A stretch of DNA of 61,338 nt, from positions 1 through 61,338 of the IMG/VR virus record IMGVR_UViG_3300036944_001020. One strand, given 5' to 3'. The stretch's first letter is position 1, and the number at the start of each line of letters is the position of its first letter. The notes beneath the pieces are model-generated. The model saw only the letters and a program-made list of their open reading frames with translations, did not search any database and was not told where the DNA came from. The position numbers and the translations under genes are program-made. Of the stretch, positions 1 through 61,338 are shown one piece after another. Origin of the DNA: a virus.

Positions 1-509
1 TTAGTAGACCCATCTACGTTTGTAGCATAAACAGGAGTCTTGTAATGTACCAACTCATTGCTATTCTCGATGATACGATAGTCATTCATGTATGACTTAA
101 TCCCCTGTAGAGTCATGGGGTCTTCTTTATTCATATCAGTCCAAAGAGTTCCACCAATAAAAATCACATCATCAATAGTGATGCTTTCTTTATCAAGGAA
201 ATGCAAGTTATCCAAATAATAAAGTTTTTCTTTAATATGAGGAATAGATTTTGCATAGTCACCATTATAGTGTTCATGATTTCCTGCAATATAAATTACA
301 TGCTTAAATTCTTGAGCGCACTGCTGAAAGAACGCATGATAAAGATTTGACTTATTAGTAATTCCTAGAATACCGGGGTCTGCACGATCATTTAAATCTT
401 TTGCAACACAAATATCGCCAGATAAAATAAGCACATCGGCGTTCTCAGTGTTGTTAATTTCTAGCTGCCCAAATTCAAGGTGAACGTCAGATGCTAATGC
501 TATTTTCAT
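1..509 (-). CDS. Calcineurin-like metallophosphoesterase (3' end cut by window edge)
   Basis: The reading frame begins at the ATG at 507-509 and runs off the left edge, so the C-terminus is missing. The N-terminus has the metallophosphoesterase signature: an early ASDVHLEFG block (D-x-H), then LSGDI (GD), then a GNHE block, each supplying metal ligands in this superfamily. It probably hydrolyses a phosphoester bond (nucleic acid, nucleotide or phosphoprotein); the substrate cannot be read from the fragment. It differs from the gp47 nuclease further right and is shorter in its first motifs. The start overlaps the stop of the upstream 74-aa gene as ATGA, so the two are probably co-translated from the promoter near 763-791. 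Confidence 0.85.
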   Translation of the reverse strand, partial: MKIALASDVHLEFGQLEINNTENADVLILSGDICVAKDLNDRADPGILGITNKSNLYHAFFQQCAQEFKHVIYIAGNHEHYNGDYAKSIPHIKEKLYYLDNLHFLDKESITIDDVIFIGGTLWTDMNKEDPMTLQGIKSYMNDYRIIENSNELVHYKTPVYATNVDGST

Positions 510-730
510 TTAATCTTCTCCAGCGAATCTTTTCGCATATAATGTAGTTGTTGAGTCTTTGCGTGATTCGGCTCGGTTTTTACAACGGGCAAAAATGTAA
601 CTCCATCAATTTCTCGTGGAGCCCAGTGTTGATAAGTATAATAGATATCAGTAACAGAAATTTTATTACGCAACTTGATATAATTCCCGATATCTTGGCT
701 CAATGAGCGATTAGGAATAGTTTTTCTCAT
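506..730 (-). CDS. Hypothetical protein, 74 aa
   Basis: A small basic protein of 74 residues that I do not recognise. It is the first gene behind a strong sigma70-like promoter and overlaps the downstream metallophosphoesterase by 4 nt (ATGA), which supports it being real. An AAAGG sequence lies about 7 nt upstream of its ATG. No membrane segment or known motif is visible; it is rich in Lys, Arg, Thr and Tyr. As the first gene of an early-type unit it could be a small host-takeover protein, but that is inference from position only. Confidence 0.7.
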   Translation of the reverse strand: MRKTIPNRSLSQDIGNYIKLRNKISVTDIYYTYQHWAPREIDGVTFLPVVKTEPNHAKTQQLHYMRKDSLEKIK

Positions 731-762
731 GACAAACCTTTAAAATTGTTGATCTTGGATGG

Positions 763-791
763 ACTATATCATACCCAAGATCGTTTGTCAA
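763..791 (-). promoter_or_regulatory. Sigma70-like promoter, early type
   Basis: On the minus strand TTGACA (786-791), a 17-bp spacer, then TATAGT (763-768), preceded by TGA to give an extended -10 (TGn). It lies in the 67-bp gap upstream of the 74-aa gene and the metallophosphoesterase. A perfect -35, ideal spacing and extended -10 suggest strong recognition by unmodified host RNA polymerase. Confidence 0.85.
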
Positions 792-797
792 GTTTTA

Positions 798-1211
798 TTA
801 ATCCCGAGTCAATGCAAGAATTTTTTGAATCTGTGCTTCAATTACTGGCTTACGATTGGGCCACTTAATGTAATCTTTGTCGCTATTCTTCATTAAATTT
901 ACAAGCAATGGGACTACTAACCCTTCCAAAGTTTTCAATTTTTCTTTAACTTCTTTTTCCACCAACGCCCTGTATTCATCTACATCAAAGTTTTGAGTAT
1001 TAGCGCCAGCGAGAATTAAGTCTTGTAAATTGTCAATCTTAGTAGTAACATTATTCATCATTTCTGTTAATGCAATAATATTATCTGAGACTGGTTGAAT
1101 AATTGTCTGCGTACTTACAACTGGAAGTGGTGCTACTGAACCATCGTTATCAGTCGCTGTAAATCCAAAGTCAAACGAATTTTCGTATTCAACTGGAATT
1201 TTAATTGACAT
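798..1211 (-). CDS. Hypothetical protein, 137 aa
   Basis: A 137-residue acidic protein I cannot assign. It begins MSIKIPVEYE, followed by an Asp/Phe-rich stretch and then a probable helical region with heptad-like spacing (around residues 50-110) that could form a coiled coil. It ends 7 nt before the -35 of the promoter at 763-791 and starts 3 nt after the stop of the 69-aa gene, so it is the last gene of the gp46/gp47/def unit. No enzymatic motif is visible. Confidence 0.7.
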   Translation of the reverse strand: MSIKIPVEYENSFDFGFTATDNDGSVAPLPVVSTQTIIQPVSDNIIALTEMMNNVTTKIDNLQDLILAGANTQNFDVDEYRALVEKEVKEKLKTLEGLVVPLLVNLMKNSDKDYIKWPNRKPVIEAQIQKILALTRD

Positions 1212-1213
1212 GA

Positions 1214-1423
1214 TTAATTATCTCGCTCCATCTCACTTGCTTCTATCACAAGTTCAACAACATCTTCGATTGTACCGCAAATGATTTTTACATTTACATA
1301 ATCGCTCTTTTTATTGCGACCACTAATTTCAAACATAAAGCCATTATCATACATGTTGATAGTATAGCTTTCATTAACCTTAGTCAATTTGTCGCTGAGT
1401 TTATTTACTTTTGCTGTTGCCAT
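1214..1423 (-). CDS. Hypothetical protein, 69 aa
   Basis: A small basic protein, function unknown. I chose the ATG at 1421-1423 (MATAKV...) because a GAAGGA Shine-Dalgarno lies 7 nt upstream; the ATG at 1429 is too close to that site and the in-frame ATG at 1447 sits deep inside the deformylase gene. It overlaps the 3' end of def by 23 nt. The C-terminal half looks like a mixed alpha/beta domain with an acidic helix. Confidence 0.7.
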   Translation of the reverse strand: MATAKVNKLSDKLTKVNESYTINMYDNGFMFEISGRNKKSDYVNVKIICGTIEDVVELVIEASEMERDN

Positions 1424-1991
1424 TTTCATTTCCTTCTTTAAGTGCATTAATCATCGTTTGATGTGCGTATTTTTGAATAATTTTCTTTCGTTTATTATTG
1501 TACTTTTTCATTGCCATACTAAGTTTCAGTTTAGAAACTCCATGGGTAAAATCACGCCCCTGCATATGGTCATATTCATGCAAGAAAATTCTTGCAGTAA
1601 TTCCTGTAAAGATGGTTTCAGTATCTTTACCATCTTGATCGATGTACTTTACCCTGATTGATTGTGGGCGAGTAATATTCAAGAAAATTCCCGGATAGCT
1701 TATACATCCTTCTTGGAGAGAAATAGGATCGCCATAAATTTCTAAAATTTCTGGATTGAATACTGCAATCTTATGAGCATCTTTACCCATAACAAATACA
1801 CGTAAATCTACGCCTACTTGATTTGCACTCAATCCAACAGCACCCAATTCTTCCATCTTGGCAAATAGAACATTGGAAACTGCTTTTGCGCTTGCATGTT
1901 CATTTACAAAGTCATATTCTTTTGGTGGGCGAGTCATCAACTCATGGTCAACTGGAAGTACGTTTAGTTGGTCTTTTCTTAAAATAATCAT
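1401..1991 (-). CDS. def: Peptide deformylase
   Basis: Removes the N-formyl group from nascent polypeptides in the cytoplasm. All three motifs of the family are present: GLSANQVG (motif 1, GxGLSAxQ type), EGCISYPG (motif 2, Cys metal ligand) and HEYDHMQG (motif 3, HExxH). The length of 196 aa is a little above a typical bacterial enzyme (about 170), with a basic Lys-rich C-terminal tail. Phage deformylases are known in marine cyanophages. Here it is wedged between gp46 (ATGA overlap at 1988-1991) and a small gene, so it is expressed with the recombination genes rather than as a late gene. Confidence 0.95.
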   Translation of the reverse strand: MIILRKDQLNVLPVDHELMTRPPKEYDFVNEHASAKAVSNVLFAKMEELGAVGLSANQVGVDLRVFVMGKDAHKIAVFNPEILEIYGDPISLQEGCISYPGIFLNITRPQSIRVKYIDQDGKDTETIFTGITARIFLHEYDHMQGRDFTHGVSKLKLSMAMKKYNNKRKKIIQKYAHQTMINALKEGNENGNSKSK

Positions 1992-3700
1992 GATGCAATC
2001 CTAGAGAAATTTTGATGCTTTTCAAATTTAATGGTCGATCTGAATTTGTCAAATAATTGATCGCCCTTGTGACTAATAACGAATACATTGGTATCTGAAC
2101 CAATTGTATTCAACAAATTCATAACATAATCAGTGCCATTGGAATCCAAAGATGAATCAAAAATCTCATCAAGTAACAATAGATTCGCATTTGCACTGTT
2201 TTTCGATTTAGCTATTGTACGCCAAGTGAACAATAAAGCCAAATCAATTCTTTGCTTTTCACCTTCACTGAATGAAGCATATGTAAATGAATCCCTATGT
2301 CTTGACTTAATTGTCTCATTAAATGATTCATCAAATTCAAAGTGACAGAAGAAATCCATTGCGGCAAGATACTTATTTATCAGCTTATTAATAATGGGCA
2401 AATATTGTTTAATGATTTTAGTCTTGATGCCAGTATCCTTCAATAGAAGTCCAGCGGTTTCGTGATAAAACTTATCCTCAGTCAACACTGCCTTTTGCTT
2501 CGTCAACTCAACAACTTCCTTTGCCATCGTTTTTAGTTTAGATTTCTCTTCCGTAAGAGTATCAACTTCTACGACTGCTGCTTCATTTTTCAGTTTTTTA
2601 ATGTAAGACTGTGCGCCAATAATCTCATTATTGTATTTAATAATCTCAGTGGCAATGGCAGAAATAGTTTTTTTAATATCTTTAATCTCATTTAAGCGCA
2701 CTTCAATCGCATTTAATTGCAATGTTAGATCATCGATTGCAGTTGATATTTCAACAATCTTATTCTCATGCTTAGTGATAGTATGATTTTTATGATTTGG
2801 ATCTAGTTCTTGATTGCAAGTTGGGCAAGCATCATTGCCATGATAAAACTCAATGCTATCTTTAGCAGTCAATATTCTATCAGCCAACTTTTTTAGCAGG
2901 TTAGAAACTTGAGCCTGTTTGGTTTGCTGCTCTGGCTCGTCTACAATTAGTAACTCAAAATTATCATGCTCAACCTGCTTCTCATCAATGAGAGTGGAAA
3001 TTCTGTTAATATCTGCTAAAGTTATATCTATAATTCCCTGAACATTGTCTTGCTGCTTCTGCTTAGTTTCTTCTAGCTTTTTAATGTAATCATGTTGTAG
3101 AACTACTTTCTGTTTTGTAAGTTCTATGGTGGATGTTACAGATTTTAGATTATCTTTTATCTCACTCAGATTATTTTTAAGAAGATCATTCATGATTGAG
3201 AATATTTGAATATCCAAAATATCTTCAATAATCTCTCGTCTATTGCTAGTAGTAAGCTGCATGAATGGAGTAAATGATGCTGACCCCAGAATAACAATTT
3301 GAGTAAATGATTTATAGTTTAACTTTAGAATTTGATCTTCTAAGTATTTCTGATAATCTCTCGATGCCGCATCTTGGTTTACCAAGTCTTTACCAAGCAT
3401 AATCTCAAATATGGCTGGCTTAATTCCTCTACGAATTAGGTAATCTTTTGAGCCAATAGAAAATTCAATCTCAACTAACAATTGCTTGTTATTGATACTA
3501 TTCATCAACTGTGGCTTATTAACATTACGAAATGGCTTACCAAATAATGCAAAGCAAATGGCATCAAGGATAGTGGATTTACCAGCACCATTTTCTCCCA
3601 CGATCAATGTCGTAGGAGATTTATCCAATTTGATTTCAGTGAATTGCCCACCAGTTGATAAAAAATTCTTGTATCTAACTGTCTTAAAAATTATTGCCAT
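1988..3700 (-). CDS. gp46: Recombination endonuclease subunit gp46 (Rad50/SbcC-like)
   Basis: ATPase subunit of the T4-type gp46/gp47 nuclease, which resects DNA ends for recombination-dependent replication and helps degrade host DNA. The 570 aa match the T4 length (about 560). It shows a Walker A GENGAGKST near residue 36, long coiled-coil arms, a central zinc hook CPTC near residue 293, a signature region with SFSEGEKQR and a Walker B LLLLDEIFD near the C-terminus. It follows gp47 by 2 nt and overlaps def by 4 nt, so gp47-gp46-def form one translational unit. Confidence 0.95.
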   Translation of the reverse strand: MAIIFKTVRYKNFLSTGGQFTEIKLDKSPTTLIVGENGAGKSTILDAICFALFGKPFRNVNKPQLMNSINNKQLLVEIEFSIGSKDYLIRRGIKPAIFEIMLGKDLVNQDAASRDYQKYLEDQILKLNYKSFTQIVILGSASFTPFMQLTTSNRREIIEDILDIQIFSIMNDLLKNNLSEIKDNLKSVTSTIELTKQKVVLQHDYIKKLEETKQKQQDNVQGIIDITLADINRISTLIDEKQVEHDNFELLIVDEPEQQTKQAQVSNLLKKLADRILTAKDSIEFYHGNDACPTCNQELDPNHKNHTITKHENKIVEISTAIDDLTLQLNAIEVRLNEIKDIKKTISAIATEIIKYNNEIIGAQSYIKKLKNEAAVVEVDTLTEEKSKLKTMAKEVVELTKQKAVLTEDKFYHETAGLLLKDTGIKTKIIKQYLPIINKLINKYLAAMDFFCHFEFDESFNETIKSRHRDSFTYASFSEGEKQRIDLALLFTWRTIAKSKNSANANLLLLDEIFDSSLDSNGTDYVMNLLNTIGSDTNVFVISHKGDQLFDKFRSTIKFEKHQNFSRIAS

Positions 3701-3702
3701 TA

Positions 3703-4752
3703 TTAATTATATTCCTGTGCCTCAACATATAATGTCTTGAGTAGATTTTTTAATCTTGGTTTATTGATATCAGTATCCACGTTATCCACATAATTTGACA
3801 GAAGAGTTATAGTATCTTCAACATCAGTTTCTTCATCGCTATCAGTATCAACATCAAACTCAGACATATCTTCAACAATCTTTACTTCTAATGGATTCTT
3901 CTTGTAAACCCTATCCATAAAGTTATCAAATATTGCAAAATCTTTTTTGTTTACAACAATGATTTTAAGATTGATATTCTCAAATCTGGACACATCCACT
4001 TTAGACGGATCATCTTTTTCTTCATCATAGTAATACTTCTCAAAGATTATGTATGGATTCTTAACAAATTTTACTGTATTCTTTGCTGTATCAAATATGT
4101 GAAATCCCTTTTGATCTTGATAATCAGACCAAGTAATTTCGTAAGGGGTGCCAAGATAACTTATGTTTCCATCACTTGATCTATGATGAAAATGTCCACT
4201 ATAAACAGTATCAAATTTCTTAAATATTGCTCGATCAAATCCATGCTCACTTGGCTGACCTTTATGCATTTCAAACCCAGCAATCTCAAGATGACCAAAC
4301 AAAACTTTGGCTTTGGTGCTTTCCATTGCATCCATTGATTCTTTATAGTTGTCAGTGCAAATCCATGGTAACATTAAAAAGTCAGTCTTGTCAAGTGTTA
4401 TCGTAGTTGGACTAGATATGACTGTAATATTTTCGTATTCTTGTAGCAAAAGATCTGATGCATTCACTTCTAAAGTATTTTTAAAGGTGATATCATGATT
4501 ACCTAGAATAGTAATCATTTTTAAATTTTGCTCTTTTAACTTATCAAAAAAGTATTTTCTGGATTCAGACAGTGTTTGAAAATTTACATACTTTCTACGA
4601 TCCCACAAATCGCCAACTTGAATGATGGTGTCTATTTTGTTTTTCTTTAGTTCTGCAAAAAATAGATCATAAAACTTTTCAAAGAAAGCGTGAAAAGCTA
4701 GACTATCATTTCTTGCACCAAAGTGGGTATCTCCAAGGATTGCGACTTTCAT
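3703..4752 (-). CDS. gp47: Recombination endonuclease subunit gp47 (Mre11/SbcD-like)
   Basis: Metallophosphoesterase nuclease partner of gp46. The phosphodiesterase motifs appear in order: GDTHFG, GDLWD, GNHD, GHLE and SGHFHHR, the pattern expected of Mre11/SbcD. Its 349 aa are close to T4 gp47 (339). The C-terminal part has an acidic stretch near residues 300-315. It overlaps the upstream 89-aa gene by 4 nt and lies 2 nt before gp46. Confidence 0.95.
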   Translation of the reverse strand: MKVAILGDTHFGARNDSLAFHAFFEKFYDLFFAELKKNKIDTIIQVGDLWDRRKYVNFQTLSESRKYFFDKLKEQNLKMITILGNHDITFKNTLEVNASDLLLQEYENITVISSPTTITLDKTDFLMLPWICTDNYKESMDAMESTKAKVLFGHLEIAGFEMHKGQPSEHGFDRAIFKKFDTVYSGHFHHRSSDGNISYLGTPYEITWSDYQDQKGFHIFDTAKNTVKFVKNPYIIFEKYYYDEEKDDPSKVDVSRFENINLKIIVVNKKDFAIFDNFMDRVYKKNPLEVKIVEDMSEFDVDTDSDEETDVEDTITLLSNYVDNVDTDINKPRLKNLLKTLYVEAQEYN

Positions 4753-5018
4753 GCGTCAAATCCTGCCATAGAAGTTCTGATTAAATGATACCATTGTGCT
4801 CGATCAGATGGAAATACTCTAGATTCTTCATATAGAGTAGAAAATCTTGGCAGGTCTCTGACATTAAATTCAGCCTGCACTTCCATGTATCCATTAAATC
4901 CCTCATGCTGAATATTAGGCGAAGTTGCAGTATAAGAACTGATTGCAGACTCGAATTTTTCTGGTTGCAAAAGCATCGACATTAGATGCGAATGGCATAA
5001 AGTTACTTTAAATTTCAT
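4749..5018 (-). CDS. Hypothetical protein, 89 aa
   Basis: An 89-residue protein I do not recognise. It is embedded in a tight operon with 4-nt overlaps on both sides (gp47 downstream, DexA upstream), which argues strongly for expression. The sequence has His-rich (HSHLM) and aromatic patches but no clear catalytic motif, no signal peptide and no membrane segment. Sitting between an exonuclease and the gp47 nuclease, it may be a nucleic-acid metabolism accessory; this is inference. Confidence 0.7.
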   Translation of the reverse strand: MKFKVTLCHSHLMSMLLQPEKFESAISSYTATSPNIQHEGFNGYMEVQAEFNVRDLPRFSTLYEESRVFPSDRAQWYHLIRTSMAGFDA

Positions 5019-5533
5019 AGTGCCTCAAATGACATATTCAACAGTTTAATCTGGGTTAAAATATCATCCAGTGCATTATGATATTGACCCACACGCTCAA
5101 TCACGGATGGCTTGATTCCAGCAACGTCATATACGGTACGAGTATCTCTCCAGTTCCAGTATCTCCATGGTGGCTCAAGACCAACTGCTCTCATAGATGA
5201 CTCTAAGATTGGCGGGTCAAAACTGGTTCCCTGCGCCCAGAACATTGTGCTTTTTGCTTTTGGGCCGCACCACTCAATCAATTGAGTCAATGCATCTTTA
5301 ATGTGAATGGGATTTTCTTGGGTCTTTTTAAATGCTGCAAGATTTTGATTTTTCCACCAATCAACGGTGACTTTCTCAATATGTAATCCTGCATTTTTTG
5401 ATGACATTACATCGCAATTAACATAAAATGTCTCAGAAATTTCACCGCGAATTTCAAACTTTGCTGCTCCAATTGCAATGATGACTGCATTTGGTCTGGT
5501 TGAAAGTGTTTCAACATCTATCATAATGTTCAT
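5015..5533 (-). CDS. dexA: DexA-like 3'-5' exonuclease (DEDD fold)
   Basis: Resembles T4 DexA and the Rv2179c-like DEDD exonuclease family. It starts with MIDVETLST (the D-x-E of motif Exo I), has a central FWAQGTSFDPPIL region (Exo II Asp) and a C-terminal YHNALDD block (Exo III H-x(4)-D). At 172 aa it is shorter than T4 DexA (227), suggesting a minimal nuclease domain. In T4 DexA degrades single-stranded DNA 3' to 5'; RNA substrates are possible for this fold. It overlaps the downstream 89-aa gene by 4 nt. Confidence 0.85.
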   Translation of the reverse strand: MNIMIDVETLSTRPNAVIIAIGAAKFEIRGEISETFYVNCDVMSSKNAGLHIEKVTVDWWKNQNLAAFKKTQENPIHIKDALTQLIEWCGPKAKSTMFWAQGTSFDPPILESSMRAVGLEPPWRYWNWRDTRTVYDVAGIKPSVIERVGQYHNALDDILTQIKLLNMSFEAL

Positions 5534-5548
5534 AATATAATCCTATTT

Positions 5549-5860
5549 CTAAACTAGCCAGTCTTTATCAGTTTGATCATGCTTAATCAACAAGCCATTA
5601 CCATGTCGATTCCTAATATTTTCCGCATCTTGGAAGAATTTCTTTTCTTGAATAGTCGGTTCATTGAAAACTTTTCCACTCGAACACATTATACATTTTG
5701 GATTACCGCAATCCAATGCATGGTGCTTTGCTAGTCTATGTGGTTCTTTTACGTACTTGTCATGTCCTGCTTGTTTAGCAATTTTTCTTTGCTTTTCAAT
5801 TTGAACATTGGTTTTATGAATACGCCAAGAGTGCGCTTCTTTTGATTCAGTGTCGCTCAT
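5549..5860 (-). CDS. Conserved phage hypothetical with CxxxxCxxC motif, 103 aa
   Basis: Start chosen at the ATG at 5858-5860 (MSDTESKE) because GGAGG lies 4 nt upstream; a longer frame to 5893 would overlap gp55. The N-terminal third is basic and helical, followed by CGNPKCIMC, a compact Cys cluster that could bind zinc, then a conserved-looking EPTIQEKKFFQD segment. I recall similar small proteins in other T4-like phages and in some bacteria, without a known function. It sits between gp55 and DexA in the same operon. Confidence 0.75.
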   Translation of the reverse strand: MSDTESKEAHSWRIHKTNVQIEKQRKIAKQAGHDKYVKEPHRLAKHHALDCGNPKCIMCSSGKVFNEPTIQEKKFFQDAENIRNRHGNGLLIKHDQTDKDWLV

Positions 5861-5876
5861 TATACCTCCAAGTTTA

Positions 5877-6443
5877 TCATTCGTCAATGTCAAATTGCTT
5901 GTATTTGCTAGTTTTTGCAGTTTTTGGTTTCTTCGCTTTTACGATTTCAGTTTTATCGTTATCCATTTGATCAATCTGCTTCTTCATGTAATCGATGTAT
6001 TGGTTAACGTACTCACCCTCATCATGCTGCTGAGTAAGTAGGCTATCCAAGTCAAGATTTGCAATTATAGCATACTTCGATAATTGTTGCTTCTTTTCTT
6101 TTTGAATTCGTCTAACAAATGCCCAGAATGCAATCTGTGTAAAATATGCAAACGCATTGTTTCCAAAAGAAGGATCAAATTTTGCTGCGGCAATTAAACA
6201 ATTTTCTATCCCATCAGAAATCATATCATCTTTATAAGTATAATTAATGAAATTGTACCTATATGAAAGATTCGTACAAATTTTAATAAAACATTCTCCA
6301 ATATAATTTGATATCGTTGGGATTCCTTCACCCGCTTCTTTTGCAGCAACTACTTGTTTTCTATACTCTACGATTGCTTCATAGAATTTTTCGTTATCTA
6401 CATAATGAGCAACTTTAGTGGTAGATCCTTTTTCTGGGGGCAT
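5877..6443 (-). CDS. gp55: Late-transcription sigma factor gp55
   Basis: Sigma-like subunit that directs host RNA polymerase to TATAAATA late promoters, working with gp33 and the sliding clamp. Start chosen at 6443 (MPPEKGSTT), where GGAGA lies 8 nt upstream and the N-terminus aligns with T4 gp55; the in-frame ATG at 6500 lacks a Shine-Dalgarno. The 188 aa match T4 (185). A region-2-like segment is visible (YTYKDDMISDGIENCL ... AYFTQIAFWAFVRRI). The C-terminus ends QFDIDE, a plausible sliding-clamp-binding tail. The many TATAAATA motifs in this window are its presumed targets. Confidence 0.9.
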   Translation of the reverse strand: MPPEKGSTTKVAHYVDNEKFYEAIVEYRKQVVAAKEAGEGIPTISNYIGECFIKICTNLSYRYNFINYTYKDDMISDGIENCLIAAAKFDPSFGNNAFAYFTQIAFWAFVRRIQKEKKQQLSKYAIIANLDLDSLLTQQHDEGEYVNQYIDYMKKQIDQMDNDKTEIVKAKKPKTAKTSKYKQFDIDE

Positions 6444-6900
6444 TGGGATTGTCTCCAGAATTTGATTCGGGTGTAAGTTCATCATGTTCGTTGCTTTCAT
6501 AGTTATCTAAAAAATTCTCATATTCTTCTTGTATTTTATCTTCAACACTTGAATAAGTATTTGGTTCAGCATCCAAATCTTCCATTAAAACGTCATCGAC
6601 ATTTTTACTATTTTCAAGATATTTCAAATAATATTCTTTAATATTAGCAGTTGGATTCGTGCATGCCAATATATGCATTGTTGCAATTTCGCATGCTTCA
6701 TCGGAAGAAAATGAATTCCATGCATACATTATACATGTCTCATAGAATCCATCTTCTGCTGGAACCTTCATTACATCTACTACTATTGGATTAATTACAA
6801 AAACACTCTCATTTGTGAAAATATTACATTCTGGCTGGATCATACAAATGATAGTATCACCTGTAGATAATTTCAACAATTTATAATCTGGTTCACTCAT
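6415..6900 (-). CDS. Conserved T4-like phage hypothetical, 161 aa
   Basis: Start chosen at 6900 (MSEPDYK), forming TGATG with the stop of UvsW; an in-frame ATG six bases upstream is possible. The N-terminal 50 residues look like a small beta-barrel (LKLSTGDTIICMI), a pattern I associate with a family found next to uvsW in T4-like phages, possibly Sm/LSm-like; the C-terminal half is acidic and Asn/Glu-rich. It overlaps gp55 by 29 nt. Function unknown. Confidence 0.7.
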   Translation of the reverse strand: MSEPDYKLLKLSTGDTIICMIQPECNIFTNESVFVINPIVVDVMKVPAEDGFYETCIMYAWNSFSSDEACEIATMHILACTNPTANIKEYYLKYLENSKNVDDVLMEDLDAEPNTYSSVEDKIQEEYENFLDNYESNEHDELTPESNSGDNPNAPRKRIYH

Positions 6901-8387
6901 CAGCATTGTAATTCTACCTTTATCATTTTATATTTAAATTGTTCATCGTTGTATATTTTTATTCTTTCAATCATATGCAACAATGTATAATTCTTTTTAG
7001 ATTTCCATGTAAGATTATCCGCAATATCGTATAAGTTACATGTAGTCTTATCACTAGTAGTTCTCAATCCTCTACCAATACTTTGCAAGTTTCTAATTTT
7101 ACTTTTAGATGGACTTGCAAATATAACATTCTTCAAAGAAGGGATGTTAATTCCTGTACTAAAAGTACCGAAACTTGCTACAATTATAGCATCATTTTCT
7201 TTAGAAGTCAATTCACGAATTTTTTCTCTCTGATCAGTATCTGTTCCGCCATGCACAAAAAACACTTTTCTATCGGAATCTTTCGTAGTTATCATTTCGT
7301 ATAATTTCTTTCCATGCTTTTCTACATATTGAAATAATACTAATGTGTTCCCTTTTTGAGCAAGAGCCAGATTACGAATAAATTTATTTCTTGGCTCAAA
7401 CTGAACTATGAAATCCATCTCTTTTTGGTAATCATGATCCTTCAATGCTTTTCTTATATCGGCAGGATATTCCAATATAATATTGAAAATGGATAGGTCA
7501 GCAAGTTGCTTATCGTCCATTAATTTTTTGGTGGTAGTTACCTTATAAACAGGGCCAAATATGCCTTCAAGGACTAGCTTATTTGTTTGCAGCCCATCAA
7601 GTGTACCGGTAGTGCCAATTCTATATGGAGAATTCTCACACATGTTTAATATACCAGTTAAAGATTTTGCCTTAAATAAATGGGATTCATCTCCATAAAT
7701 GCAATCAAAGACTGAAAAAAATTTCTTTGGTAGTTTATATATTGATTGCCAAGTGCTTATGATTACGTTATGTGTATTAACTTTTTCATGTCCAGAATAA
7801 ATTTTATGGCAATTTTCAGCAGTATCCCAATTATTCAAAGAACTATAATCTTTAAAGTCTGCAAATAATTGTTCAACGAGAGATGTGGTTGGAACTAAAA
7901 TTAATTGAGTTCTACCCTTTAATTCATGCCAACGAATAATACAATAGATAATTAAAGACTTGCCTGAACCAGTCGGAGATAGCAATAAACGGCGACCAGA
8001 GTTAATGCCTTCATAAATTGCGTCAATTTGGTAGTCACGTATTTGAATGGGCGCATTTCTTGATCCTATATTTAATGATTTACAAAATTCTTCTATTTCT
8101 TCTCTTGTGCATTTATCTGCCACAGCAATATATTCAGTTGAATCTACTGTATAATCTCTATCAACTGCAAATTTTTCTACATATTCTTTTAATCCAACAT
8201 AAAGTTCTTTGGTGAACATTGAATACAAATTAATCTTGCCATCCCATTGACGAGCTTTATAAAGTGGACTAAACTTAGCACCCGGAACATCAAAAGAAAA
8301 GAAATCACTCAACTCATGTGCAATGGATGGATCAGCACTTACTTTTAAGTAAACTTCATTCTTTTTTGTTATTTTTATATCAGCCAC
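6900..8387 (-). CDS. uvsW: UvsW RNA-DNA and DNA helicase
   Basis: Superfamily 2 helicase that in T4 unwinds R-loops and branched recombination intermediates and shuts off early origin replication. At 495 aa it matches T4 UvsW (about 500). Visible motifs are Walker A SPTGSGKS, DESH (motif II), a TGTLDG motif III region and motif VI QSIGRGLR. The N-terminal ~100 residues form the UvsW-specific substrate-binding domain. It abuts UvsY with a 1-nt overlap, as a recombination operon. Confidence 0.95.
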   Translation of the reverse strand: MADIKITKKNEVYLKVSADPSIAHELSDFFSFDVPGAKFSPLYKARQWDGKINLYSMFTKELYVGLKEYVEKFAVDRDYTVDSTEYIAVADKCTREEIEEFCKSLNIGSRNAPIQIRDYQIDAIYEGINSGRRLLLSPTGSGKSLIIYCIIRWHELKGRTQLILVPTTSLVEQLFADFKDYSSLNNWDTAENCHKIYSGHEKVNTHNVIISTWQSIYKLPKKFFSVFDCIYGDESHLFKAKSLTGILNMCENSPYRIGTTGTLDGLQTNKLVLEGIFGPVYKVTTTKKLMDDKQLADLSIFNIILEYPADIRKALKDHDYQKEMDFIVQFEPRNKFIRNLALAQKGNTLVLFQYVEKHGKKLYEMITTKDSDRKVFFVHGGTDTDQREKIRELTSKENDAIIVASFGTFSTGINIPSLKNVIFASPSKSKIRNLQSIGRGLRTTSDKTTCNLYDIADNLTWKSKKNYTLLHMIERIKIYNDEQFKYKMIKVELQC

Positions 8388-8827
8388 TATGTCACACCAT
8401 TAGTAAATTTTAGAAAATCAATTGCATTTTTAATGTCCCAAGTTCTACCATTGATAGACTTAATAATTTGCTCCAATTGATATATCACAGTCTTAAAGTA
8501 TTCAATCTTGTCATCATATTGAATTAAATCTTTATCTGCGTTTAGGAATTCATCCATTTCATTTTTTAATGGTTTATTTCCACCCCACTGTACCCAATTT
8601 TCTTCTTCTAACTCAGCCTTAGTCATTTCTCCACGATAGTATCTGTATTTCTTTCTACGACAATTCAAATAATCGGACTCAGCTTTTCTCAAATTTAGTC
8701 TAGTGGAAGTTAGAAAGTTTAGGTATTTTGAATGGAGAATAGGTGTGCATACCGATTCATGTCCCAATTTGGTTTCATCAATCACGCAGTCTTTTGACCA
8801 TTCATCTTGTAATTCTGACAATTTCAT
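8387..8827 (-). CDS. uvsY: UvsY recombination mediator
   Basis: Loads the UvsX recombinase onto gp32-coated single-stranded DNA. The N-terminus (MKLSELQDEW then DETKLGHES) and the ADKDLIQYDDKIEYF segment match the T4 UvsY pattern, and 146 aa is close to the T4 length of 137. The start lies directly after a terminator and has no clear Shine-Dalgarno; a TATAAT at 8828-8833 with TTGTAT 17 bp upstream suggests a promoter that would give an almost leaderless mRNA, though this overlaps the terminator T-tract and is uncertain. Confidence 0.9.
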   Translation of the reverse strand: MKLSELQDEWSKDCVIDETKLGHESVCTPILHSKYLNFLTSTRLNLRKAESDYLNCRRKKYRYYRGEMTKAELEEENWVQWGGNKPLKNEMDEFLNADKDLIQYDDKIEYFKTVIYQLEQIIKSINGRTWDIKNAIDFLKFTNGVT

Positions 8828-8838
8828 ATTATATATTC

Positions 8839-8888
8839 AAAAAAAAAAGGATACAAAGAGAAACATTGCATTTCTCTCGGTATCCTTA
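8839..8888 (-). terminator. Rho-independent terminator downstream of the glycosyltransferase
   Basis: On the minus strand an AAGGATAC-GAGAGAAA arm pairs with TTTCTCT-GTATCCTT (about 16 bp with mismatches) around a 7-nt loop, followed by ten T residues. It separates the late glycosyltransferase/gp23 region from the uvsY-uvsW operon. Confidence 0.9.
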
Positions 8889-8900
8889 TTTATCTACAAA

Positions 8901-9770
8901 TTAACCTTGAATTTGGATAATCTGTGATGGATTTCCCGCAAAGGAGAAGTGACCATGGTGGTTCAATGAGATTGATGGATCAAGCCAGATATCCCCACCA
9001 ATTGCTTGCCAACGGCGACTAAATGTATAGTCTTCTGACAAATAACGGCGATCCACTGGATCAATCGAAGTATCAAAGAATGCATAGAAAAAATCATTCA
9101 AATCTTCTGGTGTATTCAAATCATTGTTATACTTCAACTCTGGGTAAGCAGCAATCATTTTATCAATTGCATCGCGGCTAATCATCATAAATCCAGTTGC
9201 GCCATCATGCAACTTCACCAATCCATTTTCGATTGCAATTTGACGCGCATCCCGATTAACGAATTTAAAGTTAATTGCGTAATCGCTTCCATATGCAGCA
9301 ATTGCGTTATCTGCATAAGCAGTATCTGGAGCAGCACGAACACTACTCATAATACGTTGCCAGTTAACACCCTTCTTAGGATATGCTCCAACTACAACTT
9401 CTTTGTCATGTGCAACCAATTTGATAACATCTTCAACTTGGAATTCAATATCCGCGTCAATGAAGAACAAGCGAGTGTAATCACTTTGCAAGAAATATGC
9501 TACTAGAACGTTTCTAGCACGTGTAACCAAGGATTCATTTGCAATTGTACCAAATGCGACTTGAATTTGATGTTGATTGCAAAAGGTCAATAAACGAATA
9601 ACAGAGCGGAAATATGCTTCTGTTAGTTGTCCACCATAACAAGGTGTTGCAATAAAGATTTTTTGCTTTCGCAAATCATTAATATTGATTGCAATTTGAC
9701 CGGGCTTTAATTGTGGCGCATCAACTGGAGTTGCGTTTTCTGGGCCAATTTGTGTTGTTTCATCTGTCAT
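8901..9770 (-). CDS. GT-A fold glycosyltransferase-like protein
   Basis: A 289-aa protein with a nucleotide-sugar transferase layout: a beta-strand/loop start (KIFIATPCYGG), a region with NESLVTRARN and a D-x-D type metal site in FFIDADIEF near residue 105, then an acidic EDYTFSRRW segment typical of the acceptor-binding half. The first 35 residues are Pro/Gln-rich and probably disordered. It could modify phage DNA, virion proteins or host surface glycans; the target is unknown. It lies downstream of gp23 and a tail-tube-like gene and ends at a strong terminator, so it may be transcribed late. Confidence 0.8.
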   Translation of the reverse strand: MTDETTQIGPENATPVDAPQLKPGQIAININDLRKQKIFIATPCYGGQLTEAYFRSVIRLLTFCNQHQIQVAFGTIANESLVTRARNVLVAYFLQSDYTRLFFIDADIEFQVEDVIKLVAHDKEVVVGAYPKKGVNWQRIMSSVRAAPDTAYADNAIAAYGSDYAINFKFVNRDARQIAIENGLVKLHDGATGFMMISRDAIDKMIAAYPELKYNNDLNTPEDLNDFFYAFFDTSIDPVDRRYLSEDYTFSRRWQAIGGDIWLDPSISLNHHGHFSFAGNPSQIIQIQG

Positions 9771-9788
9771 AATAATTCCAATTTAGTT

Positions 9789-10376
9789 TTAAAGTACTTC
9801 AATTTCAAATATTCTGAATTTGAATGTTGCGATTGCTGTCAAATATTCGACACCCGAAGATGCAATGTCGTAATCCAAGGATTCCAAAGATATAGGAAAT
9901 GCATCTTTGTATATTATACTGATCTTTGGGTTGTTTGTCGAATCTAATATTGATAAAGTTGCATCAGAATATGCTAAAACTTCACTTTGTCCACCATTAT
10001 TTTTAATAAAAGCAGATTTCGTTGGTTTAGTTTTTAAATAATCATCAAATTGATTATAGCTTTTAGGAAATCCTAATGCAATCATCCAATTATATATCTC
10101 AAGATAATTTGACATATCTTCTGCAATGATGAAACGAACTGACAAATCGCCAAAACTCATTTTTTCACCAATGCGCGGAATATCATAAAATGGGGTAGCC
10201 TGTACTGCCACTCCGAATGCCAACTGCGGAATGTTGGCGGATTGACAAGTAAAAGAGGTATGGGGTAAATCTTTTAGAGAAAATCTAAAAGCATTTGGTC
10301 GCAAAAAGTTTTGCGTTGTTGGTAAAGAGCTAGTAAAACTGTCTTTAAAAAAACCTACATTTGCTGAGTATGCCAT
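9789..10376 (-). CDS. Tail-tube-fold virion protein
   Basis: A 195-aa, beta-rich protein without a signal peptide. Features such as FRFSLKDLPHTSFTCQSANIPQ near the start, an internal LEIYNWMIALGFP and a C-terminal YLTAIATFKFRIFEIE resemble gp19/gp54-type tail tube proteins, in which a short helix and two beta-sheets form the tube ring. T4 has no tube-like gene here, so this may be a paralogue or a baseplate/neck adaptor. A late promoter lies 21 bp upstream, consistent with a structural role. Confidence 0.6.
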   Translation of the reverse strand: MAYSANVGFFKDSFTSSLPTTQNFLRPNAFRFSLKDLPHTSFTCQSANIPQLAFGVAVQATPFYDIPRIGEKMSFGDLSVRFIIAEDMSNYLEIYNWMIALGFPKSYNQFDDYLKTKPTKSAFIKNNGGQSEVLAYSDATLSILDSTNNPKISIIYKDAFPISLESLDYDIASSGVEYLTAIATFKFRIFEIEVL

Positions 10377-10396
10377 AATATTTATTCCTTCAACAG

Positions 10397-10404
10397 TATT
10401 TATA
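10397..10404 (-). promoter_or_regulatory. T4-type late promoter (TATAAATA)
   Basis: Exact TATAAATA on the minus strand, 21 bp upstream of the tail-tube-like gene and directly after the gp23 terminator, so it restarts transcription for the tube-like gene and the glycosyltransferase. Confidence 0.85.
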
Positions 10405-10410
10405 CAAACG

Positions 10411-10434
10411 AAAAAAGGGGGAATTTCTTCCCCC
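10411..10434 (-). terminator. Rho-independent terminator after gp23
   Basis: Minus-strand GGGGGAA / TTCCCCC 7-bp stem with a 4-nt loop, followed by TTTTTT. It lies 68 bp downstream of the gp23 stop. The rest of the 125-bp gap (10377-10501) is AT-rich and contains the late promoter at 10397. Confidence 0.9.
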
Positions 10435-10501
10435 TTTAACTTTCATAACGAAAGATGATATATTATTATTTTTATATTATCTTCTTTCTGACTGACTCGA
10501 T

Positions 10502-11791
10502 TTACATCAAGTTCAATACACGCGACTTGCGGTAGTATTGATTGCGGTTAGATGTGAATGTATCAGCATCATTTCCACCAGCAGAATTGGTAACGTATGG
10601 GTTAGCAATCATTCCATAACGGGTTTTGAAACCGATTTTTGGTTGGAAGCTGTTAGGATCAACAGCACGAACCATTTGCAATGGAATGTATGGGCAGTAG
10701 AATACACCTGCGTCATATGGGCTAGAACCTTTGTAACCAACTACGTAGAATTGGTCAGAAGCACCCAAGTTTGCAGAGTATGGATCGATATAAACTTTAT
10801 AACGACCATTCAACATACCAGCGAATGTGCTACCAGTGTCATCAACATTTAAGTTGGTGCTCAATGCTGGAGCATAATCCAATACACCTGCCATAGCCAA
10901 AGCACTTGCAACGTCAGCAGAGCAAACGATGAAGTTACCTTTTCCACGACGAGTGTCTTGAGCAATGTGGTTAGCATCGCGTTCGATGTTAAACAACAAG
11001 CCTTTGAAACGCTCAACAGACCAACGACCATTAGAGTCAACGTCTAAGTCGAAAGTACCTGCGGATGCAGTAGCTGGAGAACCGATTTTAGCAACTTTGT
11101 AAATTGTGCGAACAACTTCACGGTTGATTTCAAACATGAATTCTTGAGACAAGATGTTTGACAATTCTGATTCAGCATCTAAACCATGAATTGCTTTCAA
11201 GTCTTGAGCCAATTCAACAGTGTATTCTGCTTTCAATGCACGGGTCTTAGCCGTAACAGTTGTCTTATCAATGCTGAAAGACATTTCGTTGAAGTTTTGT
11301 GCAGCTTCGATTGCAGCAGTTGTATTAGCTGTACCAGTTGTGTAAGTACCGCTAGTGATGATATTAGCTGGGTTTGTACCAGCGTGTGTACCTGCACCTG
11401 CGAAATCGGTATCAGCTTCGTTAAACAATGCTTCTGAACGAGTAGAGGTATTGCTACGCTCTGAACCGTACATAGAACGCATAGCGAAGATAAGACCAGT
11501 TGGGCCAGTCATAGGCTGAACACCACAAATGTCATATGCCATCAAATTAGGCATAGCACGGCGTACCAAACCAATCATGATTGGATCGTACTTTTGGATT
11601 GCGCTTGAGTCAACTGCAATGTTATTTGCTGGAGTCTCAAAAAGTGCTTGGCGATCTTCACGCATTGCACGTTCTTGGTTCTCAAGAATAACTGCTGTTA
11701 CTTGTTTTTTGTAGCTATCTTTGATCTGTGGAAGATCTGGATGTTCGATAATAGCTTTCCATTTGCTTTGTACTTGTTCTGAAAGAAACAT
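10502..11791 (-). CDS. gp23: Major capsid protein gp23
   Basis: Forms the hexamers of the icosahedral head. Recognisable gp23 blocks are YDPIMIGLVRRAMPNL, DICGVQPMTGPTGLIFAMRS, AEYTVELAQDL and a C-terminal KIGFKTRYGM. At 429 aa it is shorter than T4 gp23 (521), as in many marine T4-like phages. The gp21 protease would be expected to cut after an LxE-type site; LFE at residues 50-52 fits. A strong Shine-Dalgarno (AAGGAG) precedes the start, and a terminator follows, consistent with high expression. Confidence 0.97.
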   Translation of the reverse strand: MFLSEQVQSKWKAIIEHPDLPQIKDSYKKQVTAVILENQERAMREDRQALFETPANNIAVDSSAIQKYDPIMIGLVRRAMPNLMAYDICGVQPMTGPTGLIFAMRSMYGSERSNTSTRSEALFNEADTDFAGAGTHAGTNPANIITSGTYTTGTANTTAAIEAAQNFNEMSFSIDKTTVTAKTRALKAEYTVELAQDLKAIHGLDAESELSNILSQEFMFEINREVVRTIYKVAKIGSPATASAGTFDLDVDSNGRWSVERFKGLLFNIERDANHIAQDTRRGKGNFIVCSADVASALAMAGVLDYAPALSTNLNVDDTGSTFAGMLNGRYKVYIDPYSANLGASDQFYVVGYKGSSPYDAGVFYCPYIPLQMVRAVDPNSFQPKIGFKTRYGMIANPYVTNSAGGNDADTFTSNRNQYYRKSRVLNLM

Positions 11792-11812
11792 GTTAATTAA
11801 CTCCTTGTTGGT

Positions 11813-12949
11813 TTAAACTCTTTTGATTGATCTAGAAAGCGCAGCCGCGTATTGCGAGACTGTGCTGCCATCATCTTGTGTAAATGATTCTTGGCTTGGA
11901 TTTGATAAATCTTCTACCAAGTGTTGTGCGCGACTTACGCCCGACTCACTTACACTCTTCTTTGGAAAATAATTTTCCTTGATTACAGAAACTTTCTCTC
12001 TGTAAAGGCTTTCGCTATCAAAATCAACGCCTTCCAATAACTTGGAAAGTTTAGCTGACTCTGTATCTGCTAGGTCTTTTGAGAACTCTTCTTCAATCGC
12101 TTCACGCTTTAGATCGATAACTGTTTGGTTAAGATCTACGTTTGTGCTAATTGCTTCGTTTAGCTTTTGTTCTAAAACTTCAGCTTTAGCCTGTAGTTCA
12201 CCTAATACATCATATTTCTCTTCCGGTACTTCAACGTAGTGTTCCTTGAATAATACCTTTAGTCCTGTCATAAAGTCTTCCGCAATCTCAGTGCGAAGAC
12301 CATTTTCGATAGCCAATTCATTTTCAGCCATCCAATTTTCTACAACATAATTCAAATAAGAATCAATCTTATCTGTCATTTCTGCTTTTGCTTCCATCAA
12401 ATCATTGGAGAATTTTTCTTCCAATGATTCAACAACTGTTTCCATTTCAACATTAACACGAGCAACTACTGCTGCTTCGAAAATTGATGTTGCCTTGTTA
12501 CGGAAATCTTCCGATAAATCTTCACCGAAAATCAAAGACAAATCGATTGGTTGAACTTCTTCTGCCATCTTTTCCTTCTTTTCTTCTTTTTCAGCTTCTT
12601 TACCAGTATATTTGTCACCCTTAACTTTGGTAGACTGGTGTACATTTCCTTTGCTGTCAGTCCAAGAACCTTCAGTTTTTTCTGCCGCTTCTTTTACGTC
12701 AGTCATAATTGACTTGCCGGGAGCGTCTTTTTCTTTCAAGGTATTCTTGCTAACTGAACCAGCAGCCTGTGAACCCATGTTTGAGTGTTGGCCTTCTAAT
12801 TCGTCTGCAACTTCACCTTCTTTAGATGAACCTTGCTTTGGCATAGAACTATCGCCAGCAGTAGCTGCCTTAATAGTTGTATCCTTTTTCATTGATTCTG
12901 TACCGTTTACTTTTTCAAGTAATTCTTTAATTTTGCTATCTACTGACAT
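11813..12949 (-). CDS. gp22: Prohead core scaffolding protein gp22
   Basis: The main internal scaffold around which gp23 assembles, later degraded by gp21. At 378 aa it is longer than T4 gp22 (269) because of an N-terminal Ser/Gly/Lys-rich extension of about 120 residues; the remainder is a highly charged alpha-helical protein with heptad repeats. Identity rests on composition, position between gp21 and gp23, and the conserved-looking QPIDLSLIFGEDLSEDF segment. AGGAG lies upstream of the start and a TATAAATA motif 32 bp upstream. Confidence 0.9.
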   Translation of the reverse strand: MSVDSKIKELLEKVNGTESMKKDTTIKAATAGDSSMPKQGSSKEGEVADELEGQHSNMGSQAAGSVSKNTLKEKDAPGKSIMTDVKEAAEKTEGSWTDSKGNVHQSTKVKGDKYTGKEAEKEEKKEKMAEEVQPIDLSLIFGEDLSEDFRNKATSIFEAAVVARVNVEMETVVESLEEKFSNDLMEAKAEMTDKIDSYLNYVVENWMAENELAIENGLRTEIAEDFMTGLKVLFKEHYVEVPEEKYDVLGELQAKAEVLEQKLNEAISTNVDLNQTVIDLKREAIEEEFSKDLADTESAKLSKLLEGVDFDSESLYREKVSVIKENYFPKKSVSESGVSRAQHLVEDLSNPSQESFTQDDGSTVSQYAAALSRSIKRV

Positions 12950-12980
12950 TATTGTGTCTCCTAAATGGATGTTACTATCT

Positions 12981-12988
12981 TATTTATA
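12981..12988 (-). promoter_or_regulatory. T4-type late promoter upstream of gp22
   Basis: Exact TATAAATA on the minus strand in the 46-bp gp21-gp22 gap, 32 bp before the gp22 ATG. Confidence 0.85.
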
Positions 12989-12995
12989 ATAACTG

Positions 12996-13646
12996 TTATT
13001 TTGACAAACTATTCATGAATTGTTCAAACATCTGAATTTTGATGCTTTCCAATTCCCCCTTGGATGCTTTCTTTAAGGTAGCTTGGGCTTGCTCAATTTG
13101 AGTAGCCTTCCAAATACCATTTTCGCAAATCCATTCAGCAGATTCATATATGCCTTGTACAAATGCGTCTGGCGCACTTGGATCAGCAACAATGTCAATG
13201 GTTGCTAGATGAAAATCATCCTGCACTTCCATAATTCCTGCCTTAGTTTCTTTTAGAGAACCAAGCCCTCTTGAAGAAACACCTAACTTAACGCCCTCTT
13301 CGATAAACCCCTTGGCAATTTTGCCCATTGGTGTATCTAAAATCTTTGCTTTACCAATAACATCATTACCTTCAAAGCGCAAGTTTGTCATCAAATGAGA
13401 AACTTTGTCTAAGTTAATGGATGGCGTTGATGGGTGACCTAATTCGCCCAATGAACGCTTTTCGGTAATCATTTGTTGATAACGGGCAAGTTCATTTTCC
13501 ATAATGCGGCGTGGATAAACGCGACCATTGCGGTTTTGTTTATCTGCTTGCATGAAAATGCCTTCAATGAAAACGCCAACTTTGCCGTTTTCGGATTTTT
13601 CTGTTAAATAAGTAACGTCTTGTACGACTTCTGTAATTAATCTCAT
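12996..13646 (-). CDS. gp21: Prohead maturation protease gp21
   Basis: Serine protease (herpes assemblin-like fold) that processes the core and gp23 at LxE/IxE sites. The His block (LGELGHPSTPS near residue 68) and Ser block (KLGVSSRGLGSL near residue 123) are both present. Its 216 aa match T4 (212). It overlaps the upstream 135-aa gene by 4 nt. Confidence 0.93.
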   Translation of the reverse strand: MRLITEVVQDVTYLTEKSENGKVGVFIEGIFMQADKQNRNGRVYPRRIMENELARYQQMITEKRSLGELGHPSTPSINLDKVSHLMTNLRFEGNDVIGKAKILDTPMGKIAKGFIEEGVKLGVSSRGLGSLKETKAGIMEVQDDFHLATIDIVADPSAPDAFVQGIYESAEWICENGIWKATQIEQAQATLKKASKGELESIKIQMFEQFMNSLSK

Positions 13647-14050
13647 GGTTTTAAGTAGTCCGGTAAGGTTTGAGTATCCGGCGGCAAGAAGCCAGCAGCC
13701 TTGGTAACACCAAGAATTACTGTTCCACCGGGAGTAGGAATTGTTACTTGAATATTTGCTGTTGCATTAGAATTATCTACAAATCCCGATGATTGAGCTA
13801 AATACCAATTATCATTTCCAAATAATTCCATTGTAACAGTGCCATTTCGCTGAATGCTTATTGGTGTAATAGAATTTGCAGTTGTGAAATAAATACTATT
13901 AATCGTTACACTGGTATTAGCATAACCCAAAAATGATTCATCTGATAATTTTAGATCATCATTCAAAATGATATTGGCTGTGCCAGAACCAACAAACTTA
14001 ATTACAGCTTGCTGTCTGACACGTTTTAAAATTGTTTTTGTGATTGCCAT
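13643..14050 (-). CDS. Beta-rich head-module protein, 135 aa
   Basis: Unassigned. It begins MAITKTILKRV and is rich in beta-branched residues (Val/Ile/Thr), suggesting an all-beta fold, with a Pro-rich tail. It lies between the core protein and gp21 behind its own TATAAATA motif (14082-14089). Comparable genes exist between gp20 and gp21 in other marine T4-like phages, as I recall; a head decoration or structural role is plausible but inferred. Confidence 0.7.
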   Translation of the reverse strand: MAITKTILKRVRQQAVIKFVGSGTANIILNDDLKLSDESFLGYANTSVTINSIYFTTANSITPISIQRNGTVTMELFGNDNWYLAQSSGFVDNSNATANIQVTIPTPGGTVILGVTKAAGFLPPDTQTLPDYLKP

Positions 14051-14081
14051 TTAGTTGTCCTAGATAGGGTAGTCTATATCT

Positions 14082-14089
14082 TATTTATA
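14082..14089 (-). promoter_or_regulatory. T4-type late promoter upstream of the 135-aa gene and gp21
   Basis: Exact TATAAATA on the minus strand, 32 bp before the ATG at 14050, in the 42-bp gap after the large core protein gene. Confidence 0.85.
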
Positions 14090-14092
14090 ATA

Positions 14093-16252
14093 TTATTTTG
14101 TTATAGGTTTTACGATATATCTAACTGCACCATACTCTTGATCTCGTCTATTAGCACTTCTAGATGCGGTTTTTAAGCTGGCATGCTTACTTACAACTGC
14201 GCCAGTTTTAGAGTCTATGACCGCATGAGTTGGAGCAGGAACAAGAGTGGATTCTTTTAATTTAGCTGCTGCCTTATCCATTGAATCAAGTCTATCGCTA
14301 ATTTTTTTATCTATTTTTGCATATGCTGCATCTTTTTGAGCTTGTGTACCAGAAACCCATTTGCGAGATAAATCTCTGACATTTGTATCTGCTTTATCAA
14401 CATATGAACTATAAGTTTTCTTTGATAACTCATCAATTTGTTCAACATCTTCGTCGAGTTCTCTCGTGGATTTTAAATAATCTAAAGAAGATGTGATATA
14501 ATCTTCTGCCTTTGTTATTTTAGATTGAACCCATTCTGGAAGATTTTCATCATCTTCTAGCATATTTTTAATATCTTCTGCATTTCTACAAATAGTTTGC
14601 AGTAGAGTTTTAGCCATAGAACCTTCGTAGTCGTATTCGCCTACATCTTTAGCTTCTTTTACAGATGAATTCACTGGAACACAATTTGGAACTTCTTTTC
14701 CATTTTTTTTCTTTGTTCCAATCATTTCATACCCAGTCCAGCAAGGATCGGTATCTTTCATTTTTTTAGCTTCTTCAACAGAATCTTCCATGAATGCATG
14801 GGTATTTTTATGTTCTTTTTTCTTATTTCCGTGAGAACCGGCACCAGTGGTTGGAGCATGTTTAGCCACGAAATTGCGTGGAGTAGCACGTTGACGCAAT
14901 AATGCTGCCTTGGCACTAGCACGACCCATAGAACCTTGAGAACCTGCTATAGATGCACTAATTGCTGGCATGAATGCTTCTGCCATTTTATCTGGGGCAT
15001 CCATCCAACTCTTGGTTAAATGCATGGCAGTTAAGGGAATACCATGCTTATCTGCGTGTTTTAACGCATGAGCATTCGCTGCCGCCATTGATGTAAATGG
15101 AATCGATGATCCATTCGCATCCTTTAAACTTTTGCCATGTGCGCGGATATACCAATTGCTTTTATCAATAGAATGATTTTCATCATCTTCTCTGTATCTA
15201 GCGCCATCGACGCCACGGAAACCACGGCCTTCGTGCATTTCAGTTTCTTCGGCAAGTTTAGGAACTTTAGCGATTTTAAGAATAGATAAAACCAATGGAG
15301 CTTTTAATTCTTTATGGCGAGGAACTGCAATGTGTTGTGGAGATTTTGGATGTGTAAAAACATCATGGCTTCCAGTTGTTCTAGATAATTTCCAGCCAAG
15401 ACCTTGAATGTGGTGAGTCAGCTTGCGAGTATTACCCATACTTGCACCAACCATTTCATCTAAATCAAACTCTTTTTCTACGGCAAATACTTCTTCATTA
15501 ACTTCTTCGTTAAGTTCATATTTCTTTTTATACCATGCTGGCATTCCGTTTTTCTGTCTCCAGTAACGCACTGTGGCAGAATCATTAGCTTGATCAGTAT
15601 ATTTATTTTCAGCAGTTGTATTGTGACCCTTCATTGCTTCTGCGGCAGCGCGGGCATCTTTAGCAATGTATTCTAATTCAGCATTAGATTTTTTATGGTA
15701 TGGATGATCTTCTAATGGATGTTGCTGAGAAGGGCGACCCTCTTCTAATTCTTCAACTCCCTCAGAAAGTCTAGATTCATCTTCCATGTGTTGCATCATT
15801 TTTTTATAATGAGAATCGGCATTCTTCTGATTGCCTTTTAGCTCATGGTAATTAATTAAATGCTCATGGTGATCTGCCATATGCTCATGGAATTTCGGCA
15901 TATTGTCTTCCGACTTAGCCTTCATTGCATCAACACGCGCTTCTTCTGCACCCTTTAACCAGTCATCAGCAGTAACTTCATTGATAATTTCAATATCAAA
16001 AGATTCCGCTAAACGATCAACTTCTTCAAGATCAATTTCTAAGTTTTCATTTTGTCTTTTTGCCGCATATGCTGCACCAAGAGCCATTTGAATACGCTCT
16101 TTCTTTGACTTACCATCAAACTTTGGATTATCAGATTTAACAAAATCGTCAATCCATTTTGATGTTGGTGTCTTTGCAGTTAATACTTCATCAAGGGTCA
16201 CTGACTCTTGTACAGAATAAAATTTAGAAACTGTGTCTTTGAAGGATTTCAT
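14093..16252 (-). CDS. Large LxE-rich prohead core protein with HicA-like domain
   Basis: A 719-aa charged protein between the portal and the protease, where T4 keeps core genes 67 and 68. It starts MKSFKDTVSKFYSVQE, close to T4 capsid-targeting leaders (MKTYQEFIAE). Many LxE/IxE sites occur along it (LDE, LEE, LSE, LAE, LNE, IDE), the gp21 cleavage motif, suggesting a polyprotein processed in the head. Residues about 264-330 look like a HicA/YcfA domain: GLGWKLSRTTGSHDVF with the GSH catalytic His, then VPRHKELK and a final SILK helix. A later DPCWTGYEMIGTKKKNGK block resembles segments of phage internal proteins. Role inferred: internal proteins packaged and possibly ejected. Confidence 0.75.
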   Translation of the reverse strand: MKSFKDTVSKFYSVQESVTLDEVLTAKTPTSKWIDDFVKSDNPKFDGKSKKERIQMALGAAYAAKRQNENLEIDLEEVDRLAESFDIEIINEVTADDWLKGAEEARVDAMKAKSEDNMPKFHEHMADHHEHLINYHELKGNQKNADSHYKKMMQHMEDESRLSEGVEELEEGRPSQQHPLEDHPYHKKSNAELEYIAKDARAAAEAMKGHNTTAENKYTDQANDSATVRYWRQKNGMPAWYKKKYELNEEVNEEVFAVEKEFDLDEMVGASMGNTRKLTHHIQGLGWKLSRTTGSHDVFTHPKSPQHIAVPRHKELKAPLVLSILKIAKVPKLAEETEMHEGRGFRGVDGARYREDDENHSIDKSNWYIRAHGKSLKDANGSSIPFTSMAAANAHALKHADKHGIPLTAMHLTKSWMDAPDKMAEAFMPAISASIAGSQGSMGRASAKAALLRQRATPRNFVAKHAPTTGAGSHGNKKKEHKNTHAFMEDSVEEAKKMKDTDPCWTGYEMIGTKKKNGKEVPNCVPVNSSVKEAKDVGEYDYEGSMAKTLLQTICRNAEDIKNMLEDDENLPEWVQSKITKAEDYITSSLDYLKSTRELDEDVEQIDELSKKTYSSYVDKADTNVRDLSRKWVSGTQAQKDAAYAKIDKKISDRLDSMDKAAAKLKESTLVPAPTHAVIDSKTGAVVSKHASLKTASRSANRRDQEYGAVRYIVKPITK

Positions 16253-16256
16253 TTTT

Positions 16257-16418
16257 TTACTCGTCTTTTCCTAGTGATTGTGCTACTTCTATTTTTTTGT
16301 CAGCAATTGCATCTGTTACTCTCATGGACAAGATACTTTCAATTTTCTCGGTAGCATCTGCGCCACGATTATTTAAAATATCATCTACCATGTGTTGAAT
16401 TACTTCTGATGTTTCCAT
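16257..16418 (-). CDS. Small prohead core protein (gp67/gp68 position), 53 aa
   Basis: A short ORF directly downstream of the portal gene, with ATG at 16416-16418 and TAA at 16257-16259. The protein is helical and charged and contains VDDILNN ... IESILSMR ... DKKIEVAQSLGK, a pattern like small core proteins next to the portal in T4-like phages. It lies 19 bp behind a TATAAATA motif and 4 nt before the large core protein, so it is very likely expressed. In T4, gp67 and gp68 at this site help form the prohead core and set head shape. Confidence 0.75.
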   Translation of the reverse strand: METSEVIQHMVDDILNNRGADATEKIESILSMRVTDAIADKKIEVAQSLGKDE

Positions 16419-16436
16419 TTTATTTCTCCAATCAAT

Positions 16437-16444
16437 TATTTATA
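16437..16444 (-). promoter_or_regulatory. T4-type late promoter upstream of the core proteins
   Basis: Exact TATAAATA on the minus strand, 19 bp before the 53-aa gene, between it and the portal stop. Confidence 0.8.
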
Positions 16445-16449
16445 TATTA

Positions 16450-17994
16450 TTATTGTGGCTGTTGCTCTTGGGGAGCCCCATCCGGTTGTTCTTGTCCTTG
16501 CAACATCATCAATGGTTCCGCTGCAATTTCTTTATCCATTGTTTCGATTTCGTCATCGGTCATTCTCAAAACATTACGCTTTACATATTTTTGACTAAAA
16601 TACGAACCAACAAATGGCTGAATTGCGGTCAAAATATCAATACGATTACGAATGCTTTCAGTTTCCTTCATTTCTTGGAAATACTGATCCTGTGCATATC
16701 TATAATGAATTTTTTCTCTGAATGAATCCCAATCAGATTCAACGATAACACCTTTAAGAACCAATTGGGTCTTCAAGATATCATCAAACATAACATTGAA
16801 TTTCTTACGAAGTCTTCCAACAAACTTAGCAAACTTCAATTCGTCACGAGTAATCTCAGTGGCACGACCAAATTGAATACCTTGTCCCGGCTGCATTCTA
16901 GACAATGGAACATTCAATGCTTGATATAGTTTCTGTTGAAAGAATTCAATATCTGCAATTTGACCCAAATTCTCGCCACCGGGCAATGTAGTAATTTCTG
17001 TACCACGACCACCTTCGCGTCTTGGCAACCAAAAATCTTCTAGCATAGACATGAATTTTCGGTCATCCCGAATTTCACCCGTTGCTGAATCATAAACAAT
17101 TTTATTGCGATAACGGGCCATAATATCTTTTAGATATTGCTCCGCTTTAATCTTTGGCAAATTACCAACGTCAATATAAAATATACGTCTTTCAGGCGCT
17201 CTTGAAATTCTATAAATTACAAGCGCATCTTCCATCATTTTAAGTTGATTCGTGGGCTTAATTGCTTTATGCAAGTGACCCAAGACTACACTACGCTCTA
17301 AATCCATCAATCCAGATGGAACAAACGTAATGGAATCCTTTGATATCTTAATCCCTTGGTTAGCAATACTATTATTCGCATTGGAATAATTTGTAGTAGT
17401 TGCCATCCCTCTGTCACTATAGATATAGAATTCTTCAATTGATTTGATGATTTCAATACCTGTAGGCATTTTCTCTTTTTTTACATCTCTGACCTTACGA
17501 ATTTTCTTGGGGTCAATCTGTCTAATTTCTACGATGCCCCTTTTAGGAGCTTTAATATCAATGATCTTTTGGAAGTATAATCTTCCATCAACATACCAGC
17601 GTTTAAACAAGTCATGTGACTTATTATTAAACTCTAGTAGACGAATCACATTGGTAAACTCTTCATTAATTGCATCTTTGATGTTTTTTGGAACATCCAA
17701 GCCATCTAAATTAATTGTAACCGCAGCTTCATCATCGACTGATGCAATTGCCTCAGTGACGATTTCATCAATGGCAGTAGCGCAGTCAGGATACATCGCG
17801 GTCTCACGGTATTTGGCAATCAAATCCGTTTCTGACTTAGCAGATGCATCCATATCCACATACGTGCCGTAGTACCCACCTGCTTGCACACTTTGGGCAC
17901 CATCATCGGGAGTGGGGGTTATGAACGATTGTGTTCGTAACCCATCCACTTTTTCATCGTTTTTGCGATTTATTGTAAAACCAAATAATTCCAT
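16450..17994 (-). CDS. gp20: Portal vertex protein gp20
   Basis: Dodecameric portal through which DNA is packaged, and the nucleus for head assembly. The 514 aa match T4 (524). Conserved segments include RYRETAMYPDCATAIDEIV, VYRISRAPERRIFYIDVGNLP, the FWLPRREGGRGTEI block and LNVPLSRMQ. The C-terminus is Gln/Pro-rich. The ATG is preceded by an AT-rich leader; a late promoter lies 30 bp upstream within the 3' end of gp19. Confidence 0.97.
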   Translation of the reverse strand: MELFGFTINRKNDEKVDGLRTQSFITPTPDDGAQSVQAGGYYGTYVDMDASAKSETDLIAKYRETAMYPDCATAIDEIVTEAIASVDDEAAVTINLDGLDVPKNIKDAINEEFTNVIRLLEFNNKSHDLFKRWYVDGRLYFQKIIDIKAPKRGIVEIRQIDPKKIRKVRDVKKEKMPTGIEIIKSIEEFYIYSDRGMATTTNYSNANNSIANQGIKISKDSITFVPSGLMDLERSVVLGHLHKAIKPTNQLKMMEDALVIYRISRAPERRIFYIDVGNLPKIKAEQYLKDIMARYRNKIVYDSATGEIRDDRKFMSMLEDFWLPRREGGRGTEITTLPGGENLGQIADIEFFQQKLYQALNVPLSRMQPGQGIQFGRATEITRDELKFAKFVGRLRKKFNVMFDDILKTQLVLKGVIVESDWDSFREKIHYRYAQDQYFQEMKETESIRNRIDILTAIQPFVGSYFSQKYVKRNVLRMTDDEIETMDKEIAAEPLMMLQGQEQPDGAPQEQQPQ

Positions 17995-18009
17995 AATTTA
18001 TATTCAATG

Positions 18010-18564
18010 TTAGTTTAAATCTGTATTTATACTAAACGTTTGATACTGCAACGCAACTTGGAATGTAGAAATTCTATCATTTTGATCAAATCCCAATGCA
18101 ACTGCACCAACATCAGAAGGCCATGCACCGGTCAATGTGTATGATCTCAATACTACGCCATTGCGATTCAATTGACGAATAATAATATCCTGAGAATAAG
18201 AAGCGAAACCACCGACTGCAGAATAAATTCCAGTATTATCTGCGCGATTATTAATTCCATCCATCCATTGCTCCATAGCAGATCTGATAGTAAAACCAGA
18301 ATCATTAAGAACAGTGAATGTAAATGGCTGGAATTGTCTTTCTCCTGACAACTTAACTTCACGCCCTCTGTAATATACAGGAGTAACTCCAAGTGTTTGA
18401 CCCGGCAATTCAGCAGCATCGACCAAAAATTGTGATGATTGTCCCGCTAAATTTCCTGCGCCGACCCATGTTGGGAAGTTTAATTGAACCGAAAACTGGT
18501 TGGAACGAGCCCCACCATCGGATAATTTTGATTTAAAATCATTAATATTAAATGTGACTGCCAT
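18010..18564 (-). CDS. gp19: Tail tube protein gp19
   Basis: Monomer of the inner tail tube. At 184 aa it is slightly longer than T4 (163). The FNINDFKSKLSDGGARSNQF start, PGQTLGVTPVYYRGREVKL and the C-terminal QVALQYQTFSI strand match the gp19 family. It follows the sheath gene by 12 nt and is presumably co-transcribed with it. Confidence 0.93.
   Translation of the reverse strand: MAVTFNINDFKSKLSDGGARSNQFSVQLNFPTWVGAGNLAGQSSQFLVDAAELPGQTLGVTPVYYRGREVKLSGERQFQPFTFTVLNDSGFTIRSAMEQWMDGINNRADNTGIYSAVGGFASYSQDIIIRQLNRNGVVLRSYTLTGAWPSDVGAVALGFDQNDRISTFQVALQYQTFSINTDLN
18024..18031 (-). promoter_or_regulatory. T4-type late promoter upstream of gp20
   Basis: Exact TATAAATA on the minus strand inside the last codons of gp19, 30 bp before the gp20 ATG. 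Confidence 0.75.
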
Positions 18565-18576
18565 ATTTTGCTCCTA

Positions 18577-20559
18577 TTATGCGCCTGTTTCTTCAAACGA
18601 AATGCCAGTTCTAGTAGCAATAAAATTCAACTGGATAAAGTTAATAGAACGTGCTGGCTTGATAAAGATATCAGCAACAAATTCGTTTCTATCGATTACT
18701 TCACCGGTATTGTTTGTTTCATCGCAAACTACTTTGAAATCTGTGACACCACGGCGACCTTGAACGTCACGCAAGAATGGCTCAACTAGATTTTTGAATT
18801 GTGCTCTTGTAAATCCATCATTGAACTCAAACAATTGGAATTTTGCAGCAGTTGCAATTGCTTTTTCCAAAACAATAAACAATCTACGAACATTAATTCT
18901 ATCAAAAGCACTTGGCTTAGATAACAATGTCTTGTCGCCGAACAATACTGTTCCTTGACCGGGGAAAGATACTACTGGATTGATACCATTTTTGTATAGA
19001 GTATCTCTATCAGTCTTTGATGGGGAATAAGAAAGTTTTACAACGTTCTTAATAGTTCCTCTGTTGAATCCAGCAGGAGAGAACCATGGATCATTTGTAT
19101 AATCTGTTCTTGCAGCCAAACCAGCAATGTCACCATTCATTGGAACCCAACGATATTTGTCATTGTAACGGTCATACTGATATTTCCAACTAGAATCCAT
19201 GAATCCGTATGAAGAACTGGTCAATGTATTTCTGGTAGCAACAACTTTTGCAGCCTGTCCAGTAGTATTAACTACGTCGGTCATTAATGGAGAAGCGAAT
19301 ACTAAGCAATCTCTGCGCGTTTCTGCAAGAGAAACTAGGCTATTAATAACCGTATTTGAAGCAGCGCCAGCTAAAATCAAGCTAATGTCATGCTTTTCGT
19401 CATTTGAAAATTCAGAGAATGATGAAATAATAGCATTATCAGCAGGAGCATCGCCGGAAACAGCAAATCCTAAAGATGAATCTAATACACTAGTTACTAC
19501 TGCAAATGATTTTGAATTTTGAGTAGCCTGACCCCATGCAACATCAACCAATGAAGTTATATTAGCAGAAACAACGCCCTGAACTGGGTGATCTATCCAC
19601 CAAACATACTTCGAAGTTTGATTGATAATATCTTTATAGTAAGAACTGCTTCCATCAGATTTAGTTGCATCTGGGCATTTTGACATGAATGGAAATTTTT
19701 CTAAAATTGCACCACGAGTTCCAGTCCATGCACCTTCTTCGTCAACAACTATAACGTGCAATTCATCATTTAATCCACCAAGATTCGATACATATGTAGA
19801 TGTACTTGGAGCAGAATCAAATTGATTTTCGTATGTCCATCCAGTATATGCGCCACGATCAACCATTGAAACTTTCAATGAATTTCCCAATACGCCCGGA
19901 TATTTTGATGCCCATTGACCATATGCATAGCCATTTCCATTTACATTCTGAGCCAAATATGTTTCTTCATTTGGAATATAAATTGAAGATACGGATGTAA
20001 CCGGAGTAGCAATAACATTTGCATAGTCAACTCCGCTTGCATTTGTTACTCTAATTGTAGGGGCAGTATTATAACCACTTCCAGAACTAGATAATACAAA
20101 TCCAGTAATTAAGTTACTAGAAACGGTTGCATATCCAGTAGCAACTGTTCCGCTTGGTAATTGAGGGGCAGAAAATGATACAAATACATTTGAATTTGCA
20201 TTTCCATTTGCGCCGCCATCGACAGTACCAGTAACCGTTGTAGCGAAAATACTACCAATTGTCGTTTTTTGAACAGCAGAGGCATTTTTGGCAACAGACG
20301 CATCAACTGAACGAATCAATTGTAAATTGTTACCATATGCCAAGAAATTAGCTGCGGTGAAAAATGATTTAAATACTGTATCGTTTGGCTTTCCAAACAT
20401 TTCTACGAGTTTGTTTTCTGATTCTACTGTGGTAACTTGATCAACTGGCCCCCATTGAAATGCGCCAGCAAATGCACCAATTGAGGTTGCTACTGCTGGG
20501 ACAATCGATGTAAGGTCTTTTTCAGTTACTAACACGCCGGGTGAAAGCTGAAATGCCAT
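18577..20559 (-). CDS. gp18: Tail sheath protein gp18
   Basis: Contractile sheath subunit. The 660 aa match T4 (659). Recognisable blocks are the N-terminal SPGVLVTEKDLTSIVPAVAT, the FGKPNDT segment, WFSPAGFNRG with the following IN(P)VVSFPGQGTVLFGDKT, and the C-terminal RRLFIVLEKAI ... GDKT-linked domain that drives sheath assembly. Behind a TATAAATA motif 53 bp upstream. Confidence 0.97.
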   Translation of the reverse strand: MAFQLSPGVLVTEKDLTSIVPAVATSIGAFAGAFQWGPVDQVTTVESENKLVEMFGKPNDTVFKSFFTAANFLAYGNNLQLIRSVDASVAKNASAVQKTTIGSIFATTVTGTVDGGANGNANSNVFVSFSAPQLPSGTVATGYATVSSNLITGFVLSSSGSGYNTAPTIRVTNASGVDYANVIATPVTSVSSIYIPNEETYLAQNVNGNGYAYGQWASKYPGVLGNSLKVSMVDRGAYTGWTYENQFDSAPSTSTYVSNLGGLNDELHVIVVDEEGAWTGTRGAILEKFPFMSKCPDATKSDGSSSYYKDIINQTSKYVWWIDHPVQGVVSANITSLVDVAWGQATQNSKSFAVVTSVLDSSLGFAVSGDAPADNAIISSFSEFSNDEKHDISLILAGAASNTVINSLVSLAETRRDCLVFASPLMTDVVNTTGQAAKVVATRNTLTSSSYGFMDSSWKYQYDRYNDKYRWVPMNGDIAGLAARTDYTNDPWFSPAGFNRGTIKNVVKLSYSPSKTDRDTLYKNGINPVVSFPGQGTVLFGDKTLLSKPSAFDRINVRRLFIVLEKAIATAAKFQLFEFNDGFTRAQFKNLVEPFLRDVQGRRGVTDFKVVCDETNNTGEVIDRNEFVADIFIKPARSINFIQLNFIATRTGISFEETGA

Positions 20560-20611
20560 ATTTTTACTCCTTGAATATTATTCTTATTAGTCGCATGATT
20601 AGACTACTGTT

Positions 20612-20619
20612 TATTTATA
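20612..20619 (-). promoter_or_regulatory. T4-type late promoter upstream of gp18
   Basis: Exact TATAAATA on the minus strand in the 71-bp gp17-gp18 gap, 53 bp before the gp18 ATG. Confidence 0.85.
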
Positions 20620-20630
20620 TAATTTCACTT

Positions 20631-22337
20631 TTAGACATTTTCGAGCCATCTTTTTCTCATACTTAAAATCTCATCATTTGGATTACCATTGAACCACAAA
20701 TCCCCTGCCATATTTTCTGGTTGCTTATCAATATCATCTATTCCTGTATTTATAATACCGAAAGGCGTCAGTTCTTCTTCGATCTGCTTTGCTTGACCAT
20801 CAAATAATGCTTTTCTAAGATCTAAGTCAGTCAAATCTTTGAAAAATGGCTCATTAGTTAGCCAAGAGAATAATACCATGCACATTACTAAGTCATCATG
20901 ATATCCTTCATCCGCCTTGAATGTTCCACGAACTTCAATAAATGTAGAAATTTCAGATATAATATCTGCATCCTGAATCAATAATTTATTGCTCTCAGCC
21001 AAACTCTTAAATAAACTGCAACCTAAACGCTTAACCTGTTTCGTAGTTCTTAGTCCCGGCAATCCTTTTCCACCAGACACAAATGTTCCAGTCCCGAGAC
21101 CTGTGCTGGTGAAGAACATATTTTCATATTCTAAATCGCCATAAAGAATATCTGCTACCTGTTGACCGATATCATTTATCTCAACCAAGCAATATGCAGA
21201 ATTATAGTCTTTTGCAACTTTGTAAATTATATTTGGGAATAATAGCGGAGCAACTTTATTGTCTTTATACTTCGCCACAACCCTGTATGGAAATTCTGAT
21301 ATATCAAATACCACGAATGCCGAGAAGTCTCCGCCAACACCTCTAGAAGTATCAACCACCATCACATACTTATTATTCTCGATTGGGCCAGTCAAGATAT
21401 CCAATCCATCTTTAGAATATTCTGGAGTATTTGCAGACATTCTAGAAATTGCATCTGCCCCAACCAAAGTATTAGATGATCCAAGGAATTTACATAATAC
21501 TTCTTGGTTATACTTCAATTCGCCGAGCATTGCACGTTGCTGCTCTGCCCATGCTTCGGTTCTACCCGGAATCTCAGAATAATGAATAAACATAGGCAAG
21601 AACCCATTTTTATTATTTTCAGCATCATTCCAGAATTTCCAGAAGTGATTGTATCCCATTGGTGTAGAGGTCAATAAAATCTTGGTAGTTTCACCAGAAG
21701 AAATTGTTGGGTATACTGAGGTAAAGAAGTCTTCTGCAACGTTATTTGGAATAATTGCAGCTTCGTCAATGTAAAGCCAGTTTACAGATTTACCACGAAT
21801 ACCGGATGAACTTGTCGCAGCAGTTAAAATACGGCATCCGTTCTCTAGCTCTACATCACCCTTATTCCAAGTTTTAATGCCTTGCTGCATCCAAATTGGA
21901 AGATGCTCATACATCATCTGGTAACGATATAAAACTTCTCGTGCCGCAGTTGCCTTGTTTGCAAGAATAGCAACAGTCTTATTTTCTTGGAAAAGCGTAT
22001 ACCATAAAATACATGCAGCAGATGTTACAGTTTTTCCCTGTTGTCTGCCTTCCATCAAAATAACTTTACGGTTATTTAATATGGTATCTACTTTTCTTTT
22101 CTGACAATCATATAACTTAAATGGTATAAGACCATAGTCAAGTGAAATAATTTTACAATATTTTTCAATAAAATATATTGGATTTTGGGAACATTTCATC
22201 ATTTCCCTTACTTGCTCAACAGTAAAGGGAACCGAGTATCCAACTTGTTTTAAATTTTGATTGCCATTGTAGGCATGAGAACCATAATCTTGATCATCAT
22301 CATCTAGGCCATCATCAATTTCATTTCTATACGCCAT
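20631..22337 (-). CDS. gp17: Terminase large subunit gp17
   Basis: ATP-driven DNA-packaging motor with a headful nuclease. Walker A is GRQQGKTV near residue 97, Walker B WLYIDEAA near residue 186, the coupling motif LLTSTPMG follows, and the nuclease domain shows VVDTSRGVGGD (first acidic ligand), VEINDIG and a late DDLVMCMV. The 568 aa are slightly under T4 (610). It overlaps gp16 by 11 nt, as in T4. Confidence 0.97.
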   Translation of the reverse strand: MAYRNEIDDGLDDDDQDYGSHAYNGNQNLKQVGYSVPFTVEQVREMMKCSQNPIYFIEKYCKIISLDYGLIPFKLYDCQKRKVDTILNNRKVILMEGRQQGKTVTSAACILWYTLFQENKTVAILANKATAAREVLYRYQMMYEHLPIWMQQGIKTWNKGDVELENGCRILTAATSSSGIRGKSVNWLYIDEAAIIPNNVAEDFFTSVYPTISSGETTKILLTSTPMGYNHFWKFWNDAENNKNGFLPMFIHYSEIPGRTEAWAEQQRAMLGELKYNQEVLCKFLGSSNTLVGADAISRMSANTPEYSKDGLDILTGPIENNKYVMVVDTSRGVGGDFSAFVVFDISEFPYRVVAKYKDNKVAPLLFPNIIYKVAKDYNSAYCLVEINDIGQQVADILYGDLEYENMFFTSTGLGTGTFVSGGKGLPGLRTTKQVKRLGCSLFKSLAESNKLLIQDADIISEISTFIEVRGTFKADEGYHDDLVMCMVLFSWLTNEPFFKDLTDLDLRKALFDGQAKQIEEELTPFGIINTGIDDIDKQPENMAGDLWFNGNPNDEILSMRKRWLENV

Positions 22338-22734
22338 CCGGATTATCCTTTAGCATGCGTAATAAATCTTGGGTTGACCCAGCAAATACGATATTATTTT
22401 GTGTATTTTTAATGGTGGTTGGGCCAGTTTCCCCAGACAATTCTTTTGCCTGTTTTTGAAGCGTCAACAAATCTTTTGAGATATCTGACATTGCCTTCAT
22501 CATTTTGCTTGCAGCTTCATATGGCGCAGGTGTTTCGGCGTTTATGGCAAGCTCAGTGATACTATCAATCATCTGATCCCCCTTCATCAACATTTTTCTC
22601 ATTGTTCTACGAGAAAGCTCAAAGTCCGCTTCCTGCTCTGCAATTTTATTATCAACGGCAGCAGTAATCGGCACTAGCTCAGATGAGGAACTATCAATAT
22701 TAAAAATATCATCTAATTTTGGAATAGGTTTCAT
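22327..22734 (-). CDS. gp16: Terminase small subunit gp16
   Basis: Regulator of packaging that forms rings and binds DNA. The 135-aa protein is mainly helical with a central coiled-coil region (residues 30-100) and is slightly shorter than T4 gp16 (164). Identity rests on position, overlapping the gp17 start by 11 nt and abutting gp15, and on helical pattern. Confidence 0.85.
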   Translation of the reverse strand: MKPIPKLDDIFNIDSSSSELVPITAAVDNKIAEQEADFELSRRTMRKMLMKGDQMIDSITELAINAETPAPYEAASKMMKAMSDISKDLLTLQKQAKELSGETGPTTIKNTQNNIVFAGSTQDLLRMLKDNPDGV

Positions 22735-23486
22735 TAAAATTCTTCAAAACTCTCAACAAATCCAGTTGCACTATTTAAATTAGCAGATAATGGATCTACC
22801 TGTACAGTATAAGTTTTATTTATATTTTCTAGTGCAGAGTCACTAAACGTGCTTGCAGTAACTTTCTTAATAATACCCTGCCTGTTAACTGGGCCATAAT
22901 AATTCAATTTCATAGTAAAATCTAATGTCCACATAATATATCTACGTGCATTAAAGGAATCCTCATAAGAATCTTCAAATGATATACCGTTTAATAATAT
23001 GGGCAAATCATTTTTTAAATTTAATATAGGAATAGCTTTTAATGTAAGATTGTAGTCGGGATTAAAATATGGCAATATCTGCTCGATTACCTGCAACCCA
23101 TCATCTTGATTTTTTGCATACAAGTATAAACTAACTTCGATATTGTATGGCGTTGGCGCATACTGGGAATTAATAGATGCCGCACCAGACTCGATTGAGC
23201 GATTTTGCTGAATTGGGCTTACTTTTCTATTGAAATCATACTTTAACCCAAGCATCTCAAAGGACATTCTAGGTAAAATCACCTGCATATTCTTTTGATC
23301 GCCTTCTGGCAATTGAGCAATTCTTGTCAAAAACTTCTGCTTTGGTGCATATGACAATGGAACTTTCATTGTTTGAACAATATTATTTTCCCCATCGAGT
23401 CTGTCAATGGTAATATCGTTGAACATGTTACCAAAGGCAACAATGGCTTTTCTGGTAGTTCCCCAGTAAAATTTTGAGTCTAACAT
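22734..23486 (-). CDS. gp15: Tail sheath stabiliser / tail terminator gp15
   Basis: Caps the sheath and tube at the head-proximal end. The start MLDSKFYWGTTRKAIVAFGNMFNDI, the KVPLSYAPKQKFL segment and the C-terminal MWTLDFTMKLNYYGP are characteristic of gp15. At 250 aa it is close to T4 (272). It shares 1 nt with each neighbour (gp14, gp16). A TATAAATA motif at 22817-22824 lies inside its 3' end and may serve gp16/gp17. Confidence 0.92.
   Translation of the reverse strand: MLDSKFYWGTTRKAIVAFGNMFNDITIDRLDGENNIVQTMKVPLSYAPKQKFLTRIAQLPEGDQKNMQVILPRMSFEMLGLKYDFNRKVSPIQQNRSIESGAASINSQYAPTPYNIEVSLYLYAKNQDDGLQVIEQILPYFNPDYNLTLKAIPILNLKNDLPILLNGISFEDSYEDSFNARRYIMWTLDFTMKLNYYGPVNRQGIIKKVTASTFSDSALENINKTYTVQVDPLSANLNSATGFVESFEEF
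22817..22824 (-). promoter_or_regulatory. Possible late promoter inside gp15 for gp16/gp17
   Basis: Exact TATAAATA on the minus strand, 83 bp upstream of the gp16 ATG but within gp15 coding sequence, so chance occurrence in AT-rich DNA cannot be excluded. Confidence 0.4.
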
Positions 23487-24232
23487 TAACGTACTACCTC
23501 ACCAAATGGATTCTTTTCTGAGAAATCCAAAATATCGTTTATTCCATAAGTGAAATCTACATTGTCTGCCAATGGATCAACATTTTGGATACTATAAGAT
23601 TCTTGTATCAATGGGCTATCAGAATATTCTTCCAACAATAGAGTGTCCCCAGTTTCGAGCAAAATCTCGTATGCAAGCATATCTTTATCGAGTGAATCGA
23701 TAATGGAGTCAATCTCAGTAATTCCGGTATCAACTCTTTCATTGGAGAACTGATACAATTCGCATTGTAGAGTAAACGTGTATAGCTTACCAAGTTGATA
23801 GAATGGAGTTCTACCTTCAACCTTACGAATTTCAAAGAATGATTTGGTTAATGGGAAGTATAACAGATCTCCTTCGGCTGGTCGATTCTCTAATACAGTA
23901 TTTCCAGTTCTTCCAACAGCTTCTGTCCATCGTTTTCTGGCAACCACGAAGTTTGCTGACTCTCTAACTTCAACCCCAAACTTAGCAAGCAGTTCGCCTT
24001 CTCCACCAAATCCACTGGTATTTTCTAGATACATCTCTAGTGGATATGCATGCTCGAAGCTATTCAATGGGTCTTCGCCAAGAATGATATCCTCGTTTAC
24101 CTGTTTTCTTGGGACGTAGTATACGTCAAAGCCATAGATTTTAAGGCACTCAATGATCAGGTCTTCTTGAAGATTCTGCTCAGAAGCTCTTCCGATTGTT
24201 CTACCTGACTGGAAATAACTGTTTGTTGCCAT
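23486..24232 (-). CDS. gp14: Neck protein gp14
   Basis: Head-to-tail joining protein that, with gp13, completes the neck after packaging. The 248-aa length matches T4 (256), and the sequence has the family blocks QNLQEDLIIECLKIYGFDVYY and a central RKRWTE region. It shares 1 nt with gp15. Upstream is an 87-bp gap with a palindrome. Confidence 0.92.
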   Translation of the reverse strand: MATNSYFQSGRTIGRASEQNLQEDLIIECLKIYGFDVYYVPRKQVNEDIILGEDPLNSFEHAYPLEMYLENTSGFGGEGELLAKFGVEVRESANFVVARKRWTEAVGRTGNTVLENRPAEGDLLYFPLTKSFFEIRKVEGRTPFYQLGKLYTFTLQCELYQFSNERVDTGITEIDSIIDSLDKDMLAYEILLETGDTLLLEEYSDSPLIQESYSIQNVDPLADNVDFTYGINDILDFSEKNPFGEVVR

Positions 24233-24319
24233 TTATTCTAATTTGTATTGACAAGAGTTGACATTGGTGTTAACATCCCTATGTAGGGAATGAAAGATGA
24301 ACTCTAATATTATTATTAA
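24233..24319. other. 87-bp intergenic spacer with palindrome between gp13 and gp14
   Basis: Contains a perfect inverted repeat TCCCTA-TG-TAGGGA (24276-24289). On the plus strand TTGACA (24248-24253), 17 bp, TAACAT (24271-24276) resembles a sigma70 promoter pointing against gp13. No T-tract follows the palindrome on either strand, so it does not look like a terminator. Confidence 0.5.
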
Positions 24320-25063
24320 TTAACCAGTAAACATATCTGGTGGTAATTCAAATCTACTTTGAATATCTCTTTCAGCTTCTCCAGCTTCTGCTGTTGCTTC
24401 TTGATAAAGTAAATCACCATTTAATGTTACACCACCGGGTAAAGATACACCAGAAAACTTCTTAATGTTCTCACCCCATTGCTTTTTAATGTATGCTGTT
24501 GCTAATTTCTTTAACAACATATCATTATATACATCGGTATATGTGTCCGGATCTAAGATTCTATAGCATTCTACGATGATGAAGTCATTAGGATACACAT
24601 CACGTTGCCAATCCATTCCCATATACATTCTATTCATGTTACGGTTAAATTGTACAGGTTTTACTCCAACTAATAATTGATTAATTAATTCTAGTTGAGA
24701 TTTAACTTGTGAATAGTAAATAATATCAGTTGACATTAAACTATACAAGTCATTGATAATAATTTGATATCTAACATCAAAAATATTCATTCCAGTCGAA
24801 CGACTTGAGAATGGCAATACTCTATTTACACCAACAATTGCATCCGATAATTCAAAATATTGATTTGTAATATCTTGAGCAGTTACTTGTTTTTTTAAGT
24901 ATACTAATTCTACGGCATCGTAATGAAATTCTCTGTAGAATTGGAATGCATCATCAATCCTATCTTCAATTTGATCATCGTCTACGTTAATTTCAATGAC
25001 GGGTGCTCCCAGTCTACGTAGACAATATTCAATTAAACCTCTGCGGGATGCTACTTGTGCCAT
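24320..25063 (-). CDS. gp13: Neck protein gp13
   Basis: Neck protein that joins completed heads to tails. The MAQVASRRGLIEYCLRRLG start and the FYREFHYDAVE segment are typical of the gp13 family; 247 aa is shorter than T4 (309). A TATAAATA motif lies 22 bp upstream. The gene begins the neck-terminase-sheath block. Confidence 0.92.
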   Translation of the reverse strand: MAQVASRRGLIEYCLRRLGAPVIEINVDDDQIEDRIDDAFQFYREFHYDAVELVYLKKQVTAQDITNQYFELSDAIVGVNRVLPFSSRSTGMNIFDVRYQIIINDLYSLMSTDIIYYSQVKSQLELINQLLVGVKPVQFNRNMNRMYMGMDWQRDVYPNDFIIVECYRILDPDTYTDVYNDMLLKKLATAYIKKQWGENIKKFSGVSLPGGVTLNGDLLYQEATAEAGEAERDIQSRFELPPDMFTG

Positions 25064-25084
25064 ATAAAATAATTTCCTTTGGTG

Positions 25085-25092
25085 TATTTATA
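25085..25092 (-). promoter_or_regulatory. T4-type late promoter upstream of gp13
   Basis: Exact TATAAATA on the minus strand in the 39-bp gap between the fibre gene stop and the gp13 ATG, 22 bp before the latter. Confidence 0.85.
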
Positions 25093-25102
25093 GTTATTTA
25101 TT

Positions 25103-26941
25103 TTATTGGGATGTTTGTTCTAATGCTAAGACTACTGCTGGAGCAGTGGGAGAATATGCAGTTGCTGCAATGGACGAGATGCTTATTCCTGTATCACTGG
25201 TTGCATACATAACTTCAATATATTCATTTGCTAAAAAAGTATACACATCACTAATTGAAATTGAAGAATATCCATTATTTATATTTATTGTGGATAATCT
25301 AGTTGAATTTGCAAGATTTATATTGCCATTTTTGCGCAACCATACTCTAACAGTTTTACTTGCTGAATTTGTGGAAGTAATTTGAACCGATATAGATACA
25401 TTATATAAACCAGATTGTCCAATAATAACTTTAGAAGTAGGAGACCCCAAAGAAATTCCTCTGGAAAATTCTGTACTGGTCAATGTTAAAGCATATGCGG
25501 TATTTATTAACTCGGGAGTTGTACTATCTGTTTTTGCAAATCCACCAAAATATTTTTGCTGTTCAATAGTTGGGCGAACAAAAATGGCACCATCGGTTGT
25601 TCCAACATTAAGAACTGCTGCCATAGGAATTACATTATATGGCGCAGTTGGCTTAATATTAGTCAATCCCCCAGATACCGTTGGAGATGCATATAGGATA
25701 TCTCCCTGATTGAATGCACTTGTATTTACTTCACGTACATATCCAAATGTTGTACAATATCCTTTGGCCCCATTATCTTCCAAATTGTGTGTCATTATAC
25801 CCAATACATATAAACTCGGAGTACCACCATCGGCTAAAAATGGAGCAACCGACAATGCGCTATCCGGAATAACTCCAACAAACCCAACAACTGTACCATT
25901 TGGAATAGTGTTCCCAGTATTGTTTTGCACTCTAGCATATTGCTCAAACCCAGTTTGTTGAACTACGCCATTATCCATTCCAATATCTAGGGTTTGATCT
26001 ACTTTATTCCAACCAACTCTTGCTATATTACTGGAAAATGTTGTATTTGAATTGAAATCAATATAATTATAATTTGGATTTAAATTGGTTGCTACCAATC
26101 CATTCGCAGCAATATTAATATTTTGACCACTAGTTAATGCTGAAACTGCTCTGGTATTTGTGAAGTATAGATTAGCTCCTTCAACAACATTTGCAGTATT
26201 TAAGTCACTTGTATTTGCTTTAACATTTATTAGACCAATAACATTAGCATAAACTCTAGTATTTGTGAAGTATAAATTTCCTTGTTCTGGGACATTAGCA
26301 GTATTTAAATCTGTCGTATTTGCTTTAACATTTATTAGACCAATAACATTAGCATAAACTCTAGTATTTGTAAAATAAAGATTCGATCCTTCTATAATGT
26401 TACTAGTATTTAAATCTGTCGTATTTGCTTTAGAATTAAGCAATCCAATAACATTAGCATAAACTCTAGTATTTGTAAAATAAAGATTGCCTTGCTCTGG
26501 GACATTTGCAGTAGTCAATGATGCAAATTTTGAATCAACATATGCTGTTGTAGTGTATATTACGGCACTTCCGCCATAAATGGGCAATCCACTTGCCATA
26601 GCAGCAGGATTTACTGTTACAGTTCCTTCTGCAATTCTAAATACATTATCGCCGTTTGCTGATACATTAGCGGAAACTGCGTCTATTCCATAGATATATC
26701 TTCCTGCTGGGATATTTGCAGTGTCGCCTGCAGTAAGTGATATACGAACATTGCCAGTGGTATTGCTGATAATATCGAGTGCAAAAATTGCCGAAGCATT
26801 TGCGCTAGTATGCGATTTTTGCATTTTTCCACGTACAGTATATCCAACAAGACTTATTGGCTGCTTATTGTTATCAATAAACTGAATATGATCAGAATAT
26901 GTGGTGGCCTGATCTATGAATAAATTTTTAATTTGTGCCAT
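25103..26941 (-). CDS. Tail fibre / receptor-binding protein with 35-residue repeats
   Basis: A 612-aa protein with an N-terminal beta domain (about residues 1-115) that probably anchors to the baseplate, then about four copies of a 35-residue repeat built around NLYFTNTRVYANVIGL and KANTTDLNT (residues about 140-270), and a beta-rich C-terminal region ending in a probable receptor-binding domain. The LYFTNTR repeat is common in phage fibres. It lies 6 bp from a second fibre gene, and the repeats are conserved at DNA level. Confidence 0.85.
   Translation of the reverse strand: MAQIKNLFIDQATTYSDHIQFIDNNKQPISLVGYTVRGKMQKSHTSANASAIFALDIISNTTGNVRISLTAGDTANIPAGRYIYGIDAVSANVSANGDNVFRIAEGTVTVNPAAMASGLPIYGGSAVIYTTTAYVDSKFASLTTANVPEQGNLYFTNTRVYANVIGLLNSKANTTDLNTSNIIEGSNLYFTNTRVYANVIGLINVKANTTDLNTANVPEQGNLYFTNTRVYANVIGLINVKANTSDLNTANVVEGANLYFTNTRAVSALTSGQNINIAANGLVATNLNPNYNYIDFNSNTTFSSNIARVGWNKVDQTLDIGMDNGVVQQTGFEQYARVQNNTGNTIPNGTVVGFVGVIPDSALSVAPFLADGGTPSLYVLGIMTHNLEDNGAKGYCTTFGYVREVNTSAFNQGDILYASPTVSGGLTNIKPTAPYNVIPMAAVLNVGTTDGAIFVRPTIEQQKYFGGFAKTDSTTPELINTAYALTLTSTEFSRGISLGSPTSKVIIGQSGLYNVSISVQITSTNSASKTVRVWLRKNGNINLANSTRLSTININNGYSSISISDVYTFLANEYIEVMYATSDTGISISSIAATAYSPTAPAVVLALEQTSQ
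26140..26520 (-). repeat. Tandem 105-bp repeats inside the tail fibre gene
   Basis: About 3.5 units of a 105-bp repeat coding for the LYFTNTR...KANTTDLN module. The core 'attagcataaactctagta' recurs near 26249, 26354 and 26459 with few changes, so copies are close enough at DNA level to recombine. Confidence 0.85.
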
Positions 26942-26947
26942 TTTTAA

Positions 26948-28897
26948 TTAGACCCATGAATTAAATTCGGAGTAAAACTTACCCAGCAACACAAAATCTC
27001 GACCATATTGTCGATCCGCAGTACTAATCCACCCTTCCGCTGAAAATGTAGTAGTCTGTCCGCCGAGAATATCAATTGTTAATGTTTTTGAAAATGGCGT
27101 AAGAAATCCCCTAGCAGCGAACCCAAAATCAAATAATGAAACATCATCTCTTAATATTCTAAAATTACATAAATCATCCGTATACCACGCTCCAGTTGCA
27201 ATTATATTAACTCGTAAAGTGGCAGTAGAATAATTAGTTAGTTTAAAACTGGCATTTCCATATGATGTATCAGGCGTACTTGCCCCTGTATCAAAATCAT
27301 AGGTTCCCGGAATATATGTACTACGTACCCAATTGCCTTTATTTTCATTGAAATAAAGATAACTATTGACACGGTTAACGAATGATCCAGAAGGTAAAGC
27401 ACTGGCAACGGTAAGGTTATTTTCAATTGTAGTTATTAATTTTAATGCAGTTTGATCCGCTACGGGAGTCAATGCAGTTTTAGCGTCATCAGATAATTTT
27501 GCTGCGGTAATTGCCTTATCTGCTACTTTTATAGTTGATATTGCAGAATCTGCTAATTTTCCAGTTGTTACTGCCAAATCTGCAATTTTTATAGTTCCAA
27601 CTGCTCCGTCTGCAAGTTTTCCATTTGTTACTGCCAAATCTGCTATTTTTGGCGTAGTTACATTTCCTGCTACAATTTTTGCTGTCGTGACACTTGAATC
27701 TGCAATAGTAGTTTCTGTGACTGCTCCGGATGCAATTTTTACCGATGTGACTGCGCCATCTGCAAGTTTTAAGGCTGTAATACTACCATCTGCAAATTTA
27801 GCACCAGTTACTGAACCATCTTGTATTTTGGAAGTAATGACAGAATTTACTGCCATATTTACATTTCCAACCGCAAGTAATGCAAGTTTTTGTCCCGTTA
27901 CTGATAAATCTTGAAGCGCGGCAGTATAGATAGAATCATCTGTTATTGCAGGTGGACTTGGGCGAGTATATAGCAAATTTCCTAAATTTTCAAATTTGTT
28001 ATCTATATACACATATGCATTTGCATTTGATTTATTCAAAGTATTGGCTAACAGAATAACCTTCCCCTCAACCAATCCAGTTGTAGGGGCAACTGATACA
28101 ACTTGCATTGCGGTAGTGCTTGTGGATACATAATTGCCTAAACTTACCCAAGCAGTTCCATTGTGAATATATACTTGGTCATTAAATATGGCTTCTCGCC
28201 CATTAAAATTACCAGTTGATGGTAAAGATGCAACAACATCAATTGCACTAATTCCATTTGCTGCCGGTGTATTATATTTTAAAACTCGCGTCCAGCCGTC
28301 TCCGCGTCTAACGTAAATAGATGTATCAGATGTTCTTAATATTGTTCTACCTTCCCACAAATTATCGGTTGGGAAAACATTAACAACTTCAATTCCAGAT
28401 TGCCCATTTGCAATAATATTATTTTTATATGGAATCCATGTATTATTTAAGCATAGATAAGTTTGATTATCGTCATTAAATAAAACTAAACGACCATCAA
28501 ATAAACCATCTACTGGTAGCGCATCAACTACTGGAAGACTCATCAATCCACTCGCTGCACCAATATTATCTATTTTTGCGTCTACATAAGCATGCCCAGC
28601 AATTTCATCGCCCTTCCAAGTTAACTTAGATGGGGTCATCAACAATGCTTCTTGTCCATTTAATGCAACCCCTATTTGACCATTGCCGGGATGATAGAAT
28701 CCACTATTTTTATCGCCTTGCCAAACAATTCCGGGCAAACTTTTACTATCTGCCACATTTGCAGTAAGTTGACCGCCTTGGTACAATGCTGAAAAATTAT
28801 CATTAACTTTAATGAATGCTTCTCTCAATGTATCACCGGTTCCGTCATTTGCAACGGAACCAATTCCAATTTGAGTAAGATTTGCTGTTTTTGTCAT
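26948..28897 (-). CDS. Tail fibre protein with 10-residue K(I/L)ADGAVT repeats
   Basis: A 649-aa fibre. The N-terminus (NLTQIGIGSVANDGTGDTLREAF) is a motif found at the start of many T4-like phage fibres and attaches to the baseplate. The middle has three to four short domains with a GLFDGRLV/NFNGREA pattern, then about 13 ten-residue repeats of the type KLADGAVTxx (residues about 350-480), expected to form an extended beta-rich shaft, and a C-terminal beta domain that may bind the receptor. It is 11 bp downstream of a small coiled-coil gene. Confidence 0.85.
   Translation of the reverse strand: MTKTANLTQIGIGSVANDGTGDTLREAFIKVNDNFSALYQGGQLTANVADSKSLPGIVWQGDKNSGFYHPGNGQIGVALNGQEALLMTPSKLTWKGDEIAGHAYVDAKIDNIGAASGLMSLPVVDALPVDGLFDGRLVLFNDDNQTYLCLNNTWIPYKNNIIANGQSGIEVVNVFPTDNLWEGRTILRTSDTSIYVRRGDGWTRVLKYNTPAANGISAIDVVASLPSTGNFNGREAIFNDQVYIHNGTAWVSLGNYVSTSTTAMQVVSVAPTTGLVEGKVILLANTLNKSNANAYVYIDNKFENLGNLLYTRPSPPAITDDSIYTAALQDLSVTGQKLALLAVGNVNMAVNSVITSKIQDGSVTGAKFADGSITALKLADGAVTSVKIASGAVTETTIADSSVTTAKIVAGNVTTPKIADLAVTNGKLADGAVGTIKIADLAVTTGKLADSAISTIKVADKAITAAKLSDDAKTALTPVADQTALKLITTIENNLTVASALPSGSFVNRVNSYLYFNENKGNWVRSTYIPGTYDFDTGASTPDTSYGNASFKLTNYSTATLRVNIIATGAWYTDDLCNFRILRDDVSLFDFGFAARGFLTPFSKTLTIDILGGQTTTFSAEGWISTADRQYGRDFVLLGKFYSEFNSWV
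27470..27850 (-). repeat. 30-bp tandem repeats coding the fibre shaft
   Basis: Roughly thirteen degenerate 30-bp units coding 10-residue repeats with K(I/L)AD followed by (G/S/L)AVT. Units differ by several bases each, so this is an old, diverged array. Confidence 0.8.
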
Positions 28898-28909
28898 AGT
28901 TACTATTTT

Positions 28910-29107
28910 TTAGAGTTTTAGACGAGATTTTATTATATTCATCTCTTCTTTAAGTATATTTATATCATTCTGCAAAATGGTTATAGTATCAATAAATTTT
29001 ATTTGCCCCGCCCTTTGAATTTTATACTGCTCCAATTTTTGCTTATCATCTGCAACAATGCAGGCATCTAACTTCACATATTCTGGGGCATCTTCAAATT
29101 TTATCAT
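28910..29107 (-). CDS. Small coiled-coil protein, 65 aa
   Basis: A 65-residue protein with a mostly helical C-terminal half (DTITILQNDINILKEEMNIIK has heptad spacing). Located between two structural genes and 1 bp from its upstream neighbour, it could be a fibre-assembly chaperone or minor component; this is inferred from context only. Confidence 0.65.
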   Translation of the reverse strand: MIKFEDAPEYVKLDACIVADDKQKLEQYKIQRAGQIKFIDTITILQNDINILKEEMNIIKSRLKL

Positions 29108-29108
29108 T

Positions 29109-30017
29109 TTATACTACTGATGTTGCATATAGATTTTTAATTTTTGGAACATATGGAGAATTATATGAATAGAATACAACTTTAATTGCATAGCGGTTGA
29201 AGTTCTTATAAGTCGATGTTATTGTCCCTGTACCGGATGCAGTTGTAGATGTATATGTTAAATCTGGATCTAACAATTCATATGTCTCATTAGAATAATC
29301 GATGCTTGATAATCCATTAAATCTTTTAATTCCACCATTAGAAACTAATTTCATTCTTTTCCATGGAATTGTATTCGGATTGTTAGTATCAGCAGATCCT
29401 AATACTCTGCAAAAAACTTCAATATCTGTTCCAGTTTTTCTATTTACATCCAATTTAACTCTGACACCAGTTGAATCAAAGTCTGGCATCAAATTAACTA
29501 ATTTACTCAAATATCGAGCACGAGCAACTCCCGCTGTAGAAGTTAATTCAGAGTCCGATGTATCTGTTTCGTAAGGATCAACTTGATTTTGGTATAAAAC
29601 TCCAGAGGTTTTCTGGAAGTCAAATATTGGAGTGATATCTTTAGAATTATTTGTCAATGTAACCTGAACCGATACCGATCCCTCAACATTTGCAACTTTT
29701 GTTTCATTTAATACGTATGGAAAATTCGTTAAAATAGAATCAAACGTAGAGGCTTCTCCTGCAATATTCGTATATCTTGCAGTCATTGTTATATCTGTTA
29801 TTCCGGGGATTGTAACAGATGCATTTTTCAATCTAATGTTATCAAACTGAAATCTCGATTGATCTAAACTTAAAAGATCAAATGTAGATGTTCCAGTTTT
29901 AAATATTGATTTTCTCAATATGAAACACAAATCTTCGTTTGTATTTGGCTGTCTACTTGATATATTAGATGGTCTGAATAATGCGCCAGTTGCGCTTGAT
30001 GGTGTATTTGTTGCCAT
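29109..30017 (-). CDS. Virion structural protein, 302 aa
   Basis: Unassigned beta-rich protein in the tail region. It has a Ser/Asn-rich N-terminus and repeated beta-strand segments; a central PFDFQKT...YETDTSDSE region and a C-terminal FNRYAIKVVFYSYNSPYVPKI block resemble peripheral baseplate proteins of marine T4-like phages. No enzymatic motif. Placed between the baseplate block and the fibres, it may connect fibres to the baseplate. Confidence 0.6.
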   Translation of the reverse strand: MATNTPSSATGALFRPSNISSRQPNTNEDLCFILRKSIFKTGTSTFDLLSLDQSRFQFDNIRLKNASVTIPGITDITMTARYTNIAGEASTFDSILTNFPYVLNETKVANVEGSVSVQVTLTNNSKDITPIFDFQKTSGVLYQNQVDPYETDTSDSELTSTAGVARARYLSKLVNLMPDFDSTGVRVKLDVNRKTGTDIEVFCRVLGSADTNNPNTIPWKRMKLVSNGGIKRFNGLSSIDYSNETYELLDPDLTYTSTTASGTGTITSTYKNFNRYAIKVVFYSYNSPYVPKIKNLYATSVV

Positions 30018-30047
30018 TTTATTTTCTTTTTAAATTAATACTTCTTA

Positions 30048-31238
30048 TTAAGCATTATACGAATTTGGTTGAGCGTTTACTCCCAAAAATGTTTGATCTG
30101 CTACAACACTGGTACGGCATTGTGCGTTGTATTCTACAATTGCTTTCAAGTATTCATTATCTATATTTGTTTTAGCTGTTGCCGAATCACCATCCGAATT
30201 CCATGGTCGATTTATACCTATCCCATATTTTTCTATGTGAGCAGTTTGAAAGCGTTGGAATGAGTCATTCCATGTTGGTGGGCGCGTACAAACGTATGTC
30301 GGTGTTCCAACAGTAACATATGACACCTTATCAACATAGGTAACTTCGTCTCTATAAATTATTTCTGCATCAGGTAGTGTATCTGTAAATTTCCTAATAC
30401 CGGCAGTTGATGTATATAATTCATACTTATCAGAATTAGTTCTAACTGAAAATGCATATTGCCCCGGAGCAAAATAAATTGGCGTTCTAAAATTGAATGC
30501 TGTTGCTGGCCCAATTGATGCAAATATTCCAGCATCAGTTTGCAAGTCTGGAACCTTTACTGTGTCTGGATATAAACATACATATGAATTTTTAATATAG
30601 CTATTGGAAATTGGAATTCCCTCTGTGTCGCATGACTGCATTTCTACTGATACTGGCAAAATAGAATCTTTTCTTGCGAAAAATAAATCCAATGATGAAA
30701 TGAATAATCCATTTGGATATTCTTGTGGATTTACGAAAAAGGTCTGAGCCAATAATTCAAATTTATCCTGAGCATATGTATTATCCGGATCAGTATTATT
30801 TGAAGTTGGTGGAAGTGCTACCGAACTCGCAACAACTGATCTCAACTTTTCTGGGGCATCTGTTGATTTTGTGAATCCCTGATCAGTATTAAAAGTTGAA
30901 TTTCCCGTCACATAAAAAGAAGATTCTGCAATAAATCTACTTATAGAAATATTGGTTGGATTGTCCACAAAAGATAATCTTATCTGCCCTGCCTCAAATT
31001 TATATGTTTCCGTATTTGGAATAAGCAACAGTCCAGCAACATATCCACTTTCATCGGTTATTAGCGCATCTCCATATTTTCCGCTATATGGGGATGCGTA
31101 ATCTGACATTGGAATATTATTGATGAATAGATACACTCTAGTAGTAGGAGGCAAATGATCAATTTCCCAAGTTAGTTCGTGTGTCTGCGCATAAACTTTT
31201 ATGTTGTCATTTGGACCGGCATTTATATTAAGTGGCAT
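30048..31238 (-). CDS. Peripheral baseplate / tail structural protein, 396 aa
   Basis: Contains a fibronectin-like start (residues 1-100) and a central LLAQTFFVNPQEYPNGLFISSLDLFFARKD region, a module I associate with large baseplate proteins of T4-like cyanophages, where it often occurs in the same polypeptide as the DUF4815-type domain found in the adjacent 1372-aa gene. Here the modules are in separate genes. Probably part of the outer baseplate. Confidence 0.65.
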   Translation of the reverse strand: MPLNINAGPNDNIKVYAQTHELTWEIDHLPPTTRVYLFINNIPMSDYASPYSGKYGDALITDESGYVAGLLLIPNTETYKFEAGQIRLSFVDNPTNISISRFIAESSFYVTGNSTFNTDQGFTKSTDAPEKLRSVVASSVALPPTSNNTDPDNTYAQDKFELLAQTFFVNPQEYPNGLFISSLDLFFARKDSILPVSVEMQSCDTEGIPISNSYIKNSYVCLYPDTVKVPDLQTDAGIFASIGPATAFNFRTPIYFAPGQYAFSVRTNSDKYELYTSTAGIRKFTDTLPDAEIIYRDEVTYVDKVSYVTVGTPTYVCTRPPTWNDSFQRFQTAHIEKYGIGINRPWNSDGDSATAKTNIDNEYLKAIVEYNAQCRTSVVADQTFLGVNAQPNSYNA

Positions 31239-31264
31239 TTTTTTATCTCGTCGTTAGTTTCATA

Positions 31265-34200
31265 TTATTTATTTGCAATATACCATGCATTTAGAACATC
31301 ACCGCCCAAATCATGGATATATTTAAATATAGTCTGTGCGTCATCGGTAGTAATGATTCCAGAACTTACATCTTTAACCAATTTTCCACCGTCACCGATT
31401 ACACTGGTTGTACCCAAATCATTAACAGTGTATGTTCCATCGCCATCAACTAATAGATTATAAACTGCTTCGTTTTCTACTTCATACATTGAAGCAGGTT
31501 CAATTTGTTCACATAAACCTAGCCATGGATAATTTGCCTCAATTGTAGATTTATTGTAACTACTTAATACACCATTAATTATCAATGGATGATTTAGTGT
31601 CCCAAATGGAATTATGTCATTTCTTGGGCTGTATAATTTTCCAGTATATTCTGAACTAATAACAAATGTAACGGTATTTATACTTGTTTCATCGTTATTA
31701 AAAATTCTATCCCCGACTCTAACATCTGATATATTCTTATATGTTCCATCTTCCAGTTTTACCTGAGTAGTTGAAATAAAACATAAGAATCCAGAAGAAA
31801 ATACGGATGCAATTGCATTTCCTATTCCACTAACAATATTTGTAGCAACTTTTCCAATATCATTGATTAATACTGGGATATCATCAATAATTGGTGTCCA
31901 TCCAGAGTTAGAGCTAGTTGATGCGGTTGGAGATACTGTTGATGCCGCATTCAATGGAACATCAGAGTATGATCCCCATGTGTTTGGAACAATTATTTCT
32001 CCCGCCGGAACCTCAACAGTTTTTGGAACCTCGACGGTTTTTGGAACTACTACAATAATTGGAGCAACTACAATTGCCGCCGGATTTGCCTTTGTGGTTC
32101 CAGTTGCATCTAATTGACTAATGAAAATTTCTTCTCCAACAATTGGCATAGTTATCAAATTATTATTTCGATCAACTCCTGAATTATTGGATAGTTTAAA
32201 TCCGAGAGTTCTAGCATCGACGGATGGATAGCAAGATTGGTCAATAATATCTATTGCTGCCCCGAATCCTGCATCATAAATGTCGCCATAATCTCGCGTT
32301 TTAAAATCATCAATAAAAAATCCAGTTTTGTATAATTCGATTCCCGATGCGTTAAATACTTTATCGTTTAACGCAATAATTTCCAATCCCTGACGTTTTA
32401 TGACATTTTCAATTAAAGAAACACGTTTTTCTATTATGCCAATATCTGACATAGTAAAATTATAAATGTTTATTTGTTCAATGTTAACAAACTGAGCATC
32501 TGATGTAAATGGTGGAATCTGCAAATTATAAATAAGTTGCATATTTTTGTTGGTCTTATTTGGAGGATATTTTGGTATTATTTGCGGAATACCTTTATCT
32601 ACAAAAAATCTTTGACCGCGAGATTCTACACTCGTTTCATTGTTGGTTATGTAAATTCTATCATATCTTGGCAAATAATATGTAATATCGGCTTCAGTTA
32701 AAAATTGAGGATTTGGTCTTATATGTTCTTGTAGAATCATATAAGTTAGACTGGTATTTAATCTAATTGGTCTAAAATCTAAACAATCTCTTAGAATTTT
32801 TGTACTATTGTTTATAGGAGAAGTGAAATTTTTAATATCACTGTAATCTGGATATGAATCCGCAACAATGACCCCAGTTCCCGTGTGAGTGTAATAATTA
32901 AAAGTAACTAATACTCTACCGGGAACAGTGGCAGTCGATCCAAGCCATCTTATTCCACCAAAATCATATATAGTATCTCTTTGACCATCGTCTAAATAGA
33001 ATTGCAATTTACTCAAAGGAGTTAACAATTCCCATATAAGGGTATTTGTTAAACTAGCACCATAACTATTATCGATTGCCCTATACACATTTCCATTTGT
33101 ACTATTTACAACCACATCATTCAACGAATAATCAAGCTGATCGGAATATGCTCCGGTAAAATTATAGGTTTCTAGCTTATAAACGTTATAAAATTTGTTT
33201 ATATCGGAGTAGCTAATTTGATATTGTTTATCGGATAATTGTATATTGGCAACTGCTCCAGTAATACTTGATAATGTTTTTTGGCGAATTTCTGTATCAT
33301 CACAGTCAACTGTTGCATTTATATCTAAGTAACCATTGAAAGTGGTATCCGTCAATCTTATTGTGGCAGTTCTACCTTGATTAGATAATGTGATAGTTGC
33401 TGCCGTATCAAGAGGTACGCGACCAATTGTTGTTGCTCCGCTTGCAGATGTTGCCACAGCGGTAAATAGTTCGCGTATTAATGATTGAGACAATACACCA
33501 TCACCGGAGCCGAATGATTCTGGAGTGTTTAATGTCAATGTAACTACACCGGCACTTGCAATTTTATTAGAAAATGTTTTATTGTATTGCGTAGTTATTC
33601 TATCAACAGTTTTAATGTAGTTTCTTGAAATTGGAAATATTAAACTGTCAGTCTGAGCTTCAAAAGTATTTAATTTTGAATTTGATGTTAATCCGGCTGC
33701 GGCTACATTCGCATAAAATTTTGGAGATGCGTATGTTCCCCCATTGAGAGATAATGAGTTATTTACGGATACCAAAGATTTTGTATCTTCCACCAATAGG
33801 TTATTATTGGTTGAGTCCGGATAAAAGAAATAGCTATATAATCTATATAAAGTTGAGCTACCAGAGCCGCTATCATATTCCATGTGTTTAAAATATAGAT
33901 ACCCGGCTCTAGTAGCAGATGTAGTTGGATTTGTTACCGTATGCGCTTCCAATACCACATTTGCACCCGGAACAGTTTCACTCAACAAACCACCCTTAAT
34001 TGTTGAACCATCTATTAATAAGTAGTTTCCATATGAAACTCCAATATTGAATGCCAATTCAGTATTCGTAGTTAATGCTCTATCAATTGGAATTTCTGTT
34101 GGTGCAATGGTAGAAATTTCATATCCGCCAACATATGCAGAACCTTCTGATAAATTAAATTTTAGAGTTGCGGATGTAGTAGATACTGGAACCGATGAAA

Positions 34201-35383
34201 TTGAAAATGGAGTTACAAGATAATTTCCAGATTCATCATATGTTCTTTTTGCCAATTCTTGTCTTAGACTTGTTGCATCGGGTCTATTTGTAAATACTGT
34301 TCTATTGCCTTTTACGAATCTAACTATTTCAATGAATGTATCATCAACAATTGGTCGATCTGGGCCAACGGCAAAGCTAGTTAATTCTACCATTTCCAAC
34401 ACTAATTTATACTGTAATCTATCTGCACCACGGGCAAAGAAATTAGAACTTCCGATTGCCGGGTCTAGTAAAGATGAGTCTGCATCGCTTGTTACAATAT
34501 TTTCATTAAATCTTAAAACGGCAGATGCAGTTGGATAAGCTGTATATTTTGCTGGGACAATCGATTGAGATTCTGATTTAATAAACGTTTCATTTTTATA
34601 ATATGTTCCAGAATCAACTGTCAATATCAAAGAATTGCATGTACTGCGACGAACAAATCCAAATCTATCATTAATTATCTCAACGGGAATTTGTTCGCTA
34701 AGTTCAACCGAAATGGAACTATTGATTTTAATAACTGAAATATTTTTAGTAATTAAACGATGAGTTATATAATCACCAACTTTAATTCCAGAAATTACTG
34801 AAGAAAATGTAACTTCATTTGAATTCTTTCCAATATCTCCAACATAATATGAGTATATAGAATTAGCTACCAATGCAGTAATATCAGTACTCTTTTTAGC
34901 AAGAGCATCTACTTTATTGGCATAAAATTTTAAAATCTCTCCGTCTGAGAAAAATCCACTATTAGCATACGTGTATTTACCATTTGACAATGAAATTACA
35001 ATTGTTGGTTCATCGCCAATATTTGGATTGTCTGCCTCATATACAAATTTTACTTCGCCTAAAATATCCGATGTTGATCCAACTACCCAAGTATTTAAAA
35101 ATTGGTTTACATCAATTTCTACGCCATTTATCGAGTTCAATAATTTTACAGATCTTACATCTTTATTGATAGATATTGTTGATGTAGATAGCCCGGAAAT
35201 CGATGATCCATCTTTAAATAAGTAACCACCAATTTTACCAATTTGATTTTGTAGAATTGATTGTACCTGCGTTAATTCACGCGCTTGAACAGCATTACCG
35301 GGCTTGAATAAAATTTTATAGAAATTTTTATCTTCGCTAAAATCGTCAAAGTAAGGATTTACGTTTAAATTTGCTGATGCCAT
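31265..35383 (-). CDS. Large baseplate protein (DUF4815-like) with C-terminal Hint domain
   Basis: A 1372-aa protein. The N-terminus (NVNPYFDDFSEDKNFYKILFKPG and AVQARELTQVQSILQNQI) is the signature of the large DUF4815-type structural protein of T4-like cyanophages. After about 900 residues of mixed beta structure comes a low-complexity Val/Pro linker (near residue 1110). From about residue 1199 a Hint (hedgehog/intein) fold begins at Cys: CFISTTQVKLEDG, KNISDVRVGDRIF, the block B TLNH in FGTLNHPLIING and a TYTVND block. The usual C-terminal His-Asn is absent, so cleavage without splicing is more likely than full splicing. Confidence 0.75.
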   Translation of the reverse strand: MASANLNVNPYFDDFSEDKNFYKILFKPGNAVQARELTQVQSILQNQIGKIGGYLFKDGSSISGLSTSTISINKDVRSVKLLNSINGVEIDVNQFLNTWVVGSTSDILGEVKFVYEADNPNIGDEPTIVISLSNGKYTYANSGFFSDGEILKFYANKVDALAKKSTDITALVANSIYSYYVGDIGKNSNEVTFSSVISGIKVGDYITHRLITKNISVIKINSSISVELSEQIPVEIINDRFGFVRRSTCNSLILTVDSGTYYKNETFIKSESQSIVPAKYTAYPTASAVLRFNENIVTSDADSSLLDPAIGSSNFFARGADRLQYKLVLEMVELTSFAVGPDRPIVDDTFIEIVRFVKGNRTVFTNRPDATSLRQELAKRTYDESGNYLVTPFSISSVPVSTTSATLKFNLSEGSAYVGGYEISTIAPTEIPIDRALTTNTELAFNIGVSYGNYLLIDGSTIKGGLLSETVPGANVVLEAHTVTNPTTSATRAGYLYFKHMEYDSGSGSSTLYRLYSYFFYPDSTNNNLLVEDTKSLVSVNNSLSLNGGTYASPKFYANVAAAGLTSNSKLNTFEAQTDSLIFPISRNYIKTVDRITTQYNKTFSNKIASAGVVTLTLNTPESFGSGDGVLSQSLIRELFTAVATSASGATTIGRVPLDTAATITLSNQGRTATIRLTDTTFNGYLDINATVDCDDTEIRQKTLSSITGAVANIQLSDKQYQISYSDINKFYNVYKLETYNFTGAYSDQLDYSLNDVVVNSTNGNVYRAIDNSYGASLTNTLIWELLTPLSKLQFYLDDGQRDTIYDFGGIRWLGSTATVPGRVLVTFNYYTHTGTGVIVADSYPDYSDIKNFTSPINNSTKILRDCLDFRPIRLNTSLTYMILQEHIRPNPQFLTEADITYYLPRYDRIYITNNETSVESRGQRFFVDKGIPQIIPKYPPNKTNKNMQLIYNLQIPPFTSDAQFVNIEQINIYNFTMSDIGIIEKRVSLIENVIKRQGLEIIALNDKVFNASGIELYKTGFFIDDFKTRDYGDIYDAGFGAAIDIIDQSCYPSVDARTLGFKLSNNSGVDRNNNLITMPIVGEEIFISQLDATGTTKANPAAIVVAPIIVVVPKTVEVPKTVEVPAGEIIVPNTWGSYSDVPLNAASTVSPTASTSSNSGWTPIIDDIPVLINDIGKVATNIVSGIGNAIASVFSSGFLCFISTTQVKLEDGTYKNISDVRVGDRIFNNDETSINTVTFVISSEYTGKLYSPRNDIIPFGTLNHPLIINGVLSSYNKSTIEANYPWLGLCEQIEPASMYEVENEAVYNLLVDGDGTYTVNDLGTTSVIGDGGKLVKDVSSGIITTDDAQTIFKYIHDLGGDVLNAWYIANK

Positions 35384-35392
35384 ATTGTTCTC

Positions 35393-36688
35393 TTAAAATT
35401 CTAATACGATGTGAATATTTTCTACTTGATCAATTGATCTTGTTATTGCGGTGCGATTATCAACATAAACTATATCGCCTGTATACTTTTTAATATCCGG
35501 CAAATAAACATTTTTTACTACGCCACTTGCACCGGTTGCCGATGTTGTTATTCTTTCCCCGACAACAAATTTTTTAAAATTATTGTTTAAATCCGTTGTT
35601 TGTATATATCTAATATTCGTATTCCCAGTTCCATCCGAAGATGAATCTATAATATATGCATTTGCAGTAGAAGTATTTCCGGTAAAATATTGATTTTTTG
35701 GAAAACTTGCCCCAACATCTGCTGTTACACTAATAACATAATTTGCATTAGCAGTAGTATTATTAAAATATGAATTATTTAAATCTTTAACATTATCAAT
35801 AATTCCAATAGTTCTATAAGAAACATTTGTTGAAAAATCGGAATTAGATGCTTCTCTAATTAATCTACTATTTATCATCAAATATCTAGCAAATAATTCA
35901 GTTGATGGTTCAAACCCATGACCACCATATGCAGGTATTACTACATTTGCAGTTGCACCACTTCCATCACCTACAATTGTTGCGGTTGCATATCTATAAT
36001 CAACTCCACCATTTGTCACAACAATAGAATCAACTTTACCACTAACTATTCTTGGAATTGCAGATAAATTGCTACCATTACCAGTAATTATTACATTAGT
36101 ATTGGCAGAAGTATATCCTGAACCAGATGTTACAACTCGTATTCTACTAATTTTTCCATCAATTGCAGAATCAACCACATCCGGATTAGATAATACTGGA
36201 ATCCAATTGCTTGTTAAGAATTTCAATTGAGCAGTTGGAGATATGGTGTATAGATATTTCCACATGTAATTATCGGATAATATAAATGGCTCCAATGACT
36301 CTCCACTTGGTTCAATGGCAGAATATGCCCCTTTATTATTATCTAAGCAAATATATACTCCAAAATCTCTATTCATTACATAGAAATTTTTATTTTTTAA
36401 ATCTGGATCTTTATCATCAAATTCTGCAAAGTATGTTCCTATTTTCCAATCTATTCTTGGTATAACTAAGCAAGAATTTTGAGGTAAAATTTTTCTCAAA
36501 CTGATAATTCCATCCCATATTTTAAATTCGCTTTCAGATGAATCCTTGACTACATCTGGGAGAGTTTCATTTGCCCACGGATACGGTCTAGCAATGAACA
36601 CAAATAAATTTGATGTTTCATTTTGTATCGTATTTGAAATTTGTTTTGCGTTGAAAACACTAAATTTTGTTGTTACTATATTTGTCAT
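35393..36688 (-). CDS. gp8: Baseplate wedge protein gp8
   Basis: The start (TTKFSVFNAKQISN), a PWANETLPD block early, NSCLVIPRIDW, and the final RTAITRSIDQVENIHIVLEF match gp8 of T4, whose C-terminus likewise ends in a DQTEEINILFTF-type strand. At 431 aa it is longer than T4 gp8 (334), with an inserted beta-repeat region (GSGYTSANTNVIITGNGSN) in the middle. It lies 9 nt before the large baseplate gene. Confidence 0.85.
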   Translation of the reverse strand: MTNIVTTKFSVFNAKQISNTIQNETSNLFVFIARPYPWANETLPDVVKDSSESEFKIWDGIISLRKILPQNSCLVIPRIDWKIGTYFAEFDDKDPDLKNKNFYVMNRDFGVYICLDNNKGAYSAIEPSGESLEPFILSDNYMWKYLYTISPTAQLKFLTSNWIPVLSNPDVVDSAIDGKISRIRVVTSGSGYTSANTNVIITGNGSNLSAIPRIVSGKVDSIVVTNGGVDYRYATATIVGDGSGATANVVIPAYGGHGFEPSTELFARYLMINSRLIREASNSDFSTNVSYRTIGIIDNVKDLNNSYFNNTTANANYVISVTADVGASFPKNQYFTGNTSTANAYIIDSSSDGTGNTNIRYIQTTDLNNNFKKFVVGERITTSATGASGVVKNVYLPDIKKYTGDIVYVDNRTAITRSIDQVENIHIVLEF

Positions 36689-36710
36689 AGTTATTGTTTT
36701 GCTTTATTTA

Positions 36711-38258
36711 TTAAAATAATTTATTGTACACGTAGGTAAAATCTGCTCTATGATCTATCGTATCAACAGTAAGTGTAGTTAAATCTCCCGTATAGGTTTC
36801 AACGTCCCCAATTTCTGGATCATCCGCAGATAATACCCTAGATACAAGCATATCTTCTTTTGTATTTTGCAACATCAATTCATTAAATAACTGCATCCCG
36901 GATGGATGTAATAATTTAGTTGCATATTTTCTCCAATCGTCTATTGAACGCTGGGATCTTATTACATATGAAAACGGCTGATAATAAACTGGGTCGGCTT
37001 CTGCTGCATCGGGTAATTTACCCTCAAGCATCATGTTTTCAGATAATTTCCCGTCAGTATTTTTCCAATATCCTTCTGTTATTCTTACTACAGTTATATT
37101 TGGAGTTAACTCTGCAATATCATTATATTTAATTTTAGCAGTTCCAGTTGCAAATTGACTTGAATAATCTTCACTGGATCTTAATTGTATTCTGTTTCTT
37201 GTTGGAATTGATGTAACTATTGTAGTTTGACTAACATTATTATTGCTAATAACATCATTGAGTATTTTTAAATCTTCATTGTATGTAACAGTAATGTTGC
37301 TTCCACGAGTCAGCCCATGTGGCTTTGGAAAATACAAATCTATGATATTGTTATTTAATTTATATTGAACATTTGATGTGATTGTAGATGGAGTAGGAGC
37401 ATTTATGGTGGTATTTCCAACATATGCTATCCCGGTTTTCTTAACATTGATATTCAATATTTTACCGGCGTCATTTACCCCAGATACTTCTGCAAATATA
37501 GTAGTCCCCGTATTCGCATAAACTGATATATTATCTCCAACTGCATACCCAATTGCACCATCAATTATGTCGATATCATTTAATACTGGATATATTTGCG
37601 CTTCAATACTAGTTATAGTTCTATCATCATTTAATTTTGAAGAAGTTATTTTTTCCCCGGAAACAAAGTTCCCAATAATGGAATCTCTATCAATGAAAAC
37701 TTCAAAAACATCATCCGCCTCTAATCTATATTTAAATACAGAATTTACGATTGCACTTGCCCCCGATACATTTCCCGTAATTTTAGAATTTGTTAATTTA
37801 AATATATTATTTGATAATTGTGTATTCGGGGATTTTAAAAATAATGAATATAATTGTATCCATTTACCATCGGATGGTTTTAATACAACTTCCCATGGAT
37901 AAACTATTTCAATTGCCTCGTTATATAATATAGTAAATAGCAAATTGTAAGATTTCTCTGAGCCTTTGCTAGTATAAAGATCTTTTATATTTTTAATGAA
38001 TGTTGCAACATCCGCAGAAATAATAGATGGGGAATCTACCCCATACATTGCAAAAAATCTATCAATTAAACTAGAAATTGTTTCATCTATATTTGCATAA
38101 GATTGTAAATTTTGAAGCAATTCCTGAGAATTTTTTTCTTGCTCCAAAAATTTATAATATGCTTTTATAAATTCAGAAAATGTCTCATTGTCTGCCCTGA
38201 TGAACTCAGGGATCTGTGATGATACTATTGCTGATAATTTATTCTTTAGTTGTGGCAT
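36711..38258 (-). CDS. Baseplate wedge protein (gp7 position), 515 aa
   Basis: A protein with an N-terminal helical domain containing IPEFIRADNETFSEFIKAYYKFLEQ, followed by beta-rich repeats. It occupies the position between gp6 and gp8 where T4 has gp7, but is half the length (T4 gp7 is 1032 aa), so direct equivalence is uncertain. Shares 1 nt with gp6. In T4 gp7 bridges gp6, gp8 and gp10 in the wedge. Confidence 0.6.
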   Translation of the reverse strand: MPQLKNKLSAIVSSQIPEFIRADNETFSEFIKAYYKFLEQEKNSQELLQNLQSYANIDETISSLIDRFFAMYGVDSPSIISADVATFIKNIKDLYTSKGSEKSYNLLFTILYNEAIEIVYPWEVVLKPSDGKWIQLYSLFLKSPNTQLSNNIFKLTNSKITGNVSGASAIVNSVFKYRLEADDVFEVFIDRDSIIGNFVSGEKITSSKLNDDRTITSIEAQIYPVLNDIDIIDGAIGYAVGDNISVYANTGTTIFAEVSGVNDAGKILNINVKKTGIAYVGNTTINAPTPSTITSNVQYKLNNNIIDLYFPKPHGLTRGSNITVTYNEDLKILNDVISNNNVSQTTIVTSIPTRNRIQLRSSEDYSSQFATGTAKIKYNDIAELTPNITVVRITEGYWKNTDGKLSENMMLEGKLPDAAEADPVYYQPFSYVIRSQRSIDDWRKYATKLLHPSGMQLFNELMLQNTKEDMLVSRVLSADDPEIGDVETYTGDLTTLTVDTIDHRADFTYVYNKLF

Positions 38259-40120
38259 TATTTTATTGCACTAATGTTAATTTGCAATCCTGCATCTCTG
38301 TTCGATTCAGAATTTGGTGTGCTATCATCAATTATCAAAATTTGATTTTTCTTTGCATATAAATTTTGAGATTGAACTTCTGCATTGAATCTAATATCAG
38401 ATGTATTATCTGGATAACCAACTAAATTCAATGATGGAATTGAAATTACTCCGGTTCCATAATTAATGGTTCCAAATTTACTGTTAATTATTTTAGTATT
38501 TTCAAAATTAACTAGCTGTAAAGTTCCAGTCCCATTTAAATTGTATGGATTTTCATTTGATACATCGATAATTTTAACTTTGATAGTAGAATCTTCGTAA
38601 TAATAATTGAATCCGGTTGAATTCAAAGTTGATGGCAATATAGCATTATTAAAATCAATTGCAGTTGTTTCAGTATATAAATTTGTAGTATTTAGTTTAG
38701 GATTAATTCTTTTTTGAATTTTTACTTTTGTTAAATTTCCAACTATTGCCGGGTTGCTATTATCAATCAATTTTGTCAATTTTGAAAACACAAAATCATT
38801 TCCAAATTTTTGTAAATTATTTGTAAAATAGTCGCGTATAGCTATATCAACAATTAACTTCATATCGGAAGAACTGACTGTTGAAATTTTCGAATCATAT
38901 TCTACGGAAGTGGAGACATTGATGTAAATATATTCGGGATCAATTATCACCGGAATCATTGCCATGACTCTTCTATTCGATAATACATCCTGTGTTATCT
39001 GATTCTTAATAGTCGAGCTTATTACATACCCATCATATGGCTTCAATGATATAAAAACTTTTCCGTATTCAGGTGGTGAATTATCTTCCCCGCCCCATGC
39101 GGATATTGATTCAATTAATGGATAATTTTCCTGTATGATAGTAGCATAATCTGTCGCGGTTACTGCTCTATTTTGTGCTGAATAAAATTTTGGAGCTTTA
39201 AATTTTATACTATCAATCGTATCTCTATCTGCTCCGCCAGTTGAATTTTGGATTGCAGTAATTTCTCCGGGCACATTTCCGCCCCCAATAGACGCAGAAG
39301 TGGTGAATGTTTGTGTTATATTACCAGAAACATTTCCAAGCATGCCTTGGCTTACGACATATTGCAATCTTATCAAATTTCCGGCAACTAATTTTTTACC
39401 AAGAACTCCATCGCCAAAATATATTTGATATTTTCCCTCAGTATTTTCTTCCAAATAATATACTGTTGATTGTGAATTTATATCAGTGATATTTTCTACT
39501 TGCGTATATAGCGTAGTAGTAGTGTCAGTATATGAATTTTGTACGAGAACTCTAATGCTAGTTGTATCAACTGCATCACTAGGGATTTCATATTTTTCTG
39601 CTGGCCCCGGATTTGATGCTCTATGAACATACTCAACTGGAGTTCCCTCAACTATGCTTACATTATCAAATTTGTATTGTCCATTCAATGGCTCAATTGT
39701 CACTGGGTCTACATTGACAAAGGAGTATATGTCCCCATTTATTGTTGTAGAAAATACCGTATATTTGTCTAGAGTCAACGATATCGGGGAGTTGCTTGGA
39801 TTTATAACTTCGAATGATATAACCGCCTTTGCTCCGCGAATTGATGCGGGAGTGTATCCAAGATGTTTTGCAATAGACACTGCCGACTCTCTTTTTACCG
39901 CGCTGTCCAAGAACATTTCATTTGCAACCATATTTGCTAGGTATGCATTATAATGAGTATTATATGAAAGTAAATCGATTAATACAGATAGACTAGACCC
40001 CTCAAAATCAAAGTCTGTAAAAATCAAATTTCCAGTATCATCGGTATATGATTTTAAAAATGTTTTTAAATTTGTTTTGATATTATCAAAATCTAATTCG
40101 GATATTCTAAGAGAAGCCAT
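38258..40120 (-). CDS. gp6: Baseplate wedge protein gp6
   Basis: Forms the inner ring of the baseplate wedge. The FDNIKTNLKTFLKSYTDDTGNLIFTDFDFEGSSLSVLIDLLSYNTHYNAY pattern in the first 60 residues (split here for brevity) is diagnostic, followed by SVSIAKHLGYTP and the C-terminal gp6 dimer domain. The 620 aa match T4 (660). It follows gp25 by 1 nt. Confidence 0.95.
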   Translation of the reverse strand: MASLRISELDFDNIKTNLKTFLKSYTDDTGNLIFTDFDFEGSSLSVLIDLLSYNTHYNAYLANMVANEMFLDSAVKRESAVSIAKHLGYTPASIRGAKAVISFEVINPSNSPISLTLDKYTVFSTTINGDIYSFVNVDPVTIEPLNGQYKFDNVSIVEGTPVEYVHRASNPGPAEKYEIPSDAVDTTSIRVLVQNSYTDTTTTLYTQVENITDINSQSTVYYLEENTEGKYQIYFGDGVLGKKLVAGNLIRLQYVVSQGMLGNVSGNITQTFTTSASIGGGNVPGEITAIQNSTGGADRDTIDSIKFKAPKFYSAQNRAVTATDYATIIQENYPLIESISAWGGEDNSPPEYGKVFISLKPYDGYVISSTIKNQITQDVLSNRRVMAMIPVIIDPEYIYINVSTSVEYDSKISTVSSSDMKLIVDIAIRDYFTNNLQKFGNDFVFSKLTKLIDNSNPAIVGNLTKVKIQKRINPKLNTTNLYTETTAIDFNNAILPSTLNSTGFNYYYEDSTIKVKIIDVSNENPYNLNGTGTLQLVNFENTKIINSKFGTINYGTGVISIPSLNLVGYPDNTSDIRFNAEVQSQNLYAKKNQILIIDDSTPNSESNRDAGLQINISAIK

Positions 40121-40121
40121 T

Positions 40122-40526
40122 TTATCTTATTCTTCTTAATGTTGATGTAACAGTTATTGGGCGATCTATATTATTCATCATAAATTCAACTCGTATATCC
40201 AATGAATTCTCATCTGGATTATCTGTCACATCGATAGATATAATTCTTGCTCTGGGTTCAAATTTTATCAAAAGATCTTCTATAATTTTTTCAAGCGTAT
40301 TCTTTAAAATTGGAGTAAAATTTTCAAATAATAGTGCCGATATTGGGGAGCCAATTTCTGGATGGAATGGGCGCTCATAATTTCTCGTCAACAACAAATT
40401 TTTAATAGATGCTTTTACCGCTTCCTCATCTTTTTTTATATTTATATCTCTGGTAAATGGATTAACGTCAAACCCTATACTAAAATCTGTATATGTTCTT
40501 GCGTTTCTTTTTATTGTTGTTGCCAT
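40122..40526 (-). CDS. gp25: Baseplate wedge protein gp25
   Basis: Small wedge protein (134 aa; T4 132) that nucleates sheath assembly at the baseplate; lysozyme-like domain name aside it is structural. RNARTYTDFSIGFDVNPFTRDINI, NYERPFHPEIGSPI and the final beta-strand (FMMNN) match the family. A TATAAATA motif 5 bp upstream (40531-40538) may be a late promoter, but would give an almost leaderless mRNA. Confidence 0.92.
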   Translation of the reverse strand: MATTIKRNARTYTDFSIGFDVNPFTRDINIKKDEEAVKASIKNLLLTRNYERPFHPEIGSPISALLFENFTPILKNTLEKIIEDLLIKFEPRARIISIDVTDNPDENSLDIRVEFMMNNIDRPITVTSTLRRIR

Positions 40527-40530
40527 TTTA

Positions 40531-40538
40531 TATTTATA
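40531..40538 (-). promoter_or_regulatory. Possible late promoter at the gp25 start
   Basis: Exact TATAAATA only 5 bp before the gp25 ATG; transcription would begin in or at the start codon. Could be chance in this AT-rich gap. Confidence 0.35.
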
Positions 40539-43121
40539 TTACGCTAAATTAATGAATTGATTTTTGGTATGCACTTTATTATTATAAAATGTAGCATAAT
40601 GTAACGGCTTTGCTCCGCTATTTTTATTATATGAAATATGAATCCAGCATATTTGTCCACTTGATCTTGCTTGATATTCTAGCAATAATTGAGTATTTAT
40701 AATGTTTTCTCTAATCCAATTTACGATTTCATGATAATCTGTGAAGGAATGCTTAGTAAATTGTAAATCTGCCGCACATCCAATTTCATGGTCAGATGGC
40801 CCGCCTTTTGCCCTAAATGAGTTGGTGATCAACATATCTGGATATTTGTCTTTTATTCTATCTAGACAATTTACTGCAAGAGTTTTTAAATTACATGCAA
40901 TTTGTGCTTTTGTTAATCCACGATTATCTCGTAACTCATAACTAGCGGCGGGAGTTCTCGTAGTCAATGCACCAAGAGTATAATATTTCGATAGCCTAAT
41001 AGTGTCTGGGAAATATTTATATGTAGCAAATTCCTCGCATTCACATATCTCAGACGGTGGCGTTACTGCTGGGAGAGGTGCAGTATTTGCACTTTCAGCC
41101 GGTGTTGTAGATGGGGATGCCTCAATGATTGCTCCGCTCTCTGTTTCTGCTTTACGCTTCTCTGGAGAGCTTTCTTCCGGGGTCTCGGATGTAAATGTAT
41201 CCTCTTTTGCAACCGGTGCAATTAAATTTTCAAGTTCAACTGTATTTGGAGTTTTTAGCGGCGTGTTTATAAATATCCCAGCATCGCTACTTAATCCAGT
41301 TTTATATCCTGCTGTCGCAGACCCATCCGACATATTAACAGTGCCATCCAATGAAGTGGATGATACTTTTGCGCTAAATTTATTTGCTTGAACAATTATA
41401 TTATTTGGCGCAGTATGAACAATATCTCCTGCAGTTGCTTCCAATACGATACTAGTTCCCTTGATATTAACTTTATCATTTGAATTTATATTAATAGCCG
41501 CAGGGGAATATAGGTCTATTCCGGTATTTGCATTTACGACTACTTTGTTGGCAGCATCAATTGCTATTCCTCTATGCCCAACAACATGCGTTTCTCCGAA
41601 TACTTCAATATCAGCATTGTCTTTAACTTGAATTTTTGTTGCGCCTTCCGTCGTGATATTTAATGCGCCTTTAACATAAAGGTGTCCATTTCTATCTATA
41701 ACTTCATAGCTGTCGCCAACAACTTTCCTGACCATTGAGCCATTAACATCGACCTCAATATATGTTCCCGATTTATGATAAACATGGATTCTCTCTTTGC
41801 CGGGTGTATTGTCTAATTCTATTACATGCCCAGATTCAGTTTCAGTGACCTGATTATACGGGTATTTTGCAGAATATGGATTTTCTGGCTGACTCCATAT
41901 TTTTGAGCTATTTGCAGTTGATACATTAGTTATTCTATTTTTTAATTTATTTTTTGTCAATGGAGTATCATCATCTCCATATGCCAATTTATTCGTATCA
42001 ACTTTATTATTGTAATCCTTTTTTGGATATACTTTATTGGGGTCTCTAAATCCTTTTGCGGAGGCAAGTGCAGGATCATTCAATGATTTCAATGGATCAT
42101 TTGTGGTGTTATTTGGGTTTGTTCCTACATATGTTTCTCTATTTGGAACTTCTGTAATCGGTGTAGGATATTTTCCATCACCGCCCAAAGCAGCATTTCC
42201 GATTGAAAAATATTCTTCCGTAGTTTTTCCGGACTTATCCGTCAACCCAGCTTTAATTGCATTTGTAGTATTTGTATAATGAGATGCAGAAAGAAATCCG
42301 GCAACAGTCGATTTACTATCGGAAATCTTTATTGTTCCATCGGATAATAATTTTTTATAATTTTTATATGTTACCGCATACATTAAATTGTCTTGGATAT
42401 TGAGCGATGCTAAAAAATCAGATTTTGATTTTATGTTATCTTTTCCGACCCAATTAGAATCGATATCTAATATAGCAGAATCAATTCCAGCATTTATATT
42501 CTGAGGTGTTCTTATATAACCATTATCTATTAATATTCTTGCATCAAAATTATATTTTCCAATTCTTTCACTATTTGATGAATTTGTAGCTGCATCAGAT
42601 GAAATGGAATCAAAATAATCTTGGACTTCGGAAACAGACAGCGGAGGTAAAGTAGTTTTAATTTCAGAAGAAATCCCAGACCCAGTAACGATTGGGGGAG
42701 CAGCTTCTTCTGTTACAATGATTGGATTATTTTCGGAGTCTCTCACGACATTCCCAGAAGAATCTGTTAATGCATTGGGCGGAATATCTTCTTTTATTGG
42801 TAATGATTCGTCAATCGATGGTTTCCCATTAATTGTCCCAACCATCAACGGCTGCTGACGATCTTCCCCATCCAAGAAAAATCCGATTATCCATGTACCC
42901 TCAACCGGCCCAACTGGCGCAGTTCCAACCCCAGATGATGATGCGGATGTAATAGGAGTCATTGGAATAGCCCATGGCAAATCATCCGTAGGCAAATCAC
43001 TCATATTTTCAGTATGATATCCAAATATTCTTACTTTACATCTTCCTAGATGTTCTGGATCATTTCTATTTTCGACTACGCCAACCCACCAGCTACTATC
43101 ACTCTGACTATATAAATTCAT
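40539..43121 (-). CDS. gp5: Baseplate hub/needle protein gp5 with C-terminal M15 peptidase domain
   Basis: An 860-aa hub protein. The N-terminus (SSWWVGVVENRNDPEHLGRCKVRIFGYH) is the OB-fold of gp5; a long Asn/Asp-rich linker follows, and then the triple beta-helix needle (residues about 440-600) with repeats such as ...VKDNADIEVFGETHVVG. T4 gp5 has a lysozyme in the middle; here none is visible and instead the C-terminal ~160 residues hold an M15-type zinc peptidase signature, SDHEIGCAADLQF (SxHxxGxAxD) and IHISYN. This suggests peptide cross-link rather than glycan cleavage during infection. Confidence 0.88.
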   Translation of the reverse strand: MNLYSQSDSSWWVGVVENRNDPEHLGRCKVRIFGYHTENMSDLPTDDLPWAIPMTPITSASSSGVGTAPVGPVEGTWIIGFFLDGEDRQQPLMVGTINGKPSIDESLPIKEDIPPNALTDSSGNVVRDSENNPIIVTEEAAPPIVTGSGISSEIKTTLPPLSVSEVQDYFDSISSDAATNSSNSERIGKYNFDARILIDNGYIRTPQNINAGIDSAILDIDSNWVGKDNIKSKSDFLASLNIQDNLMYAVTYKNYKKLLSDGTIKISDSKSTVAGFLSASHYTNTTNAIKAGLTDKSGKTTEEYFSIGNAALGGDGKYPTPITEVPNRETYVGTNPNNTTNDPLKSLNDPALASAKGFRDPNKVYPKKDYNNKVDTNKLAYGDDDTPLTKNKLKNRITNVSTANSSKIWSQPENPYSAKYPYNQVTETESGHVIELDNTPGKERIHVYHKSGTYIEVDVNGSMVRKVVGDSYEVIDRNGHLYVKGALNITTEGATKIQVKDNADIEVFGETHVVGHRGIAIDAANKVVVNANTGIDLYSPAAININSNDKVNIKGTSIVLEATAGDIVHTAPNNIIVQANKFSAKVSSTSLDGTVNMSDGSATAGYKTGLSSDAGIFINTPLKTPNTVELENLIAPVAKEDTFTSETPEESSPEKRKAETESGAIIEASPSTTPAESANTAPLPAVTPPSEICECEEFATYKYFPDTIRLSKYYTLGALTTRTPAASYELRDNRGLTKAQIACNLKTLAVNCLDRIKDKYPDMLITNSFRAKGGPSDHEIGCAADLQFTKHSFTDYHEIVNWIRENIINTQLLLEYQARSSGQICWIHISYNKNSGAKPLHYATFYNNKVHTKNQFINLA

Positions 43122-43123
43122 AA

Positions 43124-44467
43124 TTAATTTCCCTTATCTTCCAATGAGTCTTTGACAATTTCTAATGTCATTGTATGTCTTAATATTGTTATTTTGTGTC
43201 TTATAGCCGTTATTAGATAATTCCCAGAATATCTATCGTCATACTTGCCTGCGCTTTTATCTGCATCAGATGGTGGTCTAACATCCGGAAATTTTAAATT
43301 TATAATGCCACCCGCTTCAACATCAGTTCTTCCGGGAATTGAAATATTTAATTTAAAATTAGACAATTCCAACATATGAGATAATCTATTCCCATAATAT
43401 TTTCCAGTCAATTCATTTGTATTGTCTTTAAATCCAGTAAATAAATTTGGATGGGTTGGGTGTACAAATATATTTGTCTCGGGGGTTCTCTGAGCTTTGG
43501 TGGAAAAAATAGGAATATCACTCCCCTTTTTTGCTAAATGAGTATAATCCCCAAATGTATCAATATGACTATAATCGATTATATCATATTTCTTATTGAA
43601 TAAATTTAGTGTTATTGTTCTACTGGATAGATATCCATTGTTATTACTTATCATATAATCTGCAGTCTTTGATATTTCAATATCTTCAATCAAAAACATT
43701 TTTGCATTTATATCATTTTCTGGCTGCGTTGATGGCGGAGTATAATTATAAGTGCCCAAATTTACAGGAGAATTTTCGTCTTGAGATGCACTAAAAATAG
43801 TTTCCATGTTCCCAAAATAAAATTGTTGAGAAGTCTCCCAGAACAAATAATTGCATGCTTTTCCAACAGATGGCATTGATTTATTTGATAACCAATTTAT
43901 ACATTTAAATGGAGACCATCCAGTGCTAACAAATTTAACATTATTGTCTGTTGGATTCAATACAGTCAATTGAGTTTTAAAGTCATCCTCTTTTAATCCA
44001 GTTGTTCCTATAATATATCTTCTATTAGTTTTAATATAATTGTCGAATATATTAGTGACTACATCATTTATTTTTCCATTGAAATTTTTGAATATGGGCG
44101 TTGATGTATCATTTATTCCCTCATTTGAGCAAAAATGCAGGATGTATGTTTGAGTTCCATTATCCGTTACGATATTTCTATTGGTTACGGCATAAACTCG
44201 AAAAGTTTTATGGATTGATGTTGGGAATGATGGAGTAGTTATTTTTACCATCAAATACTCTTCGCCAATAATTGGTAAAGATTTTATAATATTTGCGCTA
44301 TCCGATAACATCATGCTACCGGTAAGAAAATTTGAAAAAATATCTTCGTATATATTTAATTCCACCAAATAATCTAACACAAACAAATATGTGCCGCCCC
44401 CGGATATTAGATATAAATCTTCTATCGAAACATCGCCCGCTTGACCTAAACCAGTTTGTGTATCCAT
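43124..44467 (-). CDS. gp27: Baseplate hub protein gp27
   Basis: Trimeric hub protein that holds gp5 and joins the tube. The 447-aa protein has gp27 features: an N-terminal VLDYLVELNIYEDIFSNFLTGS strand-helix block, an HKTFRVYAVTNRN region, WSPFKCINWLSNKS and a final RHKITILRHTMTLEIVKDS. Slightly longer than T4 (391). It lies between gp5 and gp53 with 2-nt and 1-nt contacts. Confidence 0.9.
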   Translation of the reverse strand: MDTQTGLGQAGDVSIEDLYLISGGGTYLFVLDYLVELNIYEDIFSNFLTGSMMLSDSANIIKSLPIIGEEYLMVKITTPSFPTSIHKTFRVYAVTNRNIVTDNGTQTYILHFCSNEGINDTSTPIFKNFNGKINDVVTNIFDNYIKTNRRYIIGTTGLKEDDFKTQLTVLNPTDNNVKFVSTGWSPFKCINWLSNKSMPSVGKACNYLFWETSQQFYFGNMETIFSASQDENSPVNLGTYNYTPPSTQPENDINAKMFLIEDIEISKTADYMISNNNGYLSSRTITLNLFNKKYDIIDYSHIDTFGDYTHLAKKGSDIPIFSTKAQRTPETNIFVHPTHPNLFTGFKDNTNELTGKYYGNRLSHMLELSNFKLNISIPGRTDVEAGGIINLKFPDVRPPSDADKSAGKYDDRYSGNYLITAIRHKITILRHTMTLEIVKDSLEDKGN

Positions 44468-45084
44468 TATTTTTTAATTAAATTATCAAAATTTGTTATT
44501 ATTTCAGAAATAAATTCTGGCTTTATTAATTTTATTCTTCTTTTTGCTTCATTTTTTTCATACTCATAATCAAAATTAGATATTTCTTTTTCTATTAATG
44601 GATTAACTGCATATGATAATGCTTTGCGATAACTAACATCGCTGTCTTTCTTATTCAATATCAATCTAACTGGATTTTTATTGGTAGATGACTCTAAAAC
44701 CAAAAATAAACTGTCTACTTCTAATTCTTTTTCCCCGAAACCAACAACTTTATTTGTGTCGTATATAGCTTCTAAACTTCCGTATTTTGCAATACAAAAA
44801 CTTATAAAATCGTCATATGGTAAAGGCCAGTCAAATCGAGGATCAACAATTTCATTTATTAGTAATATGATCCAGTGCAATCCAGAATCCCCATATATTT
44901 TATCCGCTAAAATTTCTGGAGTATCTCCATCTTTTATATCATATTCATCAAAATATGAACTATTTGATTTTAATTCATTTACTGCGGCTACTCTACGAAG
45001 AATATCAGGAACAACTTGACCTGATGCAAGGTCATCCAATGAATATAAAATTCTTGGAAATTTCTCAAAATAATTAGTAGCCAT
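44467..45084 (-). CDS. gp53: Baseplate wedge protein gp53
   Basis: Clamps neighbouring wedges during baseplate assembly. The YFEKFPRILYSLDD start, DTPEILADKIYGDSGLHWIILLINEI and DPRFDWPLPY segments are typical of gp53 and include its LysM-like domain. The 205 aa match T4 (196). Its start overlaps the end of gp48 by 11 nt. Confidence 0.93.
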   Translation of the reverse strand: MATNYFEKFPRILYSLDDLASGQVVPDILRRVAAVNELKSNSSYFDEYDIKDGDTPEILADKIYGDSGLHWIILLINEIVDPRFDWPLPYDDFISFCIAKYGSLEAIYDTNKVVGFGEKELEVDSLFLVLESSTNKNPVRLILNKKDSDVSYRKALSYAVNPLIEKEISNFDYEYEKNEAKRRIKLIKPEFISEIITNFDNLIKK

Positions 45085-46165
45085 TTTTTACTTGCTCCTT
45101 TGTCATCAATTCTAACTCTCTAAAAGTTAATGACAAATCTATTTCGGTTGGTGCTCCATCATTGAATGATGAAAATCTATCTCCACCATAATCCACTTGC
45201 ATATCGACCAATGCACAGTTACCAATTTTATTGAAGTTTTTATTTTCTGCTCCGTTAAACATATAACGTATTTCAAACTCAGATGGATAAATGTAGAAAA
45301 ATTTATTTGCAGATAATTCTGGATGCATATGAAATTTAAATTTATCAATAATATTTTTTATATTTATTCCCTCTGCTGCACTTTTTGGGAAAAATTTATA
45401 TCTAAAATTAAATGTTCTGTAATCAACGGATTCAAATAAAACTTCTCTAAATGGATTTGTTTTAACTTTTGCCGCAACGCCTAATAAATTTGTTGGTGTT
45501 GACCCTATTCCGGGTATTACTGATGGTAATCTAGCTGCTTCTGCCAACGCATAAGCACCCCCTTCGGCGGTATCTAAAGCTGAAATATTACCTAAAAATC
45601 CACCAATAGCACCTAAATCGACGTTTTGATAATTAACTCCATATTTTACAGAAGGTCTTTCTTGCATATGAAGAGTTATTACGTCCTTCAATCTTTGTTT
45701 ATTATCTGGTTTTAAAAATGAATTTTCCTGAGACGCGACAAGCGCAGTGCCAGCGGCAGCGGTTGATGCTATTGCAAGTCCCCCCGCACTAGCAATCTGT
45801 CTACCGGCCTGCGTACCCCTTTGCAAATTGCTTAGTCCCCTTGCTTTGGCGCGTCTTGCTTCGGCTGCAACTGCATACGCGCTTTTTGCCCCGCCAATTG
45901 CAGCAGCGCCAAGGAGACCTGCGCCCAATAATGTCACCGCTTTTCCAGCCTGCTCTGATGTTATGCTCGTAGTGGAGCTATCCGGTAAAATTCCACTAAA
46001 TCTATTATTAGTGTCAAACCTAGATTTTCCTCGCACATTTATATAAAATGCAACGGTATGTTGTAAATCTCTCTCTACCCCCAATCCTATTGGATATTGA
46101 AAGTCTCCAACTGAATATTTGTTCAGATCGTATGATACTTTGTCGTTATTATTTTTAGTTGCCAT
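45074..46165 (-). CDS. gp48: Baseplate tail-tube cap protein gp48
   Basis: Caps the hub and starts the tail tube. The SVGDFQYPIGLGVERDLQHTVAFYINVRGKS start and the C-terminal FNFRYKFFPKSAAE ... FHMHPEL block are characteristic; 363 aa equals T4 (364). The middle has an Ala-rich hydrophobic helix around residues 75-150, unusual for a baseplate protein. It is the first minus-strand gene left of the divergent late-promoter region. Confidence 0.88.
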   Translation of the reverse strand: MATKNNNDKVSYDLNKYSVGDFQYPIGLGVERDLQHTVAFYINVRGKSRFDTNNRFSGILPDSSTTSITSEQAGKAVTLLGAGLLGAAAIGGAKSAYAVAAEARRAKARGLSNLQRGTQAGRQIASAGGLAIASTAAAGTALVASQENSFLKPDNKQRLKDVITLHMQERPSVKYGVNYQNVDLGAIGGFLGNISALDTAEGGAYALAEAARLPSVIPGIGSTPTNLLGVAAKVKTNPFREVLFESVDYRTFNFRYKFFPKSAAEGINIKNIIDKFKFHMHPELSANKFFYIYPSEFEIRYMFNGAENKNFNKIGNCALVDMQVDYGGDRFSSFNDGAPTEIDLSLTFRELELMTKEQVKNGY

Positions 46166-46178
46166 TTATGTACTCTTA

Positions 46179-46186
46179 TAAATATA
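46179..46186 (+). promoter_or_regulatory. T4-type late promoter, rightward (gp4 unit)
   Basis: Exact TATAAATA on the plus strand, 31 bp before the gp4 ATG. It drives the only rightward unit of the window (gp4 to tape measure) and interleaves with the leftward promoter at 46203-46210. Confidence 0.85.
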
Positions 46187-46202
46187 CAGATATTACAATT
46201 AT

Positions 46203-46210
46203 TATTTATA
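46203..46210 (-). promoter_or_regulatory. T4-type late promoter, leftward (gp48 unit)
   Basis: Exact TATAAATA on the minus strand, 37 bp before the gp48 ATG. Both promoters initiate between 46186 and 46203, so their start sites face each other. Confidence 0.85.
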
Positions 46211-46217
46211 GTCATTT

Positions 46218-46667
46218 ATGTATGCTAATACCCATAAGGGAAGATATAGAGTCAAAAATCCCAATAAATATACCGGGGATATAAACTCTATTATTTATAG
46301 GTCTGCGTGGGAACTAAAATTCATGAAATGGTGCGACGAAAATGCAGCAGTTTTAGAATGGGGATCAGAGACAACTATAATCCCTTATATTTCTCCGATT
46401 GATAAGCAATTTCACCGATATTTTGTAGATTTTTACATCAAGGTAAAAAATAAAGAAAATCAATTGCAGAGGTATTTAGTAGAGATAAAACCGGATAGAT
46501 TTACAAAGGCACCGGAACCCCCAGCTAAAATGACGAAAAGATTCATAAATGAAGTACTGCAATTCGGCATAAATGAGGCAAAATGGAAAGCTGCTACTGA
46601 ATTTTGCAATGATAGAAAAATGAAATTTATTATATTAACAGAACACGATCTAGGTATCAAACGATAA
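46218..46667 (+). CDS. gp4: Head completion protein gp4
   Basis: Required for late head completion; belongs to a nuclease-like family (endonuclease VII-type fold has been proposed). The block KNPNKYTGDINSIIYRSAWELKFMKWCDENAAV and the later RYFVDFYI ... YLVEIKPDRF match the gp4 family; the D-x(n)-E-x-K pattern (DFYI and EIK) is a plausible metal site. The 149 aa equal T4 (150). No good Shine-Dalgarno precedes the ATG at 46218. Its last base is shared with the next start. Confidence 0.9.
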   Translation: MYANTHKGRYRVKNPNKYTGDINSIIYRSAWELKFMKWCDENAAVLEWGSETTIIPYISPIDKQFHRYFVDFYIKVKNKENQLQRYLVEIKPDRFTKAPEPPAKMTKRFINEVLQFGINEAKWKAATEFCNDRKMKFIILTEHDLGIKR

Positions 46668-47305
46668 TGGCAACAAAAACAATAGTCCAAGAATCAACCC
46701 TAACCAAATTGGCTAGACAGCGATCTGCTCAAGATATGGCATTCTTGGGGGTTAAGTCGTATAAATGGTTTCAAAATAATGTAAGAAGTCTAAAAAATCC
46801 AAATAAACTAGCAAATGAGATAATCGTAGAACCCGGTAGAGGCGGGAGAATTCAAGAAGGTGGATTATACCATTTTATGTATGATCCAAAACACAAAGAT
46901 ACTTTACCATATTATGACAATTTTCCATTAATAATTATGCTCGGAAAGTATAATGATGGATTCCTTGGATTAAATTTACATTATCTCCCAATTCAAGTAA
47001 GAGCAGCATTTATGGATAAATTAACTGATTATGCTCTATGGACACCGCAGGGTGAACCAAGAAGATTAAGAATAACTTATGATATATTGGTTGCAACCTC
47101 TAGATACGCCGATTTCAAACCTTGTATAAAGCGATATCTATCAAGTCATATTAGATCAAAAATAATAGTTATACAACCACCAGAATGGGAAACTGCATTA
47201 TTTTTACCAACAGCACAATGGCAGGGAGCATCTATGCAAGAAGTTTATGCAAACTATGCAAAAGAAATGGCAAGTTCAATGATAAAATATCCAAGAAAGA
47301 AATAA
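46667..47305 (+). CDS. Probable DNA end protector gp2
   Basis: A 212-aa protein with PYYDNFPLIIMLGKYNDGFLGLNLHYLP and a C-terminal FKPCIKRYLSSHIRSKIIVIQPPEWETALFLP. I associate this pattern with proteins annotated as T4 gp2 (DNA end protector, protects packaged DNA from RecBCD) in marine T4-like phages, and gp2 lies next to gp4 in T4. The match is from memory, so the assignment is moderate. Shares 1 nt with gp4 and ends exactly at the next gene. Confidence 0.6.
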   Translation: MATKTIVQESTLTKLARQRSAQDMAFLGVKSYKWFQNNVRSLKNPNKLANEIIVEPGRGGRIQEGGLYHFMYDPKHKDTLPYYDNFPLIIMLGKYNDGFLGLNLHYLPIQVRAAFMDKLTDYALWTPQGEPRRLRITYDILVATSRYADFKPCIKRYLSSHIRSKIIVIQPPEWETALFLPTAQWQGASMQEVYANYAKEMASSMIKYPRKK

Positions 47306-47929
47306 ATGGCTAATTTTTCTTTAGAAAATTTCGTAGCAGAAATAAACAAATCTGGAGTCGCAAAGCCCAGTAAATTTGAAATTGAAATTACGCCGCCACC
47401 ATCGTTGGCTAATTATGCTGAAATATCAAAGTTAGCAAGCGTTTACTGCGAAGTTGCGAATTTTCCATCACTGACAATAAATACAAAACAGCATCAAATC
47501 TATGGGCCAGCATATCAGCGCCCAGTTGGGAGTGATTATGGTGGAGATGGCATTTCGGTGAGTTTTTTAGTTGATAAAGATATGAATATCAAGAAATTTT
47601 TTGAATCTTGGATGTTTTCAATTGTAGATACAAATTCATATAATCTAAATTATCAATCAAGCTATACAACACAAATAAAAATATCACAATTAGATGAGGC
47701 AGATAATATTAAATACAGCATTAAATTAATTGATGCATTTCCAAGAAATATCTCGGATATGGGATTAAATTCATCTGCGGTAAATGCGGCTCATAAACTA
47801 TCAGTTGTATTTGCTTATAGAAAGTGGATTCCAGATATTATTTTTAGTAATACTGGAGCCGGTAGAGGGGGTCAAGGCGGCGCGGCTGCACCATTCGTAG
47901 ACCCAAGAAGACTTGATTTAAAAAAATAA
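47306..47929 (+). CDS. gp54-like tail tube initiator (tail-tube fold)
   Basis: 207 aa with a tail-tube-like layout: KPSKFEIEI start strand, YCEVANFPSLTINTKQHQIYGP, DMNIKKFFESWM helix and the C-terminal AHKLSVVFAYRKW strand. T4 gp54 (320 aa) sits on gp48 and begins tube polymerisation, and this gene lies near gp26 as in T4. It is shorter than T4 gp54. A Gly-rich tail follows the last strand. Confidence 0.6.
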   Translation: MANFSLENFVAEINKSGVAKPSKFEIEITPPPSLANYAEISKLASVYCEVANFPSLTINTKQHQIYGPAYQRPVGSDYGGDGISVSFLVDKDMNIKKFFESWMFSIVDTNSYNLNYQSSYTTQIKISQLDEADNIKYSIKLIDAFPRNISDMGLNSSAVNAAHKLSVVFAYRKWIPDIIFSNTGAGRGGQGGAAAPFVDPRRLDLKK

Positions 47930-47944
47930 TGGAGTGAATAGATT

Positions 47945-48640
47945 ATGGCATTACCAACAATGGAGACACCGACATATGAATTGGTGTTACCCTCAACCGG
48001 CAAAAAAATAAAGTATAGACCTTTTCTAGTTAAAGAATATAAAATATTATTAACTGCAATCGAATCTGACTTAGATGAAATTACTCGCGTAATCTATGAT
48101 TTAATAGATGCATGCACATTTAATAAATTGAATTGCTCAAAATTAGCACACTTTGATATTGAATATATGTTCTTACAGATTCGTGCAAAATCAATAAGTG
48201 AAATTGCATCGATTACTGTTACGTGTGAGTGTGGTACAAAAATTCCGTATGATTTAGATATCACAAAAGCGATAATTGAGAATAACGAAAAACAAAATAA
48301 TAAAATATTGATTACTGATAATATTGGCGTAGAACTTCGTTATCCAAAATTTAATGAAGTATTGGATTTATTTGAAAATAGATCAAAAGAAAGAGCAATT
48401 GATATTGTAAAAGATTGCGTTGTGTCGGTGTTCACTAAAGATGCAACGCAAGATAGAGATAGCTTTACAGACGAAGAATTAACTGTATTTTTAAATTCTT
48501 TCACTAAAAAACAGTTTGATAAATTAGAAGAATTTTTTGTTAAAATGCCAAAGGTGATTCAAAATATTGAAGCCGTTTGCCCAGAATGCAATACAAATAA
48601 CGTGATCAAGTTAGAGGGCTTGCAAAATTTTTTCGTCTAA
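47945..48640 (+). CDS. gp26: gp26 baseplate hub / tail assembly protein
   Basis: 231-aa protein of the gp26 family. PSTGKKIKYRPFLVKEYKILL near the start, VTCECGTKIPYDLDI in the middle and CPECNTNN near the end are typical; the two Cys pairs may bind zinc. Later structural work leaves gp26 outside the mature T4 hub, so it may act as a chaperone in tail assembly. Its last codons (AAT TTT TTC GTC TAA) contain a slippery sequence, and a -1 reading frame of 64 codons continues past the stop (see the next entries). Good Shine-Dalgarno (GGAGTG) upstream. Confidence 0.88.
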   Translation: MALPTMETPTYELVLPSTGKKIKYRPFLVKEYKILLTAIESDLDEITRVIYDLIDACTFNKLNCSKLAHFDIEYMFLQIRAKSISEIASITVTCECGTKIPYDLDITKAIIENNEKQNNKILITDNIGVELRYPKFNEVLDLFENRSKERAIDIVKDCVVSVFTKDATQDRDSFTDEELTVFLNSFTKKQFDKLEEFFVKMPKVIQNIEAVCPECNTNNVIKLEGLQNFFV

Positions 48641-48748
48641 CTCTTTCCCATGATAATTTAGCCAACTATTATCAATTAAATTTCTCGTTAATACATCACC
48701 ATAAATATTCATTAACGGAAATAGAAAATATGTTGCCGTGGGAAAGAG
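48625..48748 (+). promoter_or_regulatory. Predicted -1 programmed frameshift signal at the gp26 stop
   Basis: Codon-phased slippery sequences A-AAT-TTT (48625-48631) and T-TTT-TTC (48628-48634), a 6-nt spacer that contains the gp26 stop codon, then a 12-bp stem: 48641-48652 (CTCTTTCCCATG) pairs with 48737-48748 (CGTGGGAAAGAG), with one G-U pair and an 84-nt loop. Heptamer, spacer and stem match the classical layout of -1 frameshift sites. Confidence 0.75.
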
Positions 48749-48828
48749 AAATATACGTTACTATGCTTATTAATTATTTACGTGAAGAAAATGAAAAATT
48801 AAAACAAAAACAACTCAAGGGGAAATAA
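48634..48828 (+). CDS. -1 frame extension of gp26 (gp51-like position), 64 aa
   Basis: Open in the -1 frame relative to gp26 from 48601 to the TAA at 48826-48828. It contains RLTLSHDNLANYYQ, LTEIENMLPWEREIY and a charged helical tail NYLREENEKLKQKQ. The first ATG in frame is at 48730, which would give only 32 residues and miss the protein-like upstream part. Reading through the slippery site yields a 294-aa gp26 fusion. It sits where T4 has gene 51. The stop is 2 nt before the holin start. Confidence 0.65.
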   Translation, partial: RLTLSHDNLANYYQLNFSLIHHHKYSLTEIENMLPWEREIYVTMLINYLREENEKLKQKQLKGK

Positions 48829-48830
48829 TT

Positions 48831-49133
48831 ATGTCAAATGAAATTACCAATCCACAAAAAGATAACGAACACTGGATGAATAGTAAATGGCGTCCAGCGA
48901 TGGGGTGGACATATATGGTAACGTGCTTATTTGATTTTATTCTTGCCCCGATTCTTTGGAGTTTAATTCAAGCATTACATGGCGGACAAGTTACTTCTCA
49001 ATGGCAACCATTAACATTGCAAGGCGCAGGATTATATCACGTTGCAATGGGCGCAGTGTTGGGTTTAGCGGCATTCGGTAGAACGCAAGAAAAAATAGCT
49101 GGCGCAAATAACGGTGGCATGGATAGCAACTAA
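48831..49133 (+). CDS. Holin-like membrane protein (3TM / GTA-holin type)
   Basis: 100 aa. NSKWRPAMGWTYMVTCLFDFILAPILWSLI gives a first membrane helix after a Trp-Arg-Pro motif, and AGLYHVAMGAVLGLAAFGRTQEK a second; this pattern resembles holins of the gene-transfer-agent type found in many myoviruses. It would permeabilise the inner membrane so that the endolysin at 57.1 kb can reach its target. A strong Shine-Dalgarno (AAGGGG) lies 8 nt upstream. It sits between gp26 and the tape measure, and overlaps nothing essential. Confidence 0.75.
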   Translation: MSNEITNPQKDNEHWMNSKWRPAMGWTYMVTCLFDFILAPILWSLIQALHGGQVTSQWQPLTLQGAGLYHVAMGAVLGLAAFGRTQEKIAGANNGGMDSN

Positions 49134-49134
49134 A

Positions 49135-50997
49135 ATGGCATTACCGAAACTAAATGAAACCCCAAATAAAGATGGGGATATGCAAGTTGTTGATGTTAAT
49201 GGCACCAAACAACTCATAAAAATTAATGAAAATATAGAAAAATTGACGGATTCAATATTGAATTTGGTTCAAAATTCTAAAACTTCCAATACCAATACAC
49301 CTAACGCCCCAACTAATACTACGCCACGAAAAGCCCCTAGTAATTCTAGACCACCCAGAGTTCCAAATAATCAAGTCGGAAAAAAGCCGGGAAGTTTTAC
49401 AAAGGGATTTGTTTCTGGATTATTGGGCATAGAGGATGCGGTTAATTATCATACGGCGGATGATAAAGAAAAAATAATGGATCAGCGCGAGTATTCGGAC
49501 GCAATGTACGGATTTAATAGACGTTACAGTAGAGGGAATTATACTCCAGCGACTGATGCGTCAGTTGATCCAATGCCAGTTGCACCAGAAGCATTGGCAG
49601 TCATACCTGCTACACCAAATTTACCTGAGCCAGAAAAGAAGCAAGAAACTGTTAGTATTGGTGGGCAAAAGTTAGATCCAAAAAATCCAAAGGATGCTAA
49701 ATTAATAGAGCAAATTAACAAACAATTGGTGGAATCTACTCCAACTGAGAAAGTTATTGCTTCGCCAACTGAAAATTTAGCACCAGCAACAGAAAAAAAT
49801 ACAACAGAAGCCAATCAATCCTATGCAAGTGATGAGTTAAATACTTCTATTGGAAAATTACAAACATCATTTGATAACTTAGCTGCATCTTTAAATACTC
49901 GCCCCAACAATGATAAATCTTTAGAAACAGTTTTACAAGAAACGTTTGCTAAATTAGATAGTACATTAAAGGGTAATCAATTCAATGCTGAATCATATAA
50001 AGCTGGCTACATTGAACCATATAAACCGACATATGGCAAAGAGGGAAGATCTATTAGCCCCAAAGTTATTTCTGCAATCAGCACAGATGGGGGGCAAGTC
50101 GCATCACCTACTGCATCTGATATTAAGGTTGCACCAATAGCTACTCCGGTAACTCAAGTTGCACCAATAGCTACACCAGTCAGTGCAGGTGGAATTGAGC
50201 CAAATGAAGATTCCAAGAAAGAGACCGATAAACAGCAAGATAGAGAGCTATTAGCTCAGGCAATTGCTGATAAATTGGGAGAAGTTTTAGGGAGTTCGGG
50301 TGGAATTGGATTACCAGATATTGGCGATGTTATCCCAGATGGATTGGGGAAGTCATCCGGAAAAGCTGGAAAGGCTGGTAAAGCTGGAAAAATATTAAGT
50401 GGATTGAGTAAGGCGGCAAAGTTTGGTGGCCCGCTTGCAGCGGCGCTAACAGTCGGAGAATCTGCATATGCGGGATATTCTGATTATAACGATGCTGAAA
50501 CTCAATTAGCTAAAGGAGAAATAACCGCAGATGAAGCCAAAACTAAAAAAAGTGGCGCAGTTGGTAAGGGCGTAGGAGGTGCAGCAGGTGGGCTTGCAGG
50601 GGCTGCTACGGGAGCTTTGGCTGGTGCAGCAATGGGTAGCATGGTTGGGCCTGTAGGAACCGTCGTTGGAACCTTAATAGGCGGCGCAATAGGTGCGTTT
50701 GGTGGAAGCGAATTGGGCAAAATGGGCGGGGAGTCTATTGGGCGTGAGTTGAGTAAACCAGAATATTTAAAACCTAAAGTAGATGTTTCCGTTCCTGAAA
50801 CAAAGGGACAAAAATTATCACAGATTACAAATGATAATTCAGAATTAAAAAGTTCCGCAGATTCTAAGGTCGCACCACAACAAATAATTTCATCAAGTGT
50901 TACTAACAATAACAACAAAGATAATTATATTCAAATGCCTCCGAGACCAAGAAACGATATGAACAGCATAGAACGGTATTTAGATAAAGTAAGATAA
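49135..50997 (+). CDS. Tail tape measure protein (gp29 position)
   Basis: A 620-aa protein starting at the ATG at 49135 (MALPKLNE). It has a Pro/Asn/Thr-rich N-terminal half with low complexity, an Ala/Gly-rich hydrophobic glycine-zipper stretch (residues about 475-545, GGAAGGLAGAATGALAGAAM-type), and a helical, charged remainder. Such membrane-active segments are typical of tape measures, which set tail length and help DNA cross the inner membrane. It lies after gp26 as gp29 does in T4 and has similar length (590). Ends at a strong terminator. Confidence 0.7.
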   Translation: MALPKLNETPNKDGDMQVVDVNGTKQLIKINENIEKLTDSILNLVQNSKTSNTNTPNAPTNTTPRKAPSNSRPPRVPNNQVGKKPGSFTKGFVSGLLGIEDAVNYHTADDKEKIMDQREYSDAMYGFNRRYSRGNYTPATDASVDPMPVAPEALAVIPATPNLPEPEKKQETVSIGGQKLDPKNPKDAKLIEQINKQLVESTPTEKVIASPTENLAPATEKNTTEANQSYASDELNTSIGKLQTSFDNLAASLNTRPNNDKSLETVLQETFAKLDSTLKGNQFNAESYKAGYIEPYKPTYGKEGRSISPKVISAISTDGGQVASPTASDIKVAPIATPVTQVAPIATPVSAGGIEPNEDSKKETDKQQDRELLAQAIADKLGEVLGSSGGIGLPDIGDVIPDGLGKSSGKAGKAGKAGKILSGLSKAAKFGGPLAAALTVGESAYAGYSDYNDAETQLAKGEITADEAKTKKSGAVGKGVGGAAGGLAGAATGALAGAAMGSMVGPVGTVVGTLIGGAIGAFGGSELGKMGGESIGRELSKPEYLKPKVDVSVPETKGQKLSQITNDNSELKSSADSKVAPQQIISSSVTNNNNKDNYIQMPPRPRNDMNSIERYLDKVR

Positions 50998-51024
50998 AAA
51001 AAAGGGAGCTAATGCTCCCTTTTT
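50996..51024. terminator. Bidirectional terminator between tape measure and gp32
   Basis: GGGAGC-TAAT-GCTCCC stem (51004-51019) with an A-run on the left and a T-run on the right, so it can end transcripts from both the plus-strand island and the minus-strand gp32 operon. Confidence 0.9.
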
Positions 51025-51040
51025 AATTTGTCAGATTGGT

Positions 51041-51961
51041 TTAATCATCTGATGCAAGATTAGCAAAATAATCCAATGAATCTTCTGCATTATCAAAGTC
51101 TACTTCCTTTGCTGGAGCAGCTTTAACTACCTTTGGCTTAGTTGTAGTAGAAGATGGTGGAGTATACTCCGCTTCTTCAATTTGAACATTTTCTGCTCTC
51201 ATTGACGAGCCAGAAGCTCCGCCAATAACAGACTCAAATTTAGCTTTCAATTCATCATATGACTTAAACTTAGATGGGTCTAAGAATTGTGTCAATGAAT
51301 GCTGAGAGTTCCAAATTTTCTCAATATCTTCATCATTATCTGCAACTGGACTTGGTGCATCGAATTCAGATTTATCGTAGTTACGATATCCTTCAACATT
51401 ACGAATCTTCAATTTAAAGTTTGCACCTTCCCAGAAATCAAATGGGTTGATTGCTGTTTCGTCTTCAAACTTTGGATTTGCAACATCAGATACTTTATCA
51501 AAAATCTTGCTACCGAATTTGAATAGAAATACTTTTCCTTCATTTTCTGGATGCTTAGAGTCAGAAACGATCAAGATATTTGCAATGTAGTTTAGTTTAC
51601 GTTTTTGTTTACGTACCAAATCTTGGTTTTCTTTTGTACCTGTATTCCAAAGTTTGGAGTTATATTCAGATACTGGATCGGGTTTGCCGATTGTAGTGAG
51701 AGATTCTTCGATGTACCATTTTCCCGATGGCCCCTGAAATCCGTGTTTAAATGTGCGAACGAATGGAAGATCTTCGCCCTTTGGTGCTGCGAGGAATCGA
51801 ATGACTGCGTAGCCATTTCCTGCCTTATCTACTTCTGGTTGCCAGAATTTATCTTCGTCGTTATTTGCATATTTTGGATTAGAGATATTCTCTACTTCCT
51901 GCTTCAATTTATCGAATCCACTTTTGGATTTACGAAGTGCGCTTAGTTCTTGAAAAGCCAT
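51041..51961 (-). CDS. gp32: Single-stranded DNA-binding protein gp32
   Basis: Coats single-stranded DNA and coordinates replication, recombination and repair. GYAVIRFLAAPKGEDLPFVRTFKHGF and KWYIEE, WANIL-type and KFGSKIFDKV blocks match the family; 306 aa equals T4 (301). The C-terminal ~40 residues are acidic (DFDNAEDSLDYFANLASDD), the protein-interaction tail. The zinc-binding Cys cluster of T4 (after KWYIET) is not present here (EESLTTIGKPDPVSEYN), as in cyanophage gp32 as I recall. It is the first gene behind a promoter with an 11-bp inverted repeat. Confidence 0.95.
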   Translation of the reverse strand: MAFQELSALRKSKSGFDKLKQEVENISNPKYANNDEDKFWQPEVDKAGNGYAVIRFLAAPKGEDLPFVRTFKHGFQGPSGKWYIEESLTTIGKPDPVSEYNSKLWNTGTKENQDLVRKQKRKLNYIANILIVSDSKHPENEGKVFLFKFGSKIFDKVSDVANPKFEDETAINPFDFWEGANFKLKIRNVEGYRNYDKSEFDAPSPVADNDEDIEKIWNSQHSLTQFLDPSKFKSYDELKAKFESVIGGASGSSMRAENVQIEEAEYTPPSSTTTKPKVVKAAPAKEVDFDNAEDSLDYFANLASDD

Positions 51962-52029
51962 ATTTTTTCCTTATTTACGGTATATTTAATTTGTATTTAA
52001 TTGTGTGACCTATTCACATAATCCATGAT

Positions 52030-52058
52030 ATAATACTAGGTATTCACTAATAAGTCAA
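52030..52058 (-). promoter_or_regulatory. Sigma70-like promoter for gp32
   Basis: Minus strand TTGACT (52053-52058), 17-bp spacer, TATTAT (52030-52035), about 70 bp upstream of the gp32 ATG. The rest of the 137-bp gap is AT-rich. Confidence 0.75.
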
Positions 52059-52069
52059 TAGTGAATACC
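52039..52069. repeat. 11-bp perfect inverted repeat over the gp32 promoter
   Basis: GGTATTCACTA (52039-52049), 9-bp spacer, TAGTGAATACC (52059-52069). The -35 element lies in its spacer and the left arm covers the -10/-35 spacer, so a bound protein would block the promoter. No T-tract follows, so it is not a terminator. Confidence 0.8.
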
Positions 52070-52098
52070 ATAGAAAATGATATTTTTATTGGGACATA

Positions 52099-52296
52099 TT
52101 ATCTCTTCGATTTAATGTTAAGATAATATTCGAGGTACTCGTCTTCATCTTCTTCCCTAAAATTATTATTAGAGAAATTTTTAGCTATATTGAATAGCGA
52201 TTTCCGATGTTTTTCTACTTTCGCGGTGGTTGGTGCAGTTTTAACTCTACGTTCTCTGCGATCATCATCCATATCGTAATTAGTTTTTTTGCTCAT
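52099..52296 (-). CDS. Hypothetical protein, 65 aa
   Basis: Very basic in the first 40 residues (many Lys/Arg, MSKKTNYDMDDDRRERRVK) and acidic near the end (REEDEDEYLEYY). No motif recognised. It is the last gene of the HO/FDBR-gp33-gp59 operon and lies between it and the gp32 promoter. Possibly a small nucleic-acid- or polymerase-binding factor. Confidence 0.6.
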   Translation of the reverse strand: MSKKTNYDMDDDRRERRVKTAPTTAKVEKHRKSLFNIAKNFSNNNFREEDEDEYLEYYLNIKSKR

Positions 52297-52326
52297 TTTT
52301 CCTCGATTGCCCCATTAATAAATTTT

Positions 52327-52545
52327 TCATTTTCCTTTTCCTTGTGTTGCAGTTTCTATGTAAGGCCACGTAGAAACTCGCTTGTTTAACTCCATTTGAT
52401 TACTTGCCAGTTTAACCAAATACCTTTGAGTATCTTTTAAAGATTCAGTTAACATTGAGACATGCTCTTGTAATAGCGTATGACTAATTTCAAGATTTTT
52501 AAGTCTCTGTTGCTGTAAGTCCAACTCTGTTTCTGTAAATTGCAT
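52327..52545 (-). CDS. Small coiled-coil protein, 72 aa
   Basis: Strong heptad pattern across residues 5-55 (TELDLQQQRLKNLEISHTLLQEH). Its 5' end overlaps gp59 by 47 nt, a rather long overlap; the downstream ATG alternatives would remove most of the coiled coil. Function unknown. Confidence 0.6.
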   Translation of the reverse strand: MQFTETELDLQQQRLKNLEISHTLLQEHVSMLTESLKDTQRYLVKLASNQMELNKRVSTWPYIETATQGKGK

Positions 52546-53122
52546 TATATTTATCTTTTTCTATTTTTAGAAATGGTTTATATTTTTTAATAGTTCTTGA
52601 GATATCCGGCCAAACAAATTCATCATCCAATTCTGCATCAAATTTTTCTACGAATCCTATCAGCTTTTCAATAATTACTAATGTTTCAATTGAAATTGCA
52701 TTTCTCAAGAATGCCTTGATTATATATGGATGCTCATTTTTAGCTATTTTAAATAACCATGTTGCATCTTTCTTATCAAATTCTAATTCATTTACAATCG
52801 AATCTAATTCATTTTTAAATACATACTGCAATGATTCTTTCTTTTTCTTCCATAACTTATATCTAACGTTGGCTTCTGAATCAAATACTCCGCCCCATCT
52901 GTCACCAGAAACAAAATTAGCAATTAAAAAATTAGCAACTTCTTCATCTGAATATGTTTTTGCTATTTTTCTAATGTGAGTTAAGTCTGTTCTTTTATTA
53001 AAACCTTCTTTTGTTATTTTACTGATCTTTCCTTTATTTGCAATTATATCATATTTGTCCGTAGTAAAATGCAATTTCAATGCAAGATAATAACGGTATA
53101 CTTCAAAGTCGGTCATGATCAT
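52499..53122 (-). CDS. gp59: gp59 helicase loader
   Basis: Loads the gp41 replicative helicase onto gp32-coated forked DNA. The start MTDFEVYRYYLALKLHFTTDKYD is typical of gp59 and 205-207 aa matches T4 (217). The ATG at 53122 overlaps the gp33 stop; an in-frame ATG at 53116 (MTDFEV) fits the family better. Confidence 0.9.
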   Translation of the reverse strand: MIMTDFEVYRYYLALKLHFTTDKYDIIANKGKISKITKEGFNKRTDLTHIRKIAKTYSDEEVANFLIANFVSGDRWGGVFDSEANVRYKLWKKKKESLQYVFKNELDSIVNELEFDKKDATWLFKIAKNEHPYIIKAFLRNAISIETLVIIEKLIGFVEKFDAELDDEFVWPDISRTIKKYKPFLKIEKDKYNAIYRNRVGLTATET

Positions 53123-53388
53123 AGAGGAAGTTTTCCCCTTTTTGTTCGCATATAATTCTGTTCCTCGGCTTCATTTTGAATTTTTTCTTTGAGTTGCATA
53201 TTAATTAAAACAGCAGCAGATTCTACCTCGATATCAGCATTCTCACAGTATTGAATAATTGCATCAATATACCCAATATTGTTCTCTAAAACTTGTTCTT
53301 CGATATATAAAGAAAATTCATTGGGATTTCTAAATCTTTTGGTGATAATTAAACTATCAGATAATGTTAAATTTGTATCAGATTCCAT
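53119..53388 (-). CDS. gp33: gp33 late-transcription coactivator
   Basis: Bridges the sliding clamp and RNA polymerase at late promoters together with gp55. I chose the start at 53388 (MESDTNLTL); the longer frame would overlap FDBR far more. The helical FSLYIEEQVLENNIGYIDAIIQYCE and INMQLKEKIQNEAEEQNY segments and the basic C-terminal KRGKLPL fit the gp33 family; 89 aa is shorter than T4 (112). It overlaps the bilin reductase gene by 11 nt. Confidence 0.8.
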   Translation of the reverse strand: MESDTNLTLSDSLIITKRFRNPNEFSLYIEEQVLENNIGYIDAIIQYCENADIEVESAAVLINMQLKEKIQNEAEEQNYMRTKRGKLPL

Positions 53389-54061
53389 GATATTCCGGAA
53401 ATAGCGTATCGTCCATGTATCGCTTAAAAAGAGTAGCATCTACTCCAATTGTCTCCATCATTGCAGGGGTGTGATGGTTCAATTTTTGATTTTTGCAATA
53501 ATAGTCATGGGCTTTAATATACGAAGATGGTGACTGCATTCCTACATTATACAGATATAAATCTAAATTAGCAATACTGGTTGTCAGTAATTTATCAATG
53601 TCTTCTGGCTCGGATACATTACCCAGAGCTAATATATTTGGACTAAAAATATTATTTGCCCATTCCGGCAATACTCGTGCTTTCAATCCAAATTTTGGAT
53701 ACATTGCCATTTGACGTTGAAATTTATTATAAAGGCGGGATGAATCAACTCTGGAAAAATCGTGGAATGCACCCGTTATTTTATTTGCGCCACATACAAC
53801 GTCAAAACCAAAAATAGGAGATGGATCATCATAATATGGAAAAATAGTCATGTGCATTACCCAGATTTTCTTGTATTCACGGGCATCTACGATTTCAATA
53901 TGTGCTCGGCGATAATTTATATCTTGAAATAGATAATTTTTCCATGTGAAATTTTCACTTTCGATAGTATAATCATGCGGCAATTCTAATACTGCCGCAC
54001 CATCAAATTTAGCTATCATTTTTTCAGAAAATGGTATTACTTTATCCCATACTAAAGACAT
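53378..54061 (-). CDS. pcyX: Ferredoxin-dependent bilin reductase (PcyX/PebS/PcyA family)
   Basis: Reduces biliverdin IXalpha with electrons from ferredoxin. The FDBR core MHMTIFPYYDDPSPIFGFDVVCG...NKITGAFHDFS is clear (residues about 69-106). Counting 17 residues back from Asp87 gives His70, the spacing of PcyA His88/Asp105; PebS has Asn at the His position as I recall, so the His favours the PcyA/PcyX lineage. An Asp-rich C-terminal GVDATLFKRYMDDTLFPE follows. Phage PcyX makes phycoerythrobilin in vitro; the product here is inferred. At 227 aa it matches the family. Start overlaps the heme oxygenase stop as TAATG, so the two are coupled. Confidence 0.85.
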   Translation of the reverse strand: MSLVWDKVIPFSEKMIAKFDGAAVLELPHDYTIESENFTWKNYLFQDINYRRAHIEIVDAREYKKIWVMHMTIFPYYDDPSPIFGFDVVCGANKITGAFHDFSRVDSSRLYNKFQRQMAMYPKFGLKARVLPEWANNIFSPNILALGNVSEPEDIDKLLTTSIANLDLYLYNVGMQSPSSYIKAHDYYCKNQKLNHHTPAMMETIGVDATLFKRYMDDTLFPEYHGI

Positions 54062-54582
54062 TATGCATATTCCTTCAATAGATCAATTGTTAGTTGAAAT
54101 GCAATGTTGGCTTCATCTGCCATGTCTTCGTCAATCAGTGTCCTAACGGTTTTAATTAGTTCTGCGCGATTTTCGAACTCATACATCTTTCCAGACCCCG
54201 GAACTAGTTTCTTCAACATTTGTCCGCCGAACATATCGCCCATGTGATGAACATAGATATGCGCCATGATCTTTTGTGGATCGGTAGAAATTGAATCTAA
54301 ATGATTGGCATACGACTTTGTTGATTTGCGAATTGGATACCCCCCAACGGCATCTATTTCTAAATAATCTTGGCGAATTGCACCAGACCTAGCAATATCT
54401 TCAATCCCGACAAGCAAACTCATTTTGTTTGCATATTCTTCTAGTTTTGAATAGATCACATACTTTTGAAAAATAAAATCAACATACTTTTCAACGTCAA
54501 CTGTTCCAGCAAAAATTGATTTAATGAATGGCTCATTTTCTGCTTCTGCATGCTTTACGGAAATTGCTTCTTTTAGTGACAT
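54061..54582 (-). CDS. ho1: Heme oxygenase
   Basis: Opens heme to biliverdin IXalpha, CO and iron, the substrate of the adjacent bilin reductase. The N-terminal KHAEAE supplies the proximal His (His11), and the distal-helix motif GDMFGGQML matches GDLSGGQ of known heme oxygenases. 173 aa is shorter than cyanobacterial HO1 (about 240) and closer to compact phage forms. Coupled by TAATG to the reductase gene. No own promoter was found; transcription probably comes from the unit starting at 55.66 kb. Confidence 0.9.
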   Translation of the reverse strand: MSLKEAISVKHAEAENEPFIKSIFAGTVDVEKYVDFIFQKYVIYSKLEEYANKMSLLVGIEDIARSGAIRQDYLEIDAVGGYPIRKSTKSYANHLDSISTDPQKIMAHIYVHHMGDMFGGQMLKKLVPGSGKMYEFENRAELIKTVRTLIDEDMADEANIAFQLTIDLLKEYA

Positions 54583-54599
54583 ATTATTTAAATGAATTA

Positions 54600-54615
54600 G
54601 GGGGCTTTCGCCCCC
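54600..54615. terminator. GC-rich hairpin between the outer-membrane protein and heme oxygenase genes
   Basis: GGGGGC-TTTC-GCCCCC (plus strand); on the minus-strand transcript the loop reads GAAA, a stable tetraloop. No clear T-tract follows, so it may act as a partial terminator or an mRNA processing/stability element rather than a full stop. Confidence 0.5.
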
Positions 54616-54620
54616 TTATA

Positions 54621-55061
54621 TTAGAACTTAACGGTTAGTCCAGCAACTGCTGTATTACCATCACTCCCAACAATCACAGATTGATTGTAACGGCGCTCTG
54701 CTCCAACGGAAAATGTTGCATTCTTAGCAACTGGCATAGATGCAGTCAATCCAAGAGTTGCGCCATATCCATCACCTTTAGCTGCACTTGCTTGATAGCC
54801 GACTGATCCAGTAGCTGCAAGAGCGATTGGGCCAACTTTAGTAACATCATAATGTCCACCAACTGCATAACGAGTATAAACATCTTTTAGTACAGTTGCA
54901 CTAAATTCGGGGGTAAATGACTTTACTGTTACGCCTGATGCAGTAATGCGAGTTGCATTTTGCTCAAGAGTCATATCACGTGCAACAGATACGCCAACCT
55001 CAATTGCCTGTGCTGCACACATAGAAGCTACCATTGCAGTAGCCAAAATAATTTTCTTCAT
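54621..55061 (-). CDS. Small outer-membrane beta-barrel protein, 146 aa
   Basis: A signal peptide is clear (MKKIILATAMVASMCAAQA, cut after AQA), followed by an Ala/Gly/Thr-rich sequence of alternating strands ending in Val-Lys-Phe, a terminal Phe typical of outer-membrane barrels. It could have 8 strands. Similar small barrels occur in other marine phages; a role in changing the host surface, such as superinfection exclusion, is plausible but inferred. GGAG lies 7 nt upstream. It lies between the tmRNA and the heme oxygenase. Confidence 0.8.
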   Translation of the reverse strand: MKKIILATAMVASMCAAQAIEVGVSVARDMTLEQNATRITASGVTVKSFTPEFSATVLKDVYTRYAVGGHYDVTKVGPIALAATGSVGYQASAAKGDGYGATLGLTASMPVAKNATFSVGAERRYNQSVIVGSDGNTAVAGLTVKF

Positions 55062-55085
55062 ATAATCTCCAAAGTTAATAAAATT

Positions 55086-55254
55086 GATTGGTTAATTCTG
55101 TTACGAGGAAAACCAATCGAATACCCTAAGCGGCGTTTAGGCTGCTAATGCGAACTGTGTGTCGTTTGCGTTTACATTTTTTTACTGTTAACGACGAGAT
55201 ATGTCGAGTTGTCCATGCGTCTACTTGTTGCCCTGTCGAAACTAGTTCAGCCCC
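55086..55254 (-). ncRNA. ssrA: tmRNA coding piece (permuted, two-piece)
   Basis: Minus-strand GGGGCTGA (55247-55254) begins the tRNA-like acceptor stem, followed by TTTCGACAGGG as in D-arm regions of tmRNA, a small pseudoknot-like region, and a tag reading frame GCA AAC GAC ACA CAG TTC GCA TTA GCA GCC TAA at 55169-55137, encoding ANDTQFALAA. A CCTAA/TTAGG hairpin covers the stop as in E. coli tmRNA. An 8-bp hairpin (55086-55118) closes the 3' end. Its acceptor partner lies upstream, in permuted order. Confidence 0.9.
55137..55169 (-). other. tmRNA tag reading frame (ANDTQFALAA)
   Basis: Ten codons plus TAA. The C-terminal ALAA is the degron read by ClpXP and ClpAP on stalled proteins. The 10-residue ANDxxFALAA form is like tags of beta- and gammaproteobacteria; alphaproteobacterial tags are usually longer. 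Preceded by TAAAC. Confidence 0.9.
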
Positions 55255-55266
55255 ATCAAAAACAAA

Positions 55267-55419
55267 TTAAATAATGGTATCTTCTGCTACAACAAAAATT
55301 GCCCATTTTGGGTGTTTTTTTGAAAGCATTTCTGCCGTTTTTATCAAATGATCTTTACTTTTACTTCTTTCCTTTACATAGGTATTGTAAGGAGTTTTTA
55401 CTACCATTTTATATTTCAT
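55267..55419 (-). CDS. 50-aa ORF nested in the tmRNA intervening segment
   Basis: Starts at the ATG at 55417-55419, 10 nt after the acceptor CCA, and ends 12 nt before the coding piece. The peptide is Lys-rich with MKYKMVVKTPYNTYV, then a helical HLIKTAEMLSKKHP and a final hydrophobic strand WAIFVVAEDTII, which reads like a real folded small protein. No Shine-Dalgarno is visible. Its function is unknown. Confidence 0.55.
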   Translation of the reverse strand: MKYKMVVKTPYNTYVKERSKSKDHLIKTAEMLSKKHPKWAIFVVAEDTII

Positions 55420-55429
55420 AATGTGCTTT

Positions 55430-55495
55430 TGGTGGAGCTGGCGGGTACTGCCCCCGCTTCCAGAACCATTTTTGATTTACTTCATACAACTATAA
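55430..55495 (-). ncRNA. ssrA: tmRNA acceptor piece (permuted, two-piece)
   Basis: Ends CAGCTCC-ACCA (minus strand, ACCA at 55433-55430), pairing with GGGGCTG of the coding piece to a 7-bp acceptor stem with a G3-U70 wobble, the alanine tRNA identity element. A 5-bp T-stem GCGGG/CCCGC encloses a 7-nt loop, GGCAGTA, which lacks the usual TTC start. Upstream, GTTGTATG can pair with CATGGACAAC of the coding piece. The 5' end of this piece is approximate. Order on the strand is acceptor, ORF, coding piece. Confidence 0.85.
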
Positions 55496-55498
55496 CTC

Positions 55499-55630
55499 TT
55501 AACTAACCGCTTCCGTATGTTTACCTTTAAAACTTTTTTTCAGTATTTTAAGCCAAATTGCTTTAGCTTTTACAGAATTATGTTTTAATTCGGCGCGGTT
55601 TAGTTTTAATATTAGTTTTTTAACTTTCAT
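55499..55630 (-). CDS. Small basic protein, 43 aa, likely leaderless mRNA
   Basis: ATG at 55628-55630, stop at 55499-55501. The protein has many Lys residues and an amphipathic pattern (MKVKKLILKLNRAELKHNS). The -10 TATAAT ends 6 nt before the ATG, so transcription would begin at or near the start codon. It may be real or may simply occupy the start of the tmRNA precursor; its stop lies just before the acceptor piece. Confidence 0.5.
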   Translation of the reverse strand: MKVKKLILKLNRAELKHNSVKAKAIWLKILKKSFKGKHTEAVS

Positions 55631-55636
55631 GTCGCT

Positions 55637-55665
55637 ATTATACTCCAGTTGGTTAATAAAGTCAA
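55637..55665 (-). promoter_or_regulatory. Strong sigma70-like promoter for the tmRNA/bilin region
   Basis: Minus strand TTGACT (55660-55665), 17-bp spacer, perfect TATAAT (55637-55642). Upstream of the 43-aa ORF, the tmRNA pieces and the outer-membrane, heme oxygenase and bilin reductase genes. Confidence 0.85.
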
Positions 55666-55672
55666 GTATATT

Positions 55673-56371
55673 TTACTTTGTTTTGCGTAAAATTGCAGTT
55701 TTTTGTCTACGAACCCAATCTTTTCCAACTGGATTTTTAACGGGTGAAGTTGCAATACTTCTTATATGTTTATGTAATTTATCCAATGTTGCATGGTCAT
55801 CGCCATCATGGCTATTATCAACCACCGTAAAATTATCTCTCCCAAAATGATCTTGAAAATGCCCTAAATTATCTTGAACTTTGTGCCAAGTTTTTGTGAC
55901 CACGTGATCTGGCACTGTTCTCGCTCTTGCAGCATTTCTCTTTTTTGCAACATCCAATGATGTATTTACATGCAGCATATGAGTATCATAGCCGATACTT
56001 TTAAGATGTTCCGATTGTTTGTGGATATGATTAAAATCTTTTCCAGTTCCATCTATAATCATTCCCAAGCGCCCGCGCTGGTATAATTTAGATTTTGTCG
56101 CAGTTAAATTTTTTGCCTTTTCACGGGCAGCTTCTCTTTTTTCTGTTTCATGCTCTGGCATTTTTGGATCAAGATTTTGTTTTTTCATTTCATGCTCAAA
56201 CGCATGGTCACTATTAACTAACTTAAATCCCAAATCTCCACGAACTTTATCTACAATTCTAGATTTACCTGACCCCGGCCCGCCTGCAATAAAAATTGCT
56301 TTTAATTTTGCGGGATCATGTACGCCCTCATCGAGTTGATCTGCGTCTAAAAACTCTTTAAATTGTAACAT
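55673..56371 (-). CDS. P-loop kinase / zeta-toxin-like protein with capsid-targeting-like N-terminus
   Basis: Residues about 28-45 hold IFIAGGPGSGKSRIVDKV (Walker A), with NSDHAFEHEM, a LID-type Arg-rich region (KRNAARARTV) and GLVD-like strands, as in the AAA_33/zeta toxin kinase group. The substrate is unknown. The N-terminus MLQFKEFLDADQLDEG resembles T4 capsid-targeting leaders; LDE at residues 13-15 would be a gp21 site. It lies 2 nt from the next gene, and a late promoter at 57048-57055 precedes both. Confidence 0.75.
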   Translation of the reverse strand: MLQFKEFLDADQLDEGVHDPAKLKAIFIAGGPGSGKSRIVDKVRGDLGFKLVNSDHAFEHEMKKQNLDPKMPEHETEKREAAREKAKNLTATKSKLYQRGRLGMIIDGTGKDFNHIHKQSEHLKSIGYDTHMLHVNTSLDVAKKRNAARARTVPDHVVTKTWHKVQDNLGHFQDHFGRDNFTVVDNSHDGDDHATLDKLHKHIRSIATSPVKNPVGKDWVRRQKTAILRKTK

Positions 56372-56373
56372 TT

Positions 56374-57018
56374 TTAATCTTCTTTTTTATGTAGAATATG
56401 TACATGTACTCCATTGGCAGCAATTCCGGGAAGTCTTTTTACTTCAACTTTATGCCCTTTTCTTTTGGCATAATCTTCTACATAATCTTTTAATTCATTG
56501 CCGTCAAATCCCTTTTGATACGACTTATCCTTGCCTTTATGAACCCACATTGATTTTGGCTCATCGCCCAATGTGTGGTTTTTATTGGATTCAATGTCAC
56601 CTTTCCATTTTCTAGTTCCAATAACAGCGTGTCCACCCGATTTAACTGAATTAAAAATAGAATGCATAACATGTTCTCTGACATGTGGCTCAACCACATT
56701 TAGCACATTGTGTGATACTGCTGCATCATAGTGGCTTTTTGGAATTTCTTCTGCCTTAGTAAATTCAGGCTTTTCTTTTCTTCCTTCTGGATTAGGCTCC
56801 ATATCATGTACAGTATGATCGCCCCCCAATCCCTTTTTAAGAGCTTTTCCGGTATGCTCAAGTCCAGCGCCAATGCTAATAACTTTACCATGGGCTGGAA
56901 CTTTATCTTTTAAAAATGTGCCAGTTTTCTCATAAGTTCCACCGGTAGTTGCTACTTGGGTTTTACGAGTATTATTAATTTGCTCTTGTTCTAGAACGAG
57001 TTGAGAAAAAGTTTTCAT
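56374..57018 (-). CDS. SAM-dependent methyltransferase-like protein with capsid-targeting-like N-terminus
   Basis: Motif I-like ISIGAGLEHTGKAL near residue 47, HDMEPNPEG (acidic motif II position) and VSHNVLNVVEPHVREHVMHSI, the outline of a class I methyltransferase. The target is unknown. The N-terminus MKTFSQLVLEQE is close to MKTYQEFIAE of T4 internal proteins; VLE could be a gp21 site. The late promoter at 57048 lies 30 bp before the ATG. Confidence 0.7.
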   Translation of the reverse strand: MKTFSQLVLEQEQINNTRKTQVATTGGTYEKTGTFLKDKVPAHGKVISIGAGLEHTGKALKKGLGGDHTVHDMEPNPEGRKEKPEFTKAEEIPKSHYDAAVSHNVLNVVEPHVREHVMHSIFNSVKSGGHAVIGTRKWKGDIESNKNHTLGDEPKSMWVHKGKDKSYQKGFDGNELKDYVEDYAKRKGHKVEVKRLPGIAANGVHVHILHKKED

Positions 57019-57047
57019 GGCACGATTTAAAAGTTGTTTTAATGCTA

Positions 57048-57055
57048 TATTTATA
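57048..57055 (-). promoter_or_regulatory. T4-type late promoter upstream of the methyltransferase and kinase
   Basis: Exact TATAAATA on the minus strand in the 53-bp gap after the endolysin, 30 bp before the methyltransferase ATG. Puts both enzymes under late control. Confidence 0.85.
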
Positions 57056-57071
57056 ATTGATCAGAATTTGA

Positions 57072-57536
57072 TTAAGCAATCAATCCGGGTTTATAAACGG
57101 TTTTACCATTTTCTTTCATCGCAGTCAAGCACTGGCATTTTAAGTTTGCTGGGTCATAACTTACATGAACCCATCCGCTATCAGGCACACCGGGAGTATA
57201 AAATTCAAGAATTAGTTGGGTGAATTTCAAATTAGCTTTAATCCATTCAGCTAAAGAAGCATTCGCAATGCCGGGAATTTCAATATCGCCAGCTTGACCT
57301 TTGCAATGATCTGATGTTTCTGATCCACCGGCTGCTGCGTTGACTTTCTTGGCGCGGAAACCAGAATTAACTTTAACGCCGGTCTTGTAATGATCTCTTA
57401 CTGGCTGTAAAACTTTTTCAGCAAGTAATTTTAAGTTAGCGATTTCTTTTTCGCTGGGGGTATTATCCATATTTTGACGAAGCGCAATTTCGCTTTTTGT
57501 CAATTCGGATAATGAAAAATTTGTTGTTAGTTGCAT
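57072..57536 (-). CDS. Endolysin, M15-type D-Ala-D-Ala peptidase
   Basis: 154-aa M15A-type zinc peptidase that would cut peptide cross-links in peptidoglycan. SDHCKGQAGDIEI (SxHxxGxAxD) and GWVHVSYD give the zinc and catalytic residues. The start LTTNFSLSELTKSE is typical of such phage enzymes; no signal peptide, so it depends on the holin at 48.8 kb. Preceded by GGAGAAT. Both a sigma70-like promoter (57608-57636) and a TATAAATT motif (57584-57591) lie upstream. Confidence 0.9.
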   Translation of the reverse strand: MQLTTNFSLSELTKSEIALRQNMDNTPSEKEIANLKLLAEKVLQPVRDHYKTGVKVNSGFRAKKVNAAAGGSETSDHCKGQAGDIEIPGIANASLAEWIKANLKFTQLILEFYTPGVPDSGWVHVSYDPANLKCQCLTAMKENGKTVYKPGLIA

Positions 57537-57583
57537 AGCATTCTCCTATATTAATAAATCAACTACTTTTTGATATCTTTGAA

Positions 57584-57591
57584 AATTTATA
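57584..57591 (-). promoter_or_regulatory. Near-consensus late promoter (TATAAATT) upstream of the endolysin
   Basis: One mismatch to TATAAATA, 47 bp before the endolysin ATG. Confidence 0.5.
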
Positions 57592-57607
57592 CTTTTATAT
57601 ATTTACG

Positions 57608-57636
57608 ACAATACAAATGGTATTATTACCGGTCAA
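57608..57636 (-). promoter_or_regulatory. Sigma70-like promoter upstream of the endolysin
   Basis: Minus strand TTGACC (57631-57636), 17-bp spacer, TATTGT (57608-57613). It lies in the 212-bp gap between PhoH and the endolysin, which also contains a GTGATAC/GTATCAC inverted repeat (57640-57646 with 57664-57670) and no ORF of note. Confidence 0.55.
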
Positions 57637-57748
57637 TATGTGATACTTTAAATATTTTTATTTGGTATCACCCATAAGTCGTATAAAGTAGGATACGATA
57701 ATCCTTAGCTAAAAATTTTCATTGATAACAAAAAGTAACCATGATGTA

Positions 57749-58525
57749 TTATATATGGTCTTCGTAATCTAGCTTCGCCAAAATATAATCTTTGACCAAT
57801 GAACTACGTACAATGTCATCGGCAGTAAATTCGATTCTAGTAAACGCTTTCATTTTAGCAGCAATATCGAAGAATTTCAAAATACCGGTTTTATCTCCCG
57901 CCTTGCGTAAATCAGTTTGGCGATAGTCTCCACACCAGATAATTTTAGAACGATATCCTACCCGAGTCATAACAGTGTCAATTTCTTCAAAATTCATATT
58001 TTGCATCTCATCGACAATGATAATTGCATCATCAAATGACATGCCACGAATGAATGATGTTGAAATAAACTCGATGTGTCCCTGCTCTTCCAATCTATCC
58101 CATGCATCCTTACGTCCAAAAAATGTCTCGCAAATTTGACGATATGGTTGTTGATAAATTTCCATTTTTTCAGTAACATCACCGGGTAAATGTCCAATTT
58201 CACGAGACTGGACTGCTGACCTTACGATGATAATTTTATTAAATGGATTTGATTTGTCGAGAACTTCTTCTAATGCTTTGTATAAAGCAATAAATGTTTT
58301 TCCGGTTCCGGCTACTCCGTGGAGTGCAACAAAATAGTCTCCACGTTTATATGCACTAAAAAAATCTTTCTGATTATCCGTTAATGGTTGAAAAGTTTTT
58401 AAGTCATCTAAACGCAATTTTAATGCATTAGTTGGCTTTCTGGTATCTTGTCTATGGTCTCGATTACTTTCGGTTGAATTTTCTGGACTGGTGTTTGCGT
58501 TATTTTGTGAACGTTTTGTTGCCAT
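57749..58525 (-). CDS. phoH: PhoH-like ATPase
   Basis: 258 aa with Walker A GVAGTGKT near residue 71, SREIGHLPGD motif, and Walker B IIIVDEMQNM near residue 171, plus GDYRQTDL (sensor-like). Phage PhoH genes are frequent in marine phages; the host gene is induced by phosphate starvation, but the phage function is unresolved, with RNA metabolism one proposal. An N-terminal Asn/Ser-rich region of about 40 residues is probably disordered. Confidence 0.93.
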   Translation of the reverse strand: MATKRSQNNANTSPENSTESNRDHRQDTRKPTNALKLRLDDLKTFQPLTDNQKDFFSAYKRGDYFVALHGVAGTGKTFIALYKALEEVLDKSNPFNKIIIVRSAVQSREIGHLPGDVTEKMEIYQQPYRQICETFFGRKDAWDRLEEQGHIEFISTSFIRGMSFDDAIIIVDEMQNMNFEEIDTVMTRVGYRSKIIWCGDYRQTDLRKAGDKTGILKFFDIAAKMKAFTRIEFTADDIVRSSLVKDYILAKLDYEDHI

Positions 58526-58589
58526 TTATAATCTCGGTTAGTTATATTAAGGATAAAATTATCCCTCCCTTATAGTATAATAGTATAAA

Positions 58590-58847
58590 TTATTTTCTAG
58601 ATAACTTATCACTCAGATTACTTTTATAGTTATTGCCATTAATTTTTGACAATACCTCTTTAAATCCGCCATCAACCTGACGAATTCCCAATCTTACGGG
58701 GTCACCAAATGCTGGCATAGCAGTATGGTGATGCTCATATTTTTTTGAGTTGCATTTTGGACATTGCTGATCATCTTTATCAGCAATTCTACACATGACT
58801 GTAAAAATTTCATCACAGTCTGAGCACTTAAAATCATAAAACGCCAT
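58590..58847 (-). CDS. FmdB-type zinc-ribbon protein, 85 aa
   Basis: Begins MAFYDFKCSDCDEIF and has CxxC...CPKC pairs at residues about 8-11 and 29-32, as in the FmdB/CxxC putative regulatory family found in bacteria and phages. The C-terminal half is a linker to a basic end. Function unknown; it might bind nucleic acid or protein through zinc. Preceded by AAGGA overlapping the stop region of the next small gene. Confidence 0.8.
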   Translation of the reverse strand: MAFYDFKCSDCDEIFTVMCRIADKDDQQCPKCNSKKYEHHHTAMPAFGDPVRLGIRQVDGGFKEVLSKINGNNYKSNLSDKLSRK

Positions 58848-58856
58848 TTATTATCC

Positions 58857-59006
58857 TTACCAGTGTCTAATTACGCCAGCAATTAGAAATATATTTGAAA
58901 TCAAATATGTTGAAAAAATTACAATACGAATAATCGCTACTTTATCCGCTTCTTTTATGTCGAGAGAGGATTTTTCTCCCAGTGCCTTCGCAACCAATCT
59001 AAACAT
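58857..59006 (-). CDS. Small single-pass membrane protein, 49 aa
   Basis: ATG at 59004-59006, stop 58857-58859. A short charged N-terminus is followed by a hydrophobic helix (VAIIRIVIFSTYLISNIFLI), giving a single membrane span. It sits 9 nt from the zinc-ribbon gene and its end provides the Shine-Dalgarno for it, so it is probably translated. Confidence 0.6.
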   Translation of the reverse strand: MFRLVAKALGEKSSLDIKEADKVAIIRIVIFSTYLISNIFLIAGVIRHW

Positions 59007-59021
59007 ATTTATTTTGATATA

Positions 59022-59168
59022 TTAATTAGCATTTTTTGTTGAATCCAATAACCAGCAAACCTTTGGTCGCAATACGGGTAATTGCTTTTGTTTTGTTGAT
59101 TTTTTTGGATGCTCAACTTCTTGCATTTTTGTTAAAGATTTTTTGAATAAAACTGGCATTTGACTCAT
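59022..59168 (-). CDS. Small basic protein, 48 aa
   Basis: ATG at 59166-59168, stop 59022-59024. Lys/Pro-rich, with a central KKSTKQKQLPVLRPKVCW stretch and no known motif. Located tightly between two small genes (4 nt upstream, 15 nt downstream), consistent with expression; function unknown. Confidence 0.55.
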   Translation of the reverse strand: MSQMPVLFKKSLTKMQEVEHPKKSTKQKQLPVLRPKVCWLLDSTKNAN

Positions 59169-59172
59169 TTAA

Positions 59173-59376
59173 TTAATCCGATAATGCATAGGGAGTGAAA
59201 AGATCATACACCATATTAACCGAGAATGTTGGTGTGTACTTAGTTTTAAGTTTTAAAACTTTTTCTTTTGCAGCTTCAAGTGTTTTTTCATCCAAATAGA
59301 CCCCTACGATTGAGGTCTTTCTGCATCGTTTAATACGGTCAATATATTTGACCTCAAGGATGTATTTTTCTACCAT
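59173..59376 (-). CDS. Hypothetical protein, 67 aa
   Basis: Start chosen at 59376 (MVEKYILEVKY), 1 nt after the DsbA stop; a longer frame to 59448 would run through dsbA. Compact basic protein with alternating strands and a helix (LEAAKEKVLKLK). No family recognised. Confidence 0.65.
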   Translation of the reverse strand: MVEKYILEVKYIDRIKRCRKTSIVGVYLDEKTLEAAKEKVLKLKTKYTPTFSVNMVYDLFTPYALSD

Positions 59377-59377
59377 A

Positions 59378-59659
59378 TTATGGATTGGTAGTACTAGCCA
59401 TTGCGGTAGTATTCGTGATTGTTTCGTACATTGTTTCAAATTCTTCATTCTCTTCTTTTTCTTGAGTGAAGTTTTGCTTATGGTATACTTTTACCATTTT
59501 ACGAAATGTTTTCTTGGGTAGTTCAAATTGTTTACAAATATCTGTAACTGCTTCTTTAATAAAATCTCGTTCTCCTTCAACTCGCGTCATAGAATTTGAA
59601 ATTTCCTTAATGCATTCATTGATTGCTTTACGATCTGCTGGACTACTTGGAATTGGCAT
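59378..59659 (-). CDS. dsbA: DsbA-like double-stranded DNA-binding protein
   Basis: Resembles T4 DsbA, which binds near late promoters and modulates late transcription. The helical AVTDICKQFELPKKTFRKMVKVYHKQNF core matches T4 (ELGVDGKMFNRLLALYHKDN); 93 aa equals T4 (89). Behind the promoter at 59691-59719, separate from the RNase H unit. Confidence 0.75.
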   Translation of the reverse strand: MPIPSSPADRKAINECIKEISNSMTRVEGERDFIKEAVTDICKQFELPKKTFRKMVKVYHKQNFTQEKEENEEFETMYETITNTTAMASTTNP

Positions 59660-59690
59660 AAAATCTCCATTATAAAATTACAGGGAATTC

Positions 59691-59719
59691 ATTGTATCAC
59701 ATTGCATATAAAAAGTCAA
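59691..59719 (-). promoter_or_regulatory. Sigma70-like promoter for dsbA
   Basis: Minus strand TTGACT (59714-59719), 17-bp spacer, TACAAT (59691-59696) with TGA just before it (extended -10). It begins 1 nt after the stop of the -1 frame ORF at 59721. Confidence 0.8.
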
Positions 59720-59720
59720 A

Positions 59721-59903
59721 CTATTTTTTATCAAATGCTCTGTACTTATGAAAGTTTACTGTTCTACTATCAAAATTTGGATCACGTGGAATATCTTCAT
59801 ATGAGACAGACCACGGATTCGTTGGTTCTTCTAATATCGGTTTACGTAGAAAGCGAGAGAAGAACCCAATTACGCTTTCGACAAGGCTAAAGGGGCTGCT
59901 GCC
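59721..59903 (-). CDS. -1 frame extension of the 166-aa gene, 60 aa, no start codon
   Basis: Open from the slippery A-AAA-AAG (59909-59903) to TAG at 59723-59721. It reads SPFSLVESVIGFFSRFLRKP, then EEPTNPWSVSYEDIPRDPNF and NFHKYRAFDKK, which looks like real protein. No ATG, GTG, TTG or CTG occurs in this frame after its preceding stop; only an ATT overlapping the upstream stop (TAATT) could start it. A fusion would be 216 aa. Confidence 0.6.
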   Translation of the reverse strand, partial: GSSPFSLVESVIGFFSRFLRKPILEEPTNPWSVSYEDIPRDPNFDSRTVNFHKYRAFDKK

Positions 59904-60370
59904 TTTTTTACTTTCTCTGCTTTTTCAGTTTTTACTTCTGGCACAGGTACAGGTAACAAATTTGGAAATGCTTCTCTAACCAAATCTTCGGTCAATGACT
60001 TGTATTTCTTGCTCAATTGTCTATCTTTTGCTAAACAAACAACTTCGGATTCTTTCCAATGAAGTCCTTCAAGCAACTGAACAAACAATGCTTCTTTTCT
60101 AATTTTAGTTAGATTGGATGGATTCAACCAAATGTAGAATCTGCGAAATTCTACGTAAAGATTGGTGTCAGAATATCCATCTGGAATGGAGGTATCTTTT
60201 TTAAATGGTGGTTCGCCTTCTGGCAATCCCATGTTAGCATTTGGATCGAAATTGATCTGTAGAATACCTTGTAGAACTTGGGTACTATAATCGCGTAGAA
60301 CTTTAACTTTTTCTGCGCGTGTTTTATATTTTTCTACTTCTTCAAAAATTTGGGGGACTGTTGTTTTCAT
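59870..60370 (-). CDS. Conserved T4-like phage protein (DUF6433-like), 166 aa
   Basis: Starts MKTTVPQIFEEVEK and has LQGILQINFDPN, PEGEPPFK, FRRFYIWLNPSNL and LVREAFPNLLP segments shared with a family I associate with T4-like cyanophages, located near rnh or dsbA. Function unknown. Its Lys/Ala-rich tail contains the codon-phased AAAAAAG frameshift heptamer 12 codons from the stop (GTA AAA AAG). It overlaps the RNase H stop by 1 nt. Confidence 0.8.
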   Translation of the reverse strand: MKTTVPQIFEEVEKYKTRAEKVKVLRDYSTQVLQGILQINFDPNANMGLPEGEPPFKKDTSIPDGYSDTNLYVEFRRFYIWLNPSNLTKIRKEALFVQLLEGLHWKESEVVCLAKDRQLSKKYKSLTEDLVREAFPNLLPVPVPEVKTEKAEKVKKAAAPLALSKA

Positions 60371-61257
60371 TAAAACTCCGTAATAACGTCAAGCATGTTT
60401 TTCATCTTATTGACAATAAAATAATTTAGCAACTTACTTCTATCCTTTTTGGGTTGCTCCATATATGTATTTATAATCAATTCCTCAATCTCTTTTGGTA
60501 TACTTGAGAAATCAACAAGTTTTTTATTCTGTTCATACCGTTTAATAAATGCATCATCTTGTGGCATAGTAGATGGATCAAGAATCCATTTTTCTAGCTT
60601 TTCAGTCATAATTGACTTTTGTCTAATCCCATCAACTAAACTATTATCGGGCGATAGTACATTTGGAATCCCATCTCCAGTATCTCCACGAACAATATGC
60701 TCAATGATATAATCTTTTGGCTTTCTTTCTGAAACAATAAATTTCTTTTGTACCGGAGAATATTGTTTTACATTCTTGTATTGGTGTAGCTGTTTAAAAT
60801 CATGGTCGCCAGAAAGAACGAGAAATGGCTTTGGATCAGATTCAAATACAGTGCCGGAAGAAAAATCATTGGTCTGTGACCACTTTGCAAGAGTAGCAAT
60901 AACATCATCTGCCTCTGCTCCCGGCACATCAATTACTTTATAAGGAAAGTGAACGTGTAGATCTTCTTTGACTTGATTCAGTGCAGTGAAAATGACTTCC
61001 CAATCTAGTCCAGTATCGTCCCTTGATTTTTTTCTATTCGCCTTATAGTGAGGAAAAAAGTCTCGTCTCCAATAAGAATGATTATCACAGGCAATTACTA
61101 GTTCACCATATTCATTTTTAAATTTTGCATTATAACCACGAATACTATTCATAATCATATAACGCATCAACGGAACATCTAGTTCAATATCTTTTCTGCC
61201 ATTCAATTCCAACATCACATTAGAGATTGCGGTTTGATTAAAGTCAACTACCATCAT
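60370..61257 (-). CDS. rnh: RNase H / 5' flap nuclease (T4 Rnh)
   Basis: Removes RNA primers and flaps in lagging-strand synthesis. VDFNQTAISN at the start, ACDNHSYWRRDFFPHYKANR, DVPGAEADDVIATLAK and LSGDHDFKQLHQY supply the Asp-rich metal sites of the FEN1/T4 RNase H family; the helix-hairpin-helix region GDTGDGIPNVLSPDN follows. 295 aa equals T4 (305). The first two codons are both ATG; either may be used. Confidence 0.92.
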   Translation of the reverse strand: MMVVDFNQTAISNVMLELNGRKDIELDVPLMRYMIMNSIRGYNAKFKNEYGELVIACDNHSYWRRDFFPHYKANRKKSRDDTGLDWEVIFTALNQVKEDLHVHFPYKVIDVPGAEADDVIATLAKWSQTNDFSSGTVFESDPKPFLVLSGDHDFKQLHQYKNVKQYSPVQKKFIVSERKPKDYIIEHIVRGDTGDGIPNVLSPDNSLVDGIRQKSIMTEKLEKWILDPSTMPQDDAFIKRYEQNKKLVDFSSIPKEIEELIINTYMEQPKKDRSKLLNYFIVNKMKNMLDVITEF

Positions 61258-61271
61258 AATTTAATTTGCTT

Positions 61272-61338
61272 TCACGTTGTATTACAGTTTGGAGAACCCG
61301 TAATTATTGTACATTTATAGTCACCTGAACCAATATCA
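61272..61338 (-). CDS. C-terminal fragment of an upstream gene (cut by window edge)
   Basis: An open frame from the right edge to TGA at 61274-61272 encodes 22 residues ending GDYKCTIITGSPNCNTT, with two Cys. It may be the end of a gene that starts beyond the window, possibly a structural protein; it could also be chance. Confidence 0.4.
   Translation of the reverse strand, partial: DIGSGDYKCTIITGSPNCNTT

What the first reader, a model, noticed from the sequence alone, without database searches (positions are those of the whole stretch)
48601..48828. Canonical -1 frameshift signal joining gp26 to a gp51-position ORF
A codon-phased A-AAT-TTT-TTC slippery site ends gp26, a 6-nt spacer carries the stop, and a 12-bp stem (48641-48652 with 48737-48748) follows; the -1 frame is open for 64 codons and lacks a suitable start. 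This mirrors the G/GT tail-assembly frameshift of lambda-like phages, next to the tape measure gene. I do not recall it reported for T4-like gp26.
Basis: partly seen in the sequence, partly recalled or inferred. Interest (0 to 1): 0.85.

Follow-up and report, generated by a model that had tools for sequence, protein, structure and literature searches.

The report
Tail-chaperone frameshift in T4-like phage
This uncultivated T4-like phage very probably makes the two forms of its tail-assembly chaperone from one gene, by a programmed ribosome slip (gp26 to gp51); the trick is widespread in distant T4 relatives and in essence already published, but the downstream RNA stem found here appears to be a less-described part.

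Summary
gp26 (47945-48640) ends in an in-phase slippery run, followed by a 6-nt spacer with the stop codon and a 12-bp stem (one G·U). The -1 frame encodes a gp51 domain (phrog_634, E 2e-29) with no start codon before an internal ATG at 48730. One correction: the conserved heptamer is T TTT TTC (48628-48634), not A AAT TTT.

gp51 lies in frame -1 behind an in-phase run of at least six T in all 100 related loci with both domains, including cyanophages, Pelagibacter, Sinorhizobium, Pseudomonas and KVP40-like phages. Elsewhere in gp26, Phe-Phe is TTT TTC in 2 of 48 cases; at this site in 44 of 48. The stem is kept, with double U-A/C-G changes, in the window's lineage; several cyanophages have a compact hairpin instead. 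In T4-type phages gp51 is one ORF, a gp26-like domain plus this domain, and T4-type gp26 lacks the slippery codons.

So this is a -1 programmed frameshift making short and long tail-assembly chaperones, like lambda G/GT. Papers citing Vladimirov et al. 2022 indicate T4-like TAC genes with poly-T slippery sites are already known. A new member of a known kind; no frameshift was measured.

The parts
47945..48640 (+). gp26 homologue, 231 aa; short tail-assembly chaperone (zero frame)
   Evidence: PF12322 E 1.7e-55, phrog_150 E 5e-58; model pLDDT 86
48601..48828 (+). open -1 frame; gp51 domain decoded from 48634 (64 codons) to stop 48826-48828; no own start
   Evidence: phrog_634 E 2.2e-29, also phrog_150 positions 232-276 E 5e-7; start codons listed
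48628..48634 (+). slippery heptamer T TTT TTC, in gp26 phase
   Evidence: run of six or more T in phase in 100/100 loci; TTT TTC in 44/48 representatives against 2/48 Phe-Phe pairs elsewhere in gp26
48635..48640 (+). 6-nt spacer GTC TAA holding the zero-frame stop
48641..48652 (+). 5' arm of the 12-bp stem
48737..48748 (+). 3' arm of the 12-bp stem
   Evidence: outer 7 bp complete in 60 of 62 related loci that encode Leu-Ser at the 5' arm; U-A/C-G double changes at pairs 2 and 5
47306..47929 (+). tail-tube-like protein upstream (context)
   Evidence: phrog_45 E 4e-35
49135..50997 (+). tape-measure-like protein downstream (context)
   Evidence: phrog_794 E 1.4e-13

Best explanation
Most ribosomes read gp26 to its stop and make the short tail-assembly chaperone (231 aa). 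A minority, paused by the stem 6 nt downstream, slip back one base on T TTT TTC, bypass the stop and continue in the gp51 frame, making a 294-aa long form (gp26 minus its last residue, plus a 64-aa gp51 domain). By analogy with lambda gpG/gpGT, the gp26 part would coat the tape measure and the gp51 part would recruit tail-tube subunits. Shown here: the anatomy, conservation, homology and stem covariation. Inferred: that slippage occurs, its rate, the stimulatory role of the stem, and the chaperone function.
For: gp51 is in frame -1 behind an in-phase run of six or more T in 100/100 loci with both domains, across very divergent phages. The codons TTT TTC are fixed at the site but avoided elsewhere in gp26. 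Of 48 dereplicated loci, 31 have no ATG/GTG/TTG that could start gp51 and 38 have no ATG. Stem: 23/23 representatives keep the 7 outer pairs against 14.5+-1.4 when codons are permuted within amino-acid classes (0/5000); RNAalifold finds the same 12 pairs on its own. T4-type gp51 (PP01, Aeromonas phage 25) is one ORF with a gp26-like domain followed by this gp51 domain, that is, the predicted frameshift product's architecture made as a single gene. T4-type gp26 (PP01) keeps Phe-Phe but as TTC TTT. Gene order is tube, gp26/gp51, tape measure. The fold search gives HK97 tail assembly chaperone 2ob9 as its most probable PDB hit, though weakly. Literature.
Against: No expression, proteomic or reporter data. 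The stem is absent from the FR/FC-encoding clade and some phages, so it is not universal. Compensatory changes are few as independent events: about 2 at pair 2 and 2-4 at pair 5, none discordant. Some relatives (K575, phiM9, phiM19, Yut2) have an ATG at or next to the gp26 stop, so re-initiation is possible there. The PDB match is not significant on its own (E 0.63).
Confidence: 0.9

Rival explanations
1. gp51 is made separately from its own start (a rare start codon, or re-initiation at the gp26 stop), and the slippery run is incidental.
For: Several relatives have ATG at or next to the gp26 stop (K575, phiM9, phiM19, phi-Grn1), and most GenBank records that annotate gp51 show it as a separate gene.
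Against: 31 of 48 dereplicated loci have no ATG/GTG/TTG before codon 14 after the slip, and no common start position exists. Annotated starts give truncated proteins, e.g. 30 aa in P-HM2, or no gene at all in S-PRM1, S-CAM8, S-H9-1, S-CAM7 and LPCS28. Even loci with an ATG keep the slippery run.
Confidence: 0.05
2. RNA polymerase slips on the T-run, so a fraction of transcripts carries an extra base and joins the frames without ribosomal frameshifting.
For: The T-run is the invariant element, and Melnitz-2 and HTVC008M have 8 T.
Against: Runs are exactly 6 T in 97 of 100 loci, short for transcriptional slippage (general knowledge). The heptamer phase, 6-nt spacer and conserved downstream structures fit ribosomal slippage better.
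Confidence: 0.04
3. Sequencing or assembly error splitting one fused gene.
For: Homopolymer runs are error-prone, and a fused homologue (T4-type gp51) exists.
Against: The same phase and run in 100 loci, including finished genomes of isolated phages.
Confidence: 0.01

Closest known systems
T4-like tail assembly chaperones gp26/gp51 (Vladimirov, Gautam, Davidson 2022, Virology 566:9-15; known here only through citing papers PMC10885494 and PMC12846349)
   Same: Short form plus a long form that is short plus an extra C-terminal domain; poly-T slippery sequences reported for T4-like TAC-N genes. That its TAC genes are gp26 and gp51 is my inference from the homology found here.
   Different: In T4-type phages the long form is a separate fused gene (gp51) and gp26 lacks the slippery codons. 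Here the long form needs a frameshift. I could not tell whether that paper describes a downstream stem.
Lambda gpG/gpGT (Levin 1993; Xu 2004, 2013, 2014)
   Same: -1 frameshift near the end of the upstream gene, between tail-tube and tape-measure genes; short and long chaperone forms
   Different: No sequence relationship was found by the tests here. The lambda slippery site is GGGAAAG (from memory). Here it is T TTT TTC with a covarying stem.
Vandenendeviridae/Andersonviridae TAC locus (phage Adele, PMC12846349)
   Same: Poly-T slippery site, downstream frame routinely misannotated, -1 fusion inferred from conservation
   Different: GTTTTT motif; a different phage group, homology to gp26/gp51 not tested; no downstream structure mentioned in the passages read

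Membership tests
-1 programmed ribosomal frameshift site | X XXY YYZ heptamer in zero-frame phase | tested here: met
   T TTT TTC at 48628-48634; conserved
-1 programmed ribosomal frameshift site | Structure 5-9 nt downstream (common stimulator) | tested here: met
   12-bp stem after a 6-nt spacer, covarying, z -4.0; the stimulatory effect itself is untested
-1 programmed ribosomal frameshift site | Measured frameshift product | not testable with these tools
   needs a reporter or mass spectrometry
T4-like tail assembly chaperone gp26/gp51 | gp26 (PF12322) short form | tested here: met
   E 1.7e-55
T4-like tail assembly chaperone gp26/gp51 | gp51 C-terminal domain in the long form | tested here: met
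   phrog_634 E 2.2e-29; the same domain at the C-terminus of T4-type gp51
Lambda-type TAC (G/GT) | Position between tail-tube and tape-measure genes | tested here: met
   with one holin-like gene (48831-49133) in between
Lambda-type TAC (G/GT) | TAC fold | tested here: inconclusive
   HK97 TAC 2ob9 has the highest Foldseek probability (0.57), but E 0.63 and TM 0.43 by target
Lambda-type TAC (G/GT) | Binding of tape measure and tube protein; absence from the virion | not testable with these tools
   needs biochemistry and virion proteomics

The most novel reading that the evidence does not exclude
The frameshift in the window's lineage is driven by a conserved long-range RNA stem closing about 108 nt inside the gp51 reading frame, replaced by short hairpins in several cyanophages. 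T4-type phages lack the slip (Phe-Phe coded as TTC TTT) and use a duplicated, fused gene instead: one assembly requirement met by two different expression routes.
Probability: 0.6. Interest if true: 0.5.

Novelty: new member of a known kind. Interest (0 to 1): 0.38.

Why it matters
It explains why gp51 is missing, truncated or given a downstream start in many cyanophage and marine T4-like records: the gp51 domain matches 571 phage records, and none of the records inspected here joins it to gp26. It also gives a directly testable case of a conserved RNA stimulator and of a frameshift being exchanged for gene duplication and fusion.

Tried and rejected
A AAT TTT as the slippery heptamer: rejected, because the upstream codon varies. 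A universal stem: rejected; the pairing holds only where the 5' arm encodes Leu-Ser (60/62 loci complete, 0 in others). Rfam: no family at 48500-48900. Search of PDB sequences with the gp26 profile: nothing. Nucleotide relatives among named phages for 40000-61338: none. The Vladimirov 2022 paper is not held, so its content rests on citing papers. SUMAE (L092) has a gp51-like -1 frame but no T6 run, so its shift site is unclear. An initial query of the wrong frame was my coordinate error.

Full report
What is there. The gp26 homologue (47945-48640; PF12322 E 1.7e-55, phrog_150 E 5e-58) ends CAA AAT TTT TTC GTC TAA. The -1 frame is open from 48601 to 48828 and encodes 64 residues after the slip. 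It matches phrog_634 'baseplate hub assembly catalyst' (gp51) at E 2.2e-29 and the last part of the gp26 profile phrog_150 (positions 232-276) at E 5e-7, so some database gp26 entries may already carry this extension. No ATG, GTG or TTG exists in that frame before 48730. The stem 48641-48652/48737-48748 is 12 bp with one G·U and an 84-nt loop.

Is it more than chance? TTTTTTC itself is not rare in the window (31 copies, below expectation), and a stem of at least 12 bp at such spacing begins at about 0.7% of arbitrary positions. The comparative evidence decides. In 100 of 100 loci where gp51 was found behind gp26 (the window, IMG/VR contigs and named phages), gp51 lies in the -1 frame behind an in-phase run of at least six T. 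L026 differs only in that its gp26 ORF is broken far upstream; its T-run is intact. Across 48 dereplicated loci the pair of codons is TTT TTC in 44 and another run of six or more T in the rest, while Phe-Phe elsewhere in the same genes is TTC TTT 23, TTT TTT 16, TTC TTC 7, TTT TTC 2. The codon before varies (AAT, AGT, GAT, TCT), always ending in T, which identifies T TTT TTC as the selected heptamer.

The stem. Among 62 no-indel loci that encode Leu-Ser at the 5' arm, 60 form all seven outer pairs and 2 form six; no other locus forms all seven. In 23 dereplicated members 23 form them, 22 by Watson-Crick pairs alone, against 14.5±1.4 and 7.4±2.1 when codons are permuted among sequences with the same amino acid (0 of 5000). 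Double changes U-A to C-G occur at pairs 2 and 5. On a gp26 tree these are few events (2 changes at pair 2, 4 at pair 5), none discordant, so the phylogenetic support is real but modest. The window segment folds at -26.6 kcal/mol against -13.4 for synonymous shuffles (z -4.0). S-PRM1, S-CAM7, S-SKS1, MC09, P-HM2 and S-H9-1 instead have compact hairpins a few nt after the slip (z -3.1 to -4.2). A clade encoding Phe-Arg/Phe-Cys there shows no consistent structure.

The T4 side. In PP01 (a Tequatrovirus) and Aeromonas phage 25, gp51 is a single ORF with a gp26-like domain (E 8e-13 and 2e-24) followed by the gp51 domain (E 4e-9 and 6e-18). This is the same architecture as the predicted frameshift product, encoded without a shift. 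PP01 gp26 retains Phe-Phe near its end but as TTC TTT, and is followed directly by gene 25.

Mechanism and function. The simplest reading is a -1 programmed ribosomal frameshift producing a 231-aa short and a 294-aa long tail-assembly chaperone. The locus lies after a tail-tube-like gene and before a tape-measure-like gene, with a holin-like gene between. AlphaFold gives a confident gp26 model (pLDDT 86). Foldseek finds T4-like gp26 and gp51 proteins in BFVD and, weakly, HK97 tail assembly chaperone in the PDB. The slippage, its rate, the stem's effect and the chaperone role are inferred.

Prior knowledge. Vladimirov, Gautam and Davidson (2022) identified TAC genes of T4-like phages. PMC10885494 summarises that some T4-like phages carry a short gene and a fused long gene instead of frameshifting, and PMC12846349 cites the same paper for poly-T slippery sequences in TAC-N genes of T4-like phages. 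The paper itself was not available. The finding is therefore a new member of a known kind. I found no description of the covarying stem, but the library searched lacks most subscription papers. None of the named-phage records inspected joins gp26 to gp51; gp51 is absent, truncated or given its own start.

Noticed in passing
window 1-61338: TTTTTTC is under-represented (31 against 43 expected from dinucleotide shuffles), consistent with avoidance of slippery runs.
   Followed up: partly
L091 2825-2840; L099 1490-1510; L088 2716-2735: Vibrio phage K575, Sinorhizobium phage phiM9 and Stenotrophomonas phage Yut2 have an ATG overlapping the gp26 stop (TAATG/TGATG) in the gp51 frame and also keep the T-run: a possible dual mode of frameshift plus re-initiation.
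   Followed up: partly
L092 2623-2872: Vibrio phage SUMAE has a gp51-like ORF in the -1 frame of gp26 but no T6 run; the shift site would be non-canonical.
   Followed up: no
L026 2020-2504: The gp26 ORF is interrupted far upstream of the slip site in this contig, probably an assembly error.
   Followed up: no
window 48831-49133: A 100-aa GTA-type holin-like protein (PF11351 E 8e-7) sits between the chaperone locus and the tape-measure-like gene.
   Followed up: no
window 47945 and 49135: gp26 and the tape-measure-like protein begin alike (MALPTMETP / MALPKLNETP).
   Followed up: no

Follow-up and report, generated by a model that had tools for sequence, protein, structure and literature searches.

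Transfer-messenger RNA (tmRNA), the RNA that rescues stuck ribosomes, is encoded in some genomes as a circularly permuted gene with two swapped halves, and the segment between them has been described only as sequence absent from the mature RNA. Permuted tmRNAs of aquatic phages are already published, with 53 two-piece tmRNAs reported among 402 tmRNA-bearing phage genomes, 50 of them marine or aquatic (PMC9004378). These include Melnitz and Mosig, and we found no mention of a protein gene in the intervening segment in that study. Protein genes are known inside a segment removed from a tmRNA precursor in another setting, the group I introns that carry homing endonuclease genes (PMC11915505). However, those introns are self-splicing, sit in the T-loop of one-piece tmRNAs, and encode LAGLIDADG nucleases, whereas here the host is the permuted form, removal needs no splicing, and the cargo is small and varied. 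A tRNA-Ala gene has been found within the intervening sequence of a permuted tmRNA (PMC11915505), but this is an RNA gene, a single case, and not from a phage. Dual-function small RNAs also act as both RNA and mRNA on one transcript, but in those the coding sequence is part of the functional RNA, while here it lies in the part that is cut away. Our searches of the open-licence literature in PubMed Central returned no earlier report of protein genes in this segment, and the most recent tmRNA survey found there mentions a tRNA gene and a repeat element in intervening sequences but, as far as we saw, no protein genes. Here, we describe a phage permuted tmRNA whose intervening segment carries a small protein gene, and show that many other aquatic phages carry other, unrelated small protein genes at the same place.

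The window we analyzed is the whole 61,338-nucleotide stretch of an IMG/VR virus record (IMGVR_UViG_3300036944_001020), probably itself a fragment. Portal, terminase, major head, and baseplate wedge and hub proteins, PhoH, and a gp59-type helicase loader make it a T4-like myophage. As in the window, the tmRNA of Melnitz, also permuted, of alphaproteobacterial type, and in a T4-like genome, lies between phoH and the gp59 helicase loader. By contrast, the isolated phage DSL-LC04 is unrelated in layout. A bilin cassette lies just downstream of the tmRNA, and similar hemO-pcyX cassettes are published for aquatic phages (PMC11480375). The features of the locus are collected in the table.

Features of the permuted tmRNA locus and its neighbors in the window (all on the minus strand)
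Position	Feature	Basis
55430..55491	Acceptor (tRNA-like 3') half of the permuted tmRNA; T-arm 55441-55457, acceptor strand CAGCTCC 55434-55440, encoded CCA 55430-55432	RF04321 alignment, structural scan, sequence
55255..55429	Intervening segment (175 nt), absent from mature two-piece tmRNA; its ends pair (AAAGCACA with TTTGTTTTT, 7 of 8 pairs)	Boundaries from structural scan; helix covariation
55267..55419	50-codon ORF MKYKMVVKTPYNTYVKERSKSKDHLIKTAEMLSKKHPKWAIFVVAEDTII nested in the intervening segment; starts 10 nt after the CCA, stop codon 12 nt before the coding half	ORF, relatives, selection, structure model
55087..55254	Coding (mRNA-like) half of the tmRNA, beginning GGGGCTG	Sequence, Rfam alignment
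55137..55169	Tag reading frame ANDTQFALAA plus stop (GCA AAC GAC ACA CAG TTC GCA TTA GCA GCC TAA)	Sequence, Rfam alignment
55086..55118	3' terminal hairpin GATTGGTT/AACCAATC of the coding half, loop with CCTCGTAACAGAA, matching the 3' end of the alpha_tmRNA model (CCUGGCAACAGAA)	Sequence, Rfam alignment
55637..55665	Promoter-like site TTGACT-17-TATAAT (11 of 12) upstream of the tmRNA	Consensus match only
55499-55630	43-codon lysine-rich frame between the promoter-like site and the acceptor half	No family match
55673-56371	P-loop kinase upstream of the tmRNA	AAA_33 and Zeta_toxin above cut-off
54621..55061	146-aa ORF with signal-peptide-like start just downstream of the tmRNA, followed by a terminator-like hairpin at 54599-54616	
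53378..54582	Bilin cassette: heme oxygenase (54061-54582) and ferredoxin-dependent bilin reductase (53378-54061)	Pfam PF01126 and PF05996 above cut-off

An earlier note, made from the sequence alone, had placed a phage-encoded, circularly permuted, two-piece tmRNA at this locus, and that observation is confirmed, with coordinates right to within a few bases. The failure of a tmRNA covariance model had been named in advance as grounds for rejecting it, but the Rfam scan of the window matched RF04321 (tmRNA_permuted) at 55491..55137 with 119.5 bits (gathering 47, E 9e-23) and RF01849 (alpha_tmRNA) at 55546..55087 with 68.1 bits (gathering 50), both on the minus strand. The acceptor half is 5' of the coding half, the acceptor stem GGGGCTG/CAGCTCC is 7 bp with the G3-U70 wobble that forms the alanine identity pair, the 5-bp T-stem is GCGGG/CCCGC, and CCA is encoded. 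The note's interpretation as a phage-borne permuted tmRNA is likewise supported, and the gene is of alphaproteobacterial type by covariance model and anatomy. Processing into two pieces, charging with alanine, and SmpB binding were not assayed. The alpha model aligned end to end but with gaps in the region of the pseudoknots of the coding half, which we did not model separately, so the alignment does not speak clearly for or against them. ARAGORN found nothing in the window, although it recognized 113 of 124 excised phage relatives, and we therefore did not treat its silence as a usable negative. Two features that the note took as odd are not: the T-loop GGCAGTA, which lacks TTC, is close to the alpha model consensus GGCGGTA, and the 10-aa tag is the usual length rather than short, being shared by 89 of 113 relatives, and 93 of the 113 tags end in ALAA. 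The note also overstated the rarity of the element, given the published counts and at least 120 hits in a single pattern scan here. Its combination with a bilin cassette, which the note called unusual, is not unique either, as 6 of the 12 bilin-reductase and heme-oxygenase records that we searched carry a permuted tmRNA.

What the note did not notice is the protein gene in the intervening segment, which the 50-codon ORF fills almost exactly. This ORF has 27 relatives in other viral contigs of IMG/VR, 54-70% identical over all 50 residues apart from one cut by a contig end. In 23 of these, the ORF again lies inside the intervening segment of a permuted tmRNA, including tmRNAs that score with the beta model, and in 4 it does not. 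Two of the four contigs (L131 and L132) carry it as an ordinary operon gene with 4-nt overlaps to both neighbors and no tmRNA, while the other two (L097 and L141) keep it intact beside decayed remnants of the acceptor half. In L141 (2932-4140), an intact permuted tmRNA with a short, ORF-less intervening segment lies about 800 nt downstream of the decayed half, past an aldolase-like gene. L097 also contains a type II hammerhead ribozyme match just above cut-off (38.2 bits, cut-off 37) at 9123-9189 on the minus strand. In four other contigs (L117-L120), a dense array of tRNA genes lies directly upstream of the ORF-bearing permuted tmRNA.

The 50-aa family is under purifying selection, with pN/pS of 0.04-0.61 over the pairs tested and mostly under 0.45. 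AlphaFold2 predicts a beta-beta-alpha-beta domain with a mean pLDDT of 93.1. However, no sequence library named the protein: its nearest Pfam, PHROGs, NCBIfam, PDB sequence, and fold neighbors are all weak, and there was no Pfam match above cut-off. The best BFVD match had an E value of 3.8e-3 and the resemblance to ClpS a Z of 5.0 (rmsd 1.6, 45 residues), both within the range of common arrangements, so that a ClpS- or DUF2188-like fold is neither established nor excluded by these comparisons. Resemblances to ClpS, T7 Gp2, AcrIF9, and T4 Dmd were set aside as a common small fold. Two scans of 84,980 cellular genomes returned no relative of the ORF, and a search of INPHARED gave no credible hit for it.

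To determine whether this arrangement is general, we scanned for a conserved piece of the tmRNA coding half, which takes no account of the intervening segment, and added the earlier loci. This gave 124 distinct segments of at most 300 nt with a proper acceptor stem and T-arm. All 20 segments of 120 nt or more contain an ORF spanning the segment, against 0.22 expected from dinucleotide shuffles. Among the 94 distinct segments fetched by tmRNA sequence alone, the corresponding count is 11 of 11, and 23 of the 94 carry an ORF that we count as confident. The scan was motif-based and not exhaustive, so these fractions are not a census, and bacterial permuted tmRNAs were not surveyed. For segments of 70-120 nt, a spanning ORF is close to chance one by one, and the argument below 120 nt rests on shared features: AAAGGAG-like sites, ATG, membrane-helix composition, and relatives such as MNDDLT-VVVVLVVFA in three tmRNAs.

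The cargo falls into at least ten unrelated kinds: 22-29 aa membrane peptides; proteins of 34, 38, 41, 56, 59, 60, 65, 68, and 75 aa; the 50-aa family; an 86-aa cysteine-rich protein; and, in sister bilin phages, a 38-codon stretch. The cysteine-rich cargo of two contigs (L185 and L219) matches the CxxCxxCC domain PF03692 above the Pfam gathering score (29.4 and 26.6 bits, cut-off 23), and pN/pS is 0.18 for this pair and 0.13 for one membrane-peptide pair. The 38-codon stretch matches the Oxidored-like domain PF09791 (45.1 and 41.8 bits, cut-off 24). In six bilin-reductase phages (L050, L052, L058, L060, L065, and L073), this domain is encoded in a 115-nt segment without an in-frame ATG, GTG, or TTG, the frame being open back to an ATG in the acceptor half, and we have no explanation for how it starts. 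The 22-29 aa peptides (L209, L213, L236, L239, L245, L180, L175, and L267) are single membrane helices similar in size and composition to type I toxins or small regulatory membrane peptides, with no known function. Two further contigs (L226 and L231) carry a 35-codon frame, MKNRYTALCPTCFIRFQWIKDNGLSKHKCLSDGGD, with a zinc-finger-like CxxC...HxxC pattern that ends on the TAG of the tmRNA coding half. Searches of INPHARED with the 86-aa and 68-aa cargo returned no credible hit.

Among isolates, the published Melnitz genome (MZ577097) has a 142-nt intervening segment with an ATG-started frame, MFKWLSKTRLVVITRDYFRERNRKADAKIPKYLSGTRSVYD (MFKWLSKTRLVVITRDYF...), that begins 19 nt after the CCA behind GGAG. 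Unlike the window's ORF, this frame continues 13 codons into the coding half, and its conservation was not examined. Pelagiphage Mosig has a 44-nt hairpin.

The two ends of the segment pair in a helix that extends the acceptor stem across an internal loop formed by ACCA and the last bases before the coding half. Over the 124 segments, 7.56 of 8 positions pair, against 5.09 when partners are shuffled. In nine members of the window's family, 20 alignment cells have compensatory changes on both sides, and none of 500 shuffles reaches the covariation score. Segments with and without ORFs share this helix (34 of 34 and 87 of 90 with at least 7 pairs, respectively), so it is a feature of the tmRNA precursor that the ORFs accommodate. 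In many relatives, the 5' strand contains the Shine-Dalgarno sequence and the 3' strand the last codons and stop, for example TAAGGAAGTTT...GTT TCT TTA TGA T|GGG. In others, including the window, the stop codon lies just before the 3' strand. The window's own copy and several relatives have no clear Shine-Dalgarno sequence (AAAGCACATT-ATG). Folding predicted the start region to be unpaired with a probability of 0.23 in the full precursor, 0.26 in the excised piece, and 0.52 in nascent RNA lacking the 3' strand, so efficient translation is not obvious. Although this is a thermodynamic estimate rather than evidence of expression, it favors translation during transcription, before the helix closes and the processing enzymes cut.

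Taken together, we favor with good confidence the reading that these phages use the tmRNA intervening segment as a cargo slot for small protein genes. In this view, one transcript carries acceptor half, ORF, and coding half, and the ORF sits in the loop of the helix, starting 8-22 nt after the CCA and ending with a stop codon that lies either 12 nt before, 1 nt before, or just past the first base of the coding half. Different aquatic phages carry unrelated small proteins at the same place and the window's family appears in diverse tmRNA lineages, so the conserved RNA halves flank an exchangeable cargo. The sequences themselves demonstrate the tmRNA and its continued constraint, the ORFs and their selection, the helix and its covariation, and the variety of cargo, and that the segments encode proteins is well supported. 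We only infer, having no transcript, footprint, or peptide data, that one transcript serves both roles, that the ORF is translated from nascent or precursor RNA before the helix closes and RNase P and the 3'-end nucleases cut, tying protein output to tmRNA synthesis, and that the proteins act in host takeover rather than in trans-translation itself. Exchange of cargo by recombination in the conserved halves is likewise inferred. The distribution of the 50-aa family needs at least 8 changes for 10 tips on the tmRNA tree, which suggests such exchange, although the tree is poorly resolved (33 of 114 inner branches well supported).

If the segment is a protein-coding slot, then a set of phage small proteins, many of them single membrane helices, has been overlooked because it sits inside a non-coding RNA gene, and permutation offers phages a concrete advantage by packing a gene into discarded sequence. 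It would also give a test bed for competition between translation and RNA processing on one transcript, and the cultured phage Melnitz may carry an example in which this can be tested. A further possibility, which we hold only tentatively, is that aquatic phages have turned the segment into a general expression slot: a two-in-one gene yielding a ribosome-rescue RNA and a small phage protein, with the ribosome-binding site built into the helix that guides tmRNA processing. Protein synthesis and tmRNA maturation would then compete and regulate each other, and cargo would be swapped between phages by recombination in the conserved RNA halves.

Of the alternatives, the best surviving, although unlikely, is that the ORFs belong to selfish or mobile elements that use the segment as a harmless landing site, as homing endonucleases use introns, serving neither phage nor tmRNA. 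The scatter of the window's family over diverse tmRNA lineages, the occupation of exactly the same site by unrelated cargo, and the decayed acceptor half with the ORF about 800 nt from an intact tmRNA without it in L141 are consistent with this. However, the cargo proteins are only 22-87 aa, and none of those scanned showed a LAGLIDADG, GIY-YIG, or HNH nuclease domain, or any integrase or transposase signature, in Pfam or PHROGs. Moreover, L131 keeps the ORF in a compact operon, and many cargos are short membrane peptides.

It is similarly doubtful that the cargo acts directly in trans-translation, for example as a small RNA-binding partner of the phage tmRNA or a modulator of tag degradation. 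Genetic linkage, the basic character of the 50-aa protein (11-14 K+R against 4-6 D+E), and its weak resemblance to ClpS, an adaptor of ClpAP, could point in this direction. Yet the ClpS match is tied with designed miniproteins and PaaB, a common arrangement, the protein persists where the tmRNA is decayed or absent, and cargo in other phages is unrelated, including single membrane helices. It is very unlikely that the tmRNA halves are relics kept only as scaffold or expression context for the ORFs. Although the halves next to the intact ORF are decayed in L097 and L141, G3-U70 is present in 124 of 124 segments, tags end in AA in 107 of 113 relatives, the acceptor stem covaries, and most phage permuted tmRNAs carry no ORF. 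Finally, the idea that the segment is only an RNA spacer and hairpin in which frames open by chance in AT-rich sequence is still available for some short segments, where at 70-100 nt the 19 observed ORFs are near the 11.8 expected by shuffling and shorter segments are plain hairpins, but it is refuted for the long segments and the window's family by the shuffle test, the codon-level selection, the two Pfam families, and the persistence of the window's ORF outside any tmRNA.

What the first reader, a model, noticed from the sequence alone, without database searches (positions are those of the whole stretch)
55267..55419. A 50-codon ORF lies between the acceptor and coding pieces of the tmRNA
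The intervening segment of a permuted tmRNA is normally short and removed. Here it holds an ORF that fills nearly all of it (10 nt after CCA to 12 nt before the coding piece), with a protein-like sequence. Its mRNA would be a by-product of tmRNA maturation, so production of the peptide would be coupled to tmRNA processing and host RNases.
Basis: inference. Interest (0 to 1): 0.75.

Follow-up and report, generated by a model that had tools for sequence, protein, structure and literature searches.

The report
Small genes nested inside phage tmRNAs
The spacer that is normally cut out of a phage's two-piece ribosome-rescue RNA holds a real 50-amino-acid gene, and related water phages use the same spacer as an exchangeable slot for many unrelated small genes, including a thioredoxin.

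Summary
Confirmed and enlarged. Window 55137-55491(-) is a permuted tmRNA (RF04321, 119.5 bits). Its 175-nt intervening segment (IVS) carries a 50-codon ORF, 10 nt after CCA and 12 nt before the coding piece, as stated. The ORF is a gene: full-length homologues without indels lie in the IVS of permuted tmRNAs in about two dozen other viral contigs, dN/dS is about 0.04-0.3, and AlphaFold gives a confident beta-beta-alpha-beta fold (pLDDT 93). It also exists without a tmRNA: as an operon gene (L027/L028), in a different phage (L005) and beside a decayed acceptor piece (L024). Its function is therefore not tied to tmRNA. The arrangement is general: about 40 other ORF families, most seen once, fill the same slot, among them a thioredoxin. 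Phages with about 98% identical mature tmRNA have the IVS cleanly swapped between coding and non-coding versions. None of 74 pattern sites in 84,980 bacterial and archaeal species genomes had it. IVS ends form a conserved, covarying stem that hides the start site, before and after processing by prediction. The proposed coupling of peptide production to tmRNA maturation is thus possible but unproven. I favour translation on the nascent transcript. Protein function is unknown.

The parts
55137..55491 (-). permuted (two-piece) tmRNA precursor: acceptor piece, intervening segment, coding piece
   Evidence: RF04321 119.5 bits, RF01849 68.1 bits
55430..55491 (-). acceptor piece (T arm, 3' acceptor strand, encoded CCA at 55432-55430)
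   Evidence: alignment, sequence
55255..55429 (-). intervening segment (IVS), 175 nt, between CCA and GGGG of the coding piece
55267..55419 (-). 50-codon ORF (family A), start ATG, stop TAA, no clear Shine-Dalgarno in this copy
   Evidence: homologues; dN/dS; fold
55419..55430 (-). 5' arm of the stem that closes the IVS (last A of CCA, leader, A of the start codon)
55258..55269 (-). 3' arm of that stem (stop codon TAA plus TTTGTTTTT), followed by GAT and the coding piece
55137..55254 (-). 5' part of the coding piece (5' acceptor strand GGGGCTG up to the tag stop)
55137..55169 (-). tag reading frame ANDTQFALAA with stop
55499..55630 (-). 43-aa ORF just upstream of the tmRNA; its homologue sits inside the IVS in L216/L244

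Best explanation
The ORF is a genuine small phage gene carried as cargo in the intervening loop of a permuted tmRNA gene. Shown by sequence: (1) it is under protein-level purifying selection; (2) it occupies the loop of a conserved stem that extends the acceptor stem; (3) the loop is replaced cassette-wise between close relatives without touching the mature tmRNA; (4) many unrelated small genes use the same slot; (5) the same gene and other cargo families also exist as free-standing genes. Inferred: the site is permissive because its RNA is discarded anyway, so cargo rides on tmRNA transcription at little cost to tmRNA. Inferred: translation happens mainly on the nascent transcript, because the start site is made well before the 3' arm and coding piece that later pair with it; once the stem closes, initiation stops, RNase P and 3' processing release the two tmRNA pieces, and the IVS is degraded. 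The protein is a basic 50-aa beta-beta-alpha-beta domain, most likely a small host-directed or nucleic-acid-binding accessory protein that does not itself act on tmRNA (a guess). The confidence given is for the nested-cargo-gene reading; nascent-transcript translation on its own is about 0.5.
For: Homologues at 54-70% identity, all 50 aa; a further 49-aa one at 50% (L165). All inside RF04321 except L005, L024, L027 and L028 (L026 is only a partial distant match). dN/dS about 0.04-0.3 for nearly all pairs, third positions most variable. AlphaFold pLDDT 93. Stem: 9.49 of 10 positions paired over 126 unique IVSs against 7.52 +/- 0.08 with shuffled partners, with A-T/T-A/G-C exchange at one position and four or more pair types at others. 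Swap: L018 and L030 are co-linear at 83-91%, similarity stops 6 nt after CCA and resumes 7 nt before the coding piece; likewise L029/L072. Other cargo: thioredoxin in L221 (PF00085, 4e-21; RF04321 136 bits); family list with dN/dS. Free-standing relatives of several other cargo families and of family A. Start region predicted mostly paired.
Against: No expression data. The window copy has no clear Shine-Dalgarno, unlike many relatives (AAGGA, GAGG). Conservation of ORF length in the slot could partly reflect RNA constraints, though third positions are the most variable. Nascent-transcript translation is inferred only. All loci are metagenomic contigs; no isolate with family A was found.
Confidence: 0.85

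Rival explanations
1. The peptide is made from the excised IVS, so its production is coupled to tmRNA maturation and host RNases.
For: The IVS begins right after CCA and carries a start site within 10-20 nt, so the cut product is a ready-made short mRNA; many homologues have a Shine-Dalgarno there.
Against: The leader stays paired with the trailer in the free IVS by prediction. In the analogous Coxiella 23S IVS the excised RNA is rapidly degraded and its ORF product appears not to be made in vivo (PMC4990558). The gene also exists without tmRNA.
Confidence: 0.25
2. Translation and tmRNA folding are mutually exclusive by design: ribosomes on the ORF hold the stem open and delay tmRNA maturation, and ribosome shortage lets tmRNA form, making the slot a sensor of ribosome supply.
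For: The stem pairs the start region with the region around the stop codon; in family A start- and stop-codon bases pair with each other. The stem is conserved and covaries.
Against: The stem is also present in IVSs without any ORF, so it serves tmRNA processing first. Most sampled phage tmRNAs lack an ORF.
Confidence: 0.2
3. The ORF encodes a factor that acts on tmRNA or trans-translation, kept in cis for that reason.
For: Persistent association across divergent phages; small basic protein.
Against: Free-standing copies without tmRNA (L005, L027/L028); dozens of unrelated proteins in the same slot, including thioredoxin.
Confidence: 0.07
4. Chance open frame in an AT-rich spacer.
For: Shuffled IVSs do yield slot-filling ORFs now and then; a few very short ORFs in other IVSs are probably this.
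Against: Same length, same place, purifying selection, confident fold, operon copies.
Confidence: 0.01

Closest known systems
Intervening sequence of bacterial 23S rRNA with the S23p ORF (Coxiella burnetii and others; PMC4990558)
   Same: An ORF sits in a discarded loop of a stable RNA; the RNA works in pieces afterwards.
   Different: There one protein family in rRNA, excised by RNase III, with the ORF decaying and apparently not translated in Coxiella. Here tmRNA, phages, many unrelated ORFs (the larger families under selection), and exchange between relatives.
Group I introns with homing endonuclease genes in tmRNA (PMC11915505)
   Same: A protein gene nested in a removable part of a tmRNA gene.
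   Different: Those are self-splicing introns in the T loop whose ORFs are homing endonucleases. Here there is no intron, and the cargo tested shows no endonuclease family.
Phage two-piece tmRNAs, e.g. Methylophilales phage Melnitz (PMC9004378)
   Same: Permuted tmRNA in aquatic phages.
   Different: The passages read describe no ORF in the IVS; a glutamine riboswitch is reported instead.
tRNA-Ala inside the IVS of one permuted tmRNA (PMC11915505)
   Same: A gene inside a tmRNA IVS.
   Different: A single RNA gene in a nominally archaeal MAG, not protein-coding cargo.

Membership tests
Permuted tmRNA (RF04321) | Covariance model match with acceptor piece before coding piece | tested here: met
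   119.5 bits, gathering 47
Permuted tmRNA (RF04321) | Alanine identity pair G3-U70 and encoded CCA | tested here: met
   GGGGCTG/CAGCTCC-A-CCA
Permuted tmRNA (RF04321) | Tag frame with hydrophobic ALAA end | tested here: met
   ANDTQFALAA-stop
Permuted tmRNA (RF04321) | Two-piece mature RNA, IVS removed in vivo | not testable with these tools
   needs RNA data
23S rRNA intervening-sequence protein (S23p) | Sequence match to the Pfam family of this protein | tested here: not met
   no such Pfam match for any of 11 family A members at E<=1
DUF2188-like small phage proteins | Pfam DUF2188 sequence match | tested here: not met
DUF2188-like small phage proteins | Same beta-beta-alpha-beta fold | tested here: inconclusive
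   BFVD match to a DUF2188 phage protein, E 0.014, TM 0.75; small common arrangement
Small phage inhibitors or antitoxins (T7 Gp2, AcrIF9, T4 Dmd, ATfaRel2) | Structural match well above background | tested here: inconclusive
   Z 4.2-4.8, tied with unrelated folds
Group I intron with homing endonuclease | Intron or endonuclease match in the segment | tested here: not met
   no intron family in the Rfam scan, no endonuclease in Pfam/PHROGs for the window ORF

The most novel reading that the evidence does not exclude
Phage permuted tmRNA genes are dedicated, exchangeable expression slots: the stem that closes the IVS makes translation of the cargo and maturation of tmRNA mutually exclusive, so cargo output follows ribosome supply. 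In families whose stop codon lies beyond the RNase P site (e.g. L050, L062, L077, L153), cleavage turns the cargo mRNA into a non-stop message for the very tmRNA it came from.
Probability: 0.2. Interest if true: 0.92.

Novelty: new variant of a known kind. Interest (0 to 1): 0.78.

Why it matters
It shows that a discarded piece of a housekeeping RNA is a recurrent home for protein genes in phages. Annotation can miss it: ARAGORN finds no tmRNA here and the ORF family is in no library searched. It gives a defined place to look for new small host-takeover proteins, and a simple system to ask how translation and maturation of one transcript are kept apart.

Tried and rejected
No DNA or protein relatives of the window ORF in 50,697 phage records beyond a 29% chance-level hit. 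No Pfam, PHROG or PDB-sequence family at a meaningful E-value. No relatives in genome contigs. Fold matches to Gp2, AcrIF9, Dmd and ATfaRel2 are suggestive but tied with unrelated folds, so no function was claimed. Several very short IVS ORFs (L074, L094, L098, L091) were judged chance. Processing-driven release of the start site was not supported by folding, since the trailer stays on the IVS. One cultured cyanophage (BUCT-ZZ01) has an unannotated permuted tmRNA whose IVS has no slot-filling ORF.

Full report
Observation. On the minus strand, 55491-55137 matches the Rfam permuted-tmRNA model at 119.5 bits. The IVS is 175 nt (55429-55255) and holds ATG...TAA, 50 codons, with 10 nt before and 12 nt after. 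ARAGORN reports nothing.

It is a gene. Scans of IMG/VR gave homologues of exactly 50 aa at 54-70% identity (alignments 13, 24, 37). L002-L004, L006-L010, L011, L012-L023, L025 (cut) and L029 hold them inside a permuted tmRNA by Rfam. L165 is a more distant member, 49 aa and 50% identical. Several of these contigs are near-identical, so the number of independent sequences is nearer ten than two dozen. Pairwise dN/dS is about 0.04-0.3 for nearly all pairs, with dS often near saturation; one very close pair (L018/L024) gives 0.47. AlphaFold predicts strands 3-8, 13-19, helix 22-35, strand 40-45 at mean pLDDT 93.

It does not need the tmRNA. In L027/L028 the ORF overlaps both neighbours by ATGA, next to a deaminase-like gene, and no tmRNA is found. 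In L005, a contig with a T7-like primase-helicase gene (my reading of the ORF), it follows the relic CACCATAAACACATTGAGG and precedes a terminator-like hairpin, with no tmRNA match. In L024 it follows a decayed acceptor piece, while an intact tmRNA without the ORF lies about 650 nt downstream. The CCA-like relics suggest that L005 and L024 derive from IVS copies. The direction of other moves is not established.

The slot is general. A sample chosen by the coding piece alone gave 69 unique IVSs from 86 contigs, median 78 nt; 13 held an ATG ORF of 20 or more codons filling the slot, of which about nine look convincing. A sample chosen for CCA, AAGGA and ATG gave many more, including transmembrane micropeptides, a CxxC zinc-ribbon-like family, a thioredoxin (L221, PF00085 4e-21), and a PGDYG-domain protein (L187). 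Eighteen loci were confirmed by RF04321. Families with several members mostly show excess third-position change. A shuffle test gave 12 observed against 3.9 expected, maximum 10 in 200, so single short ORFs remain uncertain.

The slot is exchangeable. L018 (ORF) and L030 (88 nt, no ORF) have nearly identical mature pieces and co-linear flanks; similarity ends 6 nt after CCA and restarts 7 nt before the coding piece. L029/L072 repeat this; L057/L090 and L206/L266 are further cases. Cargo relatives stand free elsewhere, in several cases just upstream of the tmRNA: the window ORF 55499-55630 is 52% identical to the IVS ORF of L216. The same DNA pattern in genome contigs gave 74 sites, none a permuted tmRNA with an IVS ORF; that control would miss ORFs lacking AAGGA.

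Architecture. The last A of CCA plus the leader pairs with the trailer up to GAT before the coding piece: 9.49 of 10 positions over 126 unique IVSs, shuffled 7.52. The pairing holds in coding and non-coding IVSs. Because the 3' arm is translated in many families, unrelated cargo proteins share endings such as VSL or FF (inference). By folding, the start region is mostly paired before and after excision.

Mechanism. Shown: a selected protein gene in an exchangeable, stem-closed segment that lies outside the mature tmRNA. Established for permuted tmRNAs elsewhere, not tested here: the segment is removed. Inferred: co-transcriptional translation, then stem closure and tmRNA maturation. Unknown: function of the protein.

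Known background. A database of 97,179 tmRNAs reports a tRNA gene and a repeat in permuted-tmRNA IVSs; the passages read mention no protein genes there. Phage two-piece tmRNAs are described as mostly aquatic. The nearest analogue is the 23S rRNA IVS with its S23p ORF. Searches of the held library found no report of protein-coding cargo in tmRNA IVSs; the library lacks most subscription papers and preprints, so priority is not certain.

Noticed in passing
window 53378-54582 (-): Heme oxygenase (PF01126, 7e-20) and ferredoxin-dependent bilin reductase (PF05996, 2e-15) side by side, a phage bilin module close to the tmRNA.
   Followed up: no
window 55673-56371 (-): P-loop kinase with a zeta-toxin-like match (PF06414 1e-10, PF13671 5e-12) upstream of the tmRNA.
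   Followed up: no
L050, L062, L077, L153 and relatives: IVS ORFs whose stop codon lies inside the coding piece, beyond the RNase P site; cleavage would leave a non-stop message.
   Followed up: partly
L024:4932-5156: The orphan ORF can start upstream inside the decayed acceptor piece (74 aa); the repeat CTAAGCTATGAA flanks it on both sides.
   Followed up: no
L005:9123-9189 (-): Type II hammerhead ribozyme just over its Rfam threshold (38.2 bits) in the contig with the orphan ORF.
   Followed up: no
L341:1340-1590 (Synechococcus phage BUCT-ZZ01): Permuted tmRNA-like sequence not annotated in the record; an annotated CDS (UTS52133.1) overlaps its acceptor piece.
   Followed up: partly
L262:1728-1829, L020:4797-4898: Homologues of the 41-aa transmembrane cargo of L090 lie just upstream of the tmRNA rather than inside it.
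   Followed up: no
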